A stretch of DNA of 64,000 bases from Polaribacter ponticola. Lineage in GTDB: Bacteria; Bacteroidota; Bacteroidia; Flavobacteriales; Flavobacteriaceae. Location of the stretch: NCBI RefSeq assembly GCF_026191475.2, contig NZ_JAOSLC020000003.1:837001-901000 (forward strand). The letters run 5' to 3'. The notes beneath the pieces were generated by a model. That model was not told the origin of the DNA. It did no database searches and saw only the letters and a program-made list of their open reading frames with translations. Numbering within the stretch: the first letter of the stretch is position 1; each line of letters starts with the position of its first letter. The position numbers and the translations under genes are program-made. Below, in pieces: positions 1 to 64,000 of this stretch.

Positions 1-1154
1 GTCTATTTAACTTCTAAAGTAAAAAAAGGCGATTTCATTAGTGAAGTTATTACTTCTGGTGAAGCGCAATCTACAAGTTTAAAAAAATAAATGGGCCAGA
101 TAATCTTAGAAAATTTAGGTTAAACAACCTAAAAATTCAAGATTTAGTATCTGAAGGAACTATAGTTAAAAAAGGAGATTATGTTGGTAGGCTCGACCCT
201 AGTAGTGTAAATGAACAAATTTTAGATGCTCGTTTAAATCTTGAAACTGCACAATCTAAATACACTCAGCAACAATTAGACACTACATTGTCTTTAAAAC
301 AAGAAAGAAACTCTATTAAAGATTTAAAATTTACAATGGAGGAAACTAAGTTGGAGTTAAAGCAGTCTATTTATGAGCCACCTGCAACTATAAAAAAGTT
401 AGAAATTAATCTAGAAAAAGCAAATAGGGGGTTAAAAGAAAAATTAGAAAACTATAAAATTAAAAAAAGACAAGCCAATGCTAAAATGGTAGAAGTTGGC
501 ACACAAGTTTCTAAAATAAATAAAAAACTTACCGATTTATTAAAATTATTAGAATCGTTTACAATTTTTTCTAACGGAAACGGAATGATTACTTATGATA
601 AAAATTGGGACGGTTCTAAAAAGAAAGTAGGATCATCTATTAGTCCTTGGAATCCAACTATTGCAAGTTTACCAGATTTAACCAAAATGGAATCTAAAAC
701 CTACGCAAATGAAGTAGATATTAGAAAAATTAAAAAAGATTTACCTGTAAAAATTGGTTTTGACGCTTTCCCAGATGTACAAATGGAAGGTATTGTTACA
801 GATGTAGCTAATGTTGGAGAAAAGAAAAGAGGTTCTGATATTAAAGTTTTTCAAGTTTTAATAAAATTAAAAGGCTCTAATAAAAACATTAGACCAGGTA
901 TGACCACATCTAATAAAATACTAACTTTTGAAAGAAAAGAAGTTTTAAGCATACCTTTAGAAGCTGTTTTTTCTAAAGATACAATTACTTATGTATACGC
1001 TAAATCTGGTTTTTCAATCTCAAAAAGACAGGTTAAAATTGGAGATTCAAATAACGATTCAGTTATAATAACCGAAGGACTAACTGAAGATGATGTAGTT
1101 TACTTAAATAAACCAGAAGGATACGATGCCACGCAAATATCTAAACTAAATTAG
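1..1154 (+). CDS. HlyD/MacA-type periplasmic adaptor (5' partial, one frameshift)
   Basis: Membrane-fusion subunit that would link an inner-membrane ABC permease to a TolC channel. The window opens inside the gene, just after the expected membrane anchor. The first frame (1-90) ends at a stop directly after a run of seven A (81-87). With one more A it continues in frame through NGPDNLRKF and the lipoyl-like half VKKGDYVGRLDP, a long alpha-hairpin (about 250-560), a second lipoyl/beta-barrel part (SPWNPTIASLPDL) and the C-terminal domain (RPGMTTSNKIL). The MacB-like permease starts 7 bases downstream, so they are one operon. The ABC ATPase is not in view and probably lies upstream. The family call is firm; the exported substrate is unknown. 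Confidence 0.85.
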
Positions 1155-1161
1155 TTTTTAT

Positions 1162-2526
1162 ATGATAGACAAAATCTACATAGAAAAACTAAAATCTAAT
1201 TTTAGTGAAGCAGTACGGGTTATTTTAGCAAATAAAGTTAGAACTTTACTTACTTCTTTAGGAATTATTTTTGGTGTTGCTGCAGTAATTACTATGCTAG
1301 CAATTGGAAATGGGGCTGAAAAAGAAATTTTAGCACAATTAGAATTAGTTGGTGTAAATAATATAGTTATTACACCTATTCCTGATGAAAAAGAGAATGA
1401 AAACGAAGAAGAATCTGAAGCAGGAGGAATTGTAGCTAAACGTTTTTCTAAAGGTTTAGACATGCTAGATGTTGCTAGTATAGAAAAAAATATTCCTTCA
1501 GTTAAAACTGTAAGCCCAGAAATTGTTTTAGAAACCTATGTTATAAAAAAAGGAAGACAAAGCCCTGTTAAATTAATTGGTGTTTCTACAGATTTCTTTT
1601 CCACATCTAATATTACCATAGAAAGTGGTAAAAACTTTTCTAGAGCTCAAACCGAAAATTCTTTACCTGTTTGTGTTATAGGAAAAAAGATTGAGAAAAA
1701 ACTATTTACAGGAGAAAGCGCTTTAGGGAAACAGATAAAAGTTAAAGATGTTTGGCTACAAGTTATTGGTGTTATTGAAGAAAAATTTATTTCGGAAAAT
1801 GCACAAGAAAACTTAGGAATTAGAGATTTAAACCAAGATGTATACATACCTATTAGAACTTTTTTAGTTCGCTACAAAGACCGTAAAATTATTAGTGACA
1901 AACCTTTACCCGAAGGAAATGTTATGATTTTTGGAGATCAACAAGGACCAAAAAAGAAAATCCCTAGAGGAAATTATCATCAAATAGATAAATTAGTTGT
2001 TCAAGTTAATAACTCTACTGAGTTAAATGCTACTGCAGATGTTTTAAGTAGAATGTTAAAAAGAAGGCATAATGATATGCTAGATTTTGAAATTTCTATA
2101 CCCATTCAACTTTTAAAACAACAGCAAAAAACAAAACAGATTTTTAATATTGTACTAAGTATTATAGCAGGAATATCATTACTTATTGGAGGAATTGGTA
2201 TTATGAATATTATGTTAGCTTCAGTTTTAGAAAGAACTAAAGAAATTGGAATTATTAGAGCCATTGGAGCAACACAAGAGGATGTAATTTTGCAGTTTTT
2301 AACCGAATCTGTTTTAGTAAGTATTGGTGGTGGAATTATAGGAATTTTCTTAGGTATATTTGCCTCCTACCTTTTAGAACTTTCTACGGGTATCGAAACA
2401 ATTTTATCTTTAAACTCAATTTTACTTTCATTTTTTGTAGCAACTTTAATTGGTTTAATTTTTGGTATTGCTCCTGCTAAATCTGCAGCAAGTAAAAGCC
2501 CAATTGAAGCTATTAGACATGAATAA
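1162..2526 (+). CDS. MacB/FtsX-type ABC transporter permease
   Basis: Inner-membrane permease of 454 aa. It has an N-terminal membrane helix (about residues 18-45), a large periplasmic MacB_PCD-type domain (about 46-325) and three C-terminal helices (about 327-354, 377-402, 416-440). The loop RTKEIGIIRAIGATQEDV is the hallmark of the MacB/FtsX family, which works mechanically rather than as a transport pore. There is no ATPase domain, so unlike full MacB it needs a separate ATPase, presumably encoded upstream of the window. It sits between the adaptor gene (7-base gap) and a TolC gene (47-base gap), a complete tripartite export operon apart from the ATPase. Cargo (peptide, lipid or drug) cannot be told. 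Confidence 0.9.
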   Translation: MIDKIYIEKLKSNFSEAVRVILANKVRTLLTSLGIIFGVAAVITMLAIGNGAEKEILAQLELVGVNNIVITPIPDEKENENEEESEAGGIVAKRFSKGLDMLDVASIEKNIPSVKTVSPEIVLETYVIKKGRQSPVKLIGVSTDFFSTSNITIESGKNFSRAQTENSLPVCVIGKKIEKKLFTGESALGKQIKVKDVWLQVIGVIEEKFISENAQENLGIRDLNQDVYIPIRTFLVRYKDRKIISDKPLPEGNVMIFGDQQGPKKKIPRGNYHQIDKLVVQVNNSTELNATADVLSRMLKRRHNDMLDFEISIPIQLLKQQQKTKQIFNIVLSIIAGISLLIGGIGIMNIMLASVLERTKEIGIIRAIGATQEDVILQFLTESVLVSIGGGIIGIFLGIFASYLLELSTGIETILSLNSILLSFFVATLIGLIFGIAPAKSAASKSPIEAIRHE

Positions 2527-2573
2527 TTATAAGGTAATTTACATTTAAACATAATCATTTAAGCATAACACAA

Positions 2574-4031
2574 ATGAAAAAGATAATTATTCTGTTTTGT
2601 TTTTTCCTAACATTTACAACATATAGTCAAAAACAAATATCACTAAAAGAGGCAATTAGTATTGCTCAAAAAAACTCTCCAGATTATAAAACTTTATTAA
2701 ATCAAAATCAGGCAAGTTATTGGAGATTTAGAAATTATAAAGCAAGTTTTTTACCTCAATTAAGATTAGATGCTACTTTGCCTCAATATTCTAACTCGGT
2801 AAATAGAATTACAAATGATAATGGACAAGATATTTTTGTACGTTCAAATCAATCTAGAATTGATGCTAACTTGTCTTTAAATCAGAATATTGCTTTAACA
2901 GGTGGTACAGTATCTTTTAGCACACAAGTAGAAAGAGTGGATGTTTTTGGTGATAACGCTGCTACAGGATTCGCAGTTGTACCCTTCTCTATAAATTACA
3001 GACAAAATTCACTTTTTTATAATGAATTTAAATGGAATAAAAAGATTGAACCTTTGCTTTATGAGGAAGCAAAAAGAGAGTTTATAGAAAACATGGAGCA
3101 AATTTCTTTAAATACATCAAGAAGGTATTTTGCTTTATTAAAAGCTCAAGTGCAATCTAAAATTGCTAAATCTAATTTATCAAATCAAGATACATTATTC
3201 CAAATTTCTAAAGGAAGATTTAAAATGGGAAAAATAGCTGAAAATGATTTACTACAAATTGAGCTTTCTGTTTTAAATTCTAGAAATGGATTAACTACAA
3301 ATGAAATTAATTTAAAAAGAGCTACTCAAAATTTATCTAGATATTTATCATTAGGCACAGAAAGTATTGAGCTAAATACTCCAAAAAAATTATCCACTTT
3401 TACGGTTACTGTAAAAAAAGCGATGGAGGAAGCTAAATCTAATAGAAAAGCAGTAATAGAGTTTAGAAGAAAACGCTTACAAGCAGAAAAAGATGTTGCA
3501 GAAGTAAAAGGAAATAATAGATTGCAGTTAAGGTTAAATGCTAATTTTGGAATCTCTCAACAAGGTAATGTTTTTAATGATTTGTTTCAAAATTACAACC
3601 AACAACAGAATGTAACTCTATCTTTAGGAATACCAATTTTAGATTGGGGAGTTTCTAAATCTAGACGAAAACTTGTTGAGGCAAACAAAGATTTAATTAA
3701 TACTAATATTGAACAAAATGAACAAGAGTTTGAACAAGAAATATATTTACATGTTTTAAATTGGCAAAACCAAAGAAGCTTTTTAGAAACAGCAGAAAAG
3801 GCTCAGGAAATTGCTATTAAAAGATATGACATCACTAAAAAAAGATTTGTTTTAGGAAAAATAACAATTACAGATTTAAACTTAGCACTTCAAGAAAAAG
3901 ATAGATCTGTATTACAATACTTAAATTCTTTAGAGAAGTTTTGGGTAGACTATTACACCTTAAGAAGGTTAACTTTATATGATTTTATAGAAAATAAAAA
4001 AATTGAAGTTGAAGATATTGTATATAATTAA
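2574..4031 (+). CDS. TolC family outer-membrane efflux channel
   Basis: Outer-membrane partner of the adaptor and permease encoded just upstream. The protein is 485 aa with a signal peptide ending near TTYSQ, followed by two repeats of the OEP alpha-barrel domain: NTSRRYFALLKAQ... with KGRFKMGKIAENDLLQIE in the first half, and RYDITKKRFVLGKITITDLNLA in the second. The KxRFxxGKxxxxDL motif appears in both halves, as is typical of TolC. Length is normal for the family. A decayed copy of its 3' part lies directly downstream (about 4085-4465). Confidence 0.9.
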   Translation: MKKIIILFCFFLTFTTYSQKQISLKEAISIAQKNSPDYKTLLNQNQASYWRFRNYKASFLPQLRLDATLPQYSNSVNRITNDNGQDIFVRSNQSRIDANLSLNQNIALTGGTVSFSTQVERVDVFGDNAATGFAVVPFSINYRQNSLFYNEFKWNKKIEPLLYEEAKREFIENMEQISLNTSRRYFALLKAQVQSKIAKSNLSNQDTLFQISKGRFKMGKIAENDLLQIELSVLNSRNGLTTNEINLKRATQNLSRYLSLGTESIELNTPKKLSTFTVTVKKAMEEAKSNRKAVIEFRRKRLQAEKDVAEVKGNNRLQLRLNANFGISQQGNVFNDLFQNYNQQQNVTLSLGIPILDWGVSKSRRKLVEANKDLINTNIEQNEQEFEQEIYLHVLNWQNQRSFLETAEKAQEIAIKRYDITKKRFVLGKITITDLNLALQEKDRSVLQYLNSLEKFWVDYYTLRRLTLYDFIENKKIEVEDIVYN

Positions 4032-4084
4032 AGATAGATTAGTTATTTAATCAGATTTTTTTATGAGAAATTAAAATTTAATGT

Positions 4085-4465
4085 AACAAATTCAACTTTT
4101 GGTCACTAATAGGAAAATATAATAACCTATAACTCTAAATCACATAAACAATTAATAAAGTTGATTTAAAAAGACTAGTCAAAATTTAAAAAATATTTAT
4201 CGTTAGTACAGAAAGTTCTAAACTTAATGCTCTAAAAAAATATCCGATTTTACTGTTTATCTAAAGATCTATTACAAAATTAAAAAAGAATTTTTGAGAC
4301 AAAATAGAAATTGCAGATTTTAATTTAGCGTTTAAAAAATAAAGACCTACTAAACAATACCTGCTTTTTTAGAATAATTTTTGACGAATTATTAAACTAA
4401 GAATTTTAAGTTTATTTCATTTTAGAGAAAACAAAAATTGAAATTAAAAATATCATTTATAATTA
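4085..4465 (+). pseudogene. Decayed duplicate of a tolC 3' end
   Basis: This 507-base gap has no open frame, but it aligns by eye with the preceding tolC gene in two collinear blocks. Bases 4155-4262 resemble 3303-3420 (shared gatttaaaaagact...caaaatttaa and atttatcgttagtacagaaag). Bases 4266-4465 resemble 3826-4031 (shared attgcagattttaatttagc and gagaaaacaaaaattgaaatt, ending in the same ataattaa stop region). The part matching roughly 3420-3826 is missing, and stops and indels are frequent. It is a remnant of a tandem or paralogous tolC gene. The match before 4150 is weaker. Confidence 0.75.
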
Positions 4466-4500
4466 ATCCATTTTTAAAGTCTATAACTACTAAAAAATCG

Positions 4501-4508
4501 TAATTTTG
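4501..4508 (+). promoter_or_regulatory. Flavobacterial -7 box for the TonB-receptor gene
   Basis: TAATTTTG fits the Bacteroidota sigma consensus TAnnTTTG, 30 bases before the receptor ATG. I see no clear TTG -33 element, so this is a tentative call. Confidence 0.4.
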
Positions 4509-4538
4509 TTTACTATTTTAGTATTTTAATTAAACATT

Positions 4539-6911
4539 ATGACAAAGAAATTATTCTTCTTATTTTTTATTTTCTCTTTAGGCGCATTTAGTCAAGAGAA
4601 AATAACACTGAGCGGTACAATCTCAGACAAAATTAATAACGAAACTTTGTTTGGAGTTTCAATTTATTTTCCTGACTTAAATGCAGGAACTACGACCAAT
4701 GAATATGGTTTCTATTCTATTACACTACCAAAAGGTTCACATAATTTTCAAATAAACTATATTGGTTTTACTACAATATCCGAAACAATAAATTTAGTTA
4801 AAAAAACTACAAAAAATTTTAAGCTTTCTGAAGAAGCGGAAAGTTTAGATGAAATTATAATTGAAAGTAATATAGAAAAGATAAACGTTAGAACTCCACA
4901 AATGAGTGTTAATAAACTTACATCTAAATCTATAAAACAAATTCCTGTAGTTTTAGGAGAAGCAGACATTATTAAATCTTTAATCCTTTTACCTGGTGTT
5001 ACAAGTGCTGGTGAAGGTGCTTCTGGTTTTAATGTTAGAGGAGGTGCTGCAGATCAAAACTTAATATTATTAGATGAAGCTATTGTTTTTAACTCTTCTC
5101 ATTTACTAGGTTTTTTCTCAGTTTTTAATCCAGATGTAATAAAAGATGTAAAATTATATAAAGGAGGAATTCCTTCTCGTTTTGGAGGTAGATTATCTTC
5201 CGTTTTAGATATTTATCAAAAAGAAGGAAATAGTAAAGACTTTAATTTAACCGGTGGAATTGGCTTAGTCTCTAGTAGGTTGTTAGCAGAAGGTCCTATC
5301 GAAAAAGAAAAAAGTTCTTTTGTAGTTGCGGGTAGAGCATCTTATGCACATTTATTTTTACCTCTATTTGACAATGATAACAAAGCTTACTTTTATGATT
5401 TAAATAGTAAAGTTAATTATAGATTTAATGAAAACAATAATATTTTCTTATCTACTTATTTTGGAAAAGATGTTTTTGGAATTAATGATAGTTTTGTAAA
5501 TACCTATGGTAATACTGTAGTAAATTTAAGATGGAACCATTTATTCTCTGATAAAATATTTTCTAATTTATCTTTAATCTATTCTGATTATTTTTACGGA
5601 ATTATTCTTGATTTTGTTGGCTTTGAGTGGGATTCTGGTATTAGAAACATAAACCTTAAATACGATTTTAAGCACTATATTAACAACAAGTTTAAATTAA
5701 GTTATGGTATAAATAACATCTATAGTAAATTTAACCCTGGAGAAATTGCACCTAACAGAGAAGATTCTGGAATTATAGCAGAAAAATTAACAGATAAATA
5801 TGCTAATGAATTTGCTGCATACTTAGATGCAGAGCATAAAGTTAGCGACAAATTAACTTTACAATATGGTGTGCGTTTTAGTAATTTTACACGTTTGGGG
5901 CAAGACGAATTAAACCTTTATACAAAAGACAATCCTGTTGTTTTTAATGAACAGTTTAAAAAATACGAATCTGCAGACGCCATAGGAACTGAGTCTTTTA
6001 GTAGAACATCATCTATAGCAAATTTTAATAATTTTGAGCCTAGAGTTTCTTTATCTTATCTATTAAATGATGACGCTTCGTTTAAATTGAGTTATAATAG
6101 AATGACGCAATATTTGCACTTAATTTCTAACACCTCTTCTCCTACTCCATTAGATGTTTGGGCGCCTAGTGGAAAATATATAAAGCCACAATTACTAGAT
6201 CAATTTGCTGTTGGTTATTTTAAATCGATAAAAAATGGCGATTATTCATTAGAAACTGAAGCTTTCTACAAAGACATTAAAAATAGAATTGATTATATAA
6301 ACGGAGCTAATTTAGTTGCAAATAACGAAATTGAAAGTGTTATTTTAAACGGACAATCTAGAGCTTATGGTTTAGAAATTCTATTTAAGAAAAACGAAGG
6401 TAACTTTAAAGGTTGGTTAGCATATACGTTGGCAAAATCTGAACAAAGAACTTTAGGAAGAAATGCTAATGAACCTGGTATAAACCAAGGCGAATGGTAT
6501 AACACTGCTTATGACAAAACACACGATATTTCTATAAACGGAAGTTATGAGGTTTCTAAAAAATGGTCATTTAATGCAAACTTTCTTTTTCAAACTGGAC
6601 AACCTACAAACTACCCAGTTGGGCAATATGAAATACAAGGTTTAAACGTTCCTATTTATGATGACAATAGAAGAAATGCAGATAGACTTCCAACATATCA
6701 TCGATTAGATATTTCTGCTACTTTAACTCCAGAAAAAAATAAAAATAGAAGATGGAAAGGCGAATGGATTTTTGGAATCTATAATTTATATGGCAGAGAA
6801 AATGCAGCGTCTATAAACTTTACCCAAAATAGAGAAACCTTAAAAAATGAAGCGATTCAAACTTCAATTTTTGGAATGGTACCTTCAGTAACTTATAACT
6901 TTAAATTTTAA
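4539..6911 (+). CDS. TonB-dependent receptor with carboxypeptidase-like N-terminal domain
   Basis: Outer-membrane active transporter of 790 aa. In order: signal peptide (cleavage near GAFSQ), a CarboxypepD_reg-like beta-sandwich (about 22-105, with TTNEYGFYSI typical of it), a plug domain (about 125-235, with GFNVRGGAADQNLILLDEA) and a 22-strand barrel to the C-terminus, which ends in Phe (TYNFKF) as expected for BAM recognition. The next gene, 3 bases on, is a DUF4249 lipoprotein, its usual partner. This resembles the FecA-like/CarboxypepD_reg receptors with DUF4249 rather than a SusC/SusD glycan pair. The substrate is unknown. Confidence 0.92.
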   Translation: MTKKLFFLFFIFSLGAFSQEKITLSGTISDKINNETLFGVSIYFPDLNAGTTTNEYGFYSITLPKGSHNFQINYIGFTTISETINLVKKTTKNFKLSEEAESLDEIIIESNIEKINVRTPQMSVNKLTSKSIKQIPVVLGEADIIKSLILLPGVTSAGEGASGFNVRGGAADQNLILLDEAIVFNSSHLLGFFSVFNPDVIKDVKLYKGGIPSRFGGRLSSVLDIYQKEGNSKDFNLTGGIGLVSSRLLAEGPIEKEKSSFVVAGRASYAHLFLPLFDNDNKAYFYDLNSKVNYRFNENNNIFLSTYFGKDVFGINDSFVNTYGNTVVNLRWNHLFSDKIFSNLSLIYSDYFYGIILDFVGFEWDSGIRNINLKYDFKHYINNKFKLSYGINNIYSKFNPGEIAPNREDSGIIAEKLTDKYANEFAAYLDAEHKVSDKLTLQYGVRFSNFTRLGQDELNLYTKDNPVVFNEQFKKYESADAIGTESFSRTSSIANFNNFEPRVSLSYLLNDDASFKLSYNRMTQYLHLISNTSSPTPLDVWAPSGKYIKPQLLDQFAVGYFKSIKNGDYSLETEAFYKDIKNRIDYINGANLVANNEIESVILNGQSRAYGLEILFKKNEGNFKGWLAYTLAKSEQRTLGRNANEPGINQGEWYNTAYDKTHDISINGSYEVSKKWSFNANFLFQTGQPTNYPVGQYEIQGLNVPIYDDNRRNADRLPTYHRLDISATLTPEKNKNRRWKGEWIFGIYNLYGRENAASINFTQNRETLKNEAIQTSIFGMVPSVTYNFKF

Positions 6912-6914
6912 GAC

Positions 6915-7745
6915 ATGTTTAAAAAATATATTTTTCCCGTTTTATTCTTATTCACAATTATAAGTTGCGAAAAAGTAATTGATGTAGAGGTTCCATCAAT
7001 TGAACCTAAATTAATAATAGATGCTAATTTCGAAATTTTATTTGATAAAAGTCCTGTTATAGCAAACTCTATCGTTAAACTTAGTTTATCTTCAGATTAT
7101 TTTGATGATGAAATTCCTTCGGTATCTAATGCAAATGTGTTTTTAACAAACTTATCTAACAATACAATTATCAATTTTATAGATACTAATTCTAATGGTA
7201 ATTTTGAACCAATAAATTCTTTCATCCCAGAAGATGGTATTATGTATGAACTTACGGTGGTTTATGACAATCAAACCTATAAAGGGAAAGCTTCTAAAGT
7301 TAAATCTACTCCGCTAACAAATGTTGTACAAGGAGATGAAACTTTATTTTCTGGAGAAGAAACAGAATTAGAAATTACATTTAAAGACGAACCTATTATA
7401 GAAAACTACTACTTATTTAACTTTGATAGAAATTTATTTTTATCAATAGATGACCGTTATTTTAATGGTTCTGATTATAATTTTTCTTTTTTCTATGATG
7501 AAGATGATATTGAATTACCAGCAACTGTAACCATTAGAATGTCTGGAATAACAAAAGAGTATTATACATATTTTGAAATATTAATTAACCAAAGTAATCA
7601 AAATTCTGGTGGGCCATTTGCCACAGCTCCTTCTTCTTTATTAGGAAACATGATTAATACAACAGATGAAGATAATTTTCCTTTAGGCTATTTTCATATT
7701 TCTGAAACAGATACTTATACTTTAGATTTAGTTAAAAAAGATTAA
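6915..7745 (+). CDS. DUF4249 family lipoprotein
   Basis: Surface or periplasmic lipoprotein of 276 aa with a lipobox (FLFTIISC, Cys18) and the DUF4249 start (CEKVIDVEVPSIEPKLIIDANF). It is co-transcribed with the TonB-dependent receptor (3-base gap), the standard arrangement for this family. It probably helps capture the receptor's ligand. No enzyme motif is seen. The protein is on the short side for DUF4249 but ends cleanly. Confidence 0.85.
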   Translation: MFKKYIFPVLFLFTIISCEKVIDVEVPSIEPKLIIDANFEILFDKSPVIANSIVKLSLSSDYFDDEIPSVSNANVFLTNLSNNTIINFIDTNSNGNFEPINSFIPEDGIMYELTVVYDNQTYKGKASKVKSTPLTNVVQGDETLFSGEETELEITFKDEPIIENYYLFNFDRNLFLSIDDRYFNGSDYNFSFFYDEDDIELPATVTIRMSGITKEYYTYFEILINQSNQNSGGPFATAPSSLLGNMINTTDEDNFPLGYFHISETDTYTLDLVKKD

Positions 7746-7787
7746 ATAACTTGTTTAATTCTTTCTATCAAAACACTAGAAAAACAG

Positions 7788-7795
7788 TATTTTTG
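7788..7795 (+). promoter_or_regulatory. -7 box placed for a leaderless murQ transcript
   Basis: TATTTTTG matches TAnnTTTG and ends only four bases before the murQ ATG at 7800. The transcript would therefore begin at or next to the start codon. A good -33 TTG is not evident. Confidence 0.45.
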
Positions 7796-7799
7796 AAAG

Positions 7800-8613
7800 A
7801 TGACTTTTACAAAAACTACAGAACAAGATTCTAAATACAATCATTTAGAAAAAATGTCTATCTCTCAATTATTAAATAATATTAATAATGAGGACAAATT
7901 GGTACCATTAGCTGTTGAAAAAGCTTTACCACAAATAGAAAAACTAACTAAACAAATAGTTAATAAACTAAAGAATTGGTGGTAGATTATTCTATATTGG
8001 AGCTGGTACTTCTGGTCGATTAGGTATTCTAGACGCATCAGAATGCCCGCCAACTTTTGGTGTGCCTCATGAGTTAGTTGTTGGTTTAATTGCTGGTGGA
8101 GATTACGCTATAAGAAAAGCTGTTGAATTTGCAGAAGATTCCATAAACCAAGGTTGGCTAGATTTACAAGAACACAATATTTCTGATAAAGATGTTGTAG
8201 TTGGTATTGCTGCCTCTGGAACAACACCTTATGTAATTTCTGCGCTAAAAAAATGTAACGATAACAATATTATTACTGGTTCAATTTCATGTAATAAAAA
8301 TAGTCCTTTGTCTTTAACCTCTAAATTTCCGGTAGATGTAGTTGCCGGGCCAGAATTTGTAACTGGTAGTTCTAGAATGAAAGCAGGAACAGCTCAAAAA
8401 CTGGTTCTAAATATGTTATCTACTACAACAATGATTCAGCTTGGAAAAATAAAAGGTAACAAAATGGTAGATATGCAGCTATCTAACAACAAATTGGTAG
8501 ATAGAGGAGAAAAAATGTTAGTAAAAGAATTAAATATCGACCAAGAAACTGCAAGTAAATTATTGCAAGAATTTGGAAATGTAAGAAATGCAATTCAAAA
8601 TTATACAAAATGA
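7800..8613 (+). pseudogene. murQ: murQ, N-acetylmuramic acid 6-phosphate etherase (frameshifted)
   Basis: MurQ cleaves the lactyl ether of MurNAc-6-P to give GlcNAc-6-P and D-lactate during cell-wall recycling. The frame MTFTKTTEQDSKYNHLEKMS...KQIVNKLKN breaks at an extra T (7976/7977). Removing it restores [28 protein letters not shown], the SIS-domain phosphosugar motif, and the rest of the protein, including [20 protein letters not shown] and the C-terminal UBA-like helices. The repaired length is 270 aa, normal for the family. The single lesion with everything else conserved suggests a sequencing slip or very recent inactivation. The next gene overlaps the stop by 4 bases. Confidence 0.9.
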
Positions 8614-8855
8614 GTACAGATTTAGATTTATTAAGTAAAGGACTAATTAGATTAGGTATTTTGGTTTTTCTATTTATTTTATCACCTGTACTAATTACAA
8701 TGGGTTTTAAAGGTTTAGATAAATTTAATGAAGCTCCTAAAATTTATTTTGTGTATTTATTAATTTTCATTGGTTTTGCTACTTTAATTTTTACAGTATA
8801 CTTTGCTTTTAAAACATTTAAAGTGATAGGAAACTCGATTTTTAATAATAAATAG
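8610..8855 (+). CDS. Small two-helix membrane protein (DUF6095-like)
   Basis: Protein of 81 aa with two hydrophobic helices ([19 protein letters not shown] and [22 protein letters not shown]). Its ATG overlaps the murQ stop (ATGA), so the two are translationally coupled. It resembles the small flavobacterial membrane family DUF6095, which I recall beside murQ; the name is from memory. Function unknown. Confidence 0.7.
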
Positions 8856-8860
8856 GAAAA

Positions 8861-9909
8861 CTGAAAACGAACAAATTACATAAAGTTTTACATTGGGAAT
8901 ATTGGCCTTCTTCTATGTTTTATGTTCCTAATTTGCCTTATGCTTTCTATTTGGCTGCTAAAGCAAAGCATTCCGCTTTTTTAGCGCAGCAAATCCTTCT
9001 ATAAAAAGTTCTGGAAACGGAACAGAAAGTAAATACCAAACATTACAATTAATACCTGCAAAATATAAGCCTAAAAGCGTTTTACATACTTGTAATTCTA
9101 ATTTAGAAAGCACTTTTTTAGCAATTAAAAAAAGGAATAACATATCCTTTAATTGCTAAACCAGACATTGGTTTTAGAGGTTTATTAGTACAAAAAATAA
9201 AATCTGAAAAAGAATTAAGAACGTACTTAGAAAAGTATATTATAAATATAATTATACAAGAATATGTTAGTTGTAAGAATGAATGTGGTATTTTTTATCA
9301 CAGAAACCCGAATGAACAAAAAGGTACAATTTCTTCCATTACTTTAAAAAAATTTCTTTGTGTTACTGGTAATGGTATATCAACTCTAGAACAATTAGTT
9401 TTATTAGATGCAAGAGCAAAATTATATAGTCCTTTACTATTAGAAATTCATAAAGAAAAATTAAAAACTATTCCAAAAAACAACGAAATCATACAGCTTT
9501 CCGTTATTGGAAACCACTCTAAAGGAACCCAGTTTATTAATGGAAATCATCTAATATCAAAAAAATAGAACAAACTTTTGATGCTTTAAGTCATCAAATA
9601 CCTGGTTGGTTTTATGGTAGAGTAGATTTAAAATACAATGATTTTTCTGAAGTTGAAAATGGCGATAATTTTAAAATAATAGAAATAAACGGAATTATAT
9701 CTGAGCCTACTCATATTTATGATGCTCAAAATTCGTCTTATTTTACAGCATTAAAATCGATTAGAACTCATTGGAAATCACTGTATCAAATTTCTAAAAC
9801 CAACCACGAAGAACATCAAATTCCTTATAAAAGTTCTAAAAAATTTATATCAGAGATGGTTGAACTAAGAGCTTATACTAAAAAAGTGAAATTAGTTTCT
9901 AGATTGTAA
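8861..9909 (+). pseudogene. ATP-grasp ligase (D-alanine-D-alanine-ligase-like), three frameshifts
   Basis: Reading through three homopolymer lesions gives one protein of about 349 aa. The lesions are T6 at 8977-8982 (-1), A7 at 9127-9133 (+1) and A7 at 9559-9565 (-1). The protein begins KTNKLHKVLHWEYWPSSMFY and shows ATP-grasp signs: YPLIAKPDIGFRGLLVQKI (nucleotide loop), NIIIQEYV, and FKIIEINGIISEP (metal-binding Glu/Asn). The in-frame start is CTG at 8861, where related genes would be expected to have ATG. The DUF6695-like gene follows after 3 bases. The family makes carboxylate-amine bonds; the substrates here are unknown. It may be a true pseudogene or, more likely, a gene with sequencing errors. 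Confidence 0.75.
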
Positions 9910-9912
9910 AAA

Positions 9913-10925
9913 ATGTTAAACAAAAAGGAAATAAATTCTGATGGAATAATAATCATATTATCATACCCTGATACTGTTGTTAGACCTGCTTATTGGGAAA
10001 CATTAAGTAATTTTTGGCCAAAAATAGGCATAGGAAGTAAACATGCAGTACAAGCAGGACATTCTGCTTTGCTATTAATTAAAAAAACTCACCAGAAATT
10101 AAATATTACGATTTTGGTAGATATATTACTTCTTATGGAAATGGACGCGTTAGATCTTACGAAACCGATCCAGAACTTTATATTCCTTTAAAAGCTACTT
10201 TTAAGAGTAAATCTTTAACAAATTTAGACGAGATATTGTTATGGCTAGAAAAACATCCTGAAAAAACGCATGGAGAAGGAAGATTAATAGCTAGTGTTAA
10301 TCATCAAATAAATTATAATAAAGCACTTAACTTTATACATGCTTTAATTGATAAAAAAGAGTTTCCATATGGAGCTTTCTTAAAAAAAGGTAGCAATTGC
10401 GCTAGATTTGTAACCGATACTATTATTAATTCGTGTACTAAAAAGAGAATTCAATTAAAACTAAAAAGTTCTTATTTATTAACGCCAAGTCCTATTGGTA
10501 ATACTATAAAAGGAAAAACTTCGAAAGAAGTTTATACTGTAAAAGACCAAAAGATTAAAGAATATAAAAACAGATCTATATTAAAAGAATACAATGCTTC
10601 TTTTTTTAAAAAATTTGATAGGGAGCTTAATTTAATTGGGACCGAACTACCCGACACTAAATCATTTGATTTAATTAACGGAACTTGGTTATCTGGTATT
10701 GGTAGCGGAGCTTGGTTTAAAATTGAAGAGAAAATAAACAATTTAGAATATAGAATTTCTAGATACAACACTAATGGAAAAAAAGATTTCGAAAGTGTAT
10801 TTATTATTGATAACACTTCGTTTAACCTTAATCTAAGTCATCAATTTAAACATCCTTCAAATTGTAAAGAAATATACATCAGGCAAAATGAAGTCAACTT
10901 TACGTTTAAATTGTTAAATATATAA
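9913..10925 (+). pseudogene. DUF6695-like protein with permuted papain-fold signature (frameshifted)
   Basis: Two frames join at A7 (10081-10087; one A short) to give about 337 aa. The repaired part reads LLLIKKNSPEIKYYDFGRYITSYGNGRVRSYETDPEL. A His in VQAGHSALLLI precedes a Cys in GSNCARFVTDTI. That His-then-Cys order, with the NC(A/R)F setting, is what circularly permuted NlpC/P60 and LRAT-type hydrolases show. I believe the family is listed as DUF6695 (from memory). It starts 3 bases after the ATP-grasp gene, so the two probably act on one substrate. The C-terminal ~90 residues look like a separate beta domain. Confidence 0.65.
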
Positions 10926-10934
10926 ACATTTACT

Positions 10935-11429
10935 TTATCCAACTTCTTGCTTTTTAGGTGTTGTAGGATTAAACCCAAAATCTGCATCTGGCAATTCTAT
11001 TCCTAATTGATAAATAAGATAACCTACACTTGCGTAATGATGAATTGCATGACTTTGTGCTTGCATTAATGCAGCTTCTAGTGTAGTATTTACCGTTATT
11101 TTACCAGAACCCAAATCATCTGAGACTGTTATTTCAGATTTTAAATTATTATTAGATATTGCACAAACTTGATCAATTACTTTATTAAAATAATCAATCC
11201 CTACAGTTGTTTTTTGCTCTGCTAATTCATTCCTTTCCCTAATGGTTAAATCTATATTCTCATTCTTAAAACCAGTTAAAACACATGAAAATACGTCTAA
11301 AACATGACGCATATGACAACCAATACTAGAATAATATGGCTGAATTGAATTATTTGAGTATTCATCGTCGGATATATTTTTTAATAAATTAATACCTCTT
11401 TGTAAATTTTTCTCAATGGCTTCAATCAT
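10935..11429 (-). CDS. DinB family protein
   Basis: Protein of 164 aa with a four-helix DinB/YfiT-type bundle. The likely metal ligands are in GCHMRHVLDVF and QSHAIHHYASVGYL, the His pattern of this superfamily. Members are metal-dependent thiol transferases or of unknown role. It is convergent with the DUF6695-like gene (9 bases between stops) and has its own upstream region of about 230 bases shared with the next plus-strand gene. Confidence 0.8.
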   Translation of the reverse strand: MIEAIEKNLQRGINLLKNISDDEYSNNSIQPYYSSIGCHMRHVLDVFSCVLTGFKNENIDLTIRERNELAEQKTTVGIDYFNKVIDQVCAISNNNLKSEITVSDDLGSGKITVNTTLEAALMQAQSHAIHHYASVGYLIYQLGIELPDADFGFNPTTPKKQEVG

Positions 11430-11578
11430 CTACTATAGTTTTCTTTATAAGTCGTATAAATATAGAAAAATATACATATAAATCCATATTTTTTACAGAA
11501 AGAATAATTGAAGTAACTTACTAACTATCAGTACACAAAATTAAATAAAAACATTTTACAAAATTTTAATTTTATTTC

Positions 11579-11595
11579 TTGGCATGCTATTTGAA
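11579..11595 (+). promoter_or_regulatory. Possible sigma-54 (-24/-12) promoter
   Basis: TTGGCATGCTATTTGAA has GG and the downstream TTTGA in the spacing of a -24/-12 element (GG-N10-GC in the consensus, GA here). It lies about 67 bases before the ATG of the Asn/Arg-rich secreted protein. Similar TGGCA-N7-TTTG boxes are familiar from flavobacteria. Confidence 0.4.
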
Positions 11596-11661
11596 AATAA
11601 ACTACCAAACGCGGAAGTCGAAAAGCTAAACGAGTAGACAAAACCCTTAAAACCATATATT

Positions 11662-12531
11662 ATGAAAAAAGGTATACTTATTTTATTAGGAATGTTCATG
11701 ATGGTTTCAACTGTTGAAGCCAAAAAAGGCGATAATTTACCAAACAGAATTAGGGTAAATTACTCTTACAATAATGCTGTTAACTTTATTGAACGTGGTG
11801 TTGAATTTTATATTTTCACAAATGGAGATTTTGATTTTGATACTAATTTCAACAATCGATATAATAGAAATAATTCGATTAGGATAAATAGAGATTATAG
11901 AGGTAGAATTAGAAATGTTGGAAATGTTTTTATTAACTATGATAGAAGAGGAAATGTAACTAGAATTGGTAATGTTTTTATAAAATATTATAGAGGGCAA
12001 CTTTCTAAAGTTGGAGATCTTAGAGTTAGATATAATAGAAATGGATACCCATTTTTTTATGGTAATGTAAAAGAATATTATTATGATAATGGAATTCGAT
12101 TTAATATCAATTTCGGAGATGTTTGTGATTTTAATGATCGTTACTTTTATAGAAATGATTTTAGAAATAATTATTCTCAATTTAGAGAAGACAACAATTT
12201 TTATTATTACAAGGCAAAACCAAATGCCAAAATAGGAAAAAGAAGTACTATTTTAAAAAGAAGAAAACCAGTTAACAAAACTGATAGAAGAAAAACAATA
12301 AAAAGAAATTCTAGCAACTCTTATAGGAAACAAACTACTACTGATAGTAATTTAAGAATTGATACAAGAAGAAATAGTACTTTTAAAAAAACAGATAAGA
12401 GAAATAGAATTACTAATAATTCTAAAATTAAAAGAAATAATAGAATTGAAAAAGATACTAAAAAAACTAGAGCTTTAAACACTAAGAAAACCAGTAAGAA
12501 AGAGCCAATTAACAGAAAAAGAAGACGTTAA
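11662..12531 (+). CDS. Secreted Asn/Arg/Tyr-rich repeat protein
   Basis: Protein of 289 aa with a clear signal peptide (ends near STVEAK). Residues about 30-180 carry short beta-like repeats built on GNVFI(N/K)Y, VGDLRVRYNRNG and FYGNVKEYYYDNG. The last ~100 residues are a very basic low-complexity tail rich in Arg, Lys, Thr and Asn. I do not recognise an enzyme domain. The tail could bind acidic polysaccharide, nucleic acid or the cell wall. A strong terminator follows. The long opposite-strand frame at 11737-12180 is only a shadow of the repeat codons. Confidence 0.75.
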   Translation: MKKGILILLGMFMMVSTVEAKKGDNLPNRIRVNYSYNNAVNFIERGVEFYIFTNGDFDFDTNFNNRYNRNNSIRINRDYRGRIRNVGNVFINYDRRGNVTRIGNVFIKYYRGQLSKVGDLRVRYNRNGYPFFYGNVKEYYYDNGIRFNINFGDVCDFNDRYFYRNDFRNNYSQFREDNNFYYYKAKPNAKIGKRSTILKRRKPVNKTDRRKTIKRNSSNSYRKQTTTDSNLRIDTRRNSTFKKTDKRNRITNNSKIKRNNRIEKDTKKTRALNTKKTSKKEPINRKRRR

Positions 12532-12546
12532 AAATTATAAAAACGA

Positions 12547-12577
12547 AAAAGCCCTATTTTAAATAGGGCTTTTTTTT
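12547..12577 (+). terminator. Intrinsic terminator
   Basis: The stem AGCCCTATTT / AAATAGGGCT is followed by eight T. It closes the transcript of the Asn/Arg-rich secreted protein. Confidence 0.9.
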
Positions 12578-12621
12578 ATTAAAATTTGGGTGTTTTCCCT
12601 GTAGGAAAATAGAAAATCTAT

Positions 12622-12706
12622 TTATATTTTTGGAATTCCCCCATAAACCAAACTTAGTTTTTGTTAACTACTAGTCCTCATTAAAAAATGATGAGGGCTT
12701 TTTTTT
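12622..12706 (+). ncRNA. Candidate small RNA of about 75 nt with its own terminator
   Basis: A second perfect terminator (stem 12674-12681 / 12691-12698, then eight T) lies downstream of one that already ended the previous gene, and no plus-strand gene ends here. A TATTTTTG -7 box sits near 12622, just before GGAATTCC. Together these fit a short independent transcript. No matching -33 TTG is seen and no known RNA family is recognised. Confidence 0.3.
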
Positions 12707-14396
12707 ATCTAATTAGTTTTCTATATTTAATTCTTTTAGGCATTAAATCTCCACCTAAACGTTTCTTTTTATTCTCTTCATATTCAGAAAATCCACCTTC
12801 AAAGAAATAGACTTCACTATTTCCTTCAAAAGCTAAAATATGAGTACAAACTCTGTCTAAAAACCATCTATCATGAGAAATAATTACTGCACAACCTGCA
12901 AAATTATCTAAACCTTCCTCTAAAGCTCTTAGTGTGTTTACATCTAAATCATTAGTTGGCTCATCTAATAAAAGAACATTTCCTTCTTCTTTTAAAGTCA
13001 TTGCTAAATGCAACCTATTTCTCTCACCTCCAGAAAGAGTATTTACTTTTTTGTTTTGCTCACTTCCAGAAAAATTAAAACGACTTAGGTAAGCTCTAGA
13101 ATTTACTTGCTTTCCTCCCATCATTACTAAATCCTGACCATCTGAAAAATTTTCCCAAATTGTTTTTTCTGGATTAATATCTGAGTGTGCTTGATCTACA
13201 TAAGCTATTTTAGCAGTTTCACCAACACTAAAATTTCCAGCATCTGCTTTTTCTTCTCCCATTATCATTTTAAAAATTGTTGTTTTACCAGCACCATTTG
13301 GCCCTATAATTCCAACAATTCCTGCTTGAGGTAAGTTAAATTCTAAATTATCATATAATAATTTTTCACCAAAAGCTTTAGAAACACCAGTAGCTTCAAT
13401 AACATTCGTACCTAAACGTGGTCCATTTGGTATATATATTTCTAATTTTTCATCAGTTTGTTTCTGATCTTGACTCATTAAATTGTCATAATTCTTCAAA
13501 CGAGCTTTTTGCTTTGTTTGACGACCTTTGGCACCTTGACGAACCCAATCTAATTCTCTTTCTAAAGTTTTCTGATGTTTAGAAGCTGTTTTACTTTCTT
13601 GAGCCATTCTCTTAGATTTTTGATCTAACCACTCAGCATAATTCCCTTTCCAAGGAATTCCTTGTCCTCTATCTAATTCAAGAATCCAGCCAGCAACATT
13701 ATCTAAAAAGTATCTATCATGCGTTACAGCAATAACAGTTCCTTTATATTGTGCTAAATGGTGCTCTAACCAATGTACAGATTCTGCATCTAAGTGATTG
13801 GTAGGCTCATCTAATAATAAAATTTCTGGTTCTTGCAATAATAATCTACATAATGCAACACGTCTTTTCTCTCCACCAGAAAGTACTCCAATTTTTTTAT
13901 CAGAATCTGGAGTTCTTAAAGCATCCATTGCAATTTCTAATTTGGTATCTAATTCCCAAGCATTAGCAGCATCAATTTTATCTTGTAATTCTGCTTGTTG
14001 GTTCATTAGTTTCTCCATCTTATCTGCATCAGAATACACTTCTTCTAAACCAAACATGTCGTTTATTTTGTTGTATTCATCTAAAATTGCAACGGTTTCT
14101 GCTACTCCTTCTTTTACAACTTCTAAAACCGTTTTTTCTGGGTCTAATTGTGGCTCTTGTTCTAAGTACCCTACTCTATAACCAGGTGCAAAAGTTACAT
14201 CACCTTGAAAATTCTTTTCTACTCCTGCAATAATTTTTAATAAAGTTGATTTACCTGATCCATTTAAACCAAGAATACCAATTTTTGCTCCATAAAAGAA
14301 GCTTAAGTAAATGTCTTTTAAAACTTGTTTTCCTGTAGATTTATAAGTTTTAGACAACTTATTCATCGAAAAGATTACTTTCTTATCGTCGCTCAT
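12705..14396 (-). CDS. ettA: EttA, energy-dependent translational throttle ABC-F ATPase
   Basis: Soluble ABC-F protein of 563 aa that binds the ribosomal E site and gates the first elongation step according to ATP/ADP. Two ABC modules are visible: Walker A GLNGSGKST and GPNGAGKTT, signatures LSGGEKRRVALC and LSGGERNRLHLA, and Walker B LLLDEPTNHLDAES and LLLDEPTNDLDVNT. Between them is the EttA-type linker with its Lys/Arg-rich helix (RQGAKGRQTKQKARLKNYD). Length and both motif sets match EttA of other bacteria. It ends at the tail of the plus-strand terminator at 12699-12706. Confidence 0.93.
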   Translation of the reverse strand: MSDDKKVIFSMNKLSKTYKSTGKQVLKDIYLSFFYGAKIGILGLNGSGKSTLLKIIAGVEKNFQGDVTFAPGYRVGYLEQEPQLDPEKTVLEVVKEGVAETVAILDEYNKINDMFGLEEVYSDADKMEKLMNQQAELQDKIDAANAWELDTKLEIAMDALRTPDSDKKIGVLSGGEKRRVALCRLLLQEPEILLLDEPTNHLDAESVHWLEHHLAQYKGTVIAVTHDRYFLDNVAGWILELDRGQGIPWKGNYAEWLDQKSKRMAQESKTASKHQKTLERELDWVRQGAKGRQTKQKARLKNYDNLMSQDQKQTDEKLEIYIPNGPRLGTNVIEATGVSKAFGEKLLYDNLEFNLPQAGIVGIIGPNGAGKTTIFKMIMGEEKADAGNFSVGETAKIAYVDQAHSDINPEKTIWENFSDGQDLVMMGGKQVNSRAYLSRFNFSGSEQNKKVNTLSGGERNRLHLAMTLKEEGNVLLLDEPTNDLDVNTLRALEEGLDNFAGCAVIISHDRWFLDRVCTHILAFEGNSEVYFFEGGFSEYEENKKKRLGGDLMPKRIKYRKLIR

Positions 14397-14491
14397 TTGT
14401 ATAATATATTAAATAATTGAAAAATTAAAAGATTTAAAGCAGTTGCTTAAAATCGAAATTTACTATTGTAAACTTATGTTTACTTGTTTTT

Positions 14492-14674
14492 TTATACTCT
14501 ACCTTTTAAGGCATTAAATACCCATGCAATACAGAAGAAACCAATACCTACCGTTGCGAAACCCCAACCTGCTACATCTTCATATCTATAAGCACCCATT
14601 AAAATTAACACAATACCCATAATTAACATTAAAAAAGTTGCCCAACCAAGGACAGTATTTTTATTCATTCCCAT
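14492..14674 (-). CDS. Small membrane protein, CAL67264 family
   Basis: Short protein MGMNKNTVLGWATFLMLIMGI... with two membrane helices, very close to the small flavobacterial family I remember as CAL67264. The frame is open back to 14713, but MGMNKN (14674) or MNKN (14668) is the better start because homologs begin there. It lies 95 bases upstream of ettA, so it may share that transcript. Function unknown. Confidence 0.75.
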   Translation of the reverse strand: MGMNKNTVLGWATFLMLIMGIVLILMGAYRYEDVAGWGFATVGIGFFCIAWVFNALKGRV

Positions 14675-14732
14675 ATATCTTAAAATAGTTAGTTTAAACG
14701 CAAATATCGACATTTATTTATTCATTTAAAAT

Positions 14733-14762
14733 AAAAAAACCTATGTAAACATAGGTTTTTAA
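14733..14762 (-). terminator. Bidirectional intrinsic terminator after fadH
   Basis: The stem AAAACCTATG / CATAGGTTTT around a 4-base loop has T-rich tails on both strands. It lies just downstream of the fadH stop on the minus strand. Confidence 0.8.
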
Positions 14763-14787
14763 TAATTTAATAAAAAAAGAAAGTTAA

Positions 14788-16913
<2,126 letters not shown>

Positions 16914-16931
16914 AAATTATGAATGTTACAA

Positions 16932-17639
16932 TTAATTCATAGGAACATCTATAATTAATAACTTACTATTTTTATGTGCTTTGATTGATACTTTTTCTAC
17001 TTCATAAATACCAATTGCATCTCTTTTTTCTAATATTTCATTTGCTACACTAACTGCTCCTTCAATTAAGAAAAAATAAGCTCCATCATATAAATTATAT
17101 TCGGTTTCAAACCCCTTTTCTAAATCTATCATAGAAATATATCCTTGTTGATTTATAGGCAAAGAACCTTTTACTAATTTGTCTTTTGGAGAAACTAAAA
17201 CCTGAAATTGATTTTTTCTACCAGCTTTATCAAACATTTTCTGATTGTAATAAGGAGTAACATTTTCTATTTCTGGTAGAATCCAAAGTTGTAAAAAGTT
17301 AACTTCGTTGGTTTTACTATCATTAAATTCTGAATGTGTTAAACCTGTTCCTGCACTCATTACTTGAACTTCGCCAATATCTATAGATCGCTTATTATCC
17401 ATATTATCTTTGTGAGATAATGCACCCGAAATTGGAATAGAAATAATTTCCATATTTTTATGAGGATGTGTTCCAAAACCCATTTTTGGTTGTACAACAT
17501 CATCATTTAAAACACGTAACATTCCAAAATTCATTCTTTCTAAATTTTGGTAACTAGCAAAACTAAAGGTATGATATGATTTTAACCAACCATGGTTTGC
17601 AATTCCTCTTGTTTCTGATTTATGAATTATTTTTTTCAT
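16932..17639 (-). CDS. Pirin family protein (YhhW-like bicupin)
   Basis: Cytoplasmic metal-binding cupin of 235 aa. The N-terminal cupin carries the iron-ligand pattern GFGTHPHKNMEIISIPISGALSHKD and GTGLTHSEFN. The second cupin is degenerate, as in E. coli YhhW, a quercetinase. It is one of two pirins in a row. Its gene is separated from the other pirin by a REP-like palindrome. A role in redox or electrophile response is inferred from the neighbours. Confidence 0.88.
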   Translation of the reverse strand: MKKIIHKSETRGIANHGWLKSYHTFSFASYQNLERMNFGMLRVLNDDVVQPKMGFGTHPHKNMEIISIPISGALSHKDNMDNKRSIDIGEVQVMSAGTGLTHSEFNDSKTNEVNFLQLWILPEIENVTPYYNQKMFDKAGRKNQFQVLVSPKDKLVKGSLPINQQGYISMIDLEKGFETEYNLYDGAYFFLIEGAVSVANEILEKRDAIGIYEVEKVSIKAHKNSKLLIIDVPMN

Positions 17640-17691
17640 TTTGTTTCTTTTTTTCTAACATAGAGCACCTTATAATTAACGGTTTTTCATT

Positions 17692-17773
17692 CGCGTTAGT
17701 GATTGAAACGGCATCCTTTTTGTTTTTTACAAAAAGATACAGTGAAAAGCACGACCCTTTTCGGGTAACGCCC
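17692..17773. repeat. REP-like palindromic element between the pirin genes
   Basis: The ends gcgttagtgattgaaa and gggtaacgccc form an outer inverted repeat (GCGTTA / TAACGC). Inner hairpins are CTTTTTG / CAAAAAG and ACCC / GGGT. I recognise the element as a dispersed intergenic repeat type common in flavobacteria (gcgttaggGATTGAAA...GAAAAGCcCGACCC...). It is the only copy in this window. Confidence 0.7.
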
Positions 17774-17778
17774 AAATA

Positions 17779-18648
17779 CTAATACAAATACCCCATTTTT
17801 CCTTGGTTAAAATCTCGCATTGCTTCTAAAATTTCTGTCTGCGTATTCATAACATAAGGTCCGTATTGTGTTACTTTCTCTTTAATTGGTGTTCCAGAAA
17901 TAATTAACAAAGTGCTTTCTTTTTTTGCTTTAAAGTTGATGAAATCTCCATCTTGATTAAAAGTAAGTATTTGATTATCTCCTTTTTTTAAAACTTCAGA
18001 ATTATTAACCACAATTTCTCCGTCTAATAAATAGATTAAAGATTGATGATTTTCTGGAATCTGAATATCAAGATTTCCTCCTTCATTAGCATTTGCAGTA
18101 AAAACATTAACCGGAGTTTGAGTTTTAATTTTTCCTAAAACAGAATTTTGTTCTCCTGCAATAATATTTAATGCTACTTTTTTATCATCAGAAACAATCG
18201 TATCAATTTGATTTTCTTCTAAATGCTGATAATTAGGTGTCATCATTTTATCTTTAGCAGGCAAATTTAACCACAATTGAATACCTTCTAAATCACCTCC
18301 TTTTTTTACAAACTCTTTTGTAGGTCCTTCTGCATGAATAATACCTCTACCAGCTGTTGTCCATTGTACTCCGCCTGCTTTTACAACCATTTCATTACCT
18401 AAAGAATCTCTATGTAATTGCTCTCCTTTAAACAATAAAGTTATGGGTTCGAAACCTCTATGAGGATGCGGACCTAAGTCGAAAGGGTTTGAAAATTCGC
18501 TAATTGCATAAGGTCCGTAATGATGTAATAACAAAAAAGGATCTACATTTTCTATTCCTTCTGTTGGTAATGGTTGTCGTAATTTTATAGGTCCCATATT
18601 TACTAAAGGACTTGCTACTTTATGTTGAATTGATTTATAGTTTTTCAT
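17779..18648 (-). CDS. Pirin family protein
   Basis: Bicupin of 289 aa from the preferred ATG at 18648 (MKNYKSIQHKVASPLVNMGP). The iron-site residues are in LGPHPHRGFEPITLLFKGEQLHRDS and GRGIIHAEGP. The C-terminal pirin domain (GTPIKEKVTQYGPYVMNTQTEI) is complete. An open frame back to 18675 would start inside a repeat element and is less likely. A CCAAGG palindrome over the -33 box points to control by the adjacent MarR protein, and the mRNA leader would consist of the repeat at 18670-18790. Confidence 0.9.
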   Translation of the reverse strand: MKNYKSIQHKVASPLVNMGPIKLRQPLPTEGIENVDPFLLLHHYGPYAISEFSNPFDLGPHPHRGFEPITLLFKGEQLHRDSLGNEMVVKAGGVQWTTAGRGIIHAEGPTKEFVKKGGDLEGIQLWLNLPAKDKMMTPNYQHLEENQIDTIVSDDKKVALNIIAGEQNSVLGKIKTQTPVNVFTANANEGGNLDIQIPENHQSLIYLLDGEIVVNNSEVLKKGDNQILTFNQDGDFINFKAKKESTLLIISGTPIKEKVTQYGPYVMNTQTEILEAMRDFNQGKMGYLY

Positions 18649-18669
18649 AATTTTTAGTTTATTAAACTC

Positions 18670-18790
18670 TGTCAATTCGAGTGAATTTTATGATTGAAAT
18701 GCATAAAATTTGAATCGAGAATAAGTTTTTTTACTTTAAAAATGTTCTCGATACAATTTCGATAAAAAATCGAAATCACTCGAACTGACA
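18670..18790. repeat. BIME-like inverted pair of palindromic repeats
   Basis: Two related units of about 50 bases face each other: TGTCAATTCGAGTGAATTTTAT... on the left and ...AATCACTCGAACTGACA on the right. The right unit is itself a hairpin (TTTCGAT / ATCGAAA). A single further copy lies at 20327-20370. The pair fills the leader of the pirin transcript. Confidence 0.75.
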
Positions 18791-18793
18791 TTA

Positions 18794-18834
18794 CAATTTT
18801 ATTTACACTCCATATATTTTCCAAGGAAAATAAA
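18794..18834 (-). promoter_or_regulatory. Pirin promoter with MarR-type operator
   Basis: On the minus strand, TTG (18824-18822), 20 bases, then TAAAATTG (18801-18794, one mismatch to TAnnTTTG). The TTG sits at the centre of the palindrome TATTTTCC-AA-GGAAAATA (18815-18832). The same CCAAGGAAAATAAAT string occurs at the doxX promoter with identical 20-base spacing. Confidence 0.65.
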
Positions 18835-18848
18835 TAAACAAATTTTTT

Positions 18849-19286
18849 CTATCTAATTTTATCTAACAAATCGCTTAAAACTACTGCTTCTTCTTCCGTT
18901 AAATTCTCTAAAAATGATAAGTTCTTATTATCATCTATGGTTGATAATAACGTTAAACCTTGATTCGTTATTTTTACATACACTACTCTTCTATCATGAT
19001 CGCAACGTTCTCTTTCAATTAGTGTTTTATCGCATAATTTATCCATTAAGCGTGTTGCATTTGGCGCTCTTTCAATCATTCTATCTTTTACAATTTGCAC
19101 CTTAATTTTATCTTTTGCTCCTCGTAAAATTCTTAAAATATTGTATTGCTGTGGCGAAATACCGTAAGGTTTAAAGAATTCTGTTTCCTTACTACTTAAC
19201 CAATTTGCAGTATATTTTATATTTATTAAAGCTTTTACTTTATCACTAACAAATTTAGATTGTATGTCTTTAGAAATGTCTCCCAT
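18849..19286 (-). CDS. MarR family transcriptional regulator
   Basis: DNA-binding regulator of 145 aa with the winged helix SPQQYNILRILRGAK...MIERAPNATRLMDKLCDKTLIERERCDHDRRVVYVKIT. The basic wing DRR is typical of the family. Two cysteines near the recognition helix (KLC and RERC) could be sensors. The OhrR-type N-terminal Cys is not present. It lies in a run of OsmC, FMN-reductase and pirin genes whose promoters share a palindrome, so it is the likely regulator. A 7-base tandem repeat lies 28 bases upstream of its start. Confidence 0.9.
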   Translation of the reverse strand: MGDISKDIQSKFVSDKVKALINIKYTANWLSSKETEFFKPYGISPQQYNILRILRGAKDKIKVQIVKDRMIERAPNATRLMDKLCDKTLIERERCDHDRRVVYVKITNQGLTLLSTIDDNKNLSFLENLTEEEAVVLSDLLDKIR

Positions 19287-19313
19287 TTTTTTAGTATTCA
19301 GTGTTCGGTATTC

Positions 19314-19376
19314 AGTAATCAGTAATCAGTAATCAGTAATCAGTAATCAGTAATCAGTAATCAGTAATCAGTAATC
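19314..19376. repeat. Heptanucleotide tandem repeat (AGTAATC)9
   Basis: Nine exact AGTAATC units are preceded by degenerate ones (AGTATTC, AGTGTTC, GGTATTC from 19293). The array sits directly upstream of the MarR gene, in its leader or promoter. Confidence 0.95.
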
Positions 19377-19431
19377 GAAAATTAAAAAAAAACTGGATAA
19401 GTCCATTTTTAACCTTTAAAACTTATTAACT

Positions 19432-19508
19432 TTTCTTGTTTCTTGTTTCTTGTTTCTTGTTTCTTGTTTCTTGTTTCTAGCTTCTAGCTTCTTGTCTCAA
19501 GTTTCAAA
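19432..19508. repeat. Heptanucleotide tandem repeat (TTTCTTG)n with variants
   Basis: Five TTTCTTG units run into TTTCTAG, CTTCTAG, CTTCTTG and TCTCAAG. The array lies between the glutaredoxin-like gene and the AGTAATC array. Confidence 0.9.
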
Positions 19509-19509
19509 A

Positions 19510-19758
19510 CTACGCTCTTAAATTTAAATCTTGCATTATTTTATTAAACTCTTCTGTTGTAGGTGTTAAGTACACTTTATCATCAACAAATAAAGTAAGA
19601 AACTTTACAACACCACCATATAATTCTTTGCTATGTTCTCTAGCTGCTGCATCTTTAGAAACATCTTTATAAATATAAGATTCATCTGTCGAATTTAAAA
19701 AATTTTTAAATGCAACTGTATATGCGTGTCCTTGTTTACCGTATAAAACTATTTTCAT
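19510..19758 (-). CDS. Glutaredoxin-like small protein without CxxC
   Basis: Protein of 82 aa with a thioredoxin-fold look: MKIVLYGKQGHAYTVAFKNFL (strand then helix), YIYKDVSK and a Thr-Pro turn VYLTPTTEEF near the end, where a cis-Pro is expected. The usual CxxC at the helix start is replaced by KQGH, so it cannot be a normal dithiol glutaredoxin. It begins 3 bases after the FMN-reductase stop and is surely co-transcribed with it. Confidence 0.6.
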   Translation of the reverse strand: MKIVLYGKQGHAYTVAFKNFLNSTDESYIYKDVSKDAAAREHSKELYGGVVKFLTLFVDDKVYLTPTTEEFNKIMQDLNLRA

Positions 19759-19761
19759 TTT

Positions 19762-20295
19762 TTACTGATTTACAAAATTCTCAAACTGATTTACCTTCTC
19801 TTTTAAAGAACTTAATAATTCTTCACTTACAATTTTATCGTCTTTAAAATTATCATAAAAACTAGGTAAAGAAAAAGAAACCAATTCTTTTGCGCCCATT
19901 CTAGAAAAGGTTTGAGAACCTACTTCTAAAACTGTTTGTCCACCTCTTCCTCCAGGAGAAGTTGCCATTAATAATAACGGTTTGTCTCTAAATATTTTAG
20001 CTTCTAGCCTAGAACTCCAGTCATAAATATTTTTAAATGCTGCTGTATAAGAACCATTATGTTCTGCTAATGAAACAATAAATCCGTCATAATTATCTAG
20101 CAACGAACTAAACTTTTTTGCGTCTTCTGGAAAACCTTTTTGTTCTTCATCTGAACTGTATATTGGTAGCGTAAAATCTCTTAAATCGATAATATCAAAA
20201 GTAGTATTTTCTAAATTTTGTGCTGCAAATGTTGCCAATTGTTTATTTATTGATGTTGAGCTTGTGCTACCTGCAAATGCTAATATTTTTTTCAT
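19762..20295 (-). CDS. NADPH-dependent FMN reductase family protein
   Basis: Flavodoxin-like oxidoreductase of 177 aa. FMN phosphate loop GSTSSTSINKQL, the hinge SLAEHNGSYTAAFKNIYDW and PLLLMATSPGGRGGQ match the ArsH/YieF/chromate-reductase family. It probably reduces quinones or other electrophiles. It is the first gene after a REP unit in the osmC-doxX run and is followed by the glutaredoxin-like gene after 3 bases. Confidence 0.88.
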   Translation of the reverse strand: MKKILAFAGSTSSTSINKQLATFAAQNLENTTFDIIDLRDFTLPIYSSDEEQKGFPEDAKKFSSLLDNYDGFIVSLAEHNGSYTAAFKNIYDWSSRLEAKIFRDKPLLLMATSPGGRGGQTVLEVGSQTFSRMGAKELVSFSLPSFYDNFKDDKIVSEELLSSLKEKVNQFENFVNQ

Positions 20296-20326
20296 AATTT
20301 TAAATTTTATGTGTTCTTTTTAAACT

Positions 20327-20370
20327 TGTTCTCGATACAATTTTTCGAAAAAAAATCGCTCGAACTAACA
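20327..20370. repeat. Single REP unit of the 18670 family
   Basis: TGTTCTCGATACAATTTTTCG...ATCGCTCGAACTAACA matches the right-hand unit at 18743-18790. It lies between osmC and the FMN-reductase gene. Confidence 0.7.
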
Positions 20371-20405
20371 AACTGTAAACTGCGACTGCAAAATGCATCC
20401 ATTTT

Positions 20406-20801
20406 TTACAGAATACTACTAACTATTCTTGTTTCTCCTTTTACCATTCTTGCAACAGGACATTTACCAGCGAATACTAATAATTTCTTTCTTTGATACT
20501 CTGTAATTTCTTTTTCGAAGGATATTTCTTCTGTTAAATATGCGCCACTTTCATCTTTAACTTGTGTAACATTTACGGTAATCTCTCCAATATCCCAACC
20601 ATTTCTCTCTGCATAAGTTCTTAATGTCATAGAAACACAACCACCAATAGCGGTTAGTAAATATTCTACAGGAGTTGCACCACTATCTCCACCACCTGCA
20701 GAAACATCTTGATCCATTGTTAAAAAATGATTTCTTGTAGTTGCTTCTGCTAAATAGTTTTTATTCGTTAAAACTACTTTAGCTTTTTTATTTTCTGCCA
20801 T
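20406..20801 (-). CDS. OsmC family peroxiredoxin-like protein
   Basis: Protein of 131 aa. The family uses two Cys to reduce organic hydroperoxides. Both are present: GGCVSMTLRTYAERN and AGKCPVARMVKGE. It overlaps the end of the doxX gene by 14 bases, so it is translated from the same mRNA. Confidence 0.88.
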   Translation of the reverse strand: MAENKKAKVVLTNKNYLAEATTRNHFLTMDQDVSAGGGDSGATPVEYLLTAIGGCVSMTLRTYAERNGWDIGEITVNVTQVKDESGAYLTEEISFEKEITEYQRKKLLVFAGKCPVARMVKGETRIVSSIL

Positions 20802-21153
20802 TTGAAATTTTCTTACCAGAAATATATGATGTTGCTATAAAAATCATGCCTAAAACAGCAGCCATTTGCTCTCCATCGCCTATCATTACATGAGCGAGAA
20901 AAGCTAAAGTAACTCCAAAGAAAAAACCTGCATACGCCCATTCTTTTATTACTGAATCCCCAAGAAACCAAATTGCAATTAAACCTAATATTTTTGCTAT
21001 AGCATACGGATAAATAATATATGTTGGATATCCGAAATTAGTAAACATACCTGCTACTTCTTCATGAGTAAAGAAATACATTCCTGCAGAAAAAAGCATT
21101 AACAGGGTTAATAAACTTGTAGATATGTAATAAATAGTTTTAGCTGTTTTCAT
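20788..21153 (-). CDS. DoxX-like membrane protein
   Basis: Protein of 121 aa with four membrane helices (about 7-30, 45-64, 73-92, 97-114). The layout ...YPYAIAKILGLIAIW... is that of the DoxX family, subunits or partners of thiol/quinone redox chains. It is first in the doxX-osmC-FMN reductase-grx run. Its promoter carries the CCAAGG palindrome, so MarR control is likely. Confidence 0.8.
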   Translation of the reverse strand: MKTAKTIYYISTSLLTLLMLFSAGMYFFTHEEVAGMFTNFGYPTYIIYPYAIAKILGLIAIWFLGDSVIKEWAYAGFFFGVTLAFLAHVMIGDGEQMAAVLGMIFIATSYISGKKISNGRK

Positions 21154-21175
21154 CTTAATTGTTTTAAATACTAGG

Positions 21176-21229
21176 CAAAGTTACATAATATTATTTTACT
21201 TACCAAGGAAAATAAATCCAAGGAAATAT
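21176..21229 (-). promoter_or_regulatory. doxX-osmC promoter with MarR-type operator
   Basis: Minus strand: TTG (21206-21204), 20 bases, TAACTTTG (21183-21176), a full flavobacterial promoter. The TTG lies in the imperfect palindrome TTTACTTACC-AA-GGAAAATAAA (8 of 10 pairs, 21193-21214). A second CCAAGGAAA follows 16 bases on. The site closely matches the one at the pirin promoter. Confidence 0.7.
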
Positions 21230-21365
21230 ATTGCGGTGAAATTATTTAAAAAGTATTTTTTTATATTGACATTGTATTATAAAAAAACTAACTTCGCTAT
21301 TATTTAATACAAATCACTTGTCCTAAAACAATTTAAGAACTAAGAATTTAAATAGACTATTAAAT

Positions 21366-22027
21366 ATGAAATGCTCAGTTTGTTCAAATGAAATAAGAGA
21401 AAGTTATTGCTCAAATTGTGGCCAATATTTTAAAGACAGTAGGGTTATGAGTATTACAATCCTTAAGGATTTATTTAATAACTTTTTTTCATTAGAAAAA
21501 TCATTTTTCTTAAATGTAAAAATCGGATTGAGTGAGCCGAAAACAATAGTCTTAAACTACTGGAAAGGATTTCGAAAATATTATTTTAGCCCTTTAAAAT
21601 TCTTTACAATTGCATCGTTATTTCTTTTAATAAATTACTTTATTTCGAACGACTTTTTAGGGCTTGCAGTAACAAGCAACATTTCTTCTCATTTTGCAAT
21701 TTTATTATTAAATATTACCATACTTACTATTTTAAGCTTTTTAATTTACTTTAAATTTAAGAAAAACATTTTTGAGCATTTAATTTTAAATATTTATAAT
21801 GTAAGTTTATGGACTATACTATTTGTTCCGATATCAATAATTTTAAGTTTATCAGCAAAAAATAATGGTATTGCAGAATTTTTTTAATACCATTTCATTT
21901 ATTGATTATGATTTGGAATTCCAAAGCTTTCGAGTTATCTAAATTAAGTCGTTTCACTTTTGTTACAATAAATTTAGTTTTGCTTTATGGAACTATCTTT
22001 GTTTTAAAATATTATGGCGGATTATAA
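21366..22027 (+). pseudogene. DUF3667-like membrane protein with zinc ribbon (frameshifted)
   Basis: The protein begins with a zinc-ribbon pair CSVCSNEI...YCSNCGQYF, then GLSEPKTIVLNYWKGFRKYYFSPLKFF, the DUF3667 hallmark, and several membrane helices. The frame stops at a T7 run (21879-21885). One more T restores IPFHLLIMIWNSKAFELSKLSR... to a stop at 22027, for a total of about 220 aa. The gene stands alone, divergent from doxX. Function unknown. Confidence 0.75.
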
Positions 22028-22186
22028 AATAAGGAGAAAAAGTAACGATAGCAGAAAATAGAAAACACTATATTTCTAAAAAACTGCAAAAAAATAACCT
22101 TGAATAACTCAAGTTTTCTATATTTTTTTGAATCATTAAAAGCTACACATTTAAAACAGCATCCTTTTATAACTTTTAAAAATAAG

Positions 22187-22264
22187 CGTCTTTACGAAAT
22201 GAAGAACGAATAAAGTAATCTCTTTTTCAATTATGGGATTGTATCGTAAACTCGCAATAACGTT
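22187..22264. repeat. REP-like palindrome, GTCATTGCGA type (diverged)
   Basis: GTCTTTACGAAATGAAGAACGAATAAAGTAATCTC faces GGGATTGTATCGTAAACTCGCAATAACG. It is a diverged copy of the GTCATTGCGAnnnnAnGAAGCAATCTC...GAGATT...CGCAATGAC element frequent in this phylum. A better copy is at 26468-26538. The rest of the 22028-22262 gap shows nothing else. Confidence 0.65.
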
Positions 22265-23951
22265 ACTTATTCGTTTTAATAGAATCTATTTGTCTCTGTA
22301 ATCGTTGTATTTCTCTTGAGCTTTTTTCTTGCTTAGAAATTAACTTTATAGAATCTAATATTTGTTGATTTTTCTCTAAAATGGTATGCTCTTTCTCGAA
22401 ATAGATATTTACTTTTTCGCTACTTCTCCAAGCTTCATTTAGTTGTTTATACACTTCCTCATTCCAAGTACTTGGTCTTTTGGCATCAATCCAAACAACA
22501 TCTCTATATTCACTATCTATTAACGCTAAATCTGGTGTTGCAGAACCATCGAACTGCGCATTTTCTTTTTTTATTGCCGATATTGTACTTAAGAAAAACA
22601 TACGTTTTCTACCTGCAATATTTTTTATATACGGTCTAAACTCTACCGGTTTATTAAAAGACCAATCGTATTCTTTTCTAGATTCAATTACTTTTAATGG
22701 CATTGCAGAAACACCTGCATAACCTTGTTTTTTTGATGCATGATCGTAAAAATACAACGCATCTGTACCATCTGCAGGTATAAAAACACTAAACGTTAAA
22801 CTAGTTCTTTCTGTACCAACTGGCTCTAAACCAAACCAATGATACAAGCCGCTATAAGCACCCGTTTTTGTATCTGAAAAATCGAAATCGGTTACAAATG
22901 GTTGCTGATTTTGGTCGTCTGGTAAATCTGGAATTTTAACAGCCGTTTTCATATTCCAAGGCAAAGGATCAGAAAAACCAGCTAAAAACTTTAAACTTTC
23001 AGCTTTTAAACGTGATACTTTTTCAGACAATGTATTTTGTCTTGTTAAATACTCGTAATTTTTCATTTCATCAGGAGAAATATACATTCCTTTTCCGATT
23101 AAAACTCTTTCTACATAATCGTTAAAATTATGCTCTCCATTATCTATAACCATTACTCCACCAAAAGTCGGATACGGAAAAAAGAAGCCTTTCCATTTTA
23201 TTAAACTCACCACCTCAACCCAAGCACCTTTATCATTTTTCATGTAATAAGTGTCACTTGGTTCGTAATTAAACAACATCCAAGGGTTTAAACGTTGCAC
23301 AACTGCGTTGTATGTATTTCTACTAAATTTTAAAGATTCGCCTATAGAAAAAGTAACCGGAATTCTATTCTCGCTAGAAAAACGAGGAAAAGGTGTTGTA
23401 CTAGATACAGAAAAAACCTCTTCTGTATTGTCTTTTATTCCTTGCCAAACATATTTTTCGGTTGGCTGTATTGCCATTGTCCATTGGTTTGTACCGTCTA
23501 CTCTAACCAAATGCGGTAAAGAAACATCTTTGGTTTCTCCAACAGATTCGTTAGCCATAGAAAATATATTTCTTAAGGGTTGTATACGCTCATTCTGTGT
23601 TAAAGGCAATTCTGCAATTTCAATTCTGTTTAAATTATTAAAAACATTATAGGTTTTCATATAATCGTACATTTTAAAATGCCAACCAGCAAAATATAAA
23701 AGTCCGAAAAAAGCTGATAACAGAAATATGATTCCAATTCTTTTACCTGTACTTGCAGATTTTCTAAATTTTCTCAACCCGAAAAACAACACCGTAAAAC
23801 ATAATAAAATAATGAAAATAAATTTTCTTACAAATAATAAAGCAGGTTGATAATCGTCTCTTAAAAAGAACAACAAACCTAAAATTAGAATCGATAAAAT
23901 AATAACGTTTCTTTTTTGTTTTCCTCCTTTATTCCAATAATTTTTAATCAT
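22263..23951 (-). CDS. Large membrane-anchored protein of unknown function
   Basis: Protein of 562 aa. Three N-terminal membrane helices (about 17-31, 35-58, 71-91) are followed by about 430 residues that look extracytoplasmic and mixed alpha/beta, rich in aromatic residues (e.g. NPWMLFNYEPSDTYY, KGFFFPYPTFGG). It ends in a coiled coil (EKEHTILEKNQQILDSIKLISKQEK...). I do not recognise the soluble domain. It is the last gene of the minus-strand AAA cluster and follows another membrane protein with a coiled coil. Confidence 0.75.
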   Translation of the reverse strand: MIKNYWNKGGKQKRNVIILSILILGLLFFLRDDYQPALLFVRKFIFIILLCFTVLFFGLRKFRKSASTGKRIGIIFLLSAFFGLLYFAGWHFKMYDYMKTYNVFNNLNRIEIAELPLTQNERIQPLRNIFSMANESVGETKDVSLPHLVRVDGTNQWTMAIQPTEKYVWQGIKDNTEEVFSVSSTTPFPRFSSENRIPVTFSIGESLKFSRNTYNAVVQRLNPWMLFNYEPSDTYYMKNDKGAWVEVVSLIKWKGFFFPYPTFGGVMVIDNGEHNFNDYVERVLIGKGMYISPDEMKNYEYLTRQNTLSEKVSRLKAESLKFLAGFSDPLPWNMKTAVKIPDLPDDQNQQPFVTDFDFSDTKTGAYSGLYHWFGLEPVGTERTSLTFSVFIPADGTDALYFYDHASKKQGYAGVSAMPLKVIESRKEYDWSFNKPVEFRPYIKNIAGRKRMFFLSTISAIKKENAQFDGSATPDLALIDSEYRDVVWIDAKRPSTWNEEVYKQLNEAWRSSEKVNIYFEKEHTILEKNQQILDSIKLISKQEKSSREIQRLQRQIDSIKTNK

Positions 23952-24071
23952 AGTTTATGGTTTGAAGTATGAGGTTGAAAGTTTGAAGATTCCAATCATA
24001 CTTAATATTTATGGTTTGAAGTATAGAGCATTAAATCTCTCACTTTAACTTTTTTCTTTTGTTTAGAGTTT

Positions 24072-24142
24072 ATTTTTTTTGTTTCAAATTGGAATCTTAC
24101 TTCCAACTTCTCTCTTCCAACTTCTCTCTTCTAGCTTCCTAC
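24072..24142. repeat. Degenerate heptamer/14-mer tandem repeats
   Basis: CTTCCAACTTCTCT occurs twice in a row, followed by CTTCTAGCTTCCTAC. The unit is close to the TTTCTTG/CTTCTAG array at 19432. Similar fragments (tttgaag, cttctag) occur at 23955-24020, 24664-24705 and 25190-25225, in every gap of this cluster. Confidence 0.7.
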
Positions 24143-24663
24143 TTTAAGAATCCTTTATCCTTTAAACGTTCTCTTGCACTTTTCTCTTCTACTTTTGGTG
24201 CTTCTTTTTTAACTTCAATTTTTTCTGGCATTTTAGCATCGTTTGCTTTAATATCTTCAATAAAATCTTTTCCTTGTTCTATAACTTCTTGAAATTTTTC
24301 TTCTAAAGATTCTGAATGCTCTTCTATTACTTCACTCGATTTAAAAATAAAGTTAGCAATATAAGTTCCTACTAATGTTCCGAAAATCATAGATGCAAAT
24401 AAGGAAATAGTTGTAATATCTATCGGAATTAAAAAACGTGCTACAACAATAAAAATTAAAAATAAAGCAGTTATAAAAACCAATCTTAATAAAAATGATT
24501 GCTGATAAACAAACCCTTTTTTATCGGTTATTTTCATTTGCAATTCTTTAGAATTCATCATTTTATTAAAAAAACGATACATTTTATTTCCTTGAGATTC
24601 TCTCCAATAAATTACAACTCCAAATAATATTGAGGCAATAAATATGATGATTTCTAGTGTCAT
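24139..24663 (-). CDS. Membrane protein with C-terminal coiled coil, unknown
   Basis: Protein of 174 aa with one N-terminal helix (about 2-20) and two more (about 60-80, 87-110), then a charged coiled-coil tail (about 112-174) rich in Glu and Lys. No family recognised. It sits between the IVS-type gene and the 562-aa membrane protein and probably belongs to the AAA cluster. Confidence 0.7.
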   Translation of the reverse strand: MTLEIIIFIASILFGVVIYWRESQGNKMYRFFNKMMNSKELQMKITDKKGFVYQQSFLLRLVFITALFLIFIVVARFLIPIDITTISLFASMIFGTLVGTYIANFIFKSSEVIEEHSESLEEKFQEVIEQGKDFIEDIKANDAKMPEKIEVKKEAPKVEEKSARERLKDKGFLK

Positions 24664-24807
24664 GCTTTTAAGTTTTAAGTTGGGAGCAGGAAGTTTGAAG
24701 TTTCTTACTCTTATGTTTTATTTTTTAGAATTGAACTTTTAAAATTCAAAGATTATTTTTTTATTGTAATTTTATTCCTGCATTAGACTTCATCTTCAAA
24801 CAATTTT

Positions 24808-25161
24808 TCACTTCAACCTGTTTCTAAACGCTATTGTCATATTCATTAGATTATAACAATCTTTATAATATTTTTCAAAATCTACTTTAGACAAATATTC
24901 TCTTCTAATTGCTTTATGCAAACAAGTTACAACTTCTGCTAATGAACGAATTGAATACCCTAAAAATTTTCGATATTCAGCATTTGATTGTAAAATTGAG
25001 CCTTCAGAAATATTTAAAGCTACTGAATCCGAGGCTCTTCTTAATTGAGATGATAAATTATAAACTTCCTCTTTTGGAAAACTTTTTGAAAGCACATTCA
25101 TATTTTCACCCAAATCCATAGATTTTTGCCAAATAATCAAATTTTCAAACTTAAAACTCAT
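24808..25161 (-). CDS. Four-helix bundle protein (23S rRNA intervening-sequence family)
   Basis: Protein of 117 aa with the family pattern FENLIIWQKSMDL..., SSQLRRASDSVALNISEG and FLGYSIRSLAEVVTCL. Members are mobile-looking orphans found in rRNA intervening sequences and in intergenic sites of Bacteroidota, with unknown function. It lies in the middle of the AAA cluster with 62-144-base gaps, so it is probably an insertion there rather than a working part. Confidence 0.85.
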   Translation of the reverse strand: MSFKFENLIIWQKSMDLGENMNVLSKSFPKEEVYNLSSQLRRASDSVALNISEGSILQSNAEYRKFLGYSIRSLAEVVTCLHKAIRREYLSKVDFEKYYKDCYNLMNMTIAFRNRLK

Positions 25162-25223
25162 CTCTTTTTCTTTTTATAAATATACAATTTTCTACTTCTA
25201 GCTTCAATCTCCGAACTTCTAAC

Positions 25224-26459
25224 CTAAAATTTATCCTTTATGGTTTCTATTGCCCAATCTTTGGTAGATTCATCCCAAGTTTTAAAAACTTGATAAAATT
25301 GTTCTTTATCATACCAATACAAAAACAACACATCTTTTGGCGCAATATTAACCAGTAAATGCCAAATTAAATCTTGATGATTTGCTCTTAATGAAGAGTG
25401 TGGCTTTTGAAGCGAAAAATAAAATTCTTCATCAACAACATCTTTTATTTTAACATCTGCATTTATTTGTTTTTTCTCTAAATAACGCTCTACACTCATC
25501 ACTTTTTTACGTGATTGTAAATCAATTTTATTTAAATAACTCTTAAATAACATTTTGTCGTTTAAAATATCTTTAATAGGGTGTTGTGTGCTTTTTAAGG
25601 ATTCAGAAAAAATAAAACTCTTAATTCTAGCATACCTTTCTGTATCTACTTCCTGTGTTAAATTACACTCAATAATTAAATGATCTCTTAATTGTGATAT
25701 CAATTCTGGTTGAGAAATATGAAACATTAAAACATCGTAAGTTGTATCGTTTATGGCTTCTTTGTAAGCTTCTTTATTTTCGAAAATTAATATAGGAGAA
25801 ATAAAGTTTCTTAATAAGTAAACGCCTCCAAAAGCTTTTGTGTAAAAAGAATCTGTAGTAAAAGTAACAGACTCTAAAGTAATATCTCTTGTTCTTAAAT
25901 CGCCATATTTCTTTGCAGATGCTACTATTTTTTGATGTAATTTTTCATCAATAAAATTATGATCTTTATTAAAGATCTCTACTAGTGCTAATTGTTCTTT
26001 TTTGGCTTTTTCTAAATTACCAATTATGTGAAAATTGATAACAATATCTCTGTATTTTAAAATATCTAAAGGTTCATAAAAGACATCTATATTTTGATCA
26101 AAATCAAGACAAATAGCAGAATCTCTTGTAATATTTTGTATCTTTTTATAATGTGTTTTAAACACTAATTTCATCAATTCTTTATCGAAAGAATGATACG
26201 GATTATATATTGGCAATCCTTTTTGCAATGGTGTAATTATTATTGCATGCGGATTCGCTTCTCCGTTATTTAAATAATGAATTACGTTTTTTTCTTCTGC
26301 AATCTCAGGACTCCAACCAATACCATCAATAGAAAATGATGTTAATTTGGTTTCTGAGAAACCTAATTTTACTAAACATTTGTTATAATGTTCTACTAAT
26401 TTTCCGCTTATAGGAATCAGTTCACTTCTGTATAAATTGGCTTCTTTTAGTTTGTTCAT
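25224..26459 (-). CDS. DUF6638-like protein, unknown
   Basis: Soluble protein of 411 aa (MNKLKEANLYRSELIPISGKLVEHYN...). No signal peptide or membrane helix is seen. Short motifs that stand out are SIDGIGWSPEIA, FSLQKPHSSLRANHQDLIWHLLVNIAP and VLFLYWYDKEQFYQVFKTW. I believe this is the family DUF6638 (from memory). It always reads as part of the AAA cluster here: the NUDIX and AAA genes lie upstream on the same strand. Confidence 0.65.
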   Translation of the reverse strand: MNKLKEANLYRSELIPISGKLVEHYNKCLVKLGFSETKLTSFSIDGIGWSPEIAEEKNVIHYLNNGEANPHAIIITPLQKGLPIYNPYHSFDKELMKLVFKTHYKKIQNITRDSAICLDFDQNIDVFYEPLDILKYRDIVINFHIIGNLEKAKKEQLALVEIFNKDHNFIDEKLHQKIVASAKKYGDLRTRDITLESVTFTTDSFYTKAFGGVYLLRNFISPILIFENKEAYKEAINDTTYDVLMFHISQPELISQLRDHLIIECNLTQEVDTERYARIKSFIFSESLKSTQHPIKDILNDKMLFKSYLNKIDLQSRKKVMSVERYLEKKQINADVKIKDVVDEEFYFSLQKPHSSLRANHQDLIWHLLVNIAPKDVLFLYWYDKEQFYQVFKTWDESTKDWAIETIKDKF

Positions 26460-26467
26460 TTTTTCTT

Positions 26468-26538
26468 GTCATTGCGAATGTAATGAAGCAATCTCACTTT
26501 TATAGAGAGATTATTTCGTCATTCTTTCTCATAATGAC
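26468..26538. repeat. REP-like palindrome, GTCATTGCGA type
   Basis: GTCATTGCGAATGTAATGAAGCAATCTC (26468-26495) and GAGATTATTTCGTCATTCTTTCTCATAATGAC (26507-26538) are inverted copies around a short loop. It fills the gap between the NUDIX and DUF6638-like genes and may act as a transcriptional stop or mRNA stabiliser. Confidence 0.8.
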
Positions 26539-26539
26539 G

Positions 26540-27129
26540 CTAGTCAATTAATTTATTTATCTTTAAATACTGCAACAGCATAATTGTTCTTGCATCAATA
26601 ATTTCTTCGTTTTCTATCATTTTTAAAGCCTCAGAAAATTCAGTTTCTAACACCTCAATTTCTTCCCCTTCTGCAATTACTCCTCCTCCGTTTTCAGTTT
26701 TATTTTCATCAGAATATTCACCAATAAAAAGGTGCACTTTTTCGTTTACAATTCCTGGTGATAAAAAAACAGTACTGATCCTTTTTACGGCATCAATTTT
26801 ATAACCTACTTCTTCTTCTGTCTCTCGAATTGCTGCACTCTCAGGAGATTCATTTTTATCTATTGCGCCACCAACAACCTCTATAGAAAATCCTTCTGAA
26901 ATTCCGTGAACATAAACTGGTGCTCTAAATTGTTTTGATAATATTACTTTATTAGTTGTTGGATTGTAAAGCAAAATAGCAATACCATCACTTTTACCAT
27001 AAATCTCAAAAGTTAAGTTTTTTGAGACCCCGCTTTCAAACGTATAATCAAAATTAATATCCTCTAATTTTCCCCAATCATTAGATTTAATCTTTGATGA
27101 AACATTGCTAATCTTTTTTTAATTTCCAT
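26540..27129 (-). CDS. NUDIX hydrolase, NudK/ADP-ribose-pyrophosphatase type
   Basis: Hydrolase of nucleoside diphosphates linked to another group. The Nudix box is complete: GAIDKNESPESAAIRETEEEVGYK (GX5EX7REUXEEXGU). The short open frame has no ATG upstream of 26974. One extra T in the T7 run at 27114-27120 gives MEIKKKISNVSSKIKSNDWG... and a 196-aa protein, right for the NudK type. The start then overlaps the AAA-gene stop by 11 bases, indicating coupling. Substrate is inferred only from family (ADP-ribose or GDP-mannose). Confidence 0.85.
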
Positions 27130-29080
27130 TGTCAAAACTTTTTCTAGCTTGTAAATCAATATTTAATTGATTTACTCTATCATCTACTTTTCTCTTAAAA
27201 TCTGTATCTGCAATGGTAGCAACATTATCTAAATATCGTACAACTTCTTGTCTTCTTATTTCAGAAAAATCTAAACCTTTCATATTGCTTTTCATCAATT
27301 CTTGCAACATATTAAATTTGGTTTTATAATCCTTTTTAAAATATGCTTCAGGGTTTTGAAACCAATCTAATTCTAAATCAAAATCTGTTAATCGTAATGA
27401 AATTGCAGACTGAATATTTCTAACATCTCTTGATGAAAAGAATGGAAATATTTTTTGAATTTCTTTATACAAACTTGCAAAAAACAAATGTTCGTTTGCA
27501 TTATGCATTTTAGATGCTTTATCATAAGCTTCTAGAACTCTTTCTTCGGATGGTTTTTCTACAGCATTTAAAATTTCTCCCATGCTTTTTGTTAATCCTT
27601 GATCTTTTAGAAAATCATAGTTTTTAGGATTTTGCATATTCACAAAATCTGGAATTGTTTTTTCAAATTTCTTCCACCAAATATAATCTTGATCTAAAAA
27701 GTCGTGCTCAGTTCTTGCTCCATCTATTTTAAATCGTCCTTGTATTCTAGAAATTACGGCTTTATCTAACATTTCTGGTAAGTTGGTAAACAAACCTACA
27801 GAAGAGTTACCATAATTAACTGCATACGCACCTTCTGTATAACGTAAGAAAACACCAATAACTTCTTTAACACCTGCAGAAACTCCTTGTGCAGTTCTTT
27901 CTTGTAAATTATTTTCTGCATCGTCAATTGGCGCAAAAATAATTTTTGTTGGGTCTTGCATTGGCTTCATCCATTCTACCATTTTTTCTGCACTTCCTCC
28001 TTGAAAAGTAGAAATTAAAGTATCTGGCATTGGGTGAAATAAAAACGGAATGTCTAAGTTGTCACAATGTTCTTTTAAACGAGTTGCAATTGCAGCAATT
28101 AACATACTTTTTCCTGTTCCTGGAATTCCGTAACCCATAAAAACGGGCATAAATCCGCCTAATTCTTGAAAAGGATTTTTCTGAGCCTCAAAATCGTAAC
28201 TCAACATTCTTTCTGTTAATCTACGTGCAAAATGTTTCGCATCTTTATTACCAACAATTTGCTCAAACTGAATTTTATTAAACTCAATACTTTTTGCTGT
28301 TCCTGCAAATGCGTTTTCCCAACCAGAAACCGCAAAGTCTGAATTTTCTAGTTTATAAGTTCTATCTACAATGGTTTCTGTGTATTCTAAACTGCTTTTA
28401 CGTAACTGAATTTCATCAATTAAAGCTTCAAAATAAACAACTGTAAAATCGACAACATCTTTATCTGATTTTACAATCTCTGGATGTCCTAAATATTTAT
28501 CATAATAAAAAAGTGAACAAGCAATTCCTTTTAAAGGTGATAAAAATGACACTTCTGGTATACCTGCAAACTTCTGCTTCATCACAGATAAATCGTCACT
28601 TGCAAAAGGTTTTAAATCATATAAAATTTTATAAGATGTTGCAAATAATTGAAATGCTGCTGCAGTTTGTAATTTACTTTCATACTCTCTTTTTCCTGAT
28701 GAATCTAATGCCGATTTACGCTCGTTTAAATACGATAAACCAGATGCATCATAATAAGAGTCTTTAATCCAAATACCTAAAGTTAAGCCTTCTTGAACTG
28801 CAAATAATGTCTGATTTAAATGAACAGGAATTGCAATTGAATCTGGTAATAATCGTTTTTTAAGCGCTAAAATTGTTTTTGAAACTGATGTAATTTCTAC
28901 ATCACTACCATTATTTGCCCTAGATAAATACAATAAAATTGAATCGTCTTTAGCATCTTTATCTCTACTTTTTGCTTTATTACCTTGCTCCCATCGAATC
29001 GATTTTATATAATCTGTAGCTTCATCTCGAAGCATATCTAATTCGTTTTGTTTTATAGGAAAAGTTGAATTGTGTTCCAT
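27119..29080 (-). CDS. AAA+ ATPase of an uncharacterised cluster
   Basis: Protein of 653 aa. About 280 N-terminal residues form an unknown helical domain. The AAA+ core (about 295-470) shows Walker A GYGIPGTGKSML, a pore-loop-like FQGGSAEKM, Walker B KIIFAPIDDAEN, sensor-1 Asn in VGLFTNLPE and an Arg-finger region SRIQGRFKIDG. About 150 C-terminal helical residues follow. Walker B has Asp-Asp rather than Asp-Glu, so hydrolysis may be slow. It probably remodels a partner; the coiled-coil protein upstream is the natural candidate. Confidence 0.85.
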   Translation of the reverse strand: MEHNSTFPIKQNELDMLRDEATDYIKSIRWEQGNKAKSRDKDAKDDSILLYLSRANNGSDVEITSVSKTILALKKRLLPDSIAIPVHLNQTLFAVQEGLTLGIWIKDSYYDASGLSYLNERKSALDSSGKREYESKLQTAAAFQLFATSYKILYDLKPFASDDLSVMKQKFAGIPEVSFLSPLKGIACSLFYYDKYLGHPEIVKSDKDVVDFTVVYFEALIDEIQLRKSSLEYTETIVDRTYKLENSDFAVSGWENAFAGTAKSIEFNKIQFEQIVGNKDAKHFARRLTERMLSYDFEAQKNPFQELGGFMPVFMGYGIPGTGKSMLIAAIATRLKEHCDNLDIPFLFHPMPDTLISTFQGGSAEKMVEWMKPMQDPTKIIFAPIDDAENNLQERTAQGVSAGVKEVIGVFLRYTEGAYAVNYGNSSVGLFTNLPEMLDKAVISRIQGRFKIDGARTEHDFLDQDYIWWKKFEKTIPDFVNMQNPKNYDFLKDQGLTKSMGEILNAVEKPSEERVLEAYDKASKMHNANEHLFFASLYKEIQKIFPFFSSRDVRNIQSAISLRLTDFDLELDWFQNPEAYFKKDYKTKFNMLQELMKSNMKGLDFSEIRRQEVVRYLDNVATIADTDFKRKVDDRVNQLNIDLQARKSFDNGN

Positions 29081-29089
29081 ATTTTAGTT

Positions 29090-29246
29090 GGCAGTTTTAC
29101 AGTTGGCAGTCTTCAGTCATCATCTAACTTTCTTACTCAACTCTATTTTCTTTTTCTTATTATTTCAATTTCTATTAAGCAATATTATTTTAAATTAATT
29201 TTTTGACAGCAAACTGTTGACCGCTTACAGCCAACTGAAAAACGGA
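29090..29246. repeat. Gap with degenerate heptamer repeats
   Basis: TTGGCAGTTTTACAGTTGGCAGTCTTCAGTC (29090-29120) and, in reverse sense, ACTGTTGACCGCTTACAGCCAACTG (29213-29238) are built on 7-base units. Nothing else is seen between the AAA gene and the 347-aa gene. Confidence 0.7.
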
Positions 29247-30289
29247 CTACTTAACTTTCAAATCTGCCATTTGAATTGGCTCTTTTGCTAGTTTATGTAA
29301 AACCTCTGGTGTTCTATTGTGTAATAATTGTATAATTCTATGCGGTGCAAAAACATATTTATTCGGAATAACATCACTCCATTTTTGCATTGTTTGTTTA
29401 GAGAAAAAACCTCCTTCTGTAAAAGTATCTCCAGAAAATACCTCATCAATTTTTAATGATAAAGCATAAGACTCAATAGGTATTTCTTTTTTAGCAATAG
29501 AACTTAAAATTACATGGGTAATTTCGTTTTCATCTTTAGCAAATACATTATGTAAAGGTCCTAAATCAATTCTTTTTATATGCTTTGGTTGTATCTCTGG
29601 CAATTTCCTATCAATTGTATAAGCCATTGTGTTTAATGCCATTTCTCTATCTGCACTTTCTTTTAAAACTTGATAAATTTTATCTTTGTCTTTTTCTATA
29701 CTTTTTCCTTCATAATTAAAATACAAAAAACACACAAAAGGTCTGTTGTGGCTTACATCAAAAAAACTCCAACTTGTTAAATACTGATAATTAGATCCTT
29801 TAGGCGCTTCTAATATTTTACCTTGTACAAACCGATTAAAAATAAACTTTCTCTCTACTGATGTATAATAGATTACAGAAGAAGCTTTAAATAAATCCGT
29901 TTTTTTAATGAGTTGTTTTTTACGTAAAAGTGTATCTAAAAAAGATTTTTTTAGCGTTTCTGTATCCACTAATTTATCTGCATATTCTTTTCTAAGCTCT
30001 AAATCGTTATACAAATACCTAAATTCTAAATAATTAGGAAAACCAGATTCTGTTAAATCAATTTTCATATTATCTTCTTCATCGTACATATACTTTATAC
30101 GCATTGCTTCGATAGAATACAATATTAAATCTGAATACTGTTTAAAAAAATTAACTCTTGATAGGTACAAAGCTGTTGCTGCTGAATGCTAACAATAAGT
30201 TCTTTCAGTACAAAATCTACCATTTTATGATAAAAAGTGTATTGCTCTTTCGAATTTAAAACAGCAGAATCTAAAGGAGTTGTTATCAT
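29247..30289 (-). CDS. Unknown 347-aa protein of the AAA cluster (one frameshift)
   Basis: The open frame starts at 30170, but one more A in the A7 run at 30144-30150 joins it to an upstream stretch beginning with ATG at 30289 (MITTPLDSAVLNSKEQYTFYHKMVD...). This gives 347 aa ending MADLKVK. No signal peptide or known domain is seen. The body is helical with conserved-looking stretches YLTSWSFFDVSHNRPFVCFLYF and NKYVFAPHRIIQLLHNRTPEV. The start lies 2 bases after the PemK stop, so the toxin-antitoxin pair now drives or shares its mRNA. Confidence 0.65.
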
Positions 30290-30291
30290 AG

Positions 30292-30624
30292 TTAATACTT
30301 CAAAATATCGTTCAAGGTTTTTTTGATGATTTCTACATCTTTTAGAGGAATTTTACCTAATTTTTTATCAAATCTAGTTTTAGAAACTGACCGAACATGA
30401 AAAGTTAATACTTCTGATGTTTTAATTAAACCATTATTTTCATTAGGTTTTATAATAAGATTTCCTTTATAGTTTTTGATACTCGTTGTTAACGGACAAA
30501 CAATTACAACTTGTAAATACTTGTTTAACATATCTCCGCTAATAATTACAGCAGGTCTTCTTCCACTTTGCTCACTACCTTTAGTTGGGTTTAAATATAA
30601 TTCCCAAATTTCTCCTTGCTTCAT
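30292..30624 (-). CDS. PemK/MazF-type mRNA interferase toxin
   Basis: Toxin of 110 aa with the family start MKQGEIWELYLNPTKGSEQSGRRPAVIISGD and the core VVIVCPLTTSIKNYKGNL. The conserved Arg and Thr of the MazF active site are visible in these segments. Its ATG overlaps the antitoxin stop at 30624, so the pair is translationally coupled. Confidence 0.92.
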   Translation of the reverse strand: MKQGEIWELYLNPTKGSEQSGRRPAVIISGDMLNKYLQVVIVCPLTTSIKNYKGNLIIKPNENNGLIKTSEVLTFHVRSVSKTRFDKKLGKIPLKDVEIIKKTLNDILKY

Positions 30625-30869
30625 TATTTAGAATCTGCATCGTTAACTGCGTTAAAATAATCTTGCATACCTTCTTCTGCAACCATTAAAATATCTTCAT
30701 CTGTTGCAGCTTGTTTATAAGACTTTATATAACTCGCTTTTTCTATTTGCTCTAAATACAACTCTAAAGCATTTTCTATTAACCTATTTTTAGGAAGCTT
30801 AAGTTCTTTTGCCAATACTGATAATTTCTCTAAAAGACTATCTGGTAAAGAAGATGTGAATGTTGCCAT
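30624..30869 (-). CDS. Ribbon-helix-helix antitoxin
   Basis: Protein of 81 aa with an RHH DNA-binding start (ATFTSSLPDSLLEKLSVLAKELKLPKNRLIENALELYLEQIEK) and an acidic tail that would wrap the PemK toxin. It is the first gene of the TA pair, whose promoter it should repress. Confidence 0.88.
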   Translation of the reverse strand: MATFTSSLPDSLLEKLSVLAKELKLPKNRLIENALELYLEQIEKASYIKSYKQAATDEDILMVAEEGMQDYFNAVNDADSK

Positions 30870-30886
30870 TTTATATTTATTTTTTA

Positions 30887-30894
30887 CAAATATA
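30887..30894 (-). promoter_or_regulatory. -7 box of the toxin-antitoxin operon
   Basis: TATATTTG on the minus strand, 18 bases before the antitoxin ATG. A TTG lies 24 bases further upstream, slightly long. The rest of the 290-base gap to 31160 shows no gene. Confidence 0.5.
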
Positions 30895-31160
30895 AATAAT
30901 ATTTATTAATTACATTTACAATTAGCATTGTAGCAAAACACCACAACATAATTAACACTCTAAAATATAATAAGTAAGATAACGTTAAAGATTATTCACG
31001 CATTTATATTATTATTGAATTCAAGAATGTTATCTATTTGAAATAGCTTCCTTTTTTCGTTTTCTGAAAAAAGATTTACCCCAATTTTTTATCAGGACAA
31101 CTCCAAAATTATAATTCACTCTAAAAACAACATGTTTCGTTAATTTTACAAACAAAGAAA

Positions 31161-32501
31161 CTAACTTAACATATCGTCGTTAGAAGTATCAACTTTTGGT
31201 TTTTCTGCAGGAGTTGAAGTTTCTTTAGGAGCATTTGCATCTGCTTTATAGTAATCTTCAAAAATTTCTTTCATGTCAATACCATATCTATTCGCAAAGT
31301 TCTTTTGAATATCTGTGTCTTTTTCTCTAATTTCATGCAAAGCTTCTGCATAAGAACTATACACACCTTTCATTACTTTTTCATGAACAGGAATATTATC
31401 CATCATTTCTTGTCGAGCTCTTGCACTTGCAGAATGCATAGACGCTAAAGTTTCTCCAATATGCTCATCTGTTTTAACACCTAAATGCTCTAAAATTGCA
31501 GCAAATTCTTGATCTGTTCTTGCTTTTAAAGCAACTACATAGCCATCGTAGTATTTTAACCTTTCTTCTGTATCCGACTTTAATTTTGCTCTATGCGTTT
31601 GCAAATTAGAACGTAAAGAAGTTAATACTTTAATGGTTAAATTATGTTTATGAACAAAACTATCTTTAGAGGCAGCAAGAGTTGTGTATGCGTTTTTAAG
31701 CCCTTCTAACTCTTCTACTTTTTGCTCAATAATTGTTACCTTACCTATTGCTTCCGAATATTCAGTAGATTGTTTATCAGCAATTTCATCTAATTCCTGA
31801 CGAGATTGTTTTAATAATACATATTGCTCTTCTAATTTATCTTCTACTTCTTTCTTTTTCTCTAAGGCTTTTGTATGATTTTTCGAAGCCTCTACAATAG
31901 CAGTTTTTAACTTCTCTTCTACTTCTTTAATTTCTACTTCTCTATTTTTTAAACGCGTAACTGCAGCTTGAGACTTATATGAAAGCTCTCCCAATAAAGA
32001 TTCGATATCTGCACTCTCTATACGCTGCTGAAACATTGCCTTAGCTTTATTATCTGCTCCAGAACGTAATTTTTCTGCTTCTTTAAACTCTTCTTGCTCT
32101 TTCTTTATCTTACTTTTTCTTCCCCAAAGATTATTCCACCAAGTATCTGCTTTATTCTCTGCGTCTTCTAATTCGATTCTAGCTCTTTCTAATCCTTTTT
32201 GCGCATCATCAATTACTTTTTGTTCTGTAGCATTTAATGCAGAGAATTTCTCGAACATAATACCAACTTCATCTTGGTAATCTGTTAAATCTTTAATAGC
32301 ATCTAACAAAGTTGTTCTATCTTTTTCTGCCATATGAACAACATCATCAAGAGTAGCATTCAATATTTTTTGACGCGATTGTGGATCATCTTCTTGTGCT
32401 AATTTAGATTTCATTGTATCTATAGCTTTCCCCCAGTTTACATCAACTTTTTCAGTTTTCTCATTAGAATTAGTTTCTAGCAAATCAAAATCATTAGACA
32501 T
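31161..32501 (-). CDS. Long coiled-coil protein of the AAA cluster
   Basis: Soluble protein of 446 aa, almost wholly helical: charged heptad-rich coiled coils from about 85 to 300 (e.g. KALEKKKEVEDKLEEQYVLLKQSRQELDEIA), one Trp-rich break TWWNNLWGRKSK near 138, and a C-terminal part with PVHEKVMKGVYSSYAEALHEI. No signal peptide. Such proteins are sometimes labelled cell-surface or microtubule-binding in databases, without basis that I can see. It is the first gene of the cluster and the likely substrate or scaffold of the AAA+ ATPase. Confidence 0.75.
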   Translation of the reverse strand: MSNDFDLLETNSNEKTEKVDVNWGKAIDTMKSKLAQEDDPQSRQKILNATLDDVVHMAEKDRTTLLDAIKDLTDYQDEVGIMFEKFSALNATEQKVIDDAQKGLERARIELEDAENKADTWWNNLWGRKSKIKKEQEEFKEAEKLRSGADNKAKAMFQQRIESADIESLLGELSYKSQAAVTRLKNREVEIKEVEEKLKTAIVEASKNHTKALEKKKEVEDKLEEQYVLLKQSRQELDEIADKQSTEYSEAIGKVTIIEQKVEELEGLKNAYTTLAASKDSFVHKHNLTIKVLTSLRSNLQTHRAKLKSDTEERLKYYDGYVVALKARTDQEFAAILEHLGVKTDEHIGETLASMHSASARARQEMMDNIPVHEKVMKGVYSSYAEALHEIREKDTDIQKNFANRYGIDMKEIFEDYYKADANAPKETSTPAEKPKVDTSNDDMLS

Positions 32502-32670
32502 ATTTTTTATAGTTTTTTAGAGTTGAACAATTTTTAGACAAGCAATTTCGTTATTTTTTTTAAATAAATAAACCAATACCTTAAATATATGTAGATAAAA
32601 ACAACCTTTTGTTACAAAAAAAAACAAATGAAATAAAATTATTTAACATAAAAGCAATTAAACTTAGTAC

Positions 32671-32702
32671 AAAAAAACCTCTTCGATAAAAAATCAAAGA
32701 GG
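32671..32702 (-). terminator. Intrinsic terminator downstream of the ICL-like gene
   Basis: Read on the minus strand, CCTCTTTGAT and ATCGAAGAGG pair around a T-rich loop, followed by seven T. It separates the glyoxylate genes from the AAA cluster. Confidence 0.85.
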
Positions 32703-32762
32703 CATAACTACTAAATAAAGTAAAAACTAAACAACTAAAAGTTTTTACCAACAAAGTTTACT

Positions 32763-33469
32763 TTAAACCGCATTAGAATAAATTTCATCAGAATTAAATT
32801 CAATTCTATCTGCTGTATTATTTAATAAAAACTTATACCCCATACCTACAAGTCTATCTTTTACCTTATCAACATCAAAAGAACCTCCAACTAATAACGG
32901 ACAACTGAATGCTAAATTCTTTTCTGGGCATTTAGATTTAAACTCTTTAGCAAAAGTTCTTGCTTTCTCTAAATCTAAAACTGATGATTCCAAACAGATA
33001 ACATCTGCATAAGGAGCAATCCTTAAACTTCTTTTAATTTTTTCTTTAAATCATTACTTCCATTTAAAAAATTGTTAGAAACCTTATCTCTAATACTAAA
33101 TTTAGTATTAGCATAAATTTTTGCGATAATTATTGATGAATTATCATTAACATCGGCAGTAAACCTAGCGTCTATTAAATTATTGATAATCTCTTTTTTA
33201 GAATTAGTATCATCTTTAACAATAATTCGATGACAACCCGACTCAATCAATAATTCTACTGATTTATAATCTGTAAAAGCACTAAATTTTTCTGTATAAT
33301 TTTGATTATAAAATTTAACTAAACTGTTAATTGATTTTCTTTTCTCAATTACATTTAAATCTTGAAATTTCACAACTTCTTCAGCTGTATATGGTCTCTT
33401 TACTCCTTTCCATCTTGGATTTGTCATCCAATCTGTTATTAGTTTTTGAATTTTTTCATTTGTTTTCAT
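32763..33469 (-). pseudogene. Shrunken isocitrate-lyase-like protein (frameshifted, catalytically dead)
   Basis: Two frames join at the T6 run 33038-33043 (one base short) into about 235 aa. The start matches ICL class-1 N-termini (ITDWMTNPRWKGVKRPYTAEEVVK). The middle GCHRIIVKDDTNSKKEIINNLIDARFTADVNDNSSIIIAKIYANTK follows the ICL segment after KKCGH. The end SLRIAPYADVICLESSVLDLEKARTFAKEFKSKCPEKNLAFSCPL...MGYKF follows the ICL segment around (W)CETSTPDLE and NCSPSFNW. The nucleophile motif KKCGH is ESGCH, ARTDA is AKIYA, and about 200 residues are missing. It lies 56 bases after aceA. It may be a regulator-like pseudo-enzyme or a gene remnant. Confidence 0.7.
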
Positions 33470-33525
33470 AATTTATAGCTTTTAGTATTAATTTAAGACT
33501 ATTAAAGTCTAATGCTTAAAAACAA

Positions 33526-35157
33526 CTAAGCAACACTACTCATTTTTTCTTTTTCCTCTTTAGATGATGACTCAGAAGAAAACTGATTAGAAGTATTATT
33601 TTCTCCACCAGCTTTTAACGCTTTATCTCCCGCAAAGAAAGATTTATGATCATCCCCCAAATCTGAACCTGCCATTCTTTGATGCTTAACACAAGAAACC
33701 CCTTTTCTAATCTCTTGTCTCTGCACTCCTTTTACATATGCTAACATTCCTTCTTCCCCAAAATAACCTTCTGTTAAATCATTCATATGCAAAGCAGTTG
33801 TATGATATGTTGGCAAAGTAATTAGATGATGAAAAATACCCGCTTCTCTAGCTCCATCCATTTGAAAAGTTTTAATTTTTTCATCTGCTCGTTTACACAA
33901 ACTAGATCCATCATATTTTGCATCCATTAAATTATTTCTATCATAACCAACAACATCAATTCCTGCTTCTAGCATTTCATCATACGCCTGATTACGGAAA
34001 TTTAATGTCCAGTTAAAAGAAGGAGAATTGTTATAAACTAATTTTGCATTTGGCACAACCTCTCTTACTCTATTTACCATGTGTGCTATTTGCTTTACAT
34101 TTGGCGTAGGTGTTTCAATCCATAACAAATCTGCACCATTTTGTAAACTTGTAACACAATCTAATACAACTCTATCGATATTAGTACCTTCTTTAAACTT
34201 ATACAAACCGTTTAGTAATCTAACCGGACGAACTAATTTACCATCTCTTTTTAATAAAACATCGTCTTCTCTTGCTTGATCAATTGCAATTTCTTCTGCC
34301 TCTACAAACGCTAAATATTGCGACGCTAAATCTCCTAGCTCTTGACTAACTGGTAATTTTTGAGTTAAACCCGCACCTTCAGAATCCGTTCTAGCAACAA
34401 TTACTCCATCATCTACACCTAATTCTAAAAACGCATATCTAATAGCATTTAATTTTGCAACAAAATCTTCATGCGGCACAGTAACTTTTCCATCTTGATG
34501 ACCACATTGTTTTGCATCTGAAACCTGATTTTCTATCTGAATAGCACAAGCACCAGCTTCAATCATCTTTTTAGTTAACAAATAAGTTGCTTCTTCGTTA
34601 CCAAAACCAGCATCGATATCTGCAATAATTGGAACAATATGCGTTTCAAAATTATCTATTTGATCTTGCACATCTTCTCCGCTTTCTTTTCTTCGGAATA
34701 AATCATTTAATTCAATTGCATCTGCCTGACGTAAAAAGTCATAAATCTCAGCAATTAAACTTGGTACTGCTGTTTTTTCGTGCATAGATTGATCTGGTAA
34801 TGGTCCAAATTCCGAACGTAATGCCGCAACCATCCAACCCGATAAATACAAGTAACTTTTATTTGTTGTTTTATGATGTTTCTTTACAGCAATCATTTTC
34901 TGCTGAGCAACAAACCCATGCCAGCAACCTAAAGATTGTGTATAGTTAGATGAATCTGCATCATATTCTGCCATGTCTTTTCTCATAATAGCCGCAGTAT
35001 ATTTAGCAATATCTAAACCCGTTTTAAATCGATTTTGACTTGCCATTCTTGCAGCGCTTTCAGAATTTATTGCATTCCAAGAATTACCATATTTTGCCTT
35101 TAAACTTCTTACTGTTTCTAACGCTGAACTATACTTGTTTTGTGATAAATTATTCAT
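33526..35157 (-). CDS. aceA: Isocitrate lyase
   Basis: Splits isocitrate into glyoxylate and succinate, first step of the glyoxylate bypass. The protein is 543 aa, the long type known from Pseudomonas (start ALETVRSLKAKYGNSWNAINSESAARM, QNRFKTGLDIAKYTAAIMRKDMAEYDADSS). Active-site motif AKQCGH, then VIVARTDSEGAG, ADLLWIETPTPN and NNSPSFNW are intact. It lies 79 bases downstream of aceB on the same strand, so they form an aceBA operon. Confidence 0.96.
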   Translation of the reverse strand: MNNLSQNKYSSALETVRSLKAKYGNSWNAINSESAARMASQNRFKTGLDIAKYTAAIMRKDMAEYDADSSNYTQSLGCWHGFVAQQKMIAVKKHHKTTNKSYLYLSGWMVAALRSEFGPLPDQSMHEKTAVPSLIAEIYDFLRQADAIELNDLFRRKESGEDVQDQIDNFETHIVPIIADIDAGFGNEEATYLLTKKMIEAGACAIQIENQVSDAKQCGHQDGKVTVPHEDFVAKLNAIRYAFLELGVDDGVIVARTDSEGAGLTQKLPVSQELGDLASQYLAFVEAEEIAIDQAREDDVLLKRDGKLVRPVRLLNGLYKFKEGTNIDRVVLDCVTSLQNGADLLWIETPTPNVKQIAHMVNRVREVVPNAKLVYNNSPSFNWTLNFRNQAYDEMLEAGIDVVGYDRNNLMDAKYDGSSLCKRADEKIKTFQMDGAREAGIFHHLITLPTYHTTALHMNDLTEGYFGEEGMLAYVKGVQRQEIRKGVSCVKHQRMAGSDLGDDHKSFFAGDKALKAGGENNTSNQFSSESSSKEEKEKMSSVA

Positions 35158-35236
35158 AATTTTGTTTTTTTATTAAGATTTTCTAGATTTTGATAATACT
35201 GTCTCGTAAACTATTGCCGTAGTTGCGAGGCTTTTT

Positions 35237-36832
35237 TTAAATATAATCGTAAGCCGATAATGTTAAAAACTCTTTATACTCTTTAGACAAAACCAACTCA
35301 TCAAAGAGCTGAATTGCTAATTCAAATTTCCCTTCCCTAAAACCATCTTCTCCTACTAATAGTTTAATTTTCTCTAATTCTTCTCGTTTTAATAATTGAT
35401 ACATAGCGTGATTAAAATTTCTACCATCTTGAATTTGAACACTATTATGCAACCATAACCAAACTTGTGTTCTAGAAATTTCTGCAGTTGCAGCATCTTC
35501 CATTAAATTATACAATGCCGCAGCACCATTACCTCTTAACCAGCTTTCTATATATAAAATTCCAACATTAATATTCTTTCTTATACCCGACTCAGAAATA
35601 TGACCCTTTGGCATTTCTACCAAATCAGACTCAGAAACTTCTACATCATTTCTTTTAATATGAATTTGATTTTTTGTAATCATATTTTCATTAAAAACAT
35701 TCATTGCTACCTCTACTAAACCAGGATGCGCAACCCAAGTACCATCGTGCCCATTTTTAACTTCTTGCTCTTTATCTGCATATACTTTTGCAAATGCTGC
35801 TTCATTTGCAACATCATCATTTTTAATTGGAATCTGAGCAGCCATTCCTCCCATTGCATGTACATTTCTTTTATGACATTTCTTTATTACTAACAATGAA
35901 TACGATCTCATAAACGGAGAACTCATAGTTACTTGATCTCTGTTTGGCACCATAAAACCAGTATGATTTCTAAATTTTTTGATGTAAGAAAAAATGTAAT
36001 CCCAACGACCACAGTTTAAACCAGCCATATGATTTCTTAGCTCATAAATAATTTCATCTAACTGAAAACTAGCAGTAATAGTTTCTACCAAAACAGTTGC
36101 TTTAATTGTATTTTGAGCAATATTTAAATACTCTTGCGCAAATACAAAAACATCATTCCAAAAACGTGCTTCTAAATAGTGCTCTAATTTTGGTAAGTAA
36201 AAATAAGTAGCAGACCCTTTTTCTTGTAATGTTTTAATATTATGAAAAAAGTACAATCCGAAATCTACTAATGAACCAGACATTTGCTCTCCTTCTACAG
36301 TAAAATGCTTTTCATTTAAATGCAAACCTCTAGGACGAACCAACAAAGTTGCTGTCTCATTATTTAATTGATATGATTTATCTTTTTTCTCATTATAAAA
36401 CGATATTGTTTTATTATTTGCATCCCTTAAATTTATTTGACCCTCTAAATTATTATAGATACTTGGAGAATTACTATCCTCAAAATCTGCCATAAAAGTC
36501 TTAGCACCAGAATTTAAAGCATTAATAACCATTTTTCTATCCACTGGCCCAGTAATCTCTACTCTTCTATCCAATAAATCTTCTGGCAACGGAGCACAAA
36601 CCCAATTAGATTCACGTATGCTTTTTGTTTCCGCAGGAAAAGAAGGAAAATTCCCAGCATCAAAATACGCTTGCTCAACTTCCCTTTCAGAAAGCAAAGA
36701 CAATCTTCCTGCATTAAATTTATCATGTAATTCCAATAAAAACAATTGTGCATCATTTGTTAAAATTTCCTGAAAACCATCAACCTTAAAACCTTTAAAA
36801 TCAATTTGTTTAGCTATAATATTTTCTTCCAT
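35237..36832 (-). CDS. aceB: Malate synthase A
   Basis: Condenses glyoxylate with acetyl-CoA to malate. The protein is 531 aa. Seen: VEITGPVDRKMVINALNSGAKTFMADFEDSNSP, the signature LNCGRWDYIFSYIKKFR and the C-terminal catalytic region LRGNGAAALYNLMEDAATAEISRTQVWLWLHN. It is first gene of aceBA. A complete promoter with a palindromic operator lies just upstream, facing the divergent regulator. Confidence 0.96.
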   Translation of the reverse strand: MEENIIAKQIDFKGFKVDGFQEILTNDAQLFLLELHDKFNAGRLSLLSEREVEQAYFDAGNFPSFPAETKSIRESNWVCAPLPEDLLDRRVEITGPVDRKMVINALNSGAKTFMADFEDSNSPSIYNNLEGQINLRDANNKTISFYNEKKDKSYQLNNETATLLVRPRGLHLNEKHFTVEGEQMSGSLVDFGLYFFHNIKTLQEKGSATYFYLPKLEHYLEARFWNDVFVFAQEYLNIAQNTIKATVLVETITASFQLDEIIYELRNHMAGLNCGRWDYIFSYIKKFRNHTGFMVPNRDQVTMSSPFMRSYSLLVIKKCHKRNVHAMGGMAAQIPIKNDDVANEAAFAKVYADKEQEVKNGHDGTWVAHPGLVEVAMNVFNENMITKNQIHIKRNDVEVSESDLVEMPKGHISESGIRKNINVGILYIESWLRGNGAAALYNLMEDAATAEISRTQVWLWLHNSVQIQDGRNFNHAMYQLLKREELEKIKLLVGEDGFREGKFELAIQLFDELVLSKEYKEFLTLSAYDYI

Positions 36833-36859
36833 AATTAGAATTATTTAATTTCTACTCTG

Positions 36860-36903
36860 CAATGATATAAATTAATCTTGAACTCCACAAGCGAACGTTC
36901 GCT
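36860..36903 (-). promoter_or_regulatory. aceBA promoter with perfect palindromic operator
   Basis: Minus strand: TTG (36890-36888), 20 bases, TATCATTG (36867-36860; one mismatch). AGCGAACGTTCGCT (36890-36903) is a perfect 14-bp palindrome touching the -33 TTG. A second half-site TTCGCTA is at 36933-36939 on the side of the regulator. This is a likely operator for the divergent XRE regulator, blocking aceBA and its own gene. Confidence 0.7.
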
Positions 36904-36947
36904 AAATTTTAAAAAAACTTTATTTTTATTCATTCGCTATTTATACT

Positions 36948-36955
36948 TATCTTTG
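36948..36955 (+). promoter_or_regulatory. -7 box of the regulator gene (leaderless)
   Basis: TATCTTTG ends five bases before the ATG at 36961, so the transcript should start at or very near the start codon. Confidence 0.5.
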
Positions 36956-36960
36956 AATAT

Positions 36961-38445
36961 ATGATGATAGAAGACGAATACATCCGTTTAATTTTTGGCC
37001 TAAAACTCAAGCAAATAAGAACAGAAAAGAACCTTTCTCTATTTGGTTTAGCTAAATTATCTGGCTTATCTAAGTCATATTTAAACGAAATTGAAAAAGG
37101 AAAAAAATATCCTAAAACTGATAAAATATTATTACTTGCAGAAAGTTTAGAGATACCTTATGATCATATGGTGTCTTTAAAACTAGATAAAAACTTAGCA
37201 CCAATTGGCGATATATTACAATCTAAAATATTAAAAGAAATTCCGTTAGAACTTTTTGGAATTAAAGAAAATAACTTAATTGATATTGTTGCAAATGCAC
37301 CTGCAAAAGTGAATGCGTTTATAAGTACAATTATAAAAATTTCTCAAAATTACAACTTAACAAGAGAAAGTTTCTTTTTAGCCTCTTTACGTTCTTACCA
37401 AGAAGCACACAATAATTATTTTGAAGACATCGAAAATAGTGTAGAAAAATTCGCTAAATCTTATCATTTAGATTTATCAAAAAAAATATCATCTAATGAT
37501 TTAGAAGAAATTTTAATTGAAGAGTTTGGCTACACAATAAACACAGATGAACTAGAAAAACATGATGATTTAGACGGCTTAAGAAATATTTTTATTCCAG
37601 AAAAGAAAATATTATTAATAGATAAAGAAATTACTGAAGCACAGAAAACTTTTATTTACGCTAAAGAAATAGCATACCATTTCCTGGAAATAAAAGATAG
37701 ATTATACACTTTTCCTTGGATAAAATTTGAAAGTTTTGACCAGGTTTTAAATAATTTTATTGCTTCTTATTTTGCTGGATCTTTAATAATACCAAGAAAA
37801 AGCTTAACTAACAGTCTAACAAAATTCTTCGAACAAGAAGATTGGAAACCATTAGATTTACTTAATATTATTAATCACTTTAATTGTTCTCACGAAACTT
37901 TCTACCAGCGTTTAACAAATATTTTACCAAAATATTTTAATATAAAAAATTTATTTTTCTTACGCTTTACACACAAAAAAGACTCACCAGAATTTAGGTT
38001 AAATAAAGAACTACATATTACACAACAACAAGCTCCACATGCAAATAGAAAAAACGAACACTACTGCAGAAGATGGATCTCTATAAAAACAATTCAACAA
38101 TTAGAAAATTCGAAAAGTTTAAAACCTACTTTTGATGTGCAAATTTCATCTTATGTAAATCAGAAAAATGAATATTTAGTACTATCCTCAGCCACTTCAG
38201 ATCCATTTAAAAAAGATATTAGCAGAAGTGTTAGTCTCGGAATGCTACTTTCTCCTCACCTAAAAAAGAAACTTCATTTCTTTAATGAGAATACATTTAC
38301 AAAAAAAACAGTAGGTGTAACTTGCGAAACATGCGCTGTAAAAAACTGCAGCGAAAGAGTAGCAAAACCAACTAGATTAGAAAAAGAAAATAAATATAAT
38401 AATATAGCTAGTACCGTTGAAAGTATAATAAAGTCTTATACTTAA
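36961..38445 (+). CDS. XRE-family RamB/ScfR-like regulator of acetate/glyoxylate metabolism
   Basis: Regulator of 494 aa. An N-terminal HTH (about 10-65, LFGLAKLSGLSKSYLNEIEKGKKYPK) is followed by an IrrE-like middle region where the zinc-peptidase HExxH is absent (AKEIAYHFLE), then a DUF2083-type C-terminus with four Cys (GVTCETCAVKNCSERVAKP). This is the layout of RamB and ScfR, which sense short-chain acyl-CoA state and control aceA/aceB or propionate genes. It is divergent from aceBA with a palindrome between, and is followed by an acyl-CoA carboxylase gene after 39 bases. Confidence 0.85.
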   Translation: MMIEDEYIRLIFGLKLKQIRTEKNLSLFGLAKLSGLSKSYLNEIEKGKKYPKTDKILLLAESLEIPYDHMVSLKLDKNLAPIGDILQSKILKEIPLELFGIKENNLIDIVANAPAKVNAFISTIIKISQNYNLTRESFFLASLRSYQEAHNNYFEDIENSVEKFAKSYHLDLSKKISSNDLEEILIEEFGYTINTDELEKHDDLDGLRNIFIPEKKILLIDKEITEAQKTFIYAKEIAYHFLEIKDRLYTFPWIKFESFDQVLNNFIASYFAGSLIIPRKSLTNSLTKFFEQEDWKPLDLLNIINHFNCSHETFYQRLTNILPKYFNIKNLFFLRFTHKKDSPEFRLNKELHITQQQAPHANRKNEHYCRRWISIKTIQQLENSKSLKPTFDVQISSYVNQKNEYLVLSSATSDPFKKDISRSVSLGMLLSPHLKKKLHFFNENTFTKKTVGVTCETCAVKNCSERVAKPTRLEKENKYNNIASTVESIIKSYT

Positions 38446-38484
38446 AATACATTATTTTAGCACAAAAAAATACAATCATTTTTT

Positions 38485-40128
38485 ATGGATATCAACTTCA
38501 ATAAAAACGAAGATTACAATAAGCTTTTAGCTTCAGATTTAAAAAGGCGTTTTGCCAAAGTAAAATTAGGTGGTGGTCAAAAAAGAATAGACAAACATCA
38601 TGAAAAAGGCAAAATGACTGCAAGAGAAAGGGTGGATTATTTATTAGATAACGACTCCAAATCTATAGAAATTGGTGCTTTTGCTGGTGAAGACATGTAC
38701 AAAGATCATGACGGATGCCCTTCCGGTGGTGTTGTTGTAAAAATAGGATACATTAAAGGAAAACAGTGTATTGTTGTTGCTAATGATGCAACCGTAAAAG
38801 CTGGTGCTTGGTTTCCTATTACAGGAAAAAAGAACTTACGTGCTCAAGAAATATCTATAGAAAATAAGTTACCTATAATCTATTTAGTAGATTCAGCTGG
38901 TGTTTATTTACCAATGCAAGATGAAATTTTCCCAGACAAAGAACATTTTGGGCGTATTTTTAGAAATAACGCTGTAATGAGTAGTATGGGAATTACACAA
39001 ATATCAGCTGTTATGGGTAGCTGTGTAGCTGGTGGTGCTTATTTACCTATTATGAGTGATGAAGCTTTAATTGTTGATAAAACTGCAAGTATTTTTCTTG
39101 CTGGAAGTTATTTAGTAAAAGCAGCAATTGGAGAATCTATAGACAATGAAACTCTTGGAGGCGCAACTACACATTGTGAAATCTCTGGTGTTACAGATTA
39201 CAAAGCAAAAGACGATAAAGATGCTTTAGATAAAATAAAATTTATTGTAGATAAAATTGGGGATTATGACAAAGCTGGTTTTAGTAAAACTGAATCCTTT
39301 CCTCCAAAAGAGAATCAAGATGATATTTTTGGGATTCTACCAAAAGAAAGAAACGCACAATATGATATGTTAGAAATCATAAAACGTTTGGTAGATAAAT
39401 CTGAATTTGAACAATATAAAGAAGGTTACGGTAAAACCATTTTAACCGGTTATGCTAGAATTGATGGTTGGGCAGTTGGTATTGTTGCTAATCAGAGAAA
39501 ATTAGTGAAAACTACCGGAGCAAAAACAAAACCAACAGAAATGCAATTTGGTGGTGTTATCTATAACGATTCTGCAGATAAAGCAACACGTTTTATTGCT
39601 AATTGTAATCAGAAAAAAATCCCTTTGGTCTTTTTACAAGATGTTACAGGATTTATGGTTGGTAGTAAATCTGAACATGGAGGTATTATTAAAGATGGTG
39701 CAAAAATGGTAAATGCCTTAAGTAATTCTGTTGTTCCTAAATTTACTATTGTAATTGGTAATTCTTACGGTGCAGGAAATTATGCTATGTGTGGTAAAGC
39801 TTTCGATCCGAGATTAATAGTTGCGTGGCCAAGTGCTGAGTTAGCAGTTATGAGTGGAAATTCTGCAGCTAAAGTCTTATTACAAATAGAAACTGCTTCT
39901 CTTAAAAAACGAGGTGAAGAAATTACTCCAGAAAAAGAAGCAGAATTATTTGACAAGATAAAATCTAAATACGATAACCAAGTATCTCCTTATTATGCAG
40001 CTGCTAGAATTTGGACCGATGCAATTATCAATCCTTTAGAGACAAGAACTTGGGTTTCTATGGGAATAGAAGCTGCAAACCATGCACCTATAGAAAAACA
40101 ATTTAACATGGGAATTTTACAAGTATAA
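38485..40128 (+). CDS. Acyl-CoA carboxylase beta subunit (methylcrotonyl/propionyl type)
   Basis: Carboxyltransferase subunit of 547 aa. Both crotonase-like halves are seen: GGGQKRIDKHHEKGKMTARERVDYLLD, VDSAGVYLPMQDEIFPDKEHFGRIFRNNA and GFMVGSKSEHGGIIKDGAKMVNALSN, SYGAGNYAMCGKAFDPRLIVAWPSAELAVMSG. The second set is closest to MccB-type enzymes, so methylcrotonyl-CoA (leucine breakdown) is the best guess and propionyl-CoA the alternative. No biotin carboxylase subunit is nearby. It is probably co-transcribed with the acyl-sensing regulator. Confidence 0.88.
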   Translation: MDINFNKNEDYNKLLASDLKRRFAKVKLGGGQKRIDKHHEKGKMTARERVDYLLDNDSKSIEIGAFAGEDMYKDHDGCPSGGVVVKIGYIKGKQCIVVANDATVKAGAWFPITGKKNLRAQEISIENKLPIIYLVDSAGVYLPMQDEIFPDKEHFGRIFRNNAVMSSMGITQISAVMGSCVAGGAYLPIMSDEALIVDKTASIFLAGSYLVKAAIGESIDNETLGGATTHCEISGVTDYKAKDDKDALDKIKFIVDKIGDYDKAGFSKTESFPPKENQDDIFGILPKERNAQYDMLEIIKRLVDKSEFEQYKEGYGKTILTGYARIDGWAVGIVANQRKLVKTTGAKTKPTEMQFGGVIYNDSADKATRFIANCNQKKIPLVFLQDVTGFMVGSKSEHGGIIKDGAKMVNALSNSVVPKFTIVIGNSYGAGNYAMCGKAFDPRLIVAWPSAELAVMSGNSAAKVLLQIETASLKKRGEEITPEKEAELFDKIKSKYDNQVSPYYAAARIWTDAIINPLETRTWVSMGIEAANHAPIEKQFNMGILQV

Positions 40129-40132
40129 CTAA

Positions 40133-40706
40133 ATGAAAAGTGTTTTATCTATTTTAACTTTATTTATTGTTGTTAATCTTTATTCTCAACAAAACGCTAC
40201 TCTTTACTTTAGAAATGGTGATTCTATAAAAGTAATTTCACATATTACAGCTGGAAATTCCAAAATAAGATATCGTAAAAATAAAGATGGAAAAAAATTA
40301 CTGTAGATTACAAAAAAATAAAAAAAGCTACTCAACACTATAAAACGCATAATGCATTTTATACTTTTAAAATAAAACAAGGTCATACTGTTCCTGTTTT
40401 ACTACAACTTGTTAAATCTGGAAAAATGTATTTATATAAAATAGATTTTACCCGAAATTCTAATTTTGGCGGCGGTATGTCTATGTCTTCTAATCATTCT
40501 GAATATTATGTTTGTAAAAACGATAAAGATGTTGTTACAACATTTAATGCAAGCGGGCTTTTTATAGAAGACGGTTTTAGAAAAAAAGTAGAATTCTCTT
40601 TAAAGATTGCCCTTTATTAATAGAGAAAATAAATAATAAAACTTGGAAAATGAAAAATATTCCTAAAATAATTGACTTTTATAACAAAAGTTGCCATACA
40701 AATTAA
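40133..40706 (+). pseudogene. Small secreted protein, unknown (two frameshifts)
   Basis: Starts 4 bases after the carboxylase stop with a signal peptide (MKSVLSILTLFIVVNLYSQ). The frame breaks at A7 (40291-40297) and again near 40596-40601. Adding one base at each gives about 191 aa (DGKKITVDYKKIKKATQHYK..., ...VEFSFKDCPLLIEKINNKTWKM...SCHTN). It resembles the many short flavobacterial periplasmic proteins that begin with a beta-rich NATLYFRNGDSIKV segment. No function can be assigned. Confidence 0.6.
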
Positions 40707-40720
40707 ATTTTCTTAATTTT

Positions 40721-40756
40721 AAAAATGACTAATATCACTATTAGTCATTTTTTTAT
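40721..40756 (+). terminator. Intrinsic terminator
   Basis: A ten-pair perfect stem ATGACTAATA / TATTAGTCAT around a 4-base loop is followed by T7. It ends the regulator-carboxylase transcript. Confidence 0.9.
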
Positions 40757-40760
40757 GCCT

Positions 40761-40768
40761 TATTTTTG
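40761..40768 (+). promoter_or_regulatory. -7 box of the pta-ackA operon
   Basis: TATTTTTG, 23 bases before the pta ATG and directly after the terminator. Confidence 0.5.
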
Positions 40769-40791
40769 ATTCATAATTCTCACAAAAGCAA

Positions 40792-42885
40792 ATGAGCAAA
40801 TCTATATACATTACCACAATAGAACCCAATAGCGGTAAATCTTTAGTTTCTTTAGGTATTTTAAGAATGATGCTAAATCAATCTTCTAAAGTTGGGTATT
40901 TTAGACCAATAATTAATAAAACTAAAAATAATTTTTACGATGATCATACAAATACAGCAATCAATTTTTTTAACTTAGATCTAAAGTATGAAGATTGCTA
41001 TGCTTTTGAACAAAGTGAAGTTGTAGAATTATTAAGTGAAGGAAAAACCGACTTAGTTATACATAACATTATAAAAAAGTATAAACAACTAGAAAAAAAA
41101 TATGATTATGTTTTAGTTGAAGGAACCGATTTTTCTGGAGAAGGAGGTTTTACAGAATTAGATGTAAATCTTATGGTTGCTAAAAATCTTGGCATACCTG
41201 TACTTATTATAGGAGCTGGAAACGATAAAAAGAAAAAAGATTTTATTAATACTATGCAACTCTCCTACACTTCTTTTATTCAGAAAGAAGTTGATGTTAT
41301 TGGTGTAATTGCAAATAAAATTGAATTAGATGAAATTGATTTTATAGAAAAGGAGTTAAAAAAAGCAATTCCTTCTGAAGTACATATAGATGTAGTACCG
41401 AAAATAGATTTTCTAGCATACCCAACTATAAAAGAAGTTGCAGAAACTTTAAACGGAAAAATACTTTTTGGCGAGCAATTTTTAGACAACTCTATAGGCA
41501 GCTATAGCACTGGAGCAATGCAACTTCGCAATTATTTAACTAGAATTAAAGACAATGCATTAGTTATAACACCTGGAGATAGAGCAGATATTATATTAGG
41601 AGCATTACAAGCAAACGCTTCTAGTAATTACCCTAAAATTGCAGGTATTATTTTAACCGGTGGTTTAACTCCAGAAGATGCTATTATAAAATTAATTGAA
41701 GGAGTACAATCTACAGTTCCTATTATTTCTGTTGAAGGTGGAACTTTTAGTATTTCCAATAAAATTGGCGCTGTAAAACCCAAAATTTATGCTACTAACA
41801 ACAAAAAAATACTATTAGCTTTAAATACTTTTGATACTTATATTAATGTAAAAAGACTTAACACAATATTATCAAAATTTAGTTCGGATAAATTGACACC
41901 TAGTATGTTTCAGTACAATTTATTGCAAAAAGCTAGAGTTAACAGAAAACACATTGTTTTACCAGAAGGAAATGATGACAGAATAATAAAAGCAGCTGCT
42001 AGATTACAGTTATTAAATATTGTTGATTTAACTTTATTAGGTGAAAGAAATGAGATTCAACAAAAAGCAGATCAATTAGGATTACAAATAGATTTAGATA
42101 AAATAAATATTCTAAACCCAGAAGATTCTATTCATAATAATAGTTTTTCTAAAACATTATACGAAGCCCGTAAACACAAAGGTTTAACAGAAACAACTGC
42201 CAAAGATTTAACTAGAGATGTTTCATATTTTGGTACTTTAATGATTTTAACTGGTTTAGCAGATGGTATGGTTTCTGGAGCAGTACATACTACCATGCAT
42301 ACTATAAAGCCTGCATTGCAAATTATTAAAACAAAACCTGGAGTTTCTGTGGTTTCTTCTGTATTTTTCATGTGTTTATCAGATAGAGTTTCTGTTATGG
42401 GAGATTGTGCAGTTAACCCAAACCCGAATGCAGAACAACTAGCAGAAATTGCAATTTCTTCTGCGCAATCTGCAGAAGCATTTGGAATTAAAGCAAAAGT
42501 AGCTATGTTATCTTATTCTTCTGGCAGCTCTGGTAAAGGAGAGGAAGTAGAAAAAGTTAGAAAAGCTACCGAAATAGCTAAAAAAATAAATCCGGAATTA
42601 TTAATTGAAGGACCTATACAATACGATGCAGCTGTAGACATTTCTGTTGCTAAAACTAAAATGCCCAATTCTAAAGTTGCAGGTCAGGCATCAGTTTTAA
42701 TCTTTCCTGATTTAAATACAGGAAACAATACATACAAAGCAATACAAAGAGAAACTGGTGCATTAGCAATTGGGCCAATGCTACAAGGATTAAACAAACC
42801 TGTAAACGATTTAAGCAGAGGTTGTACTGTAGATGATATTTTTAACACTGTTTTATTAACAGCTATTCAAGCAAATCAAAAATAA
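40792..42885 (+). CDS. pta: Phosphate acetyltransferase
   Basis: Interconverts acetyl-CoA and acetyl phosphate. This is the long three-domain form of 697 aa: an N-terminal P-loop dethiobiotin-synthetase-like domain (TTIEPNSGKSLVSLGI), a central DRTGG domain (about 215-330) and the C-terminal PTA_PTB catalytic domain (VLPEGNDDRIIKAA..., GAVHTTMHTIKPALQIIKT, SYSSGSSGKGEEVEKV). ackA follows after 2 bases. Confidence 0.96.
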   Translation: MSKSIYITTIEPNSGKSLVSLGILRMMLNQSSKVGYFRPIINKTKNNFYDDHTNTAINFFNLDLKYEDCYAFEQSEVVELLSEGKTDLVIHNIIKKYKQLEKKYDYVLVEGTDFSGEGGFTELDVNLMVAKNLGIPVLIIGAGNDKKKKDFINTMQLSYTSFIQKEVDVIGVIANKIELDEIDFIEKELKKAIPSEVHIDVVPKIDFLAYPTIKEVAETLNGKILFGEQFLDNSIGSYSTGAMQLRNYLTRIKDNALVITPGDRADIILGALQANASSNYPKIAGIILTGGLTPEDAIIKLIEGVQSTVPIISVEGGTFSISNKIGAVKPKIYATNNKKILLALNTFDTYINVKRLNTILSKFSSDKLTPSMFQYNLLQKARVNRKHIVLPEGNDDRIIKAAARLQLLNIVDLTLLGERNEIQQKADQLGLQIDLDKINILNPEDSIHNNSFSKTLYEARKHKGLTETTAKDLTRDVSYFGTLMILTGLADGMVSGAVHTTMHTIKPALQIIKTKPGVSVVSSVFFMCLSDRVSVMGDCAVNPNPNAEQLAEIAISSAQSAEAFGIKAKVAMLSYSSGSSGKGEEVEKVRKATEIAKKINPELLIEGPIQYDAAVDISVAKTKMPNSKVAGQASVLIFPDLNTGNNTYKAIQRETGALAIGPMLQGLNKPVNDLSRGCTVDDIFNTVLLTAIQANQK

Positions 42886-42887
42886 AT

Positions 42888-44072
42888 ATGAATATTTTAG
42901 TTTTAAATGCAGGTTCATCTTCCTTAAAATACCAAGTAATAGAAATGCCTGCACAAATTGTAAAATGTGTTGGTTTAGTGGAAAGAATTGGTTTTGATGA
43001 TGCTATTTTTACACACGAAAATGACACACAAGAATATTTAGAAGTTTTACCAATTTTAAATCATGAAATTGGTTTACAAAAGATTGCAAAAACTTTATTA
43101 GATTCAAAAATTGGAGTTATAAATTCTGTAGATGAAATTGAAGCTGTTGGCCATAGAGTCGTTCATGGAGGTAGTAAATTTAGTAAAACAACAATTGTAG
43201 ATAAAGAAGTTAAAGATAGTATTCGAGAATTATTTGATTTAGCTCCACTTCATAATCCTGCAAATTTAACTGGTATAGAAATTGCAGAAACAATTTTTAC
43301 ATCAGCAAAACAAATTGCAATTTTTGATACTGCCTTTCATCAAACTATGCCAAAAGAAGCATACCAATATGCTATTCCAAATTCATATTTAGAAGAACAT
43401 AAAATTAGATCGTATGGCTTTCATGGAACAAGTCATAAATATGTTTCTGAAAAAGCTGTAGAATATTTAGGCGAAAAGTCTAAAAACATAATTACAATTC
43501 ATTTAGGCAACGGCTGTAGCATTTCTGCTATAAAAAATGGTAAAAGCATCGAAAACTCTCTAGGTTTTGGTCCAATGAATGGCTTAATCATGGGAACTCG
43601 TTCTGGTGATATAGACCAATCTGTTATTTTCTTTTTGATGAAAAAATTAAATAAATCTATAGAAGAAGTTAACAATTTATTGCAAAAAGAATCTGGAATG
43701 CTTGGTTTAACAGGTTTTTCCGATTTACGTGAAATAGAAGATGCTGCAGAAAAAGGAGATAAAAAATGTAGTAATGCTTTACATATAGCAGCGTATAGAA
43801 TTAAAAAATATATTGGCGCTTATGCCACAATATTAAACGGTTTAGACGCTATTATTTTTACTGCTGGCATTGGAGAAAACTCCTCTTTAATGAGAAAATT
43901 AACTTGTGATAACCTAAACTTTTTAGAAATAGAAATTGATGAACAGAAGAACAAGACTCGTTCTAAAGAAATAAGAGAAATTCAATCGAAAGCATCAAAA
44001 GTAAAAGTTTTGATTGTACCTACAAATGAAGAGATTGAAATTGCAAAACAGTCTTACAATCTTTTAAAATAA
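42888..44072 (+). CDS. ackA: Acetate kinase
   Basis: Makes ATP and acetate from acetyl phosphate, or the reverse for acetate uptake. The protein is 394 aa. Family signatures: LNAGSSSLKYQV at the N-terminus, VGHRVVHGG, SYGFHGTSHKYVSEKA and FTAGIGENSSLMR. It lies 2 bases after pta, forming a two-gene operon next to the glyoxylate genes. Confidence 0.96.
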   Translation: MNILVLNAGSSSLKYQVIEMPAQIVKCVGLVERIGFDDAIFTHENDTQEYLEVLPILNHEIGLQKIAKTLLDSKIGVINSVDEIEAVGHRVVHGGSKFSKTTIVDKEVKDSIRELFDLAPLHNPANLTGIEIAETIFTSAKQIAIFDTAFHQTMPKEAYQYAIPNSYLEEHKIRSYGFHGTSHKYVSEKAVEYLGEKSKNIITIHLGNGCSISAIKNGKSIENSLGFGPMNGLIMGTRSGDIDQSVIFFLMKKLNKSIEEVNNLLQKESGMLGLTGFSDLREIEDAAEKGDKKCSNALHIAAYRIKKYIGAYATILNGLDAIIFTAGIGENSSLMRKLTCDNLNFLEIEIDEQKNKTRSKEIREIQSKASKVKVLIVPTNEEIEIAKQSYNLLK

Positions 44073-44173
44073 AAGTGCTTCTGAGTATAAAATACTCAAA
44101 AACACTTTAAGGTTGGGGAACCATTTACCTTATACAATGTAATTTTTAAAGTTAGTATTATATATTAAATTAT

Positions 44174-44206
44174 AAAATACCTAGTATTAGGTATTTTTGC
44201 TTTTTA
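44174..44206 (+). terminator. Intrinsic terminator after ackA
   Basis: The stem AAAATACCTA / TAGGTATTTT is followed by a T-rich tail. Another stem (TGAGTAT / ATACTCA inside AAAGTG / CACTTT, 44072-44110) sits directly after the ackA stop without a T tract. Confidence 0.75.
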
Positions 44207-44222
44207 AATTATTTATTTATAA

Positions 44223-44253
44223 TTGTAAAAGAGCATACTAATATTTACATTTG
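44223..44253 (+). promoter_or_regulatory. Consensus promoter of yebC
   Basis: TTG (44223-44225), 20 bases, TACATTTG (44246-44253): a full match to the Bacteroidota promoter, leaving a leader of about 25 nt. Confidence 0.7.
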
Positions 44254-44284
44254 TAAGTATTATAAATTAAACAATCATTTAGAA

Positions 44285-45004
44285 ATGGGTAGAGCATTTG
44301 AGTTCAGGAAAGCAAGAAAGATGAAACGTTGGTCGGCAATGGCAAAAACTTTTACCAGAATTGGTAAAGATATTGTTATGGCTGTTAAAGAAGGTGGGCC
44401 AAATCCTGATACTAATTCGAGATTAAGAGCAGTTATGCAAAATGCTAAAGCTGCTAACATGCCTAAGGATAATGTAGAAAGAGCTATAAAAAAAGCAACC
44501 GATAAAGACACTGCAAATTATAAGGAAACTCTTTTTGAAGGTTATGCACCTCATGGAATTGCTGTAGTTGTAGAGACTGCTACAGATAATAACAATAGAA
44601 CTGTAGCAAATGTAAGGGCTGTTTTTAATAAATGTGACGGAAATTTAGGAACTTCTGGCTCTGTAGTCTTTATGTTTGACCATACATGTAACTTTACTGT
44701 AAAAAAAGAAGACATTTCTATAGACATGGAAGAGCTAGAGTTAGAATTAATAGATTTTGAAGTAGAAGAAGTATTTGATGATGAAGAAGGAGTTATCATT
44801 TACGCTCCTTTTGAACAATTTGGAGCTATACAATCTTTCTTTGAAGAAAACAATGTAGAAATTTTATCTTCTGGTTTTGAAAGAATTCCAACAACAACAA
44901 CATCTACTTTAACTGAAAATCAAAAGGCTGATGTAGAAAAACTTTTAGAAAAACTTGAAGAAGATGATGATGTACAAAACGTATATCATTCTATGGAAAA
45001 TTAA
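44285..45004 (+). CDS. yebC: YebC/PmpR family protein
   Basis: Protein of 239 aa with the family start MGRAFEFRKARKMKRWSAMAKTFTRIGKDI, GGPNPDTNSRLRAVMQNAKAANMPKDNVERAIKKA and LFEGYAPHGIAVVVETATDNNNRTVANVR. YebC proteins were named as transcription regulators. Recent work also ties some to relief of ribosome stalling at proline stretches. The protein is full length and stands alone. Confidence 0.93.
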   Translation: MGRAFEFRKARKMKRWSAMAKTFTRIGKDIVMAVKEGGPNPDTNSRLRAVMQNAKAANMPKDNVERAIKKATDKDTANYKETLFEGYAPHGIAVVVETATDNNNRTVANVRAVFNKCDGNLGTSGSVVFMFDHTCNFTVKKEDISIDMEELELELIDFEVEEVFDDEEGVIIYAPFEQFGAIQSFFEENNVEILSSGFERIPTTTTSTLTENQKADVEKLLEKLEEDDDVQNVYHSMEN

Positions 45005-45054
45005 TAGCTTTACTTTTTAGAAACAAAACCATTTATTGATAAAAAATATAATTT

Positions 45055-46130
45055 ATGAGAAACATAATTCTATTCCTATTTTTTTTCAGTTCCATAAATT
45101 CTTTTTCGCAAACAAAAAAAGAAACAATTGAAGACATGGTTGATCTTTTTAAAGATCAATTTAATGAATTCGAGTACAGTAGCATTTTCGATACTTTTTC
45201 TACAAGTTTTAAAAAAGTAATGCCCTTAGAAAAACTCTCTCCTTTATTAAAATCAATACAAGAAGAAAAAGGTGATATTTTAGAAACAAAATTTCATAAA
45301 TACCAATTTGGATGGGCAAGTTTTAAAACTTACTTTGAGAAAGACAGCTCTCTTCTTAGATTGGAAGTTGACAGAAGCTTCAATATTTCTGGTTTAAAAT
45401 TTTCTGATTTGGCAAATAAATCATCAACCAAAAAAGAGGAAAAAAGTTTCCTTGAAATTAAAGATACAATTTCAACAGTTAATTTACCTAAACCTAATAC
45501 AATCTCCGAAACTGTAAATAGCATAACAGTTAAAACAAATACTTCTGTATTGAAAAAAAGTCTAATCTTAGACTACCTTTTAAAGGAGAATGGACTCTAG
45601 CTTCTGGTGTTGGTATTACAAGTAACAATATTAACTTTAAAAATATTGCACAAAAAAATGCGTTTGATTTTGTTATAACAGATACTAATGGAAAAACATT
45701 TAAAACAGAAGGAAAAACAAATCCTGACTATTATGCTTTTGGAAAAGAAATTATAGCTCCTGTAAATGCTAAAGTAATTATGGTTGTAGACGGTATACCA
45801 GATAATGATCCAGGAGTTTTAAACCCTATTTTTATTCCGGGAAATACTATTATTTTACAAGCTGAAAATAAAGATTTTTTATTTCTATCTCATTTTAAAC
45901 AAAATAGTATTAGCGTTAAAGTGGGTGAATCTGTTATAAAAAATCAATTATTAGGTTTATCTGGCAACTCTGGAAATTCATCAGAACCTCACCTACATTT
46001 TCATATTCAAAATAGAGCAGATATGATTAAAGGTGTTGGAATTAAAGCTTTTTTTAAAGACATTATTGTGAATGGAACTTTGAAAAACAATTACTCTCCA
46101 TTAAAAGGAGAAATCGTTAAAAATAACTAA
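45055..46130 (+). pseudogene. Secreted M23 (LytM) peptidase (frameshifted)
   Basis: Signal peptide (INSFSQ), an N-terminal DUF3887-like domain (FKDQFNEFEYSSIFDTFSTSFKKVMP), then a break at A7 (45553-45559). One more A restores KSNLRLPFKGEWTLASGVGIT and the LytM domain with GKEIIAPVNAKVIMVVDG and the zinc motif SEPHLHFHIQ. The repaired protein is about 358 aa. It would cleave peptidoglycan cross-links or act as a degenerate activator. The first His of the HxxxD motif is not obvious (DYYAFGKE), so activity is uncertain. Confidence 0.8.
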
Positions 46131-46146
46131 TAAAATATTTCATTCA

Positions 46147-46188
46147 AAAAAATCCCAAACCGTTAAAAAGGCTTGGGATTTTTTTATT
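46147..46188. terminator. Bidirectional terminator
   Basis: The stem AAATCCCAA / TTGGGATTT has A-rich and T-rich flanks. It lies between the convergent M23 and AIM24 genes. Confidence 0.85.
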
Positions 46189-46202
46189 AAATACTAGTTC
46201 AA

Positions 46203-47039
46203 CTAAAATCGATTATCTCCATCCAATAAATCACCTATTCCACCTAAAATACTACCTTCTCCTTTTGTTCCGTTTCCTGTTCTAGGCGCCATCGCTAAAA
46301 CTCTACCTGCTAATCTACTAAATGGCAAAGATTGTATATAAACTGTTCCAGGTCCCTTTAAAGTAGCAAAAAACATTCCTTCACCACCAAAAACTGTGTT
46401 TCTTATTCCGCCAACAAACTCAATATCATAATTAACATCTTGTGTAAAACCAACAATACAACCTGTATCTACCTTTAAGACCTCTGCAGGTTCTAATACT
46501 TTTTTAGCCATTGTACCACCAGCATGGATAAAACCTAAACCATCACCTTCCATTTTTTGCATGATAAAACCTTCGCCACCAAATAAACCTCTACCTAATT
46601 TTTTAGAAAACTCGATTCCTATAGAAACTCCTTTTGCTGCACATAAAAAAGCATCTTTTTGGCAAATAAATTTACCACCAAATTCTGTTAAATCTATAGG
46701 TATAATTTTACCTGGATAAGGTGAAGCAAATGAGATTTGTTTTTTACCAACTCCATCATTTGTAAAAACAGTCATAAACAAACTTTCTCCAGTAAGAATT
46801 CTTTTACCTGCAGAAAATATTTTTCCCAATAAACCTTTATCTTGATTAGATCCATCACCTAAAATGGTATTCATTTTAATATTGTCATCCATCATCATAA
46901 AAGTTCCTGCTTCTGCAACAACACCTTCTTGAGGATCTAACTCAATTTCTACAAATTGCATTTCTTCTCCAAAAATCTTATAATCTATTTCGTGAGCATT
47001 TCTATTTGATGACCTTTGTGGTATTCTATCTTGATACAT
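46203..47039 (-). CDS. TIGR00266/AIM24 family protein
   Basis: Protein of 278 aa with the glycine-rich beta-prism pattern of the family (VAEAGTFMMMDDNIKMNT, GEGFIMQKMEGDGLGFIHAGG, VGGIRNTVFGGEGMFFATLKGPG). The family is widespread and of unknown function. A Gly-rich C-terminal tail (SILGGIGDLLDG) is present. Confidence 0.92.
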   Translation of the reverse strand: MYQDRIPQRSSNRNAHEIDYKIFGEEMQFVEIELDPQEGVVAEAGTFMMMDDNIKMNTILGDGSNQDKGLLGKIFSAGKRILTGESLFMTVFTNDGVGKKQISFASPYPGKIIPIDLTEFGGKFICQKDAFLCAAKGVSIGIEFSKKLGRGLFGGEGFIMQKMEGDGLGFIHAGGTMAKKVLEPAEVLKVDTGCIVGFTQDVNYDIEFVGGIRNTVFGGEGMFFATLKGPGTVYIQSLPFSRLAGRVLAMAPRTGNGTKGEGSILGGIGDLLDGDNRF

Positions 47040-47219
47040 AATTTCTTTTTAAGGCTTATAATTATTAGATGATGAATTTATTAAAATGTTACAATAAAAA
47101 ATATCTTAGTTTTAAAGTTACTAAAAAATTGGAATTGAAAATGATTTCTAACAATTATTTAACTTTTACTTAGTACTGTGTTATAAAATGTTATTTACTT
47201 TTGATATAAGATTATAATT

Positions 47220-47363
47220 ATGAAATATTTATCTCCAGAAATAGAAGCTTTATCAAAGCGATTTGAAGTTACAAAATCTTTAGCACGCACAAATGTATCT
47301 TGTGGTATTTTTCAAGATTGCGATTACAATGAAAAAAGACCAACATTATATAAAAAAGAATAA
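47220..47363 (+). CDS. Small ORF of 47 aa, unknown
   Basis: MKYLSPEIEALSKRFEVTKS... ends in LYKKE. A TACTTTTG -7 box lies about 17 bases upstream, and the frame fills the otherwise empty 330-base gap between the AIM24 and DUF4442 genes. Contains two Cys (NVSCGIFQDC). Amino-acid use looks coding, but I know no homolog. Confidence 0.45.
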   Translation: MKYLSPEIEALSKRFEVTKSLARTNVSCGIFQDCDYNEKRPTLYKKE

Positions 47364-47369
47364 CCAACT

Positions 47370-47825
47370 TTAGTTTTTTACTCTAATACTCCAATGAAAT
47401 TGAAAATTAGAGACCTTTACTCCATCTTTATTTTTACCTTCTGAAGTTAATACAATTAGCTGCCCTTCTCCTGTTTTTATAGATCTTTGTATTGCATCTC
47501 TTATTTCTTCGCCACCAGTACAGGTAAAAGTAATTCTACCCGTTGCTTTTTTAAAAAATTGCGCTTCTTGATGTGTTACTAACATAGAAACTTTTCTTTT
47601 AGAATCGTCAATTGCTTTCATTACCAAAATACCAGTTGGCATTTCTGCTGCCATACCTTGAGCTGCCCAAAACATACTTTTAAATGGGTTTTGATTCATC
47701 CATCTATGCTTTATAGTTACAACTACCTCATTATCTGTAATAGACCTTACTCTTACGCCTCCAAAAAAGGCTAATGGAAGTTTAATTAAATTAAAAAAAT
47801 TGACTTTAACAGGTGTAAATTTCAT
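47370..47825 (-). CDS. DUF4442 family hot-dog-fold protein
   Basis: Protein of 151 aa (MKFTPVKVNFFNLIKLPLAFFGGVRV..., HRWMNQNPFKSMFWAAQGMAAEM). The family is related to acyl-CoA thioesterases of the PaaI/YiiD type, but the substrate is unknown. It overlaps nothing and has its own upstream region. Confidence 0.85.
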   Translation of the reverse strand: MKFTPVKVNFFNLIKLPLAFFGGVRVRSITDNEVVVTIKHRWMNQNPFKSMFWAAQGMAAEMPTGILVMKAIDDSKRKVSMLVTHQEAQFFKKATGRITFTCTGGEEIRDAIQRSIKTGEGQLIVLTSEGKNKDGVKVSNFQFHWSIRVKN

Positions 47826-47987
47826 TTATATTTTTTAAAAAAAGTTAATTATTTATTTTTAATTGAATTAAAAATAAATTTGACCACAAGATAGTGTTTT
47901 TCTATAAAACCTAACAACAACAAGACTTATAAGCTTTTAAACACATATGAAACCTCATTTACAAATGTTAAAGAAATGTTAATTATA

Positions 47988-48029
47988 GTACTATGTATTG
48001 CATAATACCTTATTTAAAACATATATTTG
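47988..48029 (+). promoter_or_regulatory. Promoter with PadR-type operator
   Basis: TTG (47998-48000), 21 bases, TATATTTG (48022-48029). The arms GTACTATG and CATAATAC (47988-47995 / 48001-48008; 7 of 8 pairs) enclose the -33 TTG. This is likely the autoregulatory site of the PadR protein encoded second in the operon. Confidence 0.65.
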
Positions 48030-48061
48030 CATAGGATAGTATTATAATTATTTTAGAAAAC

Positions 48062-48496
48062 ATGAAAACAAATAACGAAAACACAAATGCTTTTTTAATT
48101 CATATATCTGCTTTTGCTGGTTTTATATTTCCTTTTGGTCATATAATTACACCATTAATTGCGTGGCAAACATTAAAAGAAAGAAGTACTTTTTTAGATG
48201 AACAAGGTAAAGAAGCTGTAAATTTTAATATTAGTTATACACTTTATGTTTTTCTCTTAACCATAACATTTATTCCTTTTGCTTTTGGTTCTTTTTTTAG
48301 AAACCATAACAATTTCTTTAACAACAACCATATTAATTTCGATTTAGACTTTACTAATATGTTTGGATTTATAGGTTATGGATCTATTACAGGTATTATT
48401 TATTTAATAGGAATTGCATTAGTAATTATTGCCTCAAAAAAAGCAAGAGATGGAGAAAATTACAAATATCCATTTACAATAAAATTTATAAAATAA
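48062..48496 (+). CDS. DUF4870 family membrane protein
   Basis: Protein of 144 aa with three membrane helices (about 13-34, 55-77, 108-127) and the family motif DEQGKEAVNFNISYTLY. It is first gene of the PadR-PspC operon. Role unknown, probably envelope stress. Confidence 0.88.
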   Translation: MKTNNENTNAFLIHISAFAGFIFPFGHIITPLIAWQTLKERSTFLDEQGKEAVNFNISYTLYVFLLTITFIPFAFGSFFRNHNNFFNNNHINFDLDFTNMFGFIGYGSITGIIYLIGIALVIIASKKARDGENYKYPFTIKFIK

Positions 48497-48513
48497 AAAT
48501 TTAAACCACAAAT

Positions 48514-48858
48514 ATGAAGATTGAAAACACAAAAGCGCAAATGCGAAAAGGTGTTTTAGAATTTTGCATTTTATCTATCTTAAAAAATGGAGATGCTTAT
48601 ACTTCTGAAATACTTAAAACGCTAAAAAGTGCAGAAATGATTGTGGTTGAAGGAACCATTTATCCGTTACTAACTCGTTTAAAAAATGCAGGTTTATTAA
48701 CTTACAGATGGGAAGAATCAACCTCAGGACCACCAAGAAAATATTACGTTTTAACAGAAAACGGAGGCATGTTTTTAAAAGAATTAGATAAAACATGGAA
48801 CAATTTAGTAAATGCAGTACACCAAGTAACTAGTAAAAAATCGACTACAAATGAATAA
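48514..48858 (+). CDS. PadR family transcriptional regulator
   Basis: Winged-helix regulator of 114 aa (MRKGVLEFCILSILKNGDAYTSEILKTL..., EGTIYPLLTRLKNAGLL, SGPPRKYYVLTENG). It overlaps the pspC start by 8 bases. It most likely represses the whole operon through the palindrome at 47988-48008. Confidence 0.93.
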   Translation: MKIENTKAQMRKGVLEFCILSILKNGDAYTSEILKTLKSAEMIVVEGTIYPLLTRLKNAGLLTYRWEESTSGPPRKYYVLTENGGMFLKELDKTWNNLVNAVHQVTSKKSTTNE

Positions 48859-50579
48859 GACTATCAACATAAATTTAGGCGGATTTTTCTTCCATATAGA
48901 TGAAGTTGCCTATCAGAAATTACGAAGATATCTCGAATCGATTTCTAAATCGCTAAGTGATGATCCTCAAGGAAAAAATGAAATTATAGCAGATATAGAA
49001 GCTAGAATTAGTGAGCTTTTATCTGAAAAAATAACAGATGCAAGACAGGTTGTTAACGAAAGCGATATAGACGATATTATTGTTATTATGGGCCAACCAG
49101 AAGATTATGCTGAGGCTGAGCAAGAATATAATGATGCTAGTTATTCATATAAAAGAAATAGTGCGTCTGGAAAAAAATTATTTAGAGATGGTGATGATAA
49201 ATTTTTAGGAGGTGTAGCATCCGGAATTGCACATTATTTTGATTTAGATACTATTTGGGTTCGTTTAGCATTACTTGCTTTATTCATTTTTGGAGGCTTT
49301 GGTGTTTTACTATATATTATTCTTTGGATTTTATTGCCAGAAGCTAAAACAACTGCAGAAAAACTGCAAATGGAAGGCGAACCTGTAAATATTGATAATA
49401 TAGAGAAAAAGATACGAGAAGAGTTTAACAATGTTTCAGAAAATGTATCGGTTTTTGCAAATCAAGCATCAGATAAAATTAAAGAAGGTGCAAGTGAGTT
49501 TTCAGACAAAATGAGCAAAACTTTTTCAGCAAAGACAAAAAAATAACGGAGTAAGCGATTTTGTTGATACGCTTGGTAAAATTATTCTTGCAATTTTTAA
49601 AGTAATTGGTAAGTTTATTGGTATCATTATCATCTTTGTTTCTGCTGCTGTTATTTTATCTCTAATTATTGGAGGGTTTTCTGTAGGAAGTTTAGAATGG
49701 TTAAATGTTGATGGAGAGTTTTTACATTATCCACCATTTTTTATAGATTCTATAATACCAAAATGGTTACTTACATTATCTGCCTTTTTGCTGATAGGTA
49801 TTCCGTTCTTAATCCTATTTATTTTAGGTTTACGAATCTTATCTAGCAATGTTAAAAAACTAAGCAAACCAACATCTTTAACATTATTAGGTATCTGGAT
49901 AGTTGCTTTATTAGCAATGATTTTTACAGGCTTAGATTTTGGAACATCGCACTCAACTTATGGTCAATCAACAGAAAAAAATATTTTAAATATCGCTAAA
50001 AACGATACGCTTAATATAAAAATGGTAAATGATGATGATATTTATTACCGTCATAACTTAAGAAGAAGTTACCGAAGAGAAGAAGTTGAAATTAATGGTA
50101 AAAAAATGACCTATTCTAATTACGTTAAAGTTGATGTAAAAAAGAGTAATTCTAGTAACAACTATGTAATTATTCAAAAAGAATCTAAAGGTAAAAACAA
50201 AAGTAGCGCAAATTCTAATGCTAAAAAGATTAGCTATGAATACGAAATTGAAGGTAATACAATAATGCTAGATGCTTTTTATTTATCAGACTTTAAAAAT
50301 ATTTGGAAAGACGAAGAGATAAAAATCACTTTCTATGTTAAAGAAAATGTAACAGTTTATTTTGATAATTCTACTAAAACTTTTTTAGACGATGTTAAAA
50401 ATGAAACTGACATTTATGATAAAGACATGGCAAATCATTATTTTAAAATGACAGACCAAACACTTACATGTACCAATTGTGATAATGAAATTGAAGAAGA
50501 TGTTGAAGTAGAAACGAAAGTTACGCCTTCTAAAAAAGTAATTAAAAAGTCTAAAGAACTTGAAGAAGAAATAATTTAA
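48851..50579 (+). pseudogene. PspC domain membrane protein (frameshifted)
   Basis: The first frame (to 49546) has a DUF1700-like N-terminal domain (INLGGFFFHIDEVAYQKLRRYLESI) and the PspC domain (KLFRDGDDKFLGGVASGIAHYFDLD...LYIILWILLPEA). It ends at A7 (49537-49543). With one A less it runs on as NNGVSDFVDTLGKIILAIF, two more helices and a beta-rich C-terminal region with CTNCDNEIEE, about 575 aa in all. Typical of flavobacterial PspC proteins followed by a head-GIN lipoprotein. Likely an envelope-stress sensor. Confidence 0.85.
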
Positions 50580-50676
50580 AATACAACTCAGCCAAATAAA
50601 ACAACAATTCGGGAACCAAAATTTCTTTTTAAACGTCTTGTATAAGACATTTGAATCGTAAATAAAATAAGTCATT

Positions 50677-51402
50677 ATGAAAACACCAATCACAAAAATT
50701 ATAACACTACTATTTGTAGTAACATTATTTAGCTCTTGTGCTGTAGATATGTTTAATAAAATTAGCGGAAACAGAAATGTAGTTACAGAAAACAGAAATA
50801 CTAAAGAAGATTTTACAAAAATTAAAGTTAGTACAGGTTTAGATTTGTACCTAACACAAGGTTCTAAAAATAAAATTTCTGTAGAAGCAGATGAGAATTT
50901 ACAAGACATTATTATTACAGAAGTAAAAGAAGGTGTTTTAAAAATTTATGCTGAAAAAAATATTTGGAGAGCAAAGGCTAGAAAAGTATATGTAACTATA
51001 GAAACTTTAGAAGCAATATCTGCAACCAGTGGTTCTGATGTGTATACAAAAGAAACTATAAAAGTAAATGATGTAAAAATTAGTGCTACTAGCGGTGCAG
51101 ATATTAATATGTCTGTTAATGCTAATTATGTAGAAACAAGTGCTACAAGTGGTTCTGATATTGAGATTTCTGGTTCTAGTATACATCATATATCTAAAGC
51201 AACAAGTGGTGCTTCTATAGATGCTTACCAATTACACAGTAAAAACGTAACCGCAAAAGTAACAAGTGGCGCAGATATTAATGTATATGCTTCAGAAAGT
51301 ATAAACGCAAGAGCAACAAGTGGTGGCGATATAGATTATAGAGGAAACCCTAAAAACGTTGATAAAAAAGAGTCTTCTGGCGGAGATATTTCTGCTAAAT
51401 AA
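50677..51402 (+). CDS. Head-GIN (DUF2807) lipoprotein
   Basis: Lipoprotein of 241 aa with lipobox FSSC (Cys21). After FTKIKVSTGLDLYLTQG the chain folds as a beta-helix. At least six (A)TSG(S/A/G)D/S repeats about 20-22 residues apart are seen (residues about 112-240: ATSGSDVYT, ATSGADINM, ATSGSDIEI, ATSGASIDA, VTSGADINV, ATSGGDIDY). It belongs to the PadR-PspC operon. Confidence 0.9.
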   Translation: MKTPITKIITLLFVVTLFSSCAVDMFNKISGNRNVVTENRNTKEDFTKIKVSTGLDLYLTQGSKNKISVEADENLQDIIITEVKEGVLKIYAEKNIWRAKARKVYVTIETLEAISATSGSDVYTKETIKVNDVKISATSGADINMSVNANYVETSATSGSDIEISGSSIHHISKATSGASIDAYQLHSKNVTAKVTSGADINVYASESINARATSGGDIDYRGNPKNVDKKESSGGDISAK

Positions 51403-51430
51403 GTTAACAAGCAATTTAAAAAAACGAACC

Positions 51431-51955
51431 ATGAATTCACTTTTAACACCTTTTAAAGAATCGTACTTAATTAAAATTTGCATTGCAATTGTACTTTTCT
51501 TTTATAGTTTAATGGGTTTTGGACAGGTTGATAAAAATTCAGATTTATATAAAACACTTAAATCTAAAGATAGTATTGTTTTTGAAAGAGCTTTTAACAA
51601 GTGCGAGGTTCAGAAATTAGAATCGATTATTGCAAAAGATATTGAGTTTTACCACGATATTTCTGGAGTGCAAAACAGAGAAGAATTTATTAATGCAATT
51701 AAAATAAATCTTTGCTCTAAACCAGGGGTTTTTACAAGAAAACTTATAGAAAGTAGTTTAGAAGTGCATCAGCTAAAAAGTAATGGTAACGTTTATGGAG
51801 CTATACAAAATGGCAAACACGATTTCTTTATCAAAGAAAATAACAAAATAAGAAAAACAGGAACAGCACAATTTACACACCTTTGGGTTTTAAAAAACAA
51901 AACTTGGAAACTAAAAAGAGTTTTAAGTTTTGATCATAAAGCTGCAAAAGAATAA
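51431..51955 (+). CDS. NTF2-like (DUF4440-type) secreted protein
   Basis: Protein of 174 aa from ATG 51431. The open frame extends to 51359 but overlaps the GIN gene, and MNSLLTPFKESYLIKICIAIVLFFYS is a proper signal segment. The body (VFERAFNKCEVQKLESIIAKDIEFYHDISGVQNREEF..., THLWVLKNKTWKLKRVLSFDH) is an NTF2/SnoaL-like fold. Function unknown. Confidence 0.8.
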   Translation: MNSLLTPFKESYLIKICIAIVLFFYSLMGFGQVDKNSDLYKTLKSKDSIVFERAFNKCEVQKLESIIAKDIEFYHDISGVQNREEFINAIKINLCSKPGVFTRKLIESSLEVHQLKSNGNVYGAIQNGKHDFFIKENNKIRKTGTAQFTHLWVLKNKTWKLKRVLSFDHKAAKE

Positions 51956-52017
51956 AAATTTATTAGAAAGCTAACTTCTAATATTAGTACTAATACTTGG
52001 TTTTATTAGTTTACTTG

Positions 52018-52055
52018 GTAAGTCGTCGTTTTTCACAAAACGACGCTTACTTTTT
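52018..52055 (+). terminator. Intrinsic terminator
   Basis: The stem AAG(T)CGTCGTTTT / AAAACGACGCTT around a 4-base loop is followed by a T-rich tail. It ends the PadR-PspC-GIN operon. The rest of the 51956-52223 gap shows only the vanX promoter. Confidence 0.75.
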
Positions 52056-52211
52056 AATTTTCTAAATTACTTATCTAAACTCTTATTATCAGTGATAAAA
52101 AATATAGATATCAAGTTTATAAACAAATCAGTAAATGCAATTAAAGTAGGTGAATTTTAACTCTATTACCATAATAAAAAATACAAGTAAAATTGATAAA
52201 ATCATTTTCTG

Positions 52212-52219
52212 TATTTTTG
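52212..52219 (+). promoter_or_regulatory. -7 box placed for a leaderless vanX-like transcript
   Basis: TATTTTTG followed by agag and ATG (52224), the same layout as murQ. Confidence 0.45.
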
Positions 52220-52223
52220 AGAG

Positions 52224-52895
52224 ATGAAAAACCTTTTTTTCTTTTTTACATGTATAATTAATTTTTCTGTTTTTAGTCAGAATTTACCTAATGGTTTCGT
52301 CTATTTATCTGAAATTGATAATAGTATTAAAACTGAGTTACGTTATTTGGGTGATAACAATTTTATAGGAAAACCAATTAATGGTTATTATAACAATTGT
52401 GTTATAGTTACCAAAGAAACTGCAGATGCTTTACACAAAATACAAACTGTTTTAGCTAAAAAGGGATTAAGCCTTAAGGTTTTTGATGCTTACAGACCAC
52501 AGCAAGCAGTAAATCATTTTGTAAAATGGGCTAAAGTTTTAAATGACACTTTAATGAAAAGTGAATATTACCCCAAAGTACCAAAATCAGAATTATTTAA
52601 AAGAGGTTATATCGCTTCTAAATCTGGTCATACAAGAGGCAGCACAGTAGATTTAACAATTGTAAATTTAAAAACAGGTAAAGAGTTAGATATGGGAAGT
52701 CCTTATGATTTTTTCGGAATTGAGTCCCATCCTTTTTATCAAAATGTCGAGAAAAGTCAAAAAGAAAACAGAATGCAATTACGAACTATTATGCTTGCTA
52801 ATGGTTTTAAACCTTATGATAACGAATGGTGGCATTTTACATTAAAAAACGAACCTTTTCCAAAAACATATTTTAATTTTCCTATTAAAAGTTAA
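52224..52895 (+). CDS. M15 D-Ala-D-Ala dipeptidase (VanX/DdpX-like)
   Basis: Secreted zinc dipeptidase of 223 aa with a signal peptide (SVFSQ). The zinc site is complete: KSGHTRGSTVDLTIV (SxHxxGxxxD) and EWWHFTL (catalytic Glu, third His). VFDAYRPQQAV is the family substrate loop. It recycles D-Ala-D-Ala from the cell wall, in line with murQ and the M23 peptidase elsewhere in the window. A role in vancomycin resistance is not implied. Confidence 0.9.
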   Translation: MKNLFFFFTCIINFSVFSQNLPNGFVYLSEIDNSIKTELRYLGDNNFIGKPINGYYNNCVIVTKETADALHKIQTVLAKKGLSLKVFDAYRPQQAVNHFVKWAKVLNDTLMKSEYYPKVPKSELFKRGYIASKSGHTRGSTVDLTIVNLKTGKELDMGSPYDFFGIESHPFYQNVEKSQKENRMQLRTIMLANGFKPYDNEWWHFTLKNEPFPKTYFNFPIKS

Positions 52896-52972
52896 GTTTT
52901 AACAATTTGTGTAGAGCCTTGGATAAAATCGGCATTATATTTGTTTAATAATTGTTATAAATCTTATAATAA

Positions 52973-53644
52973 ATGAAACCTTTTTTTAAATTTTTAATTG
53001 TTTTTAGCTGTACATGTCTTTCTACAAACTTTTTTGCCCAATTAGACAACAATAAAAGTAGCAAAGAAAAAGGTAAAATAAAAGGCATTATTTTAAACAA
53101 TTCTAAAGAAGTTGTAAAACCAAAATCTTTAGAATTAGACGGCAAAGAAGGTTTTAAGAATGCTTTTGACAAAGAGAAAGAAAAGTTAAAAAAACAAAAA
53201 AAGGAAGATGATTTAAAAAACAAAGGCATACTTACAAAAGCAAAAATAAGTGAAGAACGTTTTTTAAAATCTTTTAAAAAAATTAACGGTCAATATATTT
53301 ACCCTAAAATAGATCAAGATTTAGGCAGTTTCAGAACTGGTTCTAAAAGTGTAAATATTATTTGTAGAGATTATCAATATCCAGATGGAGATCGAGTAAC
53401 AATTTTCATAAACAATATACCTGTTGTACATAATATTACTTTAAGAAGTAGTTTTCAAAAATTTAATATTCCGTTAGAAATTGGTCTAAATACAATTTCA
53501 ATAAAAGCATTAAATCAAGGGACATCTGGCCCAAATACTGCTGCCTTTAAAGTGTATAGTGCCAATGGTAAGTTAATTTCTTCTAACGAATGGAATCTTG
53601 CAACTGGCGCCAAAGCCACCTTAGTCATAGCAAAAGACAAATAA
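52973..53644 (+). CDS. Secreted protein of unknown function
   Basis: Protein of 223 aa with signal peptide (STNFFAQ), a Lys-rich linker (about 55-95) and a beta-sandwich-like end (YPDGDRVTIFINNIPVVHNITLRSSFQKFNIPLEIGLNTISIKALNQGTSGPNTAAF). I recall this protein type just upstream of pdhA in other flavobacteria. No enzyme motif. Confidence 0.75.
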   Translation: MKPFFKFLIVFSCTCLSTNFFAQLDNNKSSKEKGKIKGIILNNSKEVVKPKSLELDGKEGFKNAFDKEKEKLKKQKKEDDLKNKGILTKAKISEERFLKSFKKINGQYIYPKIDQDLGSFRTGSKSVNIICRDYQYPDGDRVTIFINNIPVVHNITLRSSFQKFNIPLEIGLNTISIKALNQGTSGPNTAAFKVYSANGKLISSNEWNLATGAKATLVIAKDK

Positions 53645-53710
53645 AGTTCTCTTCGAAATCGTTTTCGCTAAATTTAAAAAATCAAGTTTTTTTATTCTTT
53701 AAAAAACAGT

Positions 53711-53718
53711 TATTTTTG
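53711..53718 (+). promoter_or_regulatory. -7 box of the pdhA-pdhC operon
   Basis: TATTTTTG, 58 bases before the pdhA ATG; no clear -33 TTG. Confidence 0.45.
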
Positions 53719-53776
53719 TAGTTATAGATTATTATAAGCTAAGCTTAAACGTTTAAACAAACAACAACATATAAGA

Positions 53777-54766
53777 ATGAAAGAAATCACTAAACAAACC
53801 TATTTAGATTGGTACAAAGACATGCTCTTCTGGCGTAAATTTGAAGACAAATTAGCATCAGTTTATATTCAACAAAAAGTAAGAGGTTTCTTACACTTGT
53901 ATAATGGACAAGAAGCTATTTTAGCAGGAGCTTTACATGCAATGGACTTATCTAAAGACAAGATGATTACTGCATATAGAAATCATGTTCAGCCAATTGG
54001 TATGGGAGAAGATCCTAAAAAAGTAATGGCAGAATTGTATGGTAAAGTAACTGGTACTTCTAAAGGTATGGGTGGTTCTATGCATATATTTTCTAAAGAA
54101 TTCGGTTTTTATGGTGGTCATGGTATTGTTGGTGGCCAAATACCTTTAGGTGCTGGTATTGCTTTTGGAGATAAGTATAAAGGAAGTGATGCTGTTACTT
54201 TAACGTGTTTTGGTGATGGTGCTGCAAGGCAAGGTTCTTTACACGAAGCTTTTAATATGGCTATGTTATGGAAACTTCCTGTAATTTTTATTGTTGAAAA
54301 CAATGGTTATGCAATGGGAACTTCTGTAGATAGAACTGCTAATCATACAGATATTTGGAAACTTGGATTAGGATATGAAATGCCTTGTGGACCAGTAGAT
54401 GCAATGAACCCAATTAAAGTAGCCGAAGCTGTAGATGAAGCTATACAAAGAGCAAGGCGTGGTGATGGCCCTACTTTCTTAGAAATGAAAACATACAGAT
54501 ATAGAGGTCACTCAATGTCTGATGCTCAGCACTACAGAACAAAAGACGAAGTAGAAGAATATAAGAAAATTGACCCAATAACTCAAATTTTAGACATTAT
54601 TAAAGAGAAAAAGTATGCTACGGATGAAGAAATAGCTGCTATAGACAAAGATGTTAAAGATAGAGTAAAAGAATGTGAACAATTTGCAGAAGACTCTCCA
54701 TACCCAGAGACACAGCAATTATATGACATGGTGTATGAACAAGAAGATTATCCTTTTATAAGTTAA
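53777..54766 (+). CDS. pdhA: Pyruvate dehydrogenase E1 alpha subunit
   Basis: Thiamine-diphosphate subunit of 329 aa. The TPP motif GDGAARQGSLHEAFNMAMLWKLPVIFIVENNGYAMGT and the phosphorylation-loop region TYRYRGHSMSD are intact. This is the two-subunit (alpha/beta) E1 type, yet no E1 beta gene is next to it. The E2 gene follows after 5 bases. The beta subunit must be elsewhere, as in related flavobacteria. Confidence 0.95.
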   Translation: MKEITKQTYLDWYKDMLFWRKFEDKLASVYIQQKVRGFLHLYNGQEAILAGALHAMDLSKDKMITAYRNHVQPIGMGEDPKKVMAELYGKVTGTSKGMGGSMHIFSKEFGFYGGHGIVGGQIPLGAGIAFGDKYKGSDAVTLTCFGDGAARQGSLHEAFNMAMLWKLPVIFIVENNGYAMGTSVDRTANHTDIWKLGLGYEMPCGPVDAMNPIKVAEAVDEAIQRARRGDGPTFLEMKTYRYRGHSMSDAQHYRTKDEVEEYKKIDPITQILDIIKEKKYATDEEIAAIDKDVKDRVKECEQFAEDSPYPETQQLYDMVYEQEDYPFIS

Positions 54767-54771
54767 GATAT

Positions 54772-56376
54772 ATGGCTACAATTATAAATATGCCGCGTTT
54801 AAGCGATACCATGGAAGAAGGTGTTGTGGCAAAATGGTTAAAGAATGTTGGTGATAAAATTGAAGAAGGCGATATTTTAGCTGAAATTGAAACTGATAAA
54901 GCTACTATGGAGTTCGAATCTTTTCATGAAGGAACTTTATTACATATTGGTATTCAAGAAGGCGAAACATCTCCTGTAGATGTTTTACTAGCTATTATTG
55001 GTGAAGAAGGTGAAGATATTTCTACAATTTTAAATTCAAGTGCTGCTTCTGAAAAAACAGAAACTATTAAAGAAGAAGAAAAAGAAGTAGAAGTTACTAC
55101 TACAGCCAATGCTGTTGCTATTCCAGAAGGAGTTCAAGTAATTATGATGCCTCGTTTGAGTGATACTATGACTGATGGAACTGTGGCTACATGGTTAAAG
55201 AAAGTTGGAGATAAAGTTGAAGAGGGTGATATGCTTGCAGAAATTGAAACTGACAAAGCTACAATGGAGTTTGAGTGTTTCTATGAAGGAACATTATTAC
55301 ACATTGGGGTGCAAGAAGGAGAAACAGCTCCAGTAGATAGTTTATTAACTATTATTGGACCTGCAGGAACAGATGTTTCTGCAATTGTTGCTAACGGCGG
55401 TTCTGCATCATCTGCTGAAAAAGAAACTACTTCTATTAAGAAAGAAGAGGAAAAAGAAGAAAAAGCTGTAGAAACTAAGACTACAACTAATTCAACTAAT
55501 ACTTCTGGAGGTAGAATATTTGCTTCGCCATTAGCTAAAAAAATTGCTTCTGATAAAGGGTTTAATTTAGCTGATATTAAAGGTTCTGGAGAAAACGGAA
55601 GAATCATTAAAAAAGATGTTGAAAACTTTACACCAATAGTAAAGATTGAAGCTTCGGCACCTAACGCAACTAATAATAACATTGCTGTTGGTATAGAAAA
55701 TTCGGAAGAAGTAAAGAATTCTCAAATGCGTAAAGCAATTGCAAAATCTTTAGGTAATTCTAAATTTACATCACCAGACTTTAGTTTAAATATTGAAGTT
55801 GACATGGATAATGCAATGACTTCTAGAAAAACTATAAATGCAATTCCAGATGTTAAAGTATCTTTTAACGATATGGTTGTTAAAGCTTGTGCAATGGCAT
55901 TAAAAAAGCATCCACAAGTAAATACTTCTTGGACAGATACAAATACTATATACCATAGTCATATTCATGTTGGTGTTGCAGTAGCTGTAGATGATGGTTT
56001 ATTAGTACCAGTAATTAAGCATACAGATCAATTAAGTTTAACACAAATTGGTGCTGGCGTTAGAGATTTAGCAGGTAAAGCAAGAAACAAAAAAATAGCT
56101 CCAGCAGAAATGCAAGGTAGTACTTTTACAGTTTCTAACTTAGGTATGTTTGGAATCGAAAATTTTACATCTATTATTAATCAACCAAACTCAGCAATTT
56201 TATCTGTTGGAGCAATTGTTGAAAAACCTGTTGTTAAAAACGGCCAAATTGTTGTTGGTAATACAATGAAATTAACTTTAACTTGCGATCACAGAACTGT
56301 TGATGGTGCGGTTGGAGCACAATTTTTACAAACATTAAAAACGTTTATTGAAAATCCTGTTACAATGTTAGCATAG
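54772..56376 (+). CDS. pdhC: Pyruvate dehydrogenase E2, dihydrolipoamide acetyltransferase
   Basis: Core of the PDH complex, 534 aa. Two N-terminal lipoyl domains (about 1-80 and 120-200), each with the lipoylated Lys in ETDKATMEFE. A subunit-binding domain (about 245-283, FASPLAKKIASDKGFNLADIKGSGENGRI) and the catalytic domain ending CDHRTVDGAVGAQFL. Linkers are Glu/Lys/Thr-rich. It is transcribed with pdhA and closed by a strong terminator. Confidence 0.96.
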   Translation: MATIINMPRLSDTMEEGVVAKWLKNVGDKIEEGDILAEIETDKATMEFESFHEGTLLHIGIQEGETSPVDVLLAIIGEEGEDISTILNSSAASEKTETIKEEEKEVEVTTTANAVAIPEGVQVIMMPRLSDTMTDGTVATWLKKVGDKVEEGDMLAEIETDKATMEFECFYEGTLLHIGVQEGETAPVDSLLTIIGPAGTDVSAIVANGGSASSAEKETTSIKKEEEKEEKAVETKTTTNSTNTSGGRIFASPLAKKIASDKGFNLADIKGSGENGRIIKKDVENFTPIVKIEASAPNATNNNIAVGIENSEEVKNSQMRKAIAKSLGNSKFTSPDFSLNIEVDMDNAMTSRKTINAIPDVKVSFNDMVVKACAMALKKHPQVNTSWTDTNTIYHSHIHVGVAVAVDDGLLVPVIKHTDQLSLTQIGAGVRDLAGKARNKKIAPAEMQGSTFTVSNLGMFGIENFTSIINQPNSAILSVGAIVEKPVVKNGQIVVGNTMKLTLTCDHRTVDGAVGAQFLQTLKTFIENPVTMLA

Positions 56377-56396
56377 ATTTTTAAAACTATTTATAT

Positions 56397-56424
56397 GAAA
56401 GCTCGCAATTTGCGAGCTTTTTTT
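56397..56424 (+). terminator. Terminator after pdhC
   Basis: AAAGCTCGCAA-T-TTGCGAGCTTT with T7 tail. The identical core hairpin is found again at 57141-57166. Confidence 0.9.
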
Positions 56425-56439
56425 ATACATTTATTTAAG

Positions 56440-57126
56440 ATGAAAAATTTAGAAGAAAAATTAAAAAACCCCGTTTGGCACTCTTTAAAAGAAACTCATA
56501 ACAAACATCTTTTAGAATTTGATGGCGTTCAATTTTATCATCCAGATATTTGCATTTTTGGTTCTTTTTATGATGAAACAAAAACAGCAAAAGCTTTAAA
56601 TGAATATGCTAAACTAACTGATAAGTTCTTTTTAGTTTCAGAAAATCAGACACCAATTATAGATACAAATTATGTAGTACTAAATAAAAAAATTGATGGT
56701 TGTCAAATGGTTTTAGAAAATTTTATAGAAATAGAAATTACTGAAAATATCGTTCATTTAACTAAAGAACATATAAATGAAGTCTTCGATTTAATATGGT
56801 TAGTTATGCCTAGTTTTTATAAAAGAAGAGGTTTTGAAATGGGTGAATATTATGGTATTTTTAAAGACAACAAACTAGTTTCTATTACAGGTCAAAGAAT
56901 GCAAACTAACGATTTTATAGAAGTGAGTGGAGTTGTTACACATCCAGATTATACAAAGCGAGGTTACGCAAAACAATTAATTACGCATACAACCAAAGAA
57001 ATTATAAAAGCTAAAAAACTACCTATTTTACATACAAATAAAGGAAACGCTGCCGTACCTCTTTATGAAAAATTAGGTTACAAGTTAACAAGAGATATGA
57101 ATTGGTGGCTTTTTAATAGAAAGTAA
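56440..57126 (+). CDS. GNAT family N-acetyltransferase
   Basis: Protein of 228 aa from ATG 56440 (MKNLEEKLKNPVWHSLKETH). The frame is open from 56395, but those codons lie in the terminator hairpin. The C-terminal half is the GNAT fold: IEVSGVVTHPDYTKRGYAKQLITHTTKEI (acetyl-CoA loop), LHTNKGNAAVPLYEKLGYK. The N-terminal ~110 residues are FR47/YjcF-like. Substrate unknown. It is flanked by two copies of the same terminator. Confidence 0.88.
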   Translation: MKNLEEKLKNPVWHSLKETHNKHLLEFDGVQFYHPDICIFGSFYDETKTAKALNEYAKLTDKFFLVSENQTPIIDTNYVVLNKKIDGCQMVLENFIEIEITENIVHLTKEHINEVFDLIWLVMPSFYKRRGFEMGEYYGIFKDNKLVSITGQRMQTNDFIEVSGVVTHPDYTKRGYAKQLITHTTKEIIKAKKLPILHTNKGNAAVPLYEKLGYKLTRDMNWWLFNRK

Positions 57127-57179
57127 AAGTTAAACATAAAAAAGCTCGCAATTTGCGAGCTTTTTTATGTTTAACTTTT
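57125..57179. terminator. 55-bp perfect palindrome, bidirectional terminator
   Basis: Two 27-base arms (57125-57151 and 57153-57179) are exact reverse complements around a single T, centred on GCTCGCAATTTGCGAGC. It separates the convergent GNAT and DUF6263 genes and would terminate both. Confidence 0.9.
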
Positions 57180-57185
57180 TAAATA

Positions 57186-57893
57186 TTACATTTTTGTAGT
57201 TACAAGTTTCATTGTGGTTGTTACACCTTGTGCTTCTATTTTTGTAATAACATCAGATTTTAAGGCAACTCCAGAAACTCTATCTAAAGTCATCGTTCCT
57301 TTAATATCAGCAGCACCTGTTGCGGCCATACTTAGTACAACATTTTTTTCTGAAATTGATTTTACAGTAAAAACTGTAGTTATTGTTACTCCAGCAGTAG
57401 CTTCTTTTACCTCAAAAGTATCTCCTACTTTAACAGCTCCTTCCGGAAAAACAACATTGCTTTTTCCTAAGTTTTCAGAACCTTGAAAAGCAACACTTGT
57501 CGATGACTCAAGAACTTTTCCTAAATTATTTGTTTTTGAAGAAATTACAGCCTTTAACATCGGGCTCATTTGCGATTTCATCATCATTCCCATTTCATCT
57601 AAATCCTCATCACTCTTACTTGAGTCATAACTAATAGCATTCATACCTTGCATGATATCTAAAACGACCTTTGTAATTTTTCTTTCACTATTATAAATCC
57701 CTTCGTTTACATCAACAATGTTTAGAGTAGAACTTATTTTCATATCCATAACCATTTGTGGTGAACTCACATTTTGAGACATTTCCATTTTATAAATATC
57801 TCCTTTATTATAATTTACTCTAAGTTTCACTGATTCTTGAGCTAGACCAATAGTTCCTATTGATAAAAATAAAATTGCTACTAATTTTTTCAT
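57186..57893 (-). CDS. DUF6263-like secreted protein
   Basis: Protein of 235 aa with signal peptide (TIGLAQ), a Met-rich stretch (EDLDEMGMMMKSQMSPMLK) and beta-rich ends (GVTITTVFTVKSIS..., MTLDRVSGVALKSDVITKIEAQGVTTTMKL). It resembles the flavobacterial family DUF6263 (name from memory). It may be periplasmic; function unknown. Confidence 0.75.
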   Translation of the reverse strand: MKKLVAILFLSIGTIGLAQESVKLRVNYNKGDIYKMEMSQNVSSPQMVMDMKISSTLNIVDVNEGIYNSERKITKVVLDIMQGMNAISYDSSKSDEDLDEMGMMMKSQMSPMLKAVISSKTNNLGKVLESSTSVAFQGSENLGKSNVVFPEGAVKVGDTFEVKEATAGVTITTVFTVKSISEKNVVLSMAATGAADIKGTMTLDRVSGVALKSDVITKIEAQGVTTTMKLVTTKM

Positions 57894-57954
57894 TTGTTTG
57901 ATTTTTGTTTAATTGAATTAATCTTTCGCGAATATAATATTTTTAGATATAAGA

Positions 57955-57976
57955 AACCCTCTAAAAAAGAGGGTCC
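57955..57976 (-). terminator. Stem-loop after the DUF5916 gene
   Basis: ACCCTCT / AGAGGGT around an A-rich loop, followed on the minus strand by a short T-rich tail. Moderate terminator for the 58002-60593 genes. Confidence 0.6.
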
Positions 57977-58001
57977 TAAAATTTATTATATATCTCAAAT
58001 T

Positions 58002-60179
58002 TTAAAAATCAAATCGATAATTCATTTTAAATGAAAATCCCCAATTTTGTCTTTTTATATGATCATTAAAATTATCCGTTAAAACTAAATAAATATATGA
58101 AAGTGGTCTATACTCCCATTGCAACCTAGTGTTTACATTAAAATTATCCCTTTGTGTGTTATGTTGTACATACGTAGTCCAATTTAATCGATTATTAAAA
58201 AAAACTTGACCTGTAAAACGTGTTAAATGAAACGTTTCTTTACCTAACTGATTTAAATCTATTTTATTAACATCATACGTAAGCTCTAAATTAGCAAAAG
58301 GTAACATTTGATAGTTTAAATATGCACCAGCAGTAGTTCTTTTTCCTCCATAATAAGTTCCTTTTTGAATATTGATTCTATACCTTAATTTTTGGTTATT
58401 AGCAGAATTATATCCTACTTTTAAAATACCAAAATTATACTTATCAGGAGTTAAAGCATTTCCATTACCTAAAGGATCAAAACCATATTTTAAATCGACT
58501 ATATCATAATTTACAACATAATAAACAGCAGATAAATCTTTGAAAAATACCGCAGAGTTTAAAGAATGTTGAGACTGTGTTAGTTTCCCGTTTTCATCAA
58601 AATAATTATTTAAGCCATAATTAAAAAAGCGTACAGAGTTTATACTTTTAGATTTCTCATAAAACTTCTCATATTCTACTCCAGAAGAGGTTTGTAAATA
58701 ACCTTCTCTAATAGTTACATTATTTATAGCATCATAATTATATAACCTAGGTGTAAAACCAACATCTGTTATATAATTTTTACCTAATTTTCTTACTGAT
58801 GTATTAAAATTTAAACCTCTTTTATTAAAGTAAACACTTGCGTTGTAAAATGAATTATCTCCAGAAATTGCATCATTAAAACTTTTACCGTAATTAAGTA
58901 AACCTGTCCATTTATTATTGTTAGACTTGTAATTTACATTAACTCCTGCTACACGGTTAAAATCATTTTTAAAATCGAATTTATCCGTTTCCTGTCTGTT
59001 AATTATAAAACCTGTAGTTGCAAAATTATTAGTTAATTGATGTTCTGCAACCAAAACTCCAAAATTTTGAGCTACTACTCCACTCTCTTTACCTGTTTGA
59101 ACATTTAAAACTCCTATTCTAGTTTTTGGCGATACATTGCCTGATAGTTTTAATCCAAATTTAATTGCTGAACTTGCTCCAATTCTTCTAGAGTAAAACG
59201 GATTAACTCCAAACACACCAAGGTTAGAAAACAAATCTGCATTTTCTAAAAAGAAGTTTCTTTGTTCAGGAAAATTTAAAGCAAAACGGGTTAAATTAGT
59301 TACTTGTTGATCTACATCAATTTGCGAAAAATCAGGATTTATAGTAGCATCTAATTTTAAGGAAGAAGTAACATTGTATTGAACATCTAAACTTGGTTTA
59401 AAAGAATTTAAATCAGTATTATTAGCAACATCTTTTTGAAAATTGGTTGTTACAGATGGTGTTACTGTAAACCTAGAATTAGATTTTTTAGGTAAATTTT
59501 CAATAGAGAATTTCTCTGTAAAACGTAAATCTAAATTCGCATAATTTCGTTTTACATTTTTAAAAATAGTCCAAGAATTATTTTTAATATCTCTAACATA
59601 AAATTGCACACCAAACACACCATTACTCGCATCAAAATTTAATGCTTTTAAAGGTATTGCTATTTCATATTGCTTTTTAGTTCCGTTTAAAATTGCCTTA
59701 GATTGCCAAATTGTGTTCCAACTAAAACTTAAATTATAATCACTATTACTTCTACCAACCAATCCGTCTGTTTGGTTTCCTAAAGAATTTACTGCAAAGA
59801 AATAACCATTCTGTTCTTGATTTTGGGTATCTAAAATTATAACAAAAGAATCGCTAAACGCAATTGAAACATCTCTTTTTAAAGTGCTAACTTGGGTTCT
59901 TTCTGTTGAATCGTTATAAATTGCTCTAACATATAAATATTCTTTATTATGGAATATTTTTACTGATGTTTGGTTTTCTGCCAAACCAATATCTGTAGGC
60001 AAATAATTGTAAAAGCCAGTATATTCCGGCAATTGTTGCCAAACCTGTTCGTTAAATTTACCATCTACTTTTATTTTAGTATCTATATATTTTATGGTTG
60101 ATTTTTGTGCATAACCAACAATAAACATGAAAAGCATAATAAATATAGCAAAATACTTCTTGTTTCTATTTTCCATCAT
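58002..60179 (-). CDS. DUF5916 protein with CBM9-like domain
   Basis: Secreted protein of 725 aa with signal peptide (VGYAQ). Residues about 30-210 form a CBM9-like domain (KYIDTKIKVDGKFNEQVWQQL...). The rest is the DUF5916 part, which looks like an outer-membrane beta-barrel (SLDVQYNVTSSLKLDATINPDFSQIDVDQQV, FPEQRNFFLENADLF) ending in Phe (NYRFDF). These proteins are common in marine Bacteroidota and may handle envelope substrates. The start overlaps the preceding gene by 14 bases. Confidence 0.88.
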   Translation of the reverse strand: MMENRNKKYFAIFIMLFMFIVGYAQKSTIKYIDTKIKVDGKFNEQVWQQLPEYTGFYNYLPTDIGLAENQTSVKIFHNKEYLYVRAIYNDSTERTQVSTLKRDVSIAFSDSFVIILDTQNQEQNGYFFAVNSLGNQTDGLVGRSNSDYNLSFSWNTIWQSKAILNGTKKQYEIAIPLKALNFDASNGVFGVQFYVRDIKNNSWTIFKNVKRNYANLDLRFTEKFSIENLPKKSNSRFTVTPSVTTNFQKDVANNTDLNSFKPSLDVQYNVTSSLKLDATINPDFSQIDVDQQVTNLTRFALNFPEQRNFFLENADLFSNLGVFGVNPFYSRRIGASSAIKFGLKLSGNVSPKTRIGVLNVQTGKESGVVAQNFGVLVAEHQLTNNFATTGFIINRQETDKFDFKNDFNRVAGVNVNYKSNNNKWTGLLNYGKSFNDAISGDNSFYNASVYFNKRGLNFNTSVRKLGKNYITDVGFTPRLYNYDAINNVTIREGYLQTSSGVEYEKFYEKSKSINSVRFFNYGLNNYFDENGKLTQSQHSLNSAVFFKDLSAVYYVVNYDIVDLKYGFDPLGNGNALTPDKYNFGILKVGYNSANNQKLRYRINIQKGTYYGGKRTTAGAYLNYQMLPFANLELTYDVNKIDLNQLGKETFHLTRFTGQVFFNNRLNWTTYVQHNTQRDNFNVNTRLQWEYRPLSYIYLVLTDNFNDHIKRQNWGFSFKMNYRFDF

Positions 60180-60593
60180 CTACACGAGTTGCAGTTTTAC
60201 TAATTATCTTCCAACCATTTTCAAATTTCTTTAATAGAAATAAATCTATATAAATCCATTTTCTATCCGGACCAGCAATTTCAACTTTTGCAGTTGCAAT
60301 ATCTTTTACAACTTCTGTTGCCAAAATTGTTGCAACTCTACCATTAAATTTACCAATTTTAGCATTCTTGAAAAAACCAACGTATTCTTCTGGTGAATAC
60401 AATTTAAAACCATCTCTACCTGTAAGATATAAGGTTGCATTTTTAGTAAATGTGCTTAATAACATCTCTGGTTTATTATATGAACTTCCATCCATATAAT
60501 TTTGTAATGTTTTTTCAATTAATAATGTATCTGATTGAGCATTCGAAATTTGAACGCCTAAAAAAAGGCAAAAAAGAAAATATAATTCCTCAT
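60166..60593 (-). CDS. NTF2-like (DUF4440-type) secreted protein (one frameshift)
   Basis: The open frame begins at MDGSSYNKPEMLLSTF, but one more A in the A7 run at 60560-60566 joins it to a signal peptide from ATG 60593 (MRNYIFFFAFFLGVQISNAQSDTLLIEKTLQNYM), giving 142 aa. The fold is that of SnoaL/lumazine-binding-like proteins (KIGKFNGRVATILATEVVKDIATAKVEI). It is coupled to the DUF5916 gene by a 14-base overlap. Confidence 0.75.
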
Positions 60594-60697
60594 AATTATT
60601 TGTTTTAAAGATTTTGTCAAATCTCTAAAATCAATAAAAAAAAGTAGTGAATTATTATAATTGAGGTGTCCAGAATTATAAATCAGGACAAATAAAC

Positions 60698-61746
60698 CTA
60701 TTGATACTGCTTCTTAAATGCAGATGGCGTTTGCCCTACATTTTTCTTAAAAGTAGCGTAAAAACTTGATTTAGAAGAAAATCCAGCTTCAAATCCTATT
60801 GCTTCTAATGTAAATTGGTTGTTTTCTTTTAATAATTGTTTTGCTTCATCAACTCTATACTCATTTATAAAAAAAGCAAAACTTTTACCTAAATTATCGT
60901 TTAACAATTGTGATAATTGGTGTGTAGAAATCTGTAACTCTTTGGCAATGTCTATTAGTTTAACATTTGTGTTTTTATGAAACTGCTTTTCTAACATTAC
61001 AGAATTTAAAGATACAACTAAAGCATTTGCCTCTTTCGTTTTTATTTTTTTAGATGCATATTTTTCTGGAATATCTTTAAAAACATTTTCTCTATTACTT
61101 CTAAATAACAGGAAAATTAACAGTCCATAAAACACAACTGAAAAAGTTATTGTACCAATTAAGTACAAATAAAAATAACCTATTATATAAGCAGAAAAAA
61201 TTAAAACATTACCTACAAACACCCAGATTAACCAAGATTCTGAGGTAGTTAATTTTTCATTTTTGTTAAATAATTTTCTAAAAATACTCTTTAGAATAAA
61301 GGCAGAAAGTACTAAATAAATTCCCCAAACTGAATAAATGAAATGAATAAAATATTGATGCCAAAAATCTACATTTGTTCTATAGGGTTTTAATAAACCT
61401 ATTAAAACTATAAATACAGAAAGAATACTAAAATGAATCTTCCAACTTTTAGCAATAGTCTTCTTATTCTCTACTGAAGATTTTAAATAATAGAACAAAG
61501 AAATTCCTATTAAAAAGCATGCTGATAATCCTATTTGAGAAAGCAACAAATCTCTACTTTCCCTTTCAGTAAAAATAATATAGACAGACTTTCCTATTCT
61601 TAAACTTAACATTAACAATAAAGCACCAAAAAATAAATTTTGTACTCTCTTTTCTTTACTAAAAAAAGAAAATAAAAACTTGCTAAAAAACCATTAAATA
61701 CTCCAATGGAACAAAGAAAAAATAATATAGGATTACTGAATGCCAT
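60698..61746 (-). CDS. AraC family regulator with N-terminal membrane domain (one frameshift)
   Basis: One more A in the A7 run at 61661-61667 extends the frame to ATG 61746 (MAFSNPILFFLCSIGVFNGFLASFYF...), giving 349 aa. About seven membrane helices occupy the first 220 residues. The C-terminal AraC domain has both HTH motifs (KLIDIAKELQISTHQLSQLLNDNLGKSFAFFINEYRV, LEAIGFEAGFSSKSSFYATFKKNVGQTPSAFKK). This membrane-bound type is frequent in flavobacteria; its signal is unknown. Confidence 0.85.
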
Positions 61747-61827
61747 TAAATTAAAAAGTTATCGTTTTCAAAGAAACAAAAAAACATTTACAAATAAGAG
61801 TCTATAAATATTGATGTGAATAAAAAC

Positions 61828-62238
61828 TTATATTTTAGAAAGAATAAGAAATGTATTTGTATCACTAAAAACCATTAATGCATCTAATAACTGTTGTAAT
61901 TTTAATTGATTTTGAACCACAACTTTTAAGTGAATATTTTGACTACCAGTTATTCTATGAGCTTCCTTAACTTCTCTAAAGTTATTTATTTTTTTTAATA
62001 TATGCTTCAATTGTCCTGGAAAAACTTTTAACAAAATGAAAGCTTCCAAATCATTTCCAAGTTTTTTGTTATCTAAATCTAATGTGTATTTTTTAATCAC
62101 TTCAAATTCTTCTAACTTTTGAATTCTTTCTCTAACTGCTGATGGAGAAAGATTTATTTGCCTTCCTAAATCTGCAAAAGACATTCTAGAATTATCTTTT
62201 AAAATATCTAACAATTGCCTATCTATATCATCTACCAT
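61828..62238 (-). CDS. Lrp/AsnC family transcriptional regulator
   Basis: Regulator of 136 aa: N-terminal HTH (DIDRQLLDILKDNSRMSFADLGRQINLSPSAVRERIQKLEE) and a RAM ligand domain (HRITGSQNIHLKVVVQNQ). The length is at the short end. It is divergent from the hydroxyacid dehydrogenase gene and probably controls it in response to an amino acid. Confidence 0.9.
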   Translation of the reverse strand: MVDDIDRQLLDILKDNSRMSFADLGRQINLSPSAVRERIQKLEEFEVIKKYTLDLDNKKLGNDLEAFILLKVFPGQLKHILKKINNFREVKEAHRITGSQNIHLKVVVQNQLKLQQLLDALMVFSDTNTFLILSKI

Positions 62239-62280
62239 TGTATAAACTTAAATTTAAAACAAAAAACTTCTTTTCAATTG

Positions 62281-62340
62281 CAAATATAACCATTAACAAC
62301 CAAATCAATTTTACGATTATTAAATTAGATTTTATCTTTG
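62281..62340. promoter_or_regulatory. Divergent promoters of the Lrp and dehydrogenase genes
   Basis: Minus: TTG (62308-62306), 17 bases, TATATTTG (62288-62281). Plus: TATCTTTG (62333-62340), nine bases before the dehydrogenase ATG. The two share about 50 bases, where an Lrp-type octamer could regulate both. Confidence 0.55.
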
Positions 62341-62348
62341 TACAAAAC

Positions 62349-63287
62349 ATGAAACGTATGAGTATTCTACTAATTTTCGAAAACAAAGATGTAAAACCCT
62401 GGTTAAAAGAACTAAAGATGAAAATACCTAATACTTTAATAGAAGTATATCCAAAGGTTAAAAAAAATGAATCTGTAGATTTTATAATCTGTTGGAGACC
62501 TAAAAAAGATGTTTTTGAAAATTTTTTAAATGTTAAAATTGTACAATCTGTAGGAGCATCAATAGACCACATTACAAACTCTCAAAAAATTAACAAGGAA
62601 ACAATAGTTACCCGAATTATTGATAAAACACTATCCAATGATATGTGGGAGTTTTTAATTACAATAGTAATGGCAGAATTAAAAAACACAAACACTTATT
62701 TGACTCAACAAACTGACAAAGTATGGCAACAACACTCCTATAAAACTATTAATAAAACTACTATTTCCATTTTAGGTTTAGGAAAAATTGGAAGCTTAGT
62801 TGCAGAGAAATTTTCTCAAATTGGGTTTAATGTTAAAGGTTGGAGTAATTCAAAAAAAGACATACTAAATGTTGATAGTTATTATGAAGAAAATGAGTTC
62901 GATACCTTTTTAGCAGATTCAGATTTTTTAATCAATCTTTTGCCTTTAACAAAGAATACAGCTAACATATTAAATAAAAATGTTTTTGAAAAATTACCTA
63001 ATAATGCATTTCTTATAAATGCAGGAAGAGGAGAGCATTTAGTAGAAAAAGATTTACTTAATGCCTTAGAAAAAGGTGATATTTCTGGAGCTTTGTTAGA
63101 TGTTTTTAGAAAGGAGCCCTTACCTAAAAATCATCCGTTTTGGAATCATTCAAAAATTAAAATAACACCACATGTAGCTAGCTTAACTGATGTTGAGCAA
63201 GCATCAAACCAAATTTCAGAAAATTACAAACGATTTATAAATAGAGAAACACTTTTAAATACAGTTTCATTAAAAAAAGGTTATTAA
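62349..63287 (+). CDS. D-2-hydroxyacid dehydrogenase (GhrA-like)
   Basis: NAD(P)-dependent reductase of 312 aa from ATG 62349 (MKRMSILLIFENKDVKPWLKEL), chosen because it follows the -7 box; the frame is open back to 62238. Rossmann loop ILGLGKIGSLVAEKF, substrate Arg region INAGRGEHLVE, Glu in VFRKEPLP and catalytic His in ITPHVASL are intact. Closest to glyoxylate/hydroxypyruvate reductase A. The VOC gene follows after 2 bases. Confidence 0.88.
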   Translation: MKRMSILLIFENKDVKPWLKELKMKIPNTLIEVYPKVKKNESVDFIICWRPKKDVFENFLNVKIVQSVGASIDHITNSQKINKETIVTRIIDKTLSNDMWEFLITIVMAELKNTNTYLTQQTDKVWQQHSYKTINKTTISILGLGKIGSLVAEKFSQIGFNVKGWSNSKKDILNVDSYYEENEFDTFLADSDFLINLLPLTKNTANILNKNVFEKLPNNAFLINAGRGEHLVEKDLLNALEKGDISGALLDVFRKEPLPKNHPFWNHSKIKITPHVASLTDVEQASNQISENYKRFINRETLLNTVSLKKGY

Positions 63288-63289
63288 CT

Positions 63290-63706
63290 ATGAATAATAA
63301 ATTTCACCTTGCATTTAAAGTAAAAGACTTAGAAAGTACAATAATTTTTTACAACCTCATACTTGGCTGTAAATTAGGTAGACAAACTGAGCATTGGGTA
63401 GATTTTAATTTTTTTGGACATCAACTTTCTGTTCATGTATCTGATAAAATACCAAAATTAGATTACTGTGGAAATGTAGAAAACCTTAAAGTTCCAATTC
63501 CACATTTTGGTTGTCTAGTAGAAAATAAAGTCTTTAGTACGATACAGGAAAGCTTAGAAAAGCATAAAGTAGATTTTATTATCAAACCTCAAAAAAGATA
63601 TAAAAACAAAATTGGAGAACAAAAAACAATGTTTTTTCTAGATTATAGTAATAACCCTTTAGAATTTAAATGTTTTAAAAACGAATTAGATATTTTCAAA
63701 GACTAA
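63290..63706 (+). CDS. VOC family (glyoxalase-like) protein
   Basis: Protein of 138 aa with two beta-alpha-beta-beta-beta units (HLAFKVKDLESTIIFYNLILGCKLGR, FLDYSNNPLEFKCFKNE). Possible metal ligands: His at 3-4 and Glu in PLEFK. It is in an operon with the hydroxyacid dehydrogenase; substrate unknown. Confidence 0.85.
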   Translation: MNNKFHLAFKVKDLESTIIFYNLILGCKLGRQTEHWVDFNFFGHQLSVHVSDKIPKLDYCGNVENLKVPIPHFGCLVENKVFSTIQESLEKHKVDFIIKPQKRYKNKIGEQKTMFFLDYSNNPLEFKCFKNELDIFKD

Positions 63707-63721
63707 TCGTGAGTAAAACAA

Positions 63722-63751
63722 AAAAACGCTTGGAATAACCAAGCGTTTAAT
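63722..63751. terminator. Bidirectional terminator
   Basis: The stem AAACGCTTGG / CCAAGCGTTT around a 5-base loop lies between the convergent VOC gene and the E2 gene. Confidence 0.8.
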
Positions 63752-63773
63752 AATTTAAATTAGAATAACTATT

Positions 63774-64000
63774 TTAGAAATCTTGGTTTACATCCCAAGC
63801 TTCTATAATCTCTTTTAAAGTTTTAATAAACATTCCGCCTAAAGCGCCGTTTACAACTCTATGATCGTATGAATGAGATACAAACATTTTTTGTCTGATT
63901 CCAATAAAATCTCCATCTGGAGTTTCAATTACAGCAGGTACTTTTCTAATAGCACCTAAAGCTAAAATTGCAACTTGTGGTTGATTGATAATTGGTGTTC
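63774..64000 (-). CDS. 2-oxoacid dehydrogenase E2 (3' end only)
   Basis: The window holds the last 75 residues, read to the stop at 63774: TPIINQPQVAILALGAIRKVPAVIE..., catalytic SHSYDHRVVNGALGGMFIK, ending WDVNQDF. This is the acyltransferase domain of a dihydrolipoamide acyltransferase, distinct from pdhC. The DHRVVNG form suggests a branched-chain or 2-oxoglutarate type. Confidence 0.9.
   Translation of the reverse strand, partial: TPIINQPQVAILALGAIRKVPAVIETPDGDFIGIRQKMFVSHSYDHRVVNGALGGMFIKTLKEIIEAWDVNQDF

Follow-up and report, generated by a model that had tools for sequence, protein, structure and literature searches.

The DNA analysed here, called the window below, is a stretch of 64,000 nucleotides from Polaribacter ponticola (NZ_JAOSLC020000003.1, positions 837,001 to 901,000). 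It harbors aceB for malate synthase, aceA for a long isocitrate lyase (ICL) and, behind aceA on the same strand, a shrunken ICL gene to which we refer as the remnant (Table 1). A helix-turn-helix regulator is encoded divergently from aceB. The first frame of the remnant starts at 33469 and is open for 148 codons until it stops at 33023, and reading resumes in the -1 frame as far as 32763. We call its source family, the NF011645-type ICLs, class-1, the window's genome G000, and the one other genome in which the gene was found, a metagenome bin, G004. The gene order regulator, aceB, long aceA and remnant is the same in G000 and G004. A scan for terminator-like sites gave none between aceA and the remnant and one right after the remnant, out of two in the region scanned, where 1.2 are expected by chance. 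In 9 of 28 other congeners with a long ICL, a hairpin of the type CCTCTTTGA..TCAAAGAGG lies no more than 120 bases behind aceA, and a hairpin of similar type also follows the remnant in both G000 and G004. Co-transcription of aceA and the remnant is likely. In G004 the gene of an 1832-amino-acid protein (L032:1742-7240) comes directly after the remnant; relatives of this protein are found behind aceA in several other congeners, and none is present behind the remnant in the window.

Table 1. Features of the aceBA region in the window, with positions counted from its first nucleotide
Feature	Position	Strand	Remarks
Terminator-like hairpin after the remnant	32677..32703	-	
Remnant, derived from class-1 ICL, stripped	32763..33469	-	one frame break at 33043..33038
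3' piece of the remnant, -1 frame (APYADVICLE..KNLAFSC..GYKFLLN)	32763..33034	-	open; dN/dS 0.46
6-base A-run, site of the frame slip	33043..33038	-	absent in G004; possibly an assembly error
N-terminal arm of the remnant, codons 1-33	33371..33469	-	dN/dS 0.05 against G004; 91% identical
Spacer, 56 bases after the aceA stop	33470..33525	-	no terminator-like site
aceA, long ICL of the NF005074 type, intact	33526..35157	-	assigned by family model
aceB, malate synthase	35237..36832	-	
Helix-turn-helix regulator, divergent from aceB	36961..38445	+	conserved beside aceB; IrrE-like domain match just under the cut-off

Against the Pfam ICL model, the 5' piece of the window copy scores 18.8 bits (E 6.4e-4), which is under the cut-off of 26, and the 3' piece exceeds it with 28.2 bits (E 8.8e-7). 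The unbroken G004 protein reaches 40.4 bits with PF00463, over the gathering cut-off of 26. In NCBIfam, NF011645 is closest to both window pieces (E 8.3e-12 and 9.4e-11); the scores of 44.7 and 41.2 bits for the pieces and 92.9 bits for the G004 protein do not reach the equivalog cut-off of 562. The NCBIfam matches of the remnant are NF011645 and TIGR01346 and do not include NF005074, the family to which the adjoining aceA belongs (986.5 bits). Because the family models separate the two genes, the remnant is derived from a class-1 ICL, as the earlier note had proposed, and its origin as a copy of aceA is ruled out. The remnant is homologous to class-1 ICLs (NF011645 / PF00463) in the N-terminal arm and around the motifs LIDARxxADVN, APYAD, KNLAxSC and GYK; unlike them it is about half as long, lacks all seven tested active-site motifs and stays far under the NCBIfam cut-off. 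With the long ICL of NF005074 it shares the superfamily and the operon, whereas the family model is different. The G004 protein can be matched to the solved ICL structure 1igw over the arm and, separately, over residues 72-193. A structure prediction for this protein from three rows (with the two window pieces) gave a pLDDT of 39.9 and a pTM of 0.29, which is too poor to use.

The catalytic apparatus has disappeared from the remnant. Seven motifs, which we take to represent the ICL active site (the KKCGH catalytic loop and six others), were checked on 23 full-length class-1 relatives, three from Polaribacter and 20 from the family sample; six are invariant in all 23 and ARTDAD is present in 20. 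Neither remnant copy contains any of the seven, which confirms the loss of active-site motifs noticed earlier, and as a homolog of an enzyme that has lost the catalytic residues the remnant is in this respect like a pseudoenzyme. The particular change of KKCGH to ESGCH that had been read from the sequence is not borne out: the stretch bearing KKCGH is 14 residues shorter in both copies, so that the motif is deleted, and ESGCH aligns elsewhere. Four distances between anchor motifs, which are independent of any alignment, are equal in the two remnants, at 13, 23, 23 and 2 residues. In three full Polaribacter ICLs the values for three of them are 27, 28 and 11 residues, so the remnants are shorter by 14, 5 and 9; the pattern used for the fourth was unmatched in the three full enzymes, and in a five-row alignment this distance is likewise shorter in the remnants, by about 13. 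Both remnants also stop at the same point in that alignment ('..AV'). The first half contains a large deletion whose edges move between alignments, and the G000 and G004 copies differ there. Since the shortening is common to both copies, most of the shrinkage predates their separation. ICL activity is unlikely because the active-site loops are gone, and the same holds for binding of a small ligand in the old pocket, including the C2 ligand suggested in the earlier note.

The remnant is rare. It was found in 2 of 166 Polaribacter genomes, G000 and G004, and the G004 copy lies in the same place behind the long aceA with the same internal shortenings. The orthologs next to aceA that were to be sought in other flavobacteria are thus limited to this one case. 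A full-length class-1 ICL is present in three of the 166 genomes (G091, G145 and G149) and a long ICL in 74, a few of them fragmentary; the search for the long ICL matched 77, from which these three were dropped as they match through their class-1 ICL only (41-45%). Among 397 genomes of the family, 20 besides G000 have a class-1 ICL, its open frame being 428-461 amino acids long, and 35 besides G000 have a long ICL (E up to 1e-100). No genome of the 397 has both a full class-1 and a long ICL, and none of the other family matches is of the short form. At the level of the order, 90 of 395 genomes match; all matches listed except that of G000 lie in open frames of at least 356 codons, with no short form among them. 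A contig search gave the G004 contig as sole match, records of the window's own or a very near genome possibly being left out. No remnant trace was detected at E <0.05 in 17 other long-ICL congeners, and in the region downstream of aceA in 28 such congeners, including those 17, the best match to a degraded trace had an E of 0.079 (about 1.5 kb of flank each, in one case 184 bases only). The genus can evidently do without the remnant, as no convincing trace stands behind aceA in these 28. In the collection of literature searched, there was no paper on an ICL remnant stripped in this way.

The position of the remnant is informative when compared to that of its full-length relatives. In all 23 fetched loci with a full class-1 ICL, this gene stands 3' of aceB on the same strand, with a gap of 39-338 bases. 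On the other side of aceB the same regulator is encoded divergently; one contig breaks off within the regulator gene. Because the full-length class-1 ICL occupies the place behind aceB in relatives, the remnant looks like a displaced resident gene. One of these loci, in G149 (L029:5954-10477), has a regulator and an aceB that are 51% and 61% identical to those of the window, more distant than in the other congeners examined; its regulator-aceB-ICL set is perhaps a separate acquisition.

The frame of the remnant appears to be under selection. Using simple counting (NG86) on the two available sequences, of which that of G004 stems from a metagenome bin and that of G000 is frame-broken, we obtained a dN/dS of 0.37 (dN 0.35; dS 0.93, which is near saturation). 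This is well below the value near 1 that the earlier note took as the sign of a decaying gene, and it agrees with the selection which that note had read from the open frame. Four neighboring genes gave 0.056 (aceA), 0.125 (aceB), 0.04 (regulator) and 0.033 (a gene for 446 amino acids). Within the remnant the segment from codon 34 to the break has the same ratio as the piece behind it (0.46), and codons 1-33 are far below both. In simulations at dN/dS = 1, repeated 300 times for each of three distances, ratios as low as observed occurred in 0/300 for the whole gene and for the arm, in 1-2/300 for the middle and in 0-1/300 for the 3' part; an earlier neutral set, which covered the whole gene, the arm and the remainder at five distances with 200 runs per distance, gave 0/200 throughout. 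The simulations contain no alignment step, which may bias the comparison towards selection, although few gaps interrupt the long aligned blocks. Differences between the copies number 62, 50 and 94 at the three codon positions (p 0.0005), and 59, 49 and 82 outside the arm (p 0.011). Without selection, the frame was still open in 7.5-8% of 400 simulations at 0.05 changes per site, in 0.25-0.5% at 0.1 and in none of 400 at 0.2 or more. The value of dN outside the arm is high (0.38-0.45), so most of the remnant is weakly constrained.

The arm behaves differently from the rest. In the 23 full class-1 ICLs, which are presumably working enzymes judging from length and motifs, its mean identity is 68%, as compared to 80% in the other columns kept by the remnants, and the pairs in which it is better conserved than the rest number only 18 of 253. 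The remnant pair shows the inverse order, with 91% in the arm and 45% in the rest. The remnant arms are 72% and 68% identical to those of the working ICLs, as close as these are to each other, and the rest falls to 38% and 46%. That catalysis was dismantled and the arm retained is the most surprising result of this work.

The best surviving alternative is that the remnant is a decaying pseudogene, a displaced ICL on its way out, in which the signal of selection is left over from the enzyme or inflated by the method. The rapid change of the protein (46.6% identity between G000 and G004, compared to 93.6% for AceA) and the lack of a trace in the other long-ICL congeners examined agree with such decay, as does the frame break in the window copy, which was correctly placed at a single homopolymer by the earlier note. 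The G004 copy, however, encodes 227 amino acids in an unbroken frame without a stop, the A-run at which the window copy breaks is missing from it, and neither window piece contains an internal stop. Moreover, a neighboring gene of about 349 codons (29247..30289, - strand), intact in six congeners, has a frame break in its window copy, which lies at a run of seven bases (30144-30150). This points to run-length errors in the window assembly (94.29% complete, 5 contigs), so the break in the remnant says little for decay, and an assembly error is the more likely explanation of it. If real, the break could be recent and yet have left no stops: among 400 simulations without selection of the 91 codons behind it, 158 were stop-free at 0.05 changes per site and 62 at 0.1. 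At such small distances the open 3' piece would be compatible with decay. Against decay stand the dN/dS values well under 1 in all three parts, where a pseudogene is marked by a ratio near 1 and accumulating stops. The equal anchor distances, which place the shrinkage before the split of the copies, further imply that the signal is unlikely to be a legacy of the time as an enzyme. We therefore regard the pseudogene explanation as a serious one that is nevertheless somewhat unlikely.

Two further observations concern other genes of the window. A gene which we take to be murQ-like (SIS domain, 7800..8613, + strand) changes frame near 7972-7982, where there is no long base run; this break was read from the window alone, the comparison with orthologs being made for the gene of about 349 codons only. 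Between the latter and the gene for 446 amino acids lies a pair encoding a MazF/PemK-like toxin (110 amino acids) and a ribbon-helix-helix antitoxin (81 amino acids; 30292..30869, - strand), and a relative of the toxin with 88% identity is present in locus L095.

The trees raise the question whether a class-1 fragment, or an already shrunken gene, arrived beside aceA by horizontal transfer. The regulator tree pairs G000 with G004 as sisters (100/99) within the long-ICL group, among species without the remnant, whereas the aceB tree has a branch, supported at 98/98, that groups G004 with three remnant-less species and leaves G000 outside. The trees thus disagree, and vertical descent requires several separate later losses. 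On the other hand, insertion of the long ICL in front of a resident ICL would leave the latter in exactly the place behind the long ICL where the remnant is found. In addition, two genomes with branches close to the long-ICL group, G091 and G145, have a full class-1 ICL behind aceB, and a donor was not found. When both remnants were included in a tree of class-1 ICLs, their tips had a length of 10 and their placement was uninformative. Transfer seems improbable to us. Programmed -1 frameshifting to give two products, suggested by a slip on the A-run after which the -1 frame continues the protein, is rejected as hardly credible, because the frame of the G004 copy is continuous and lacks such a run and because an unrelated gene in the window breaks at a run as well.

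We favor, with a confidence slightly above even, the explanation that the remnant is a displaced resident class-1 ICL which was stripped and then kept as a co-produced, non-catalytic protein, a pseudoenzyme with an arm under selection. The aceB operon would originally have contained a class-1 ICL, behind which reading stand the homology and position of the remnant. A long ICL of different construction would then have taken the place behind aceB, and in-frame deletions would have removed the catalytic segments of the old gene, now redundant, before G000 and G004 separated, as the shared shortening and the loss of motifs suggest. Instead of being discarded it would have stayed between aceA and the terminator, its frame, and above all the 33-residue arm, being held since then by purifying selection, with which the open frame in G004 and the dN/dS below 1 are consistent. 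If transcribed with aceA and translated, the remnant would be made together with AceA as a small non-catalytic protein. The arm, perhaps borne by the leftover part of the barrel, might dock on another protein, most simply a member of the glyoxylate shunt; the partner and the effect are guesses on our part. The more specific proposal that the displaced enzyme became a loop-stripped part-barrel, with the arm as main target of selection, that acts as a co-expressed modulator of the replacing ICL or of another glyoxylate-shunt protein is tentative, and we consider it unlikely to hold in all its parts.

Operon genes are known to be replaced by distant versions, and to our knowledge an intermediate stage of such a replacement is rarely observed. 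In the present case the replaced enzyme appears to stand next to its successor, without catalysis yet apparently under selection. If confirmed, the case would show which parts are involved when a displaced enzyme turns into a non-enzymatic protein, and it would provide a small test system that consists of one arm, one operon and related species with and without the remnant.

Two known systems are related to the one described here. The prozyme of S-adenosylmethionine decarboxylase is reported to be a pseudoenzyme that regulates its active paralog (PMC5201418). Similar to what is seen in P. ponticola, a catalytically dead relative and an active enzyme occur in one genome; unlike the prozyme, the remnant has lost whole loops and about half of its length, the active enzyme beside it belongs to another family model, and an interaction between the two is hypothetical. 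The malate synthase pseudogene of placental mammals, for which stop codons are reported (PMC1630690), is another glyoxylate-cycle gene that lost its function in place and was recognised by conserved gene order. In contrast to that gene, the remnant is open in G004 and its dN/dS is below 1.
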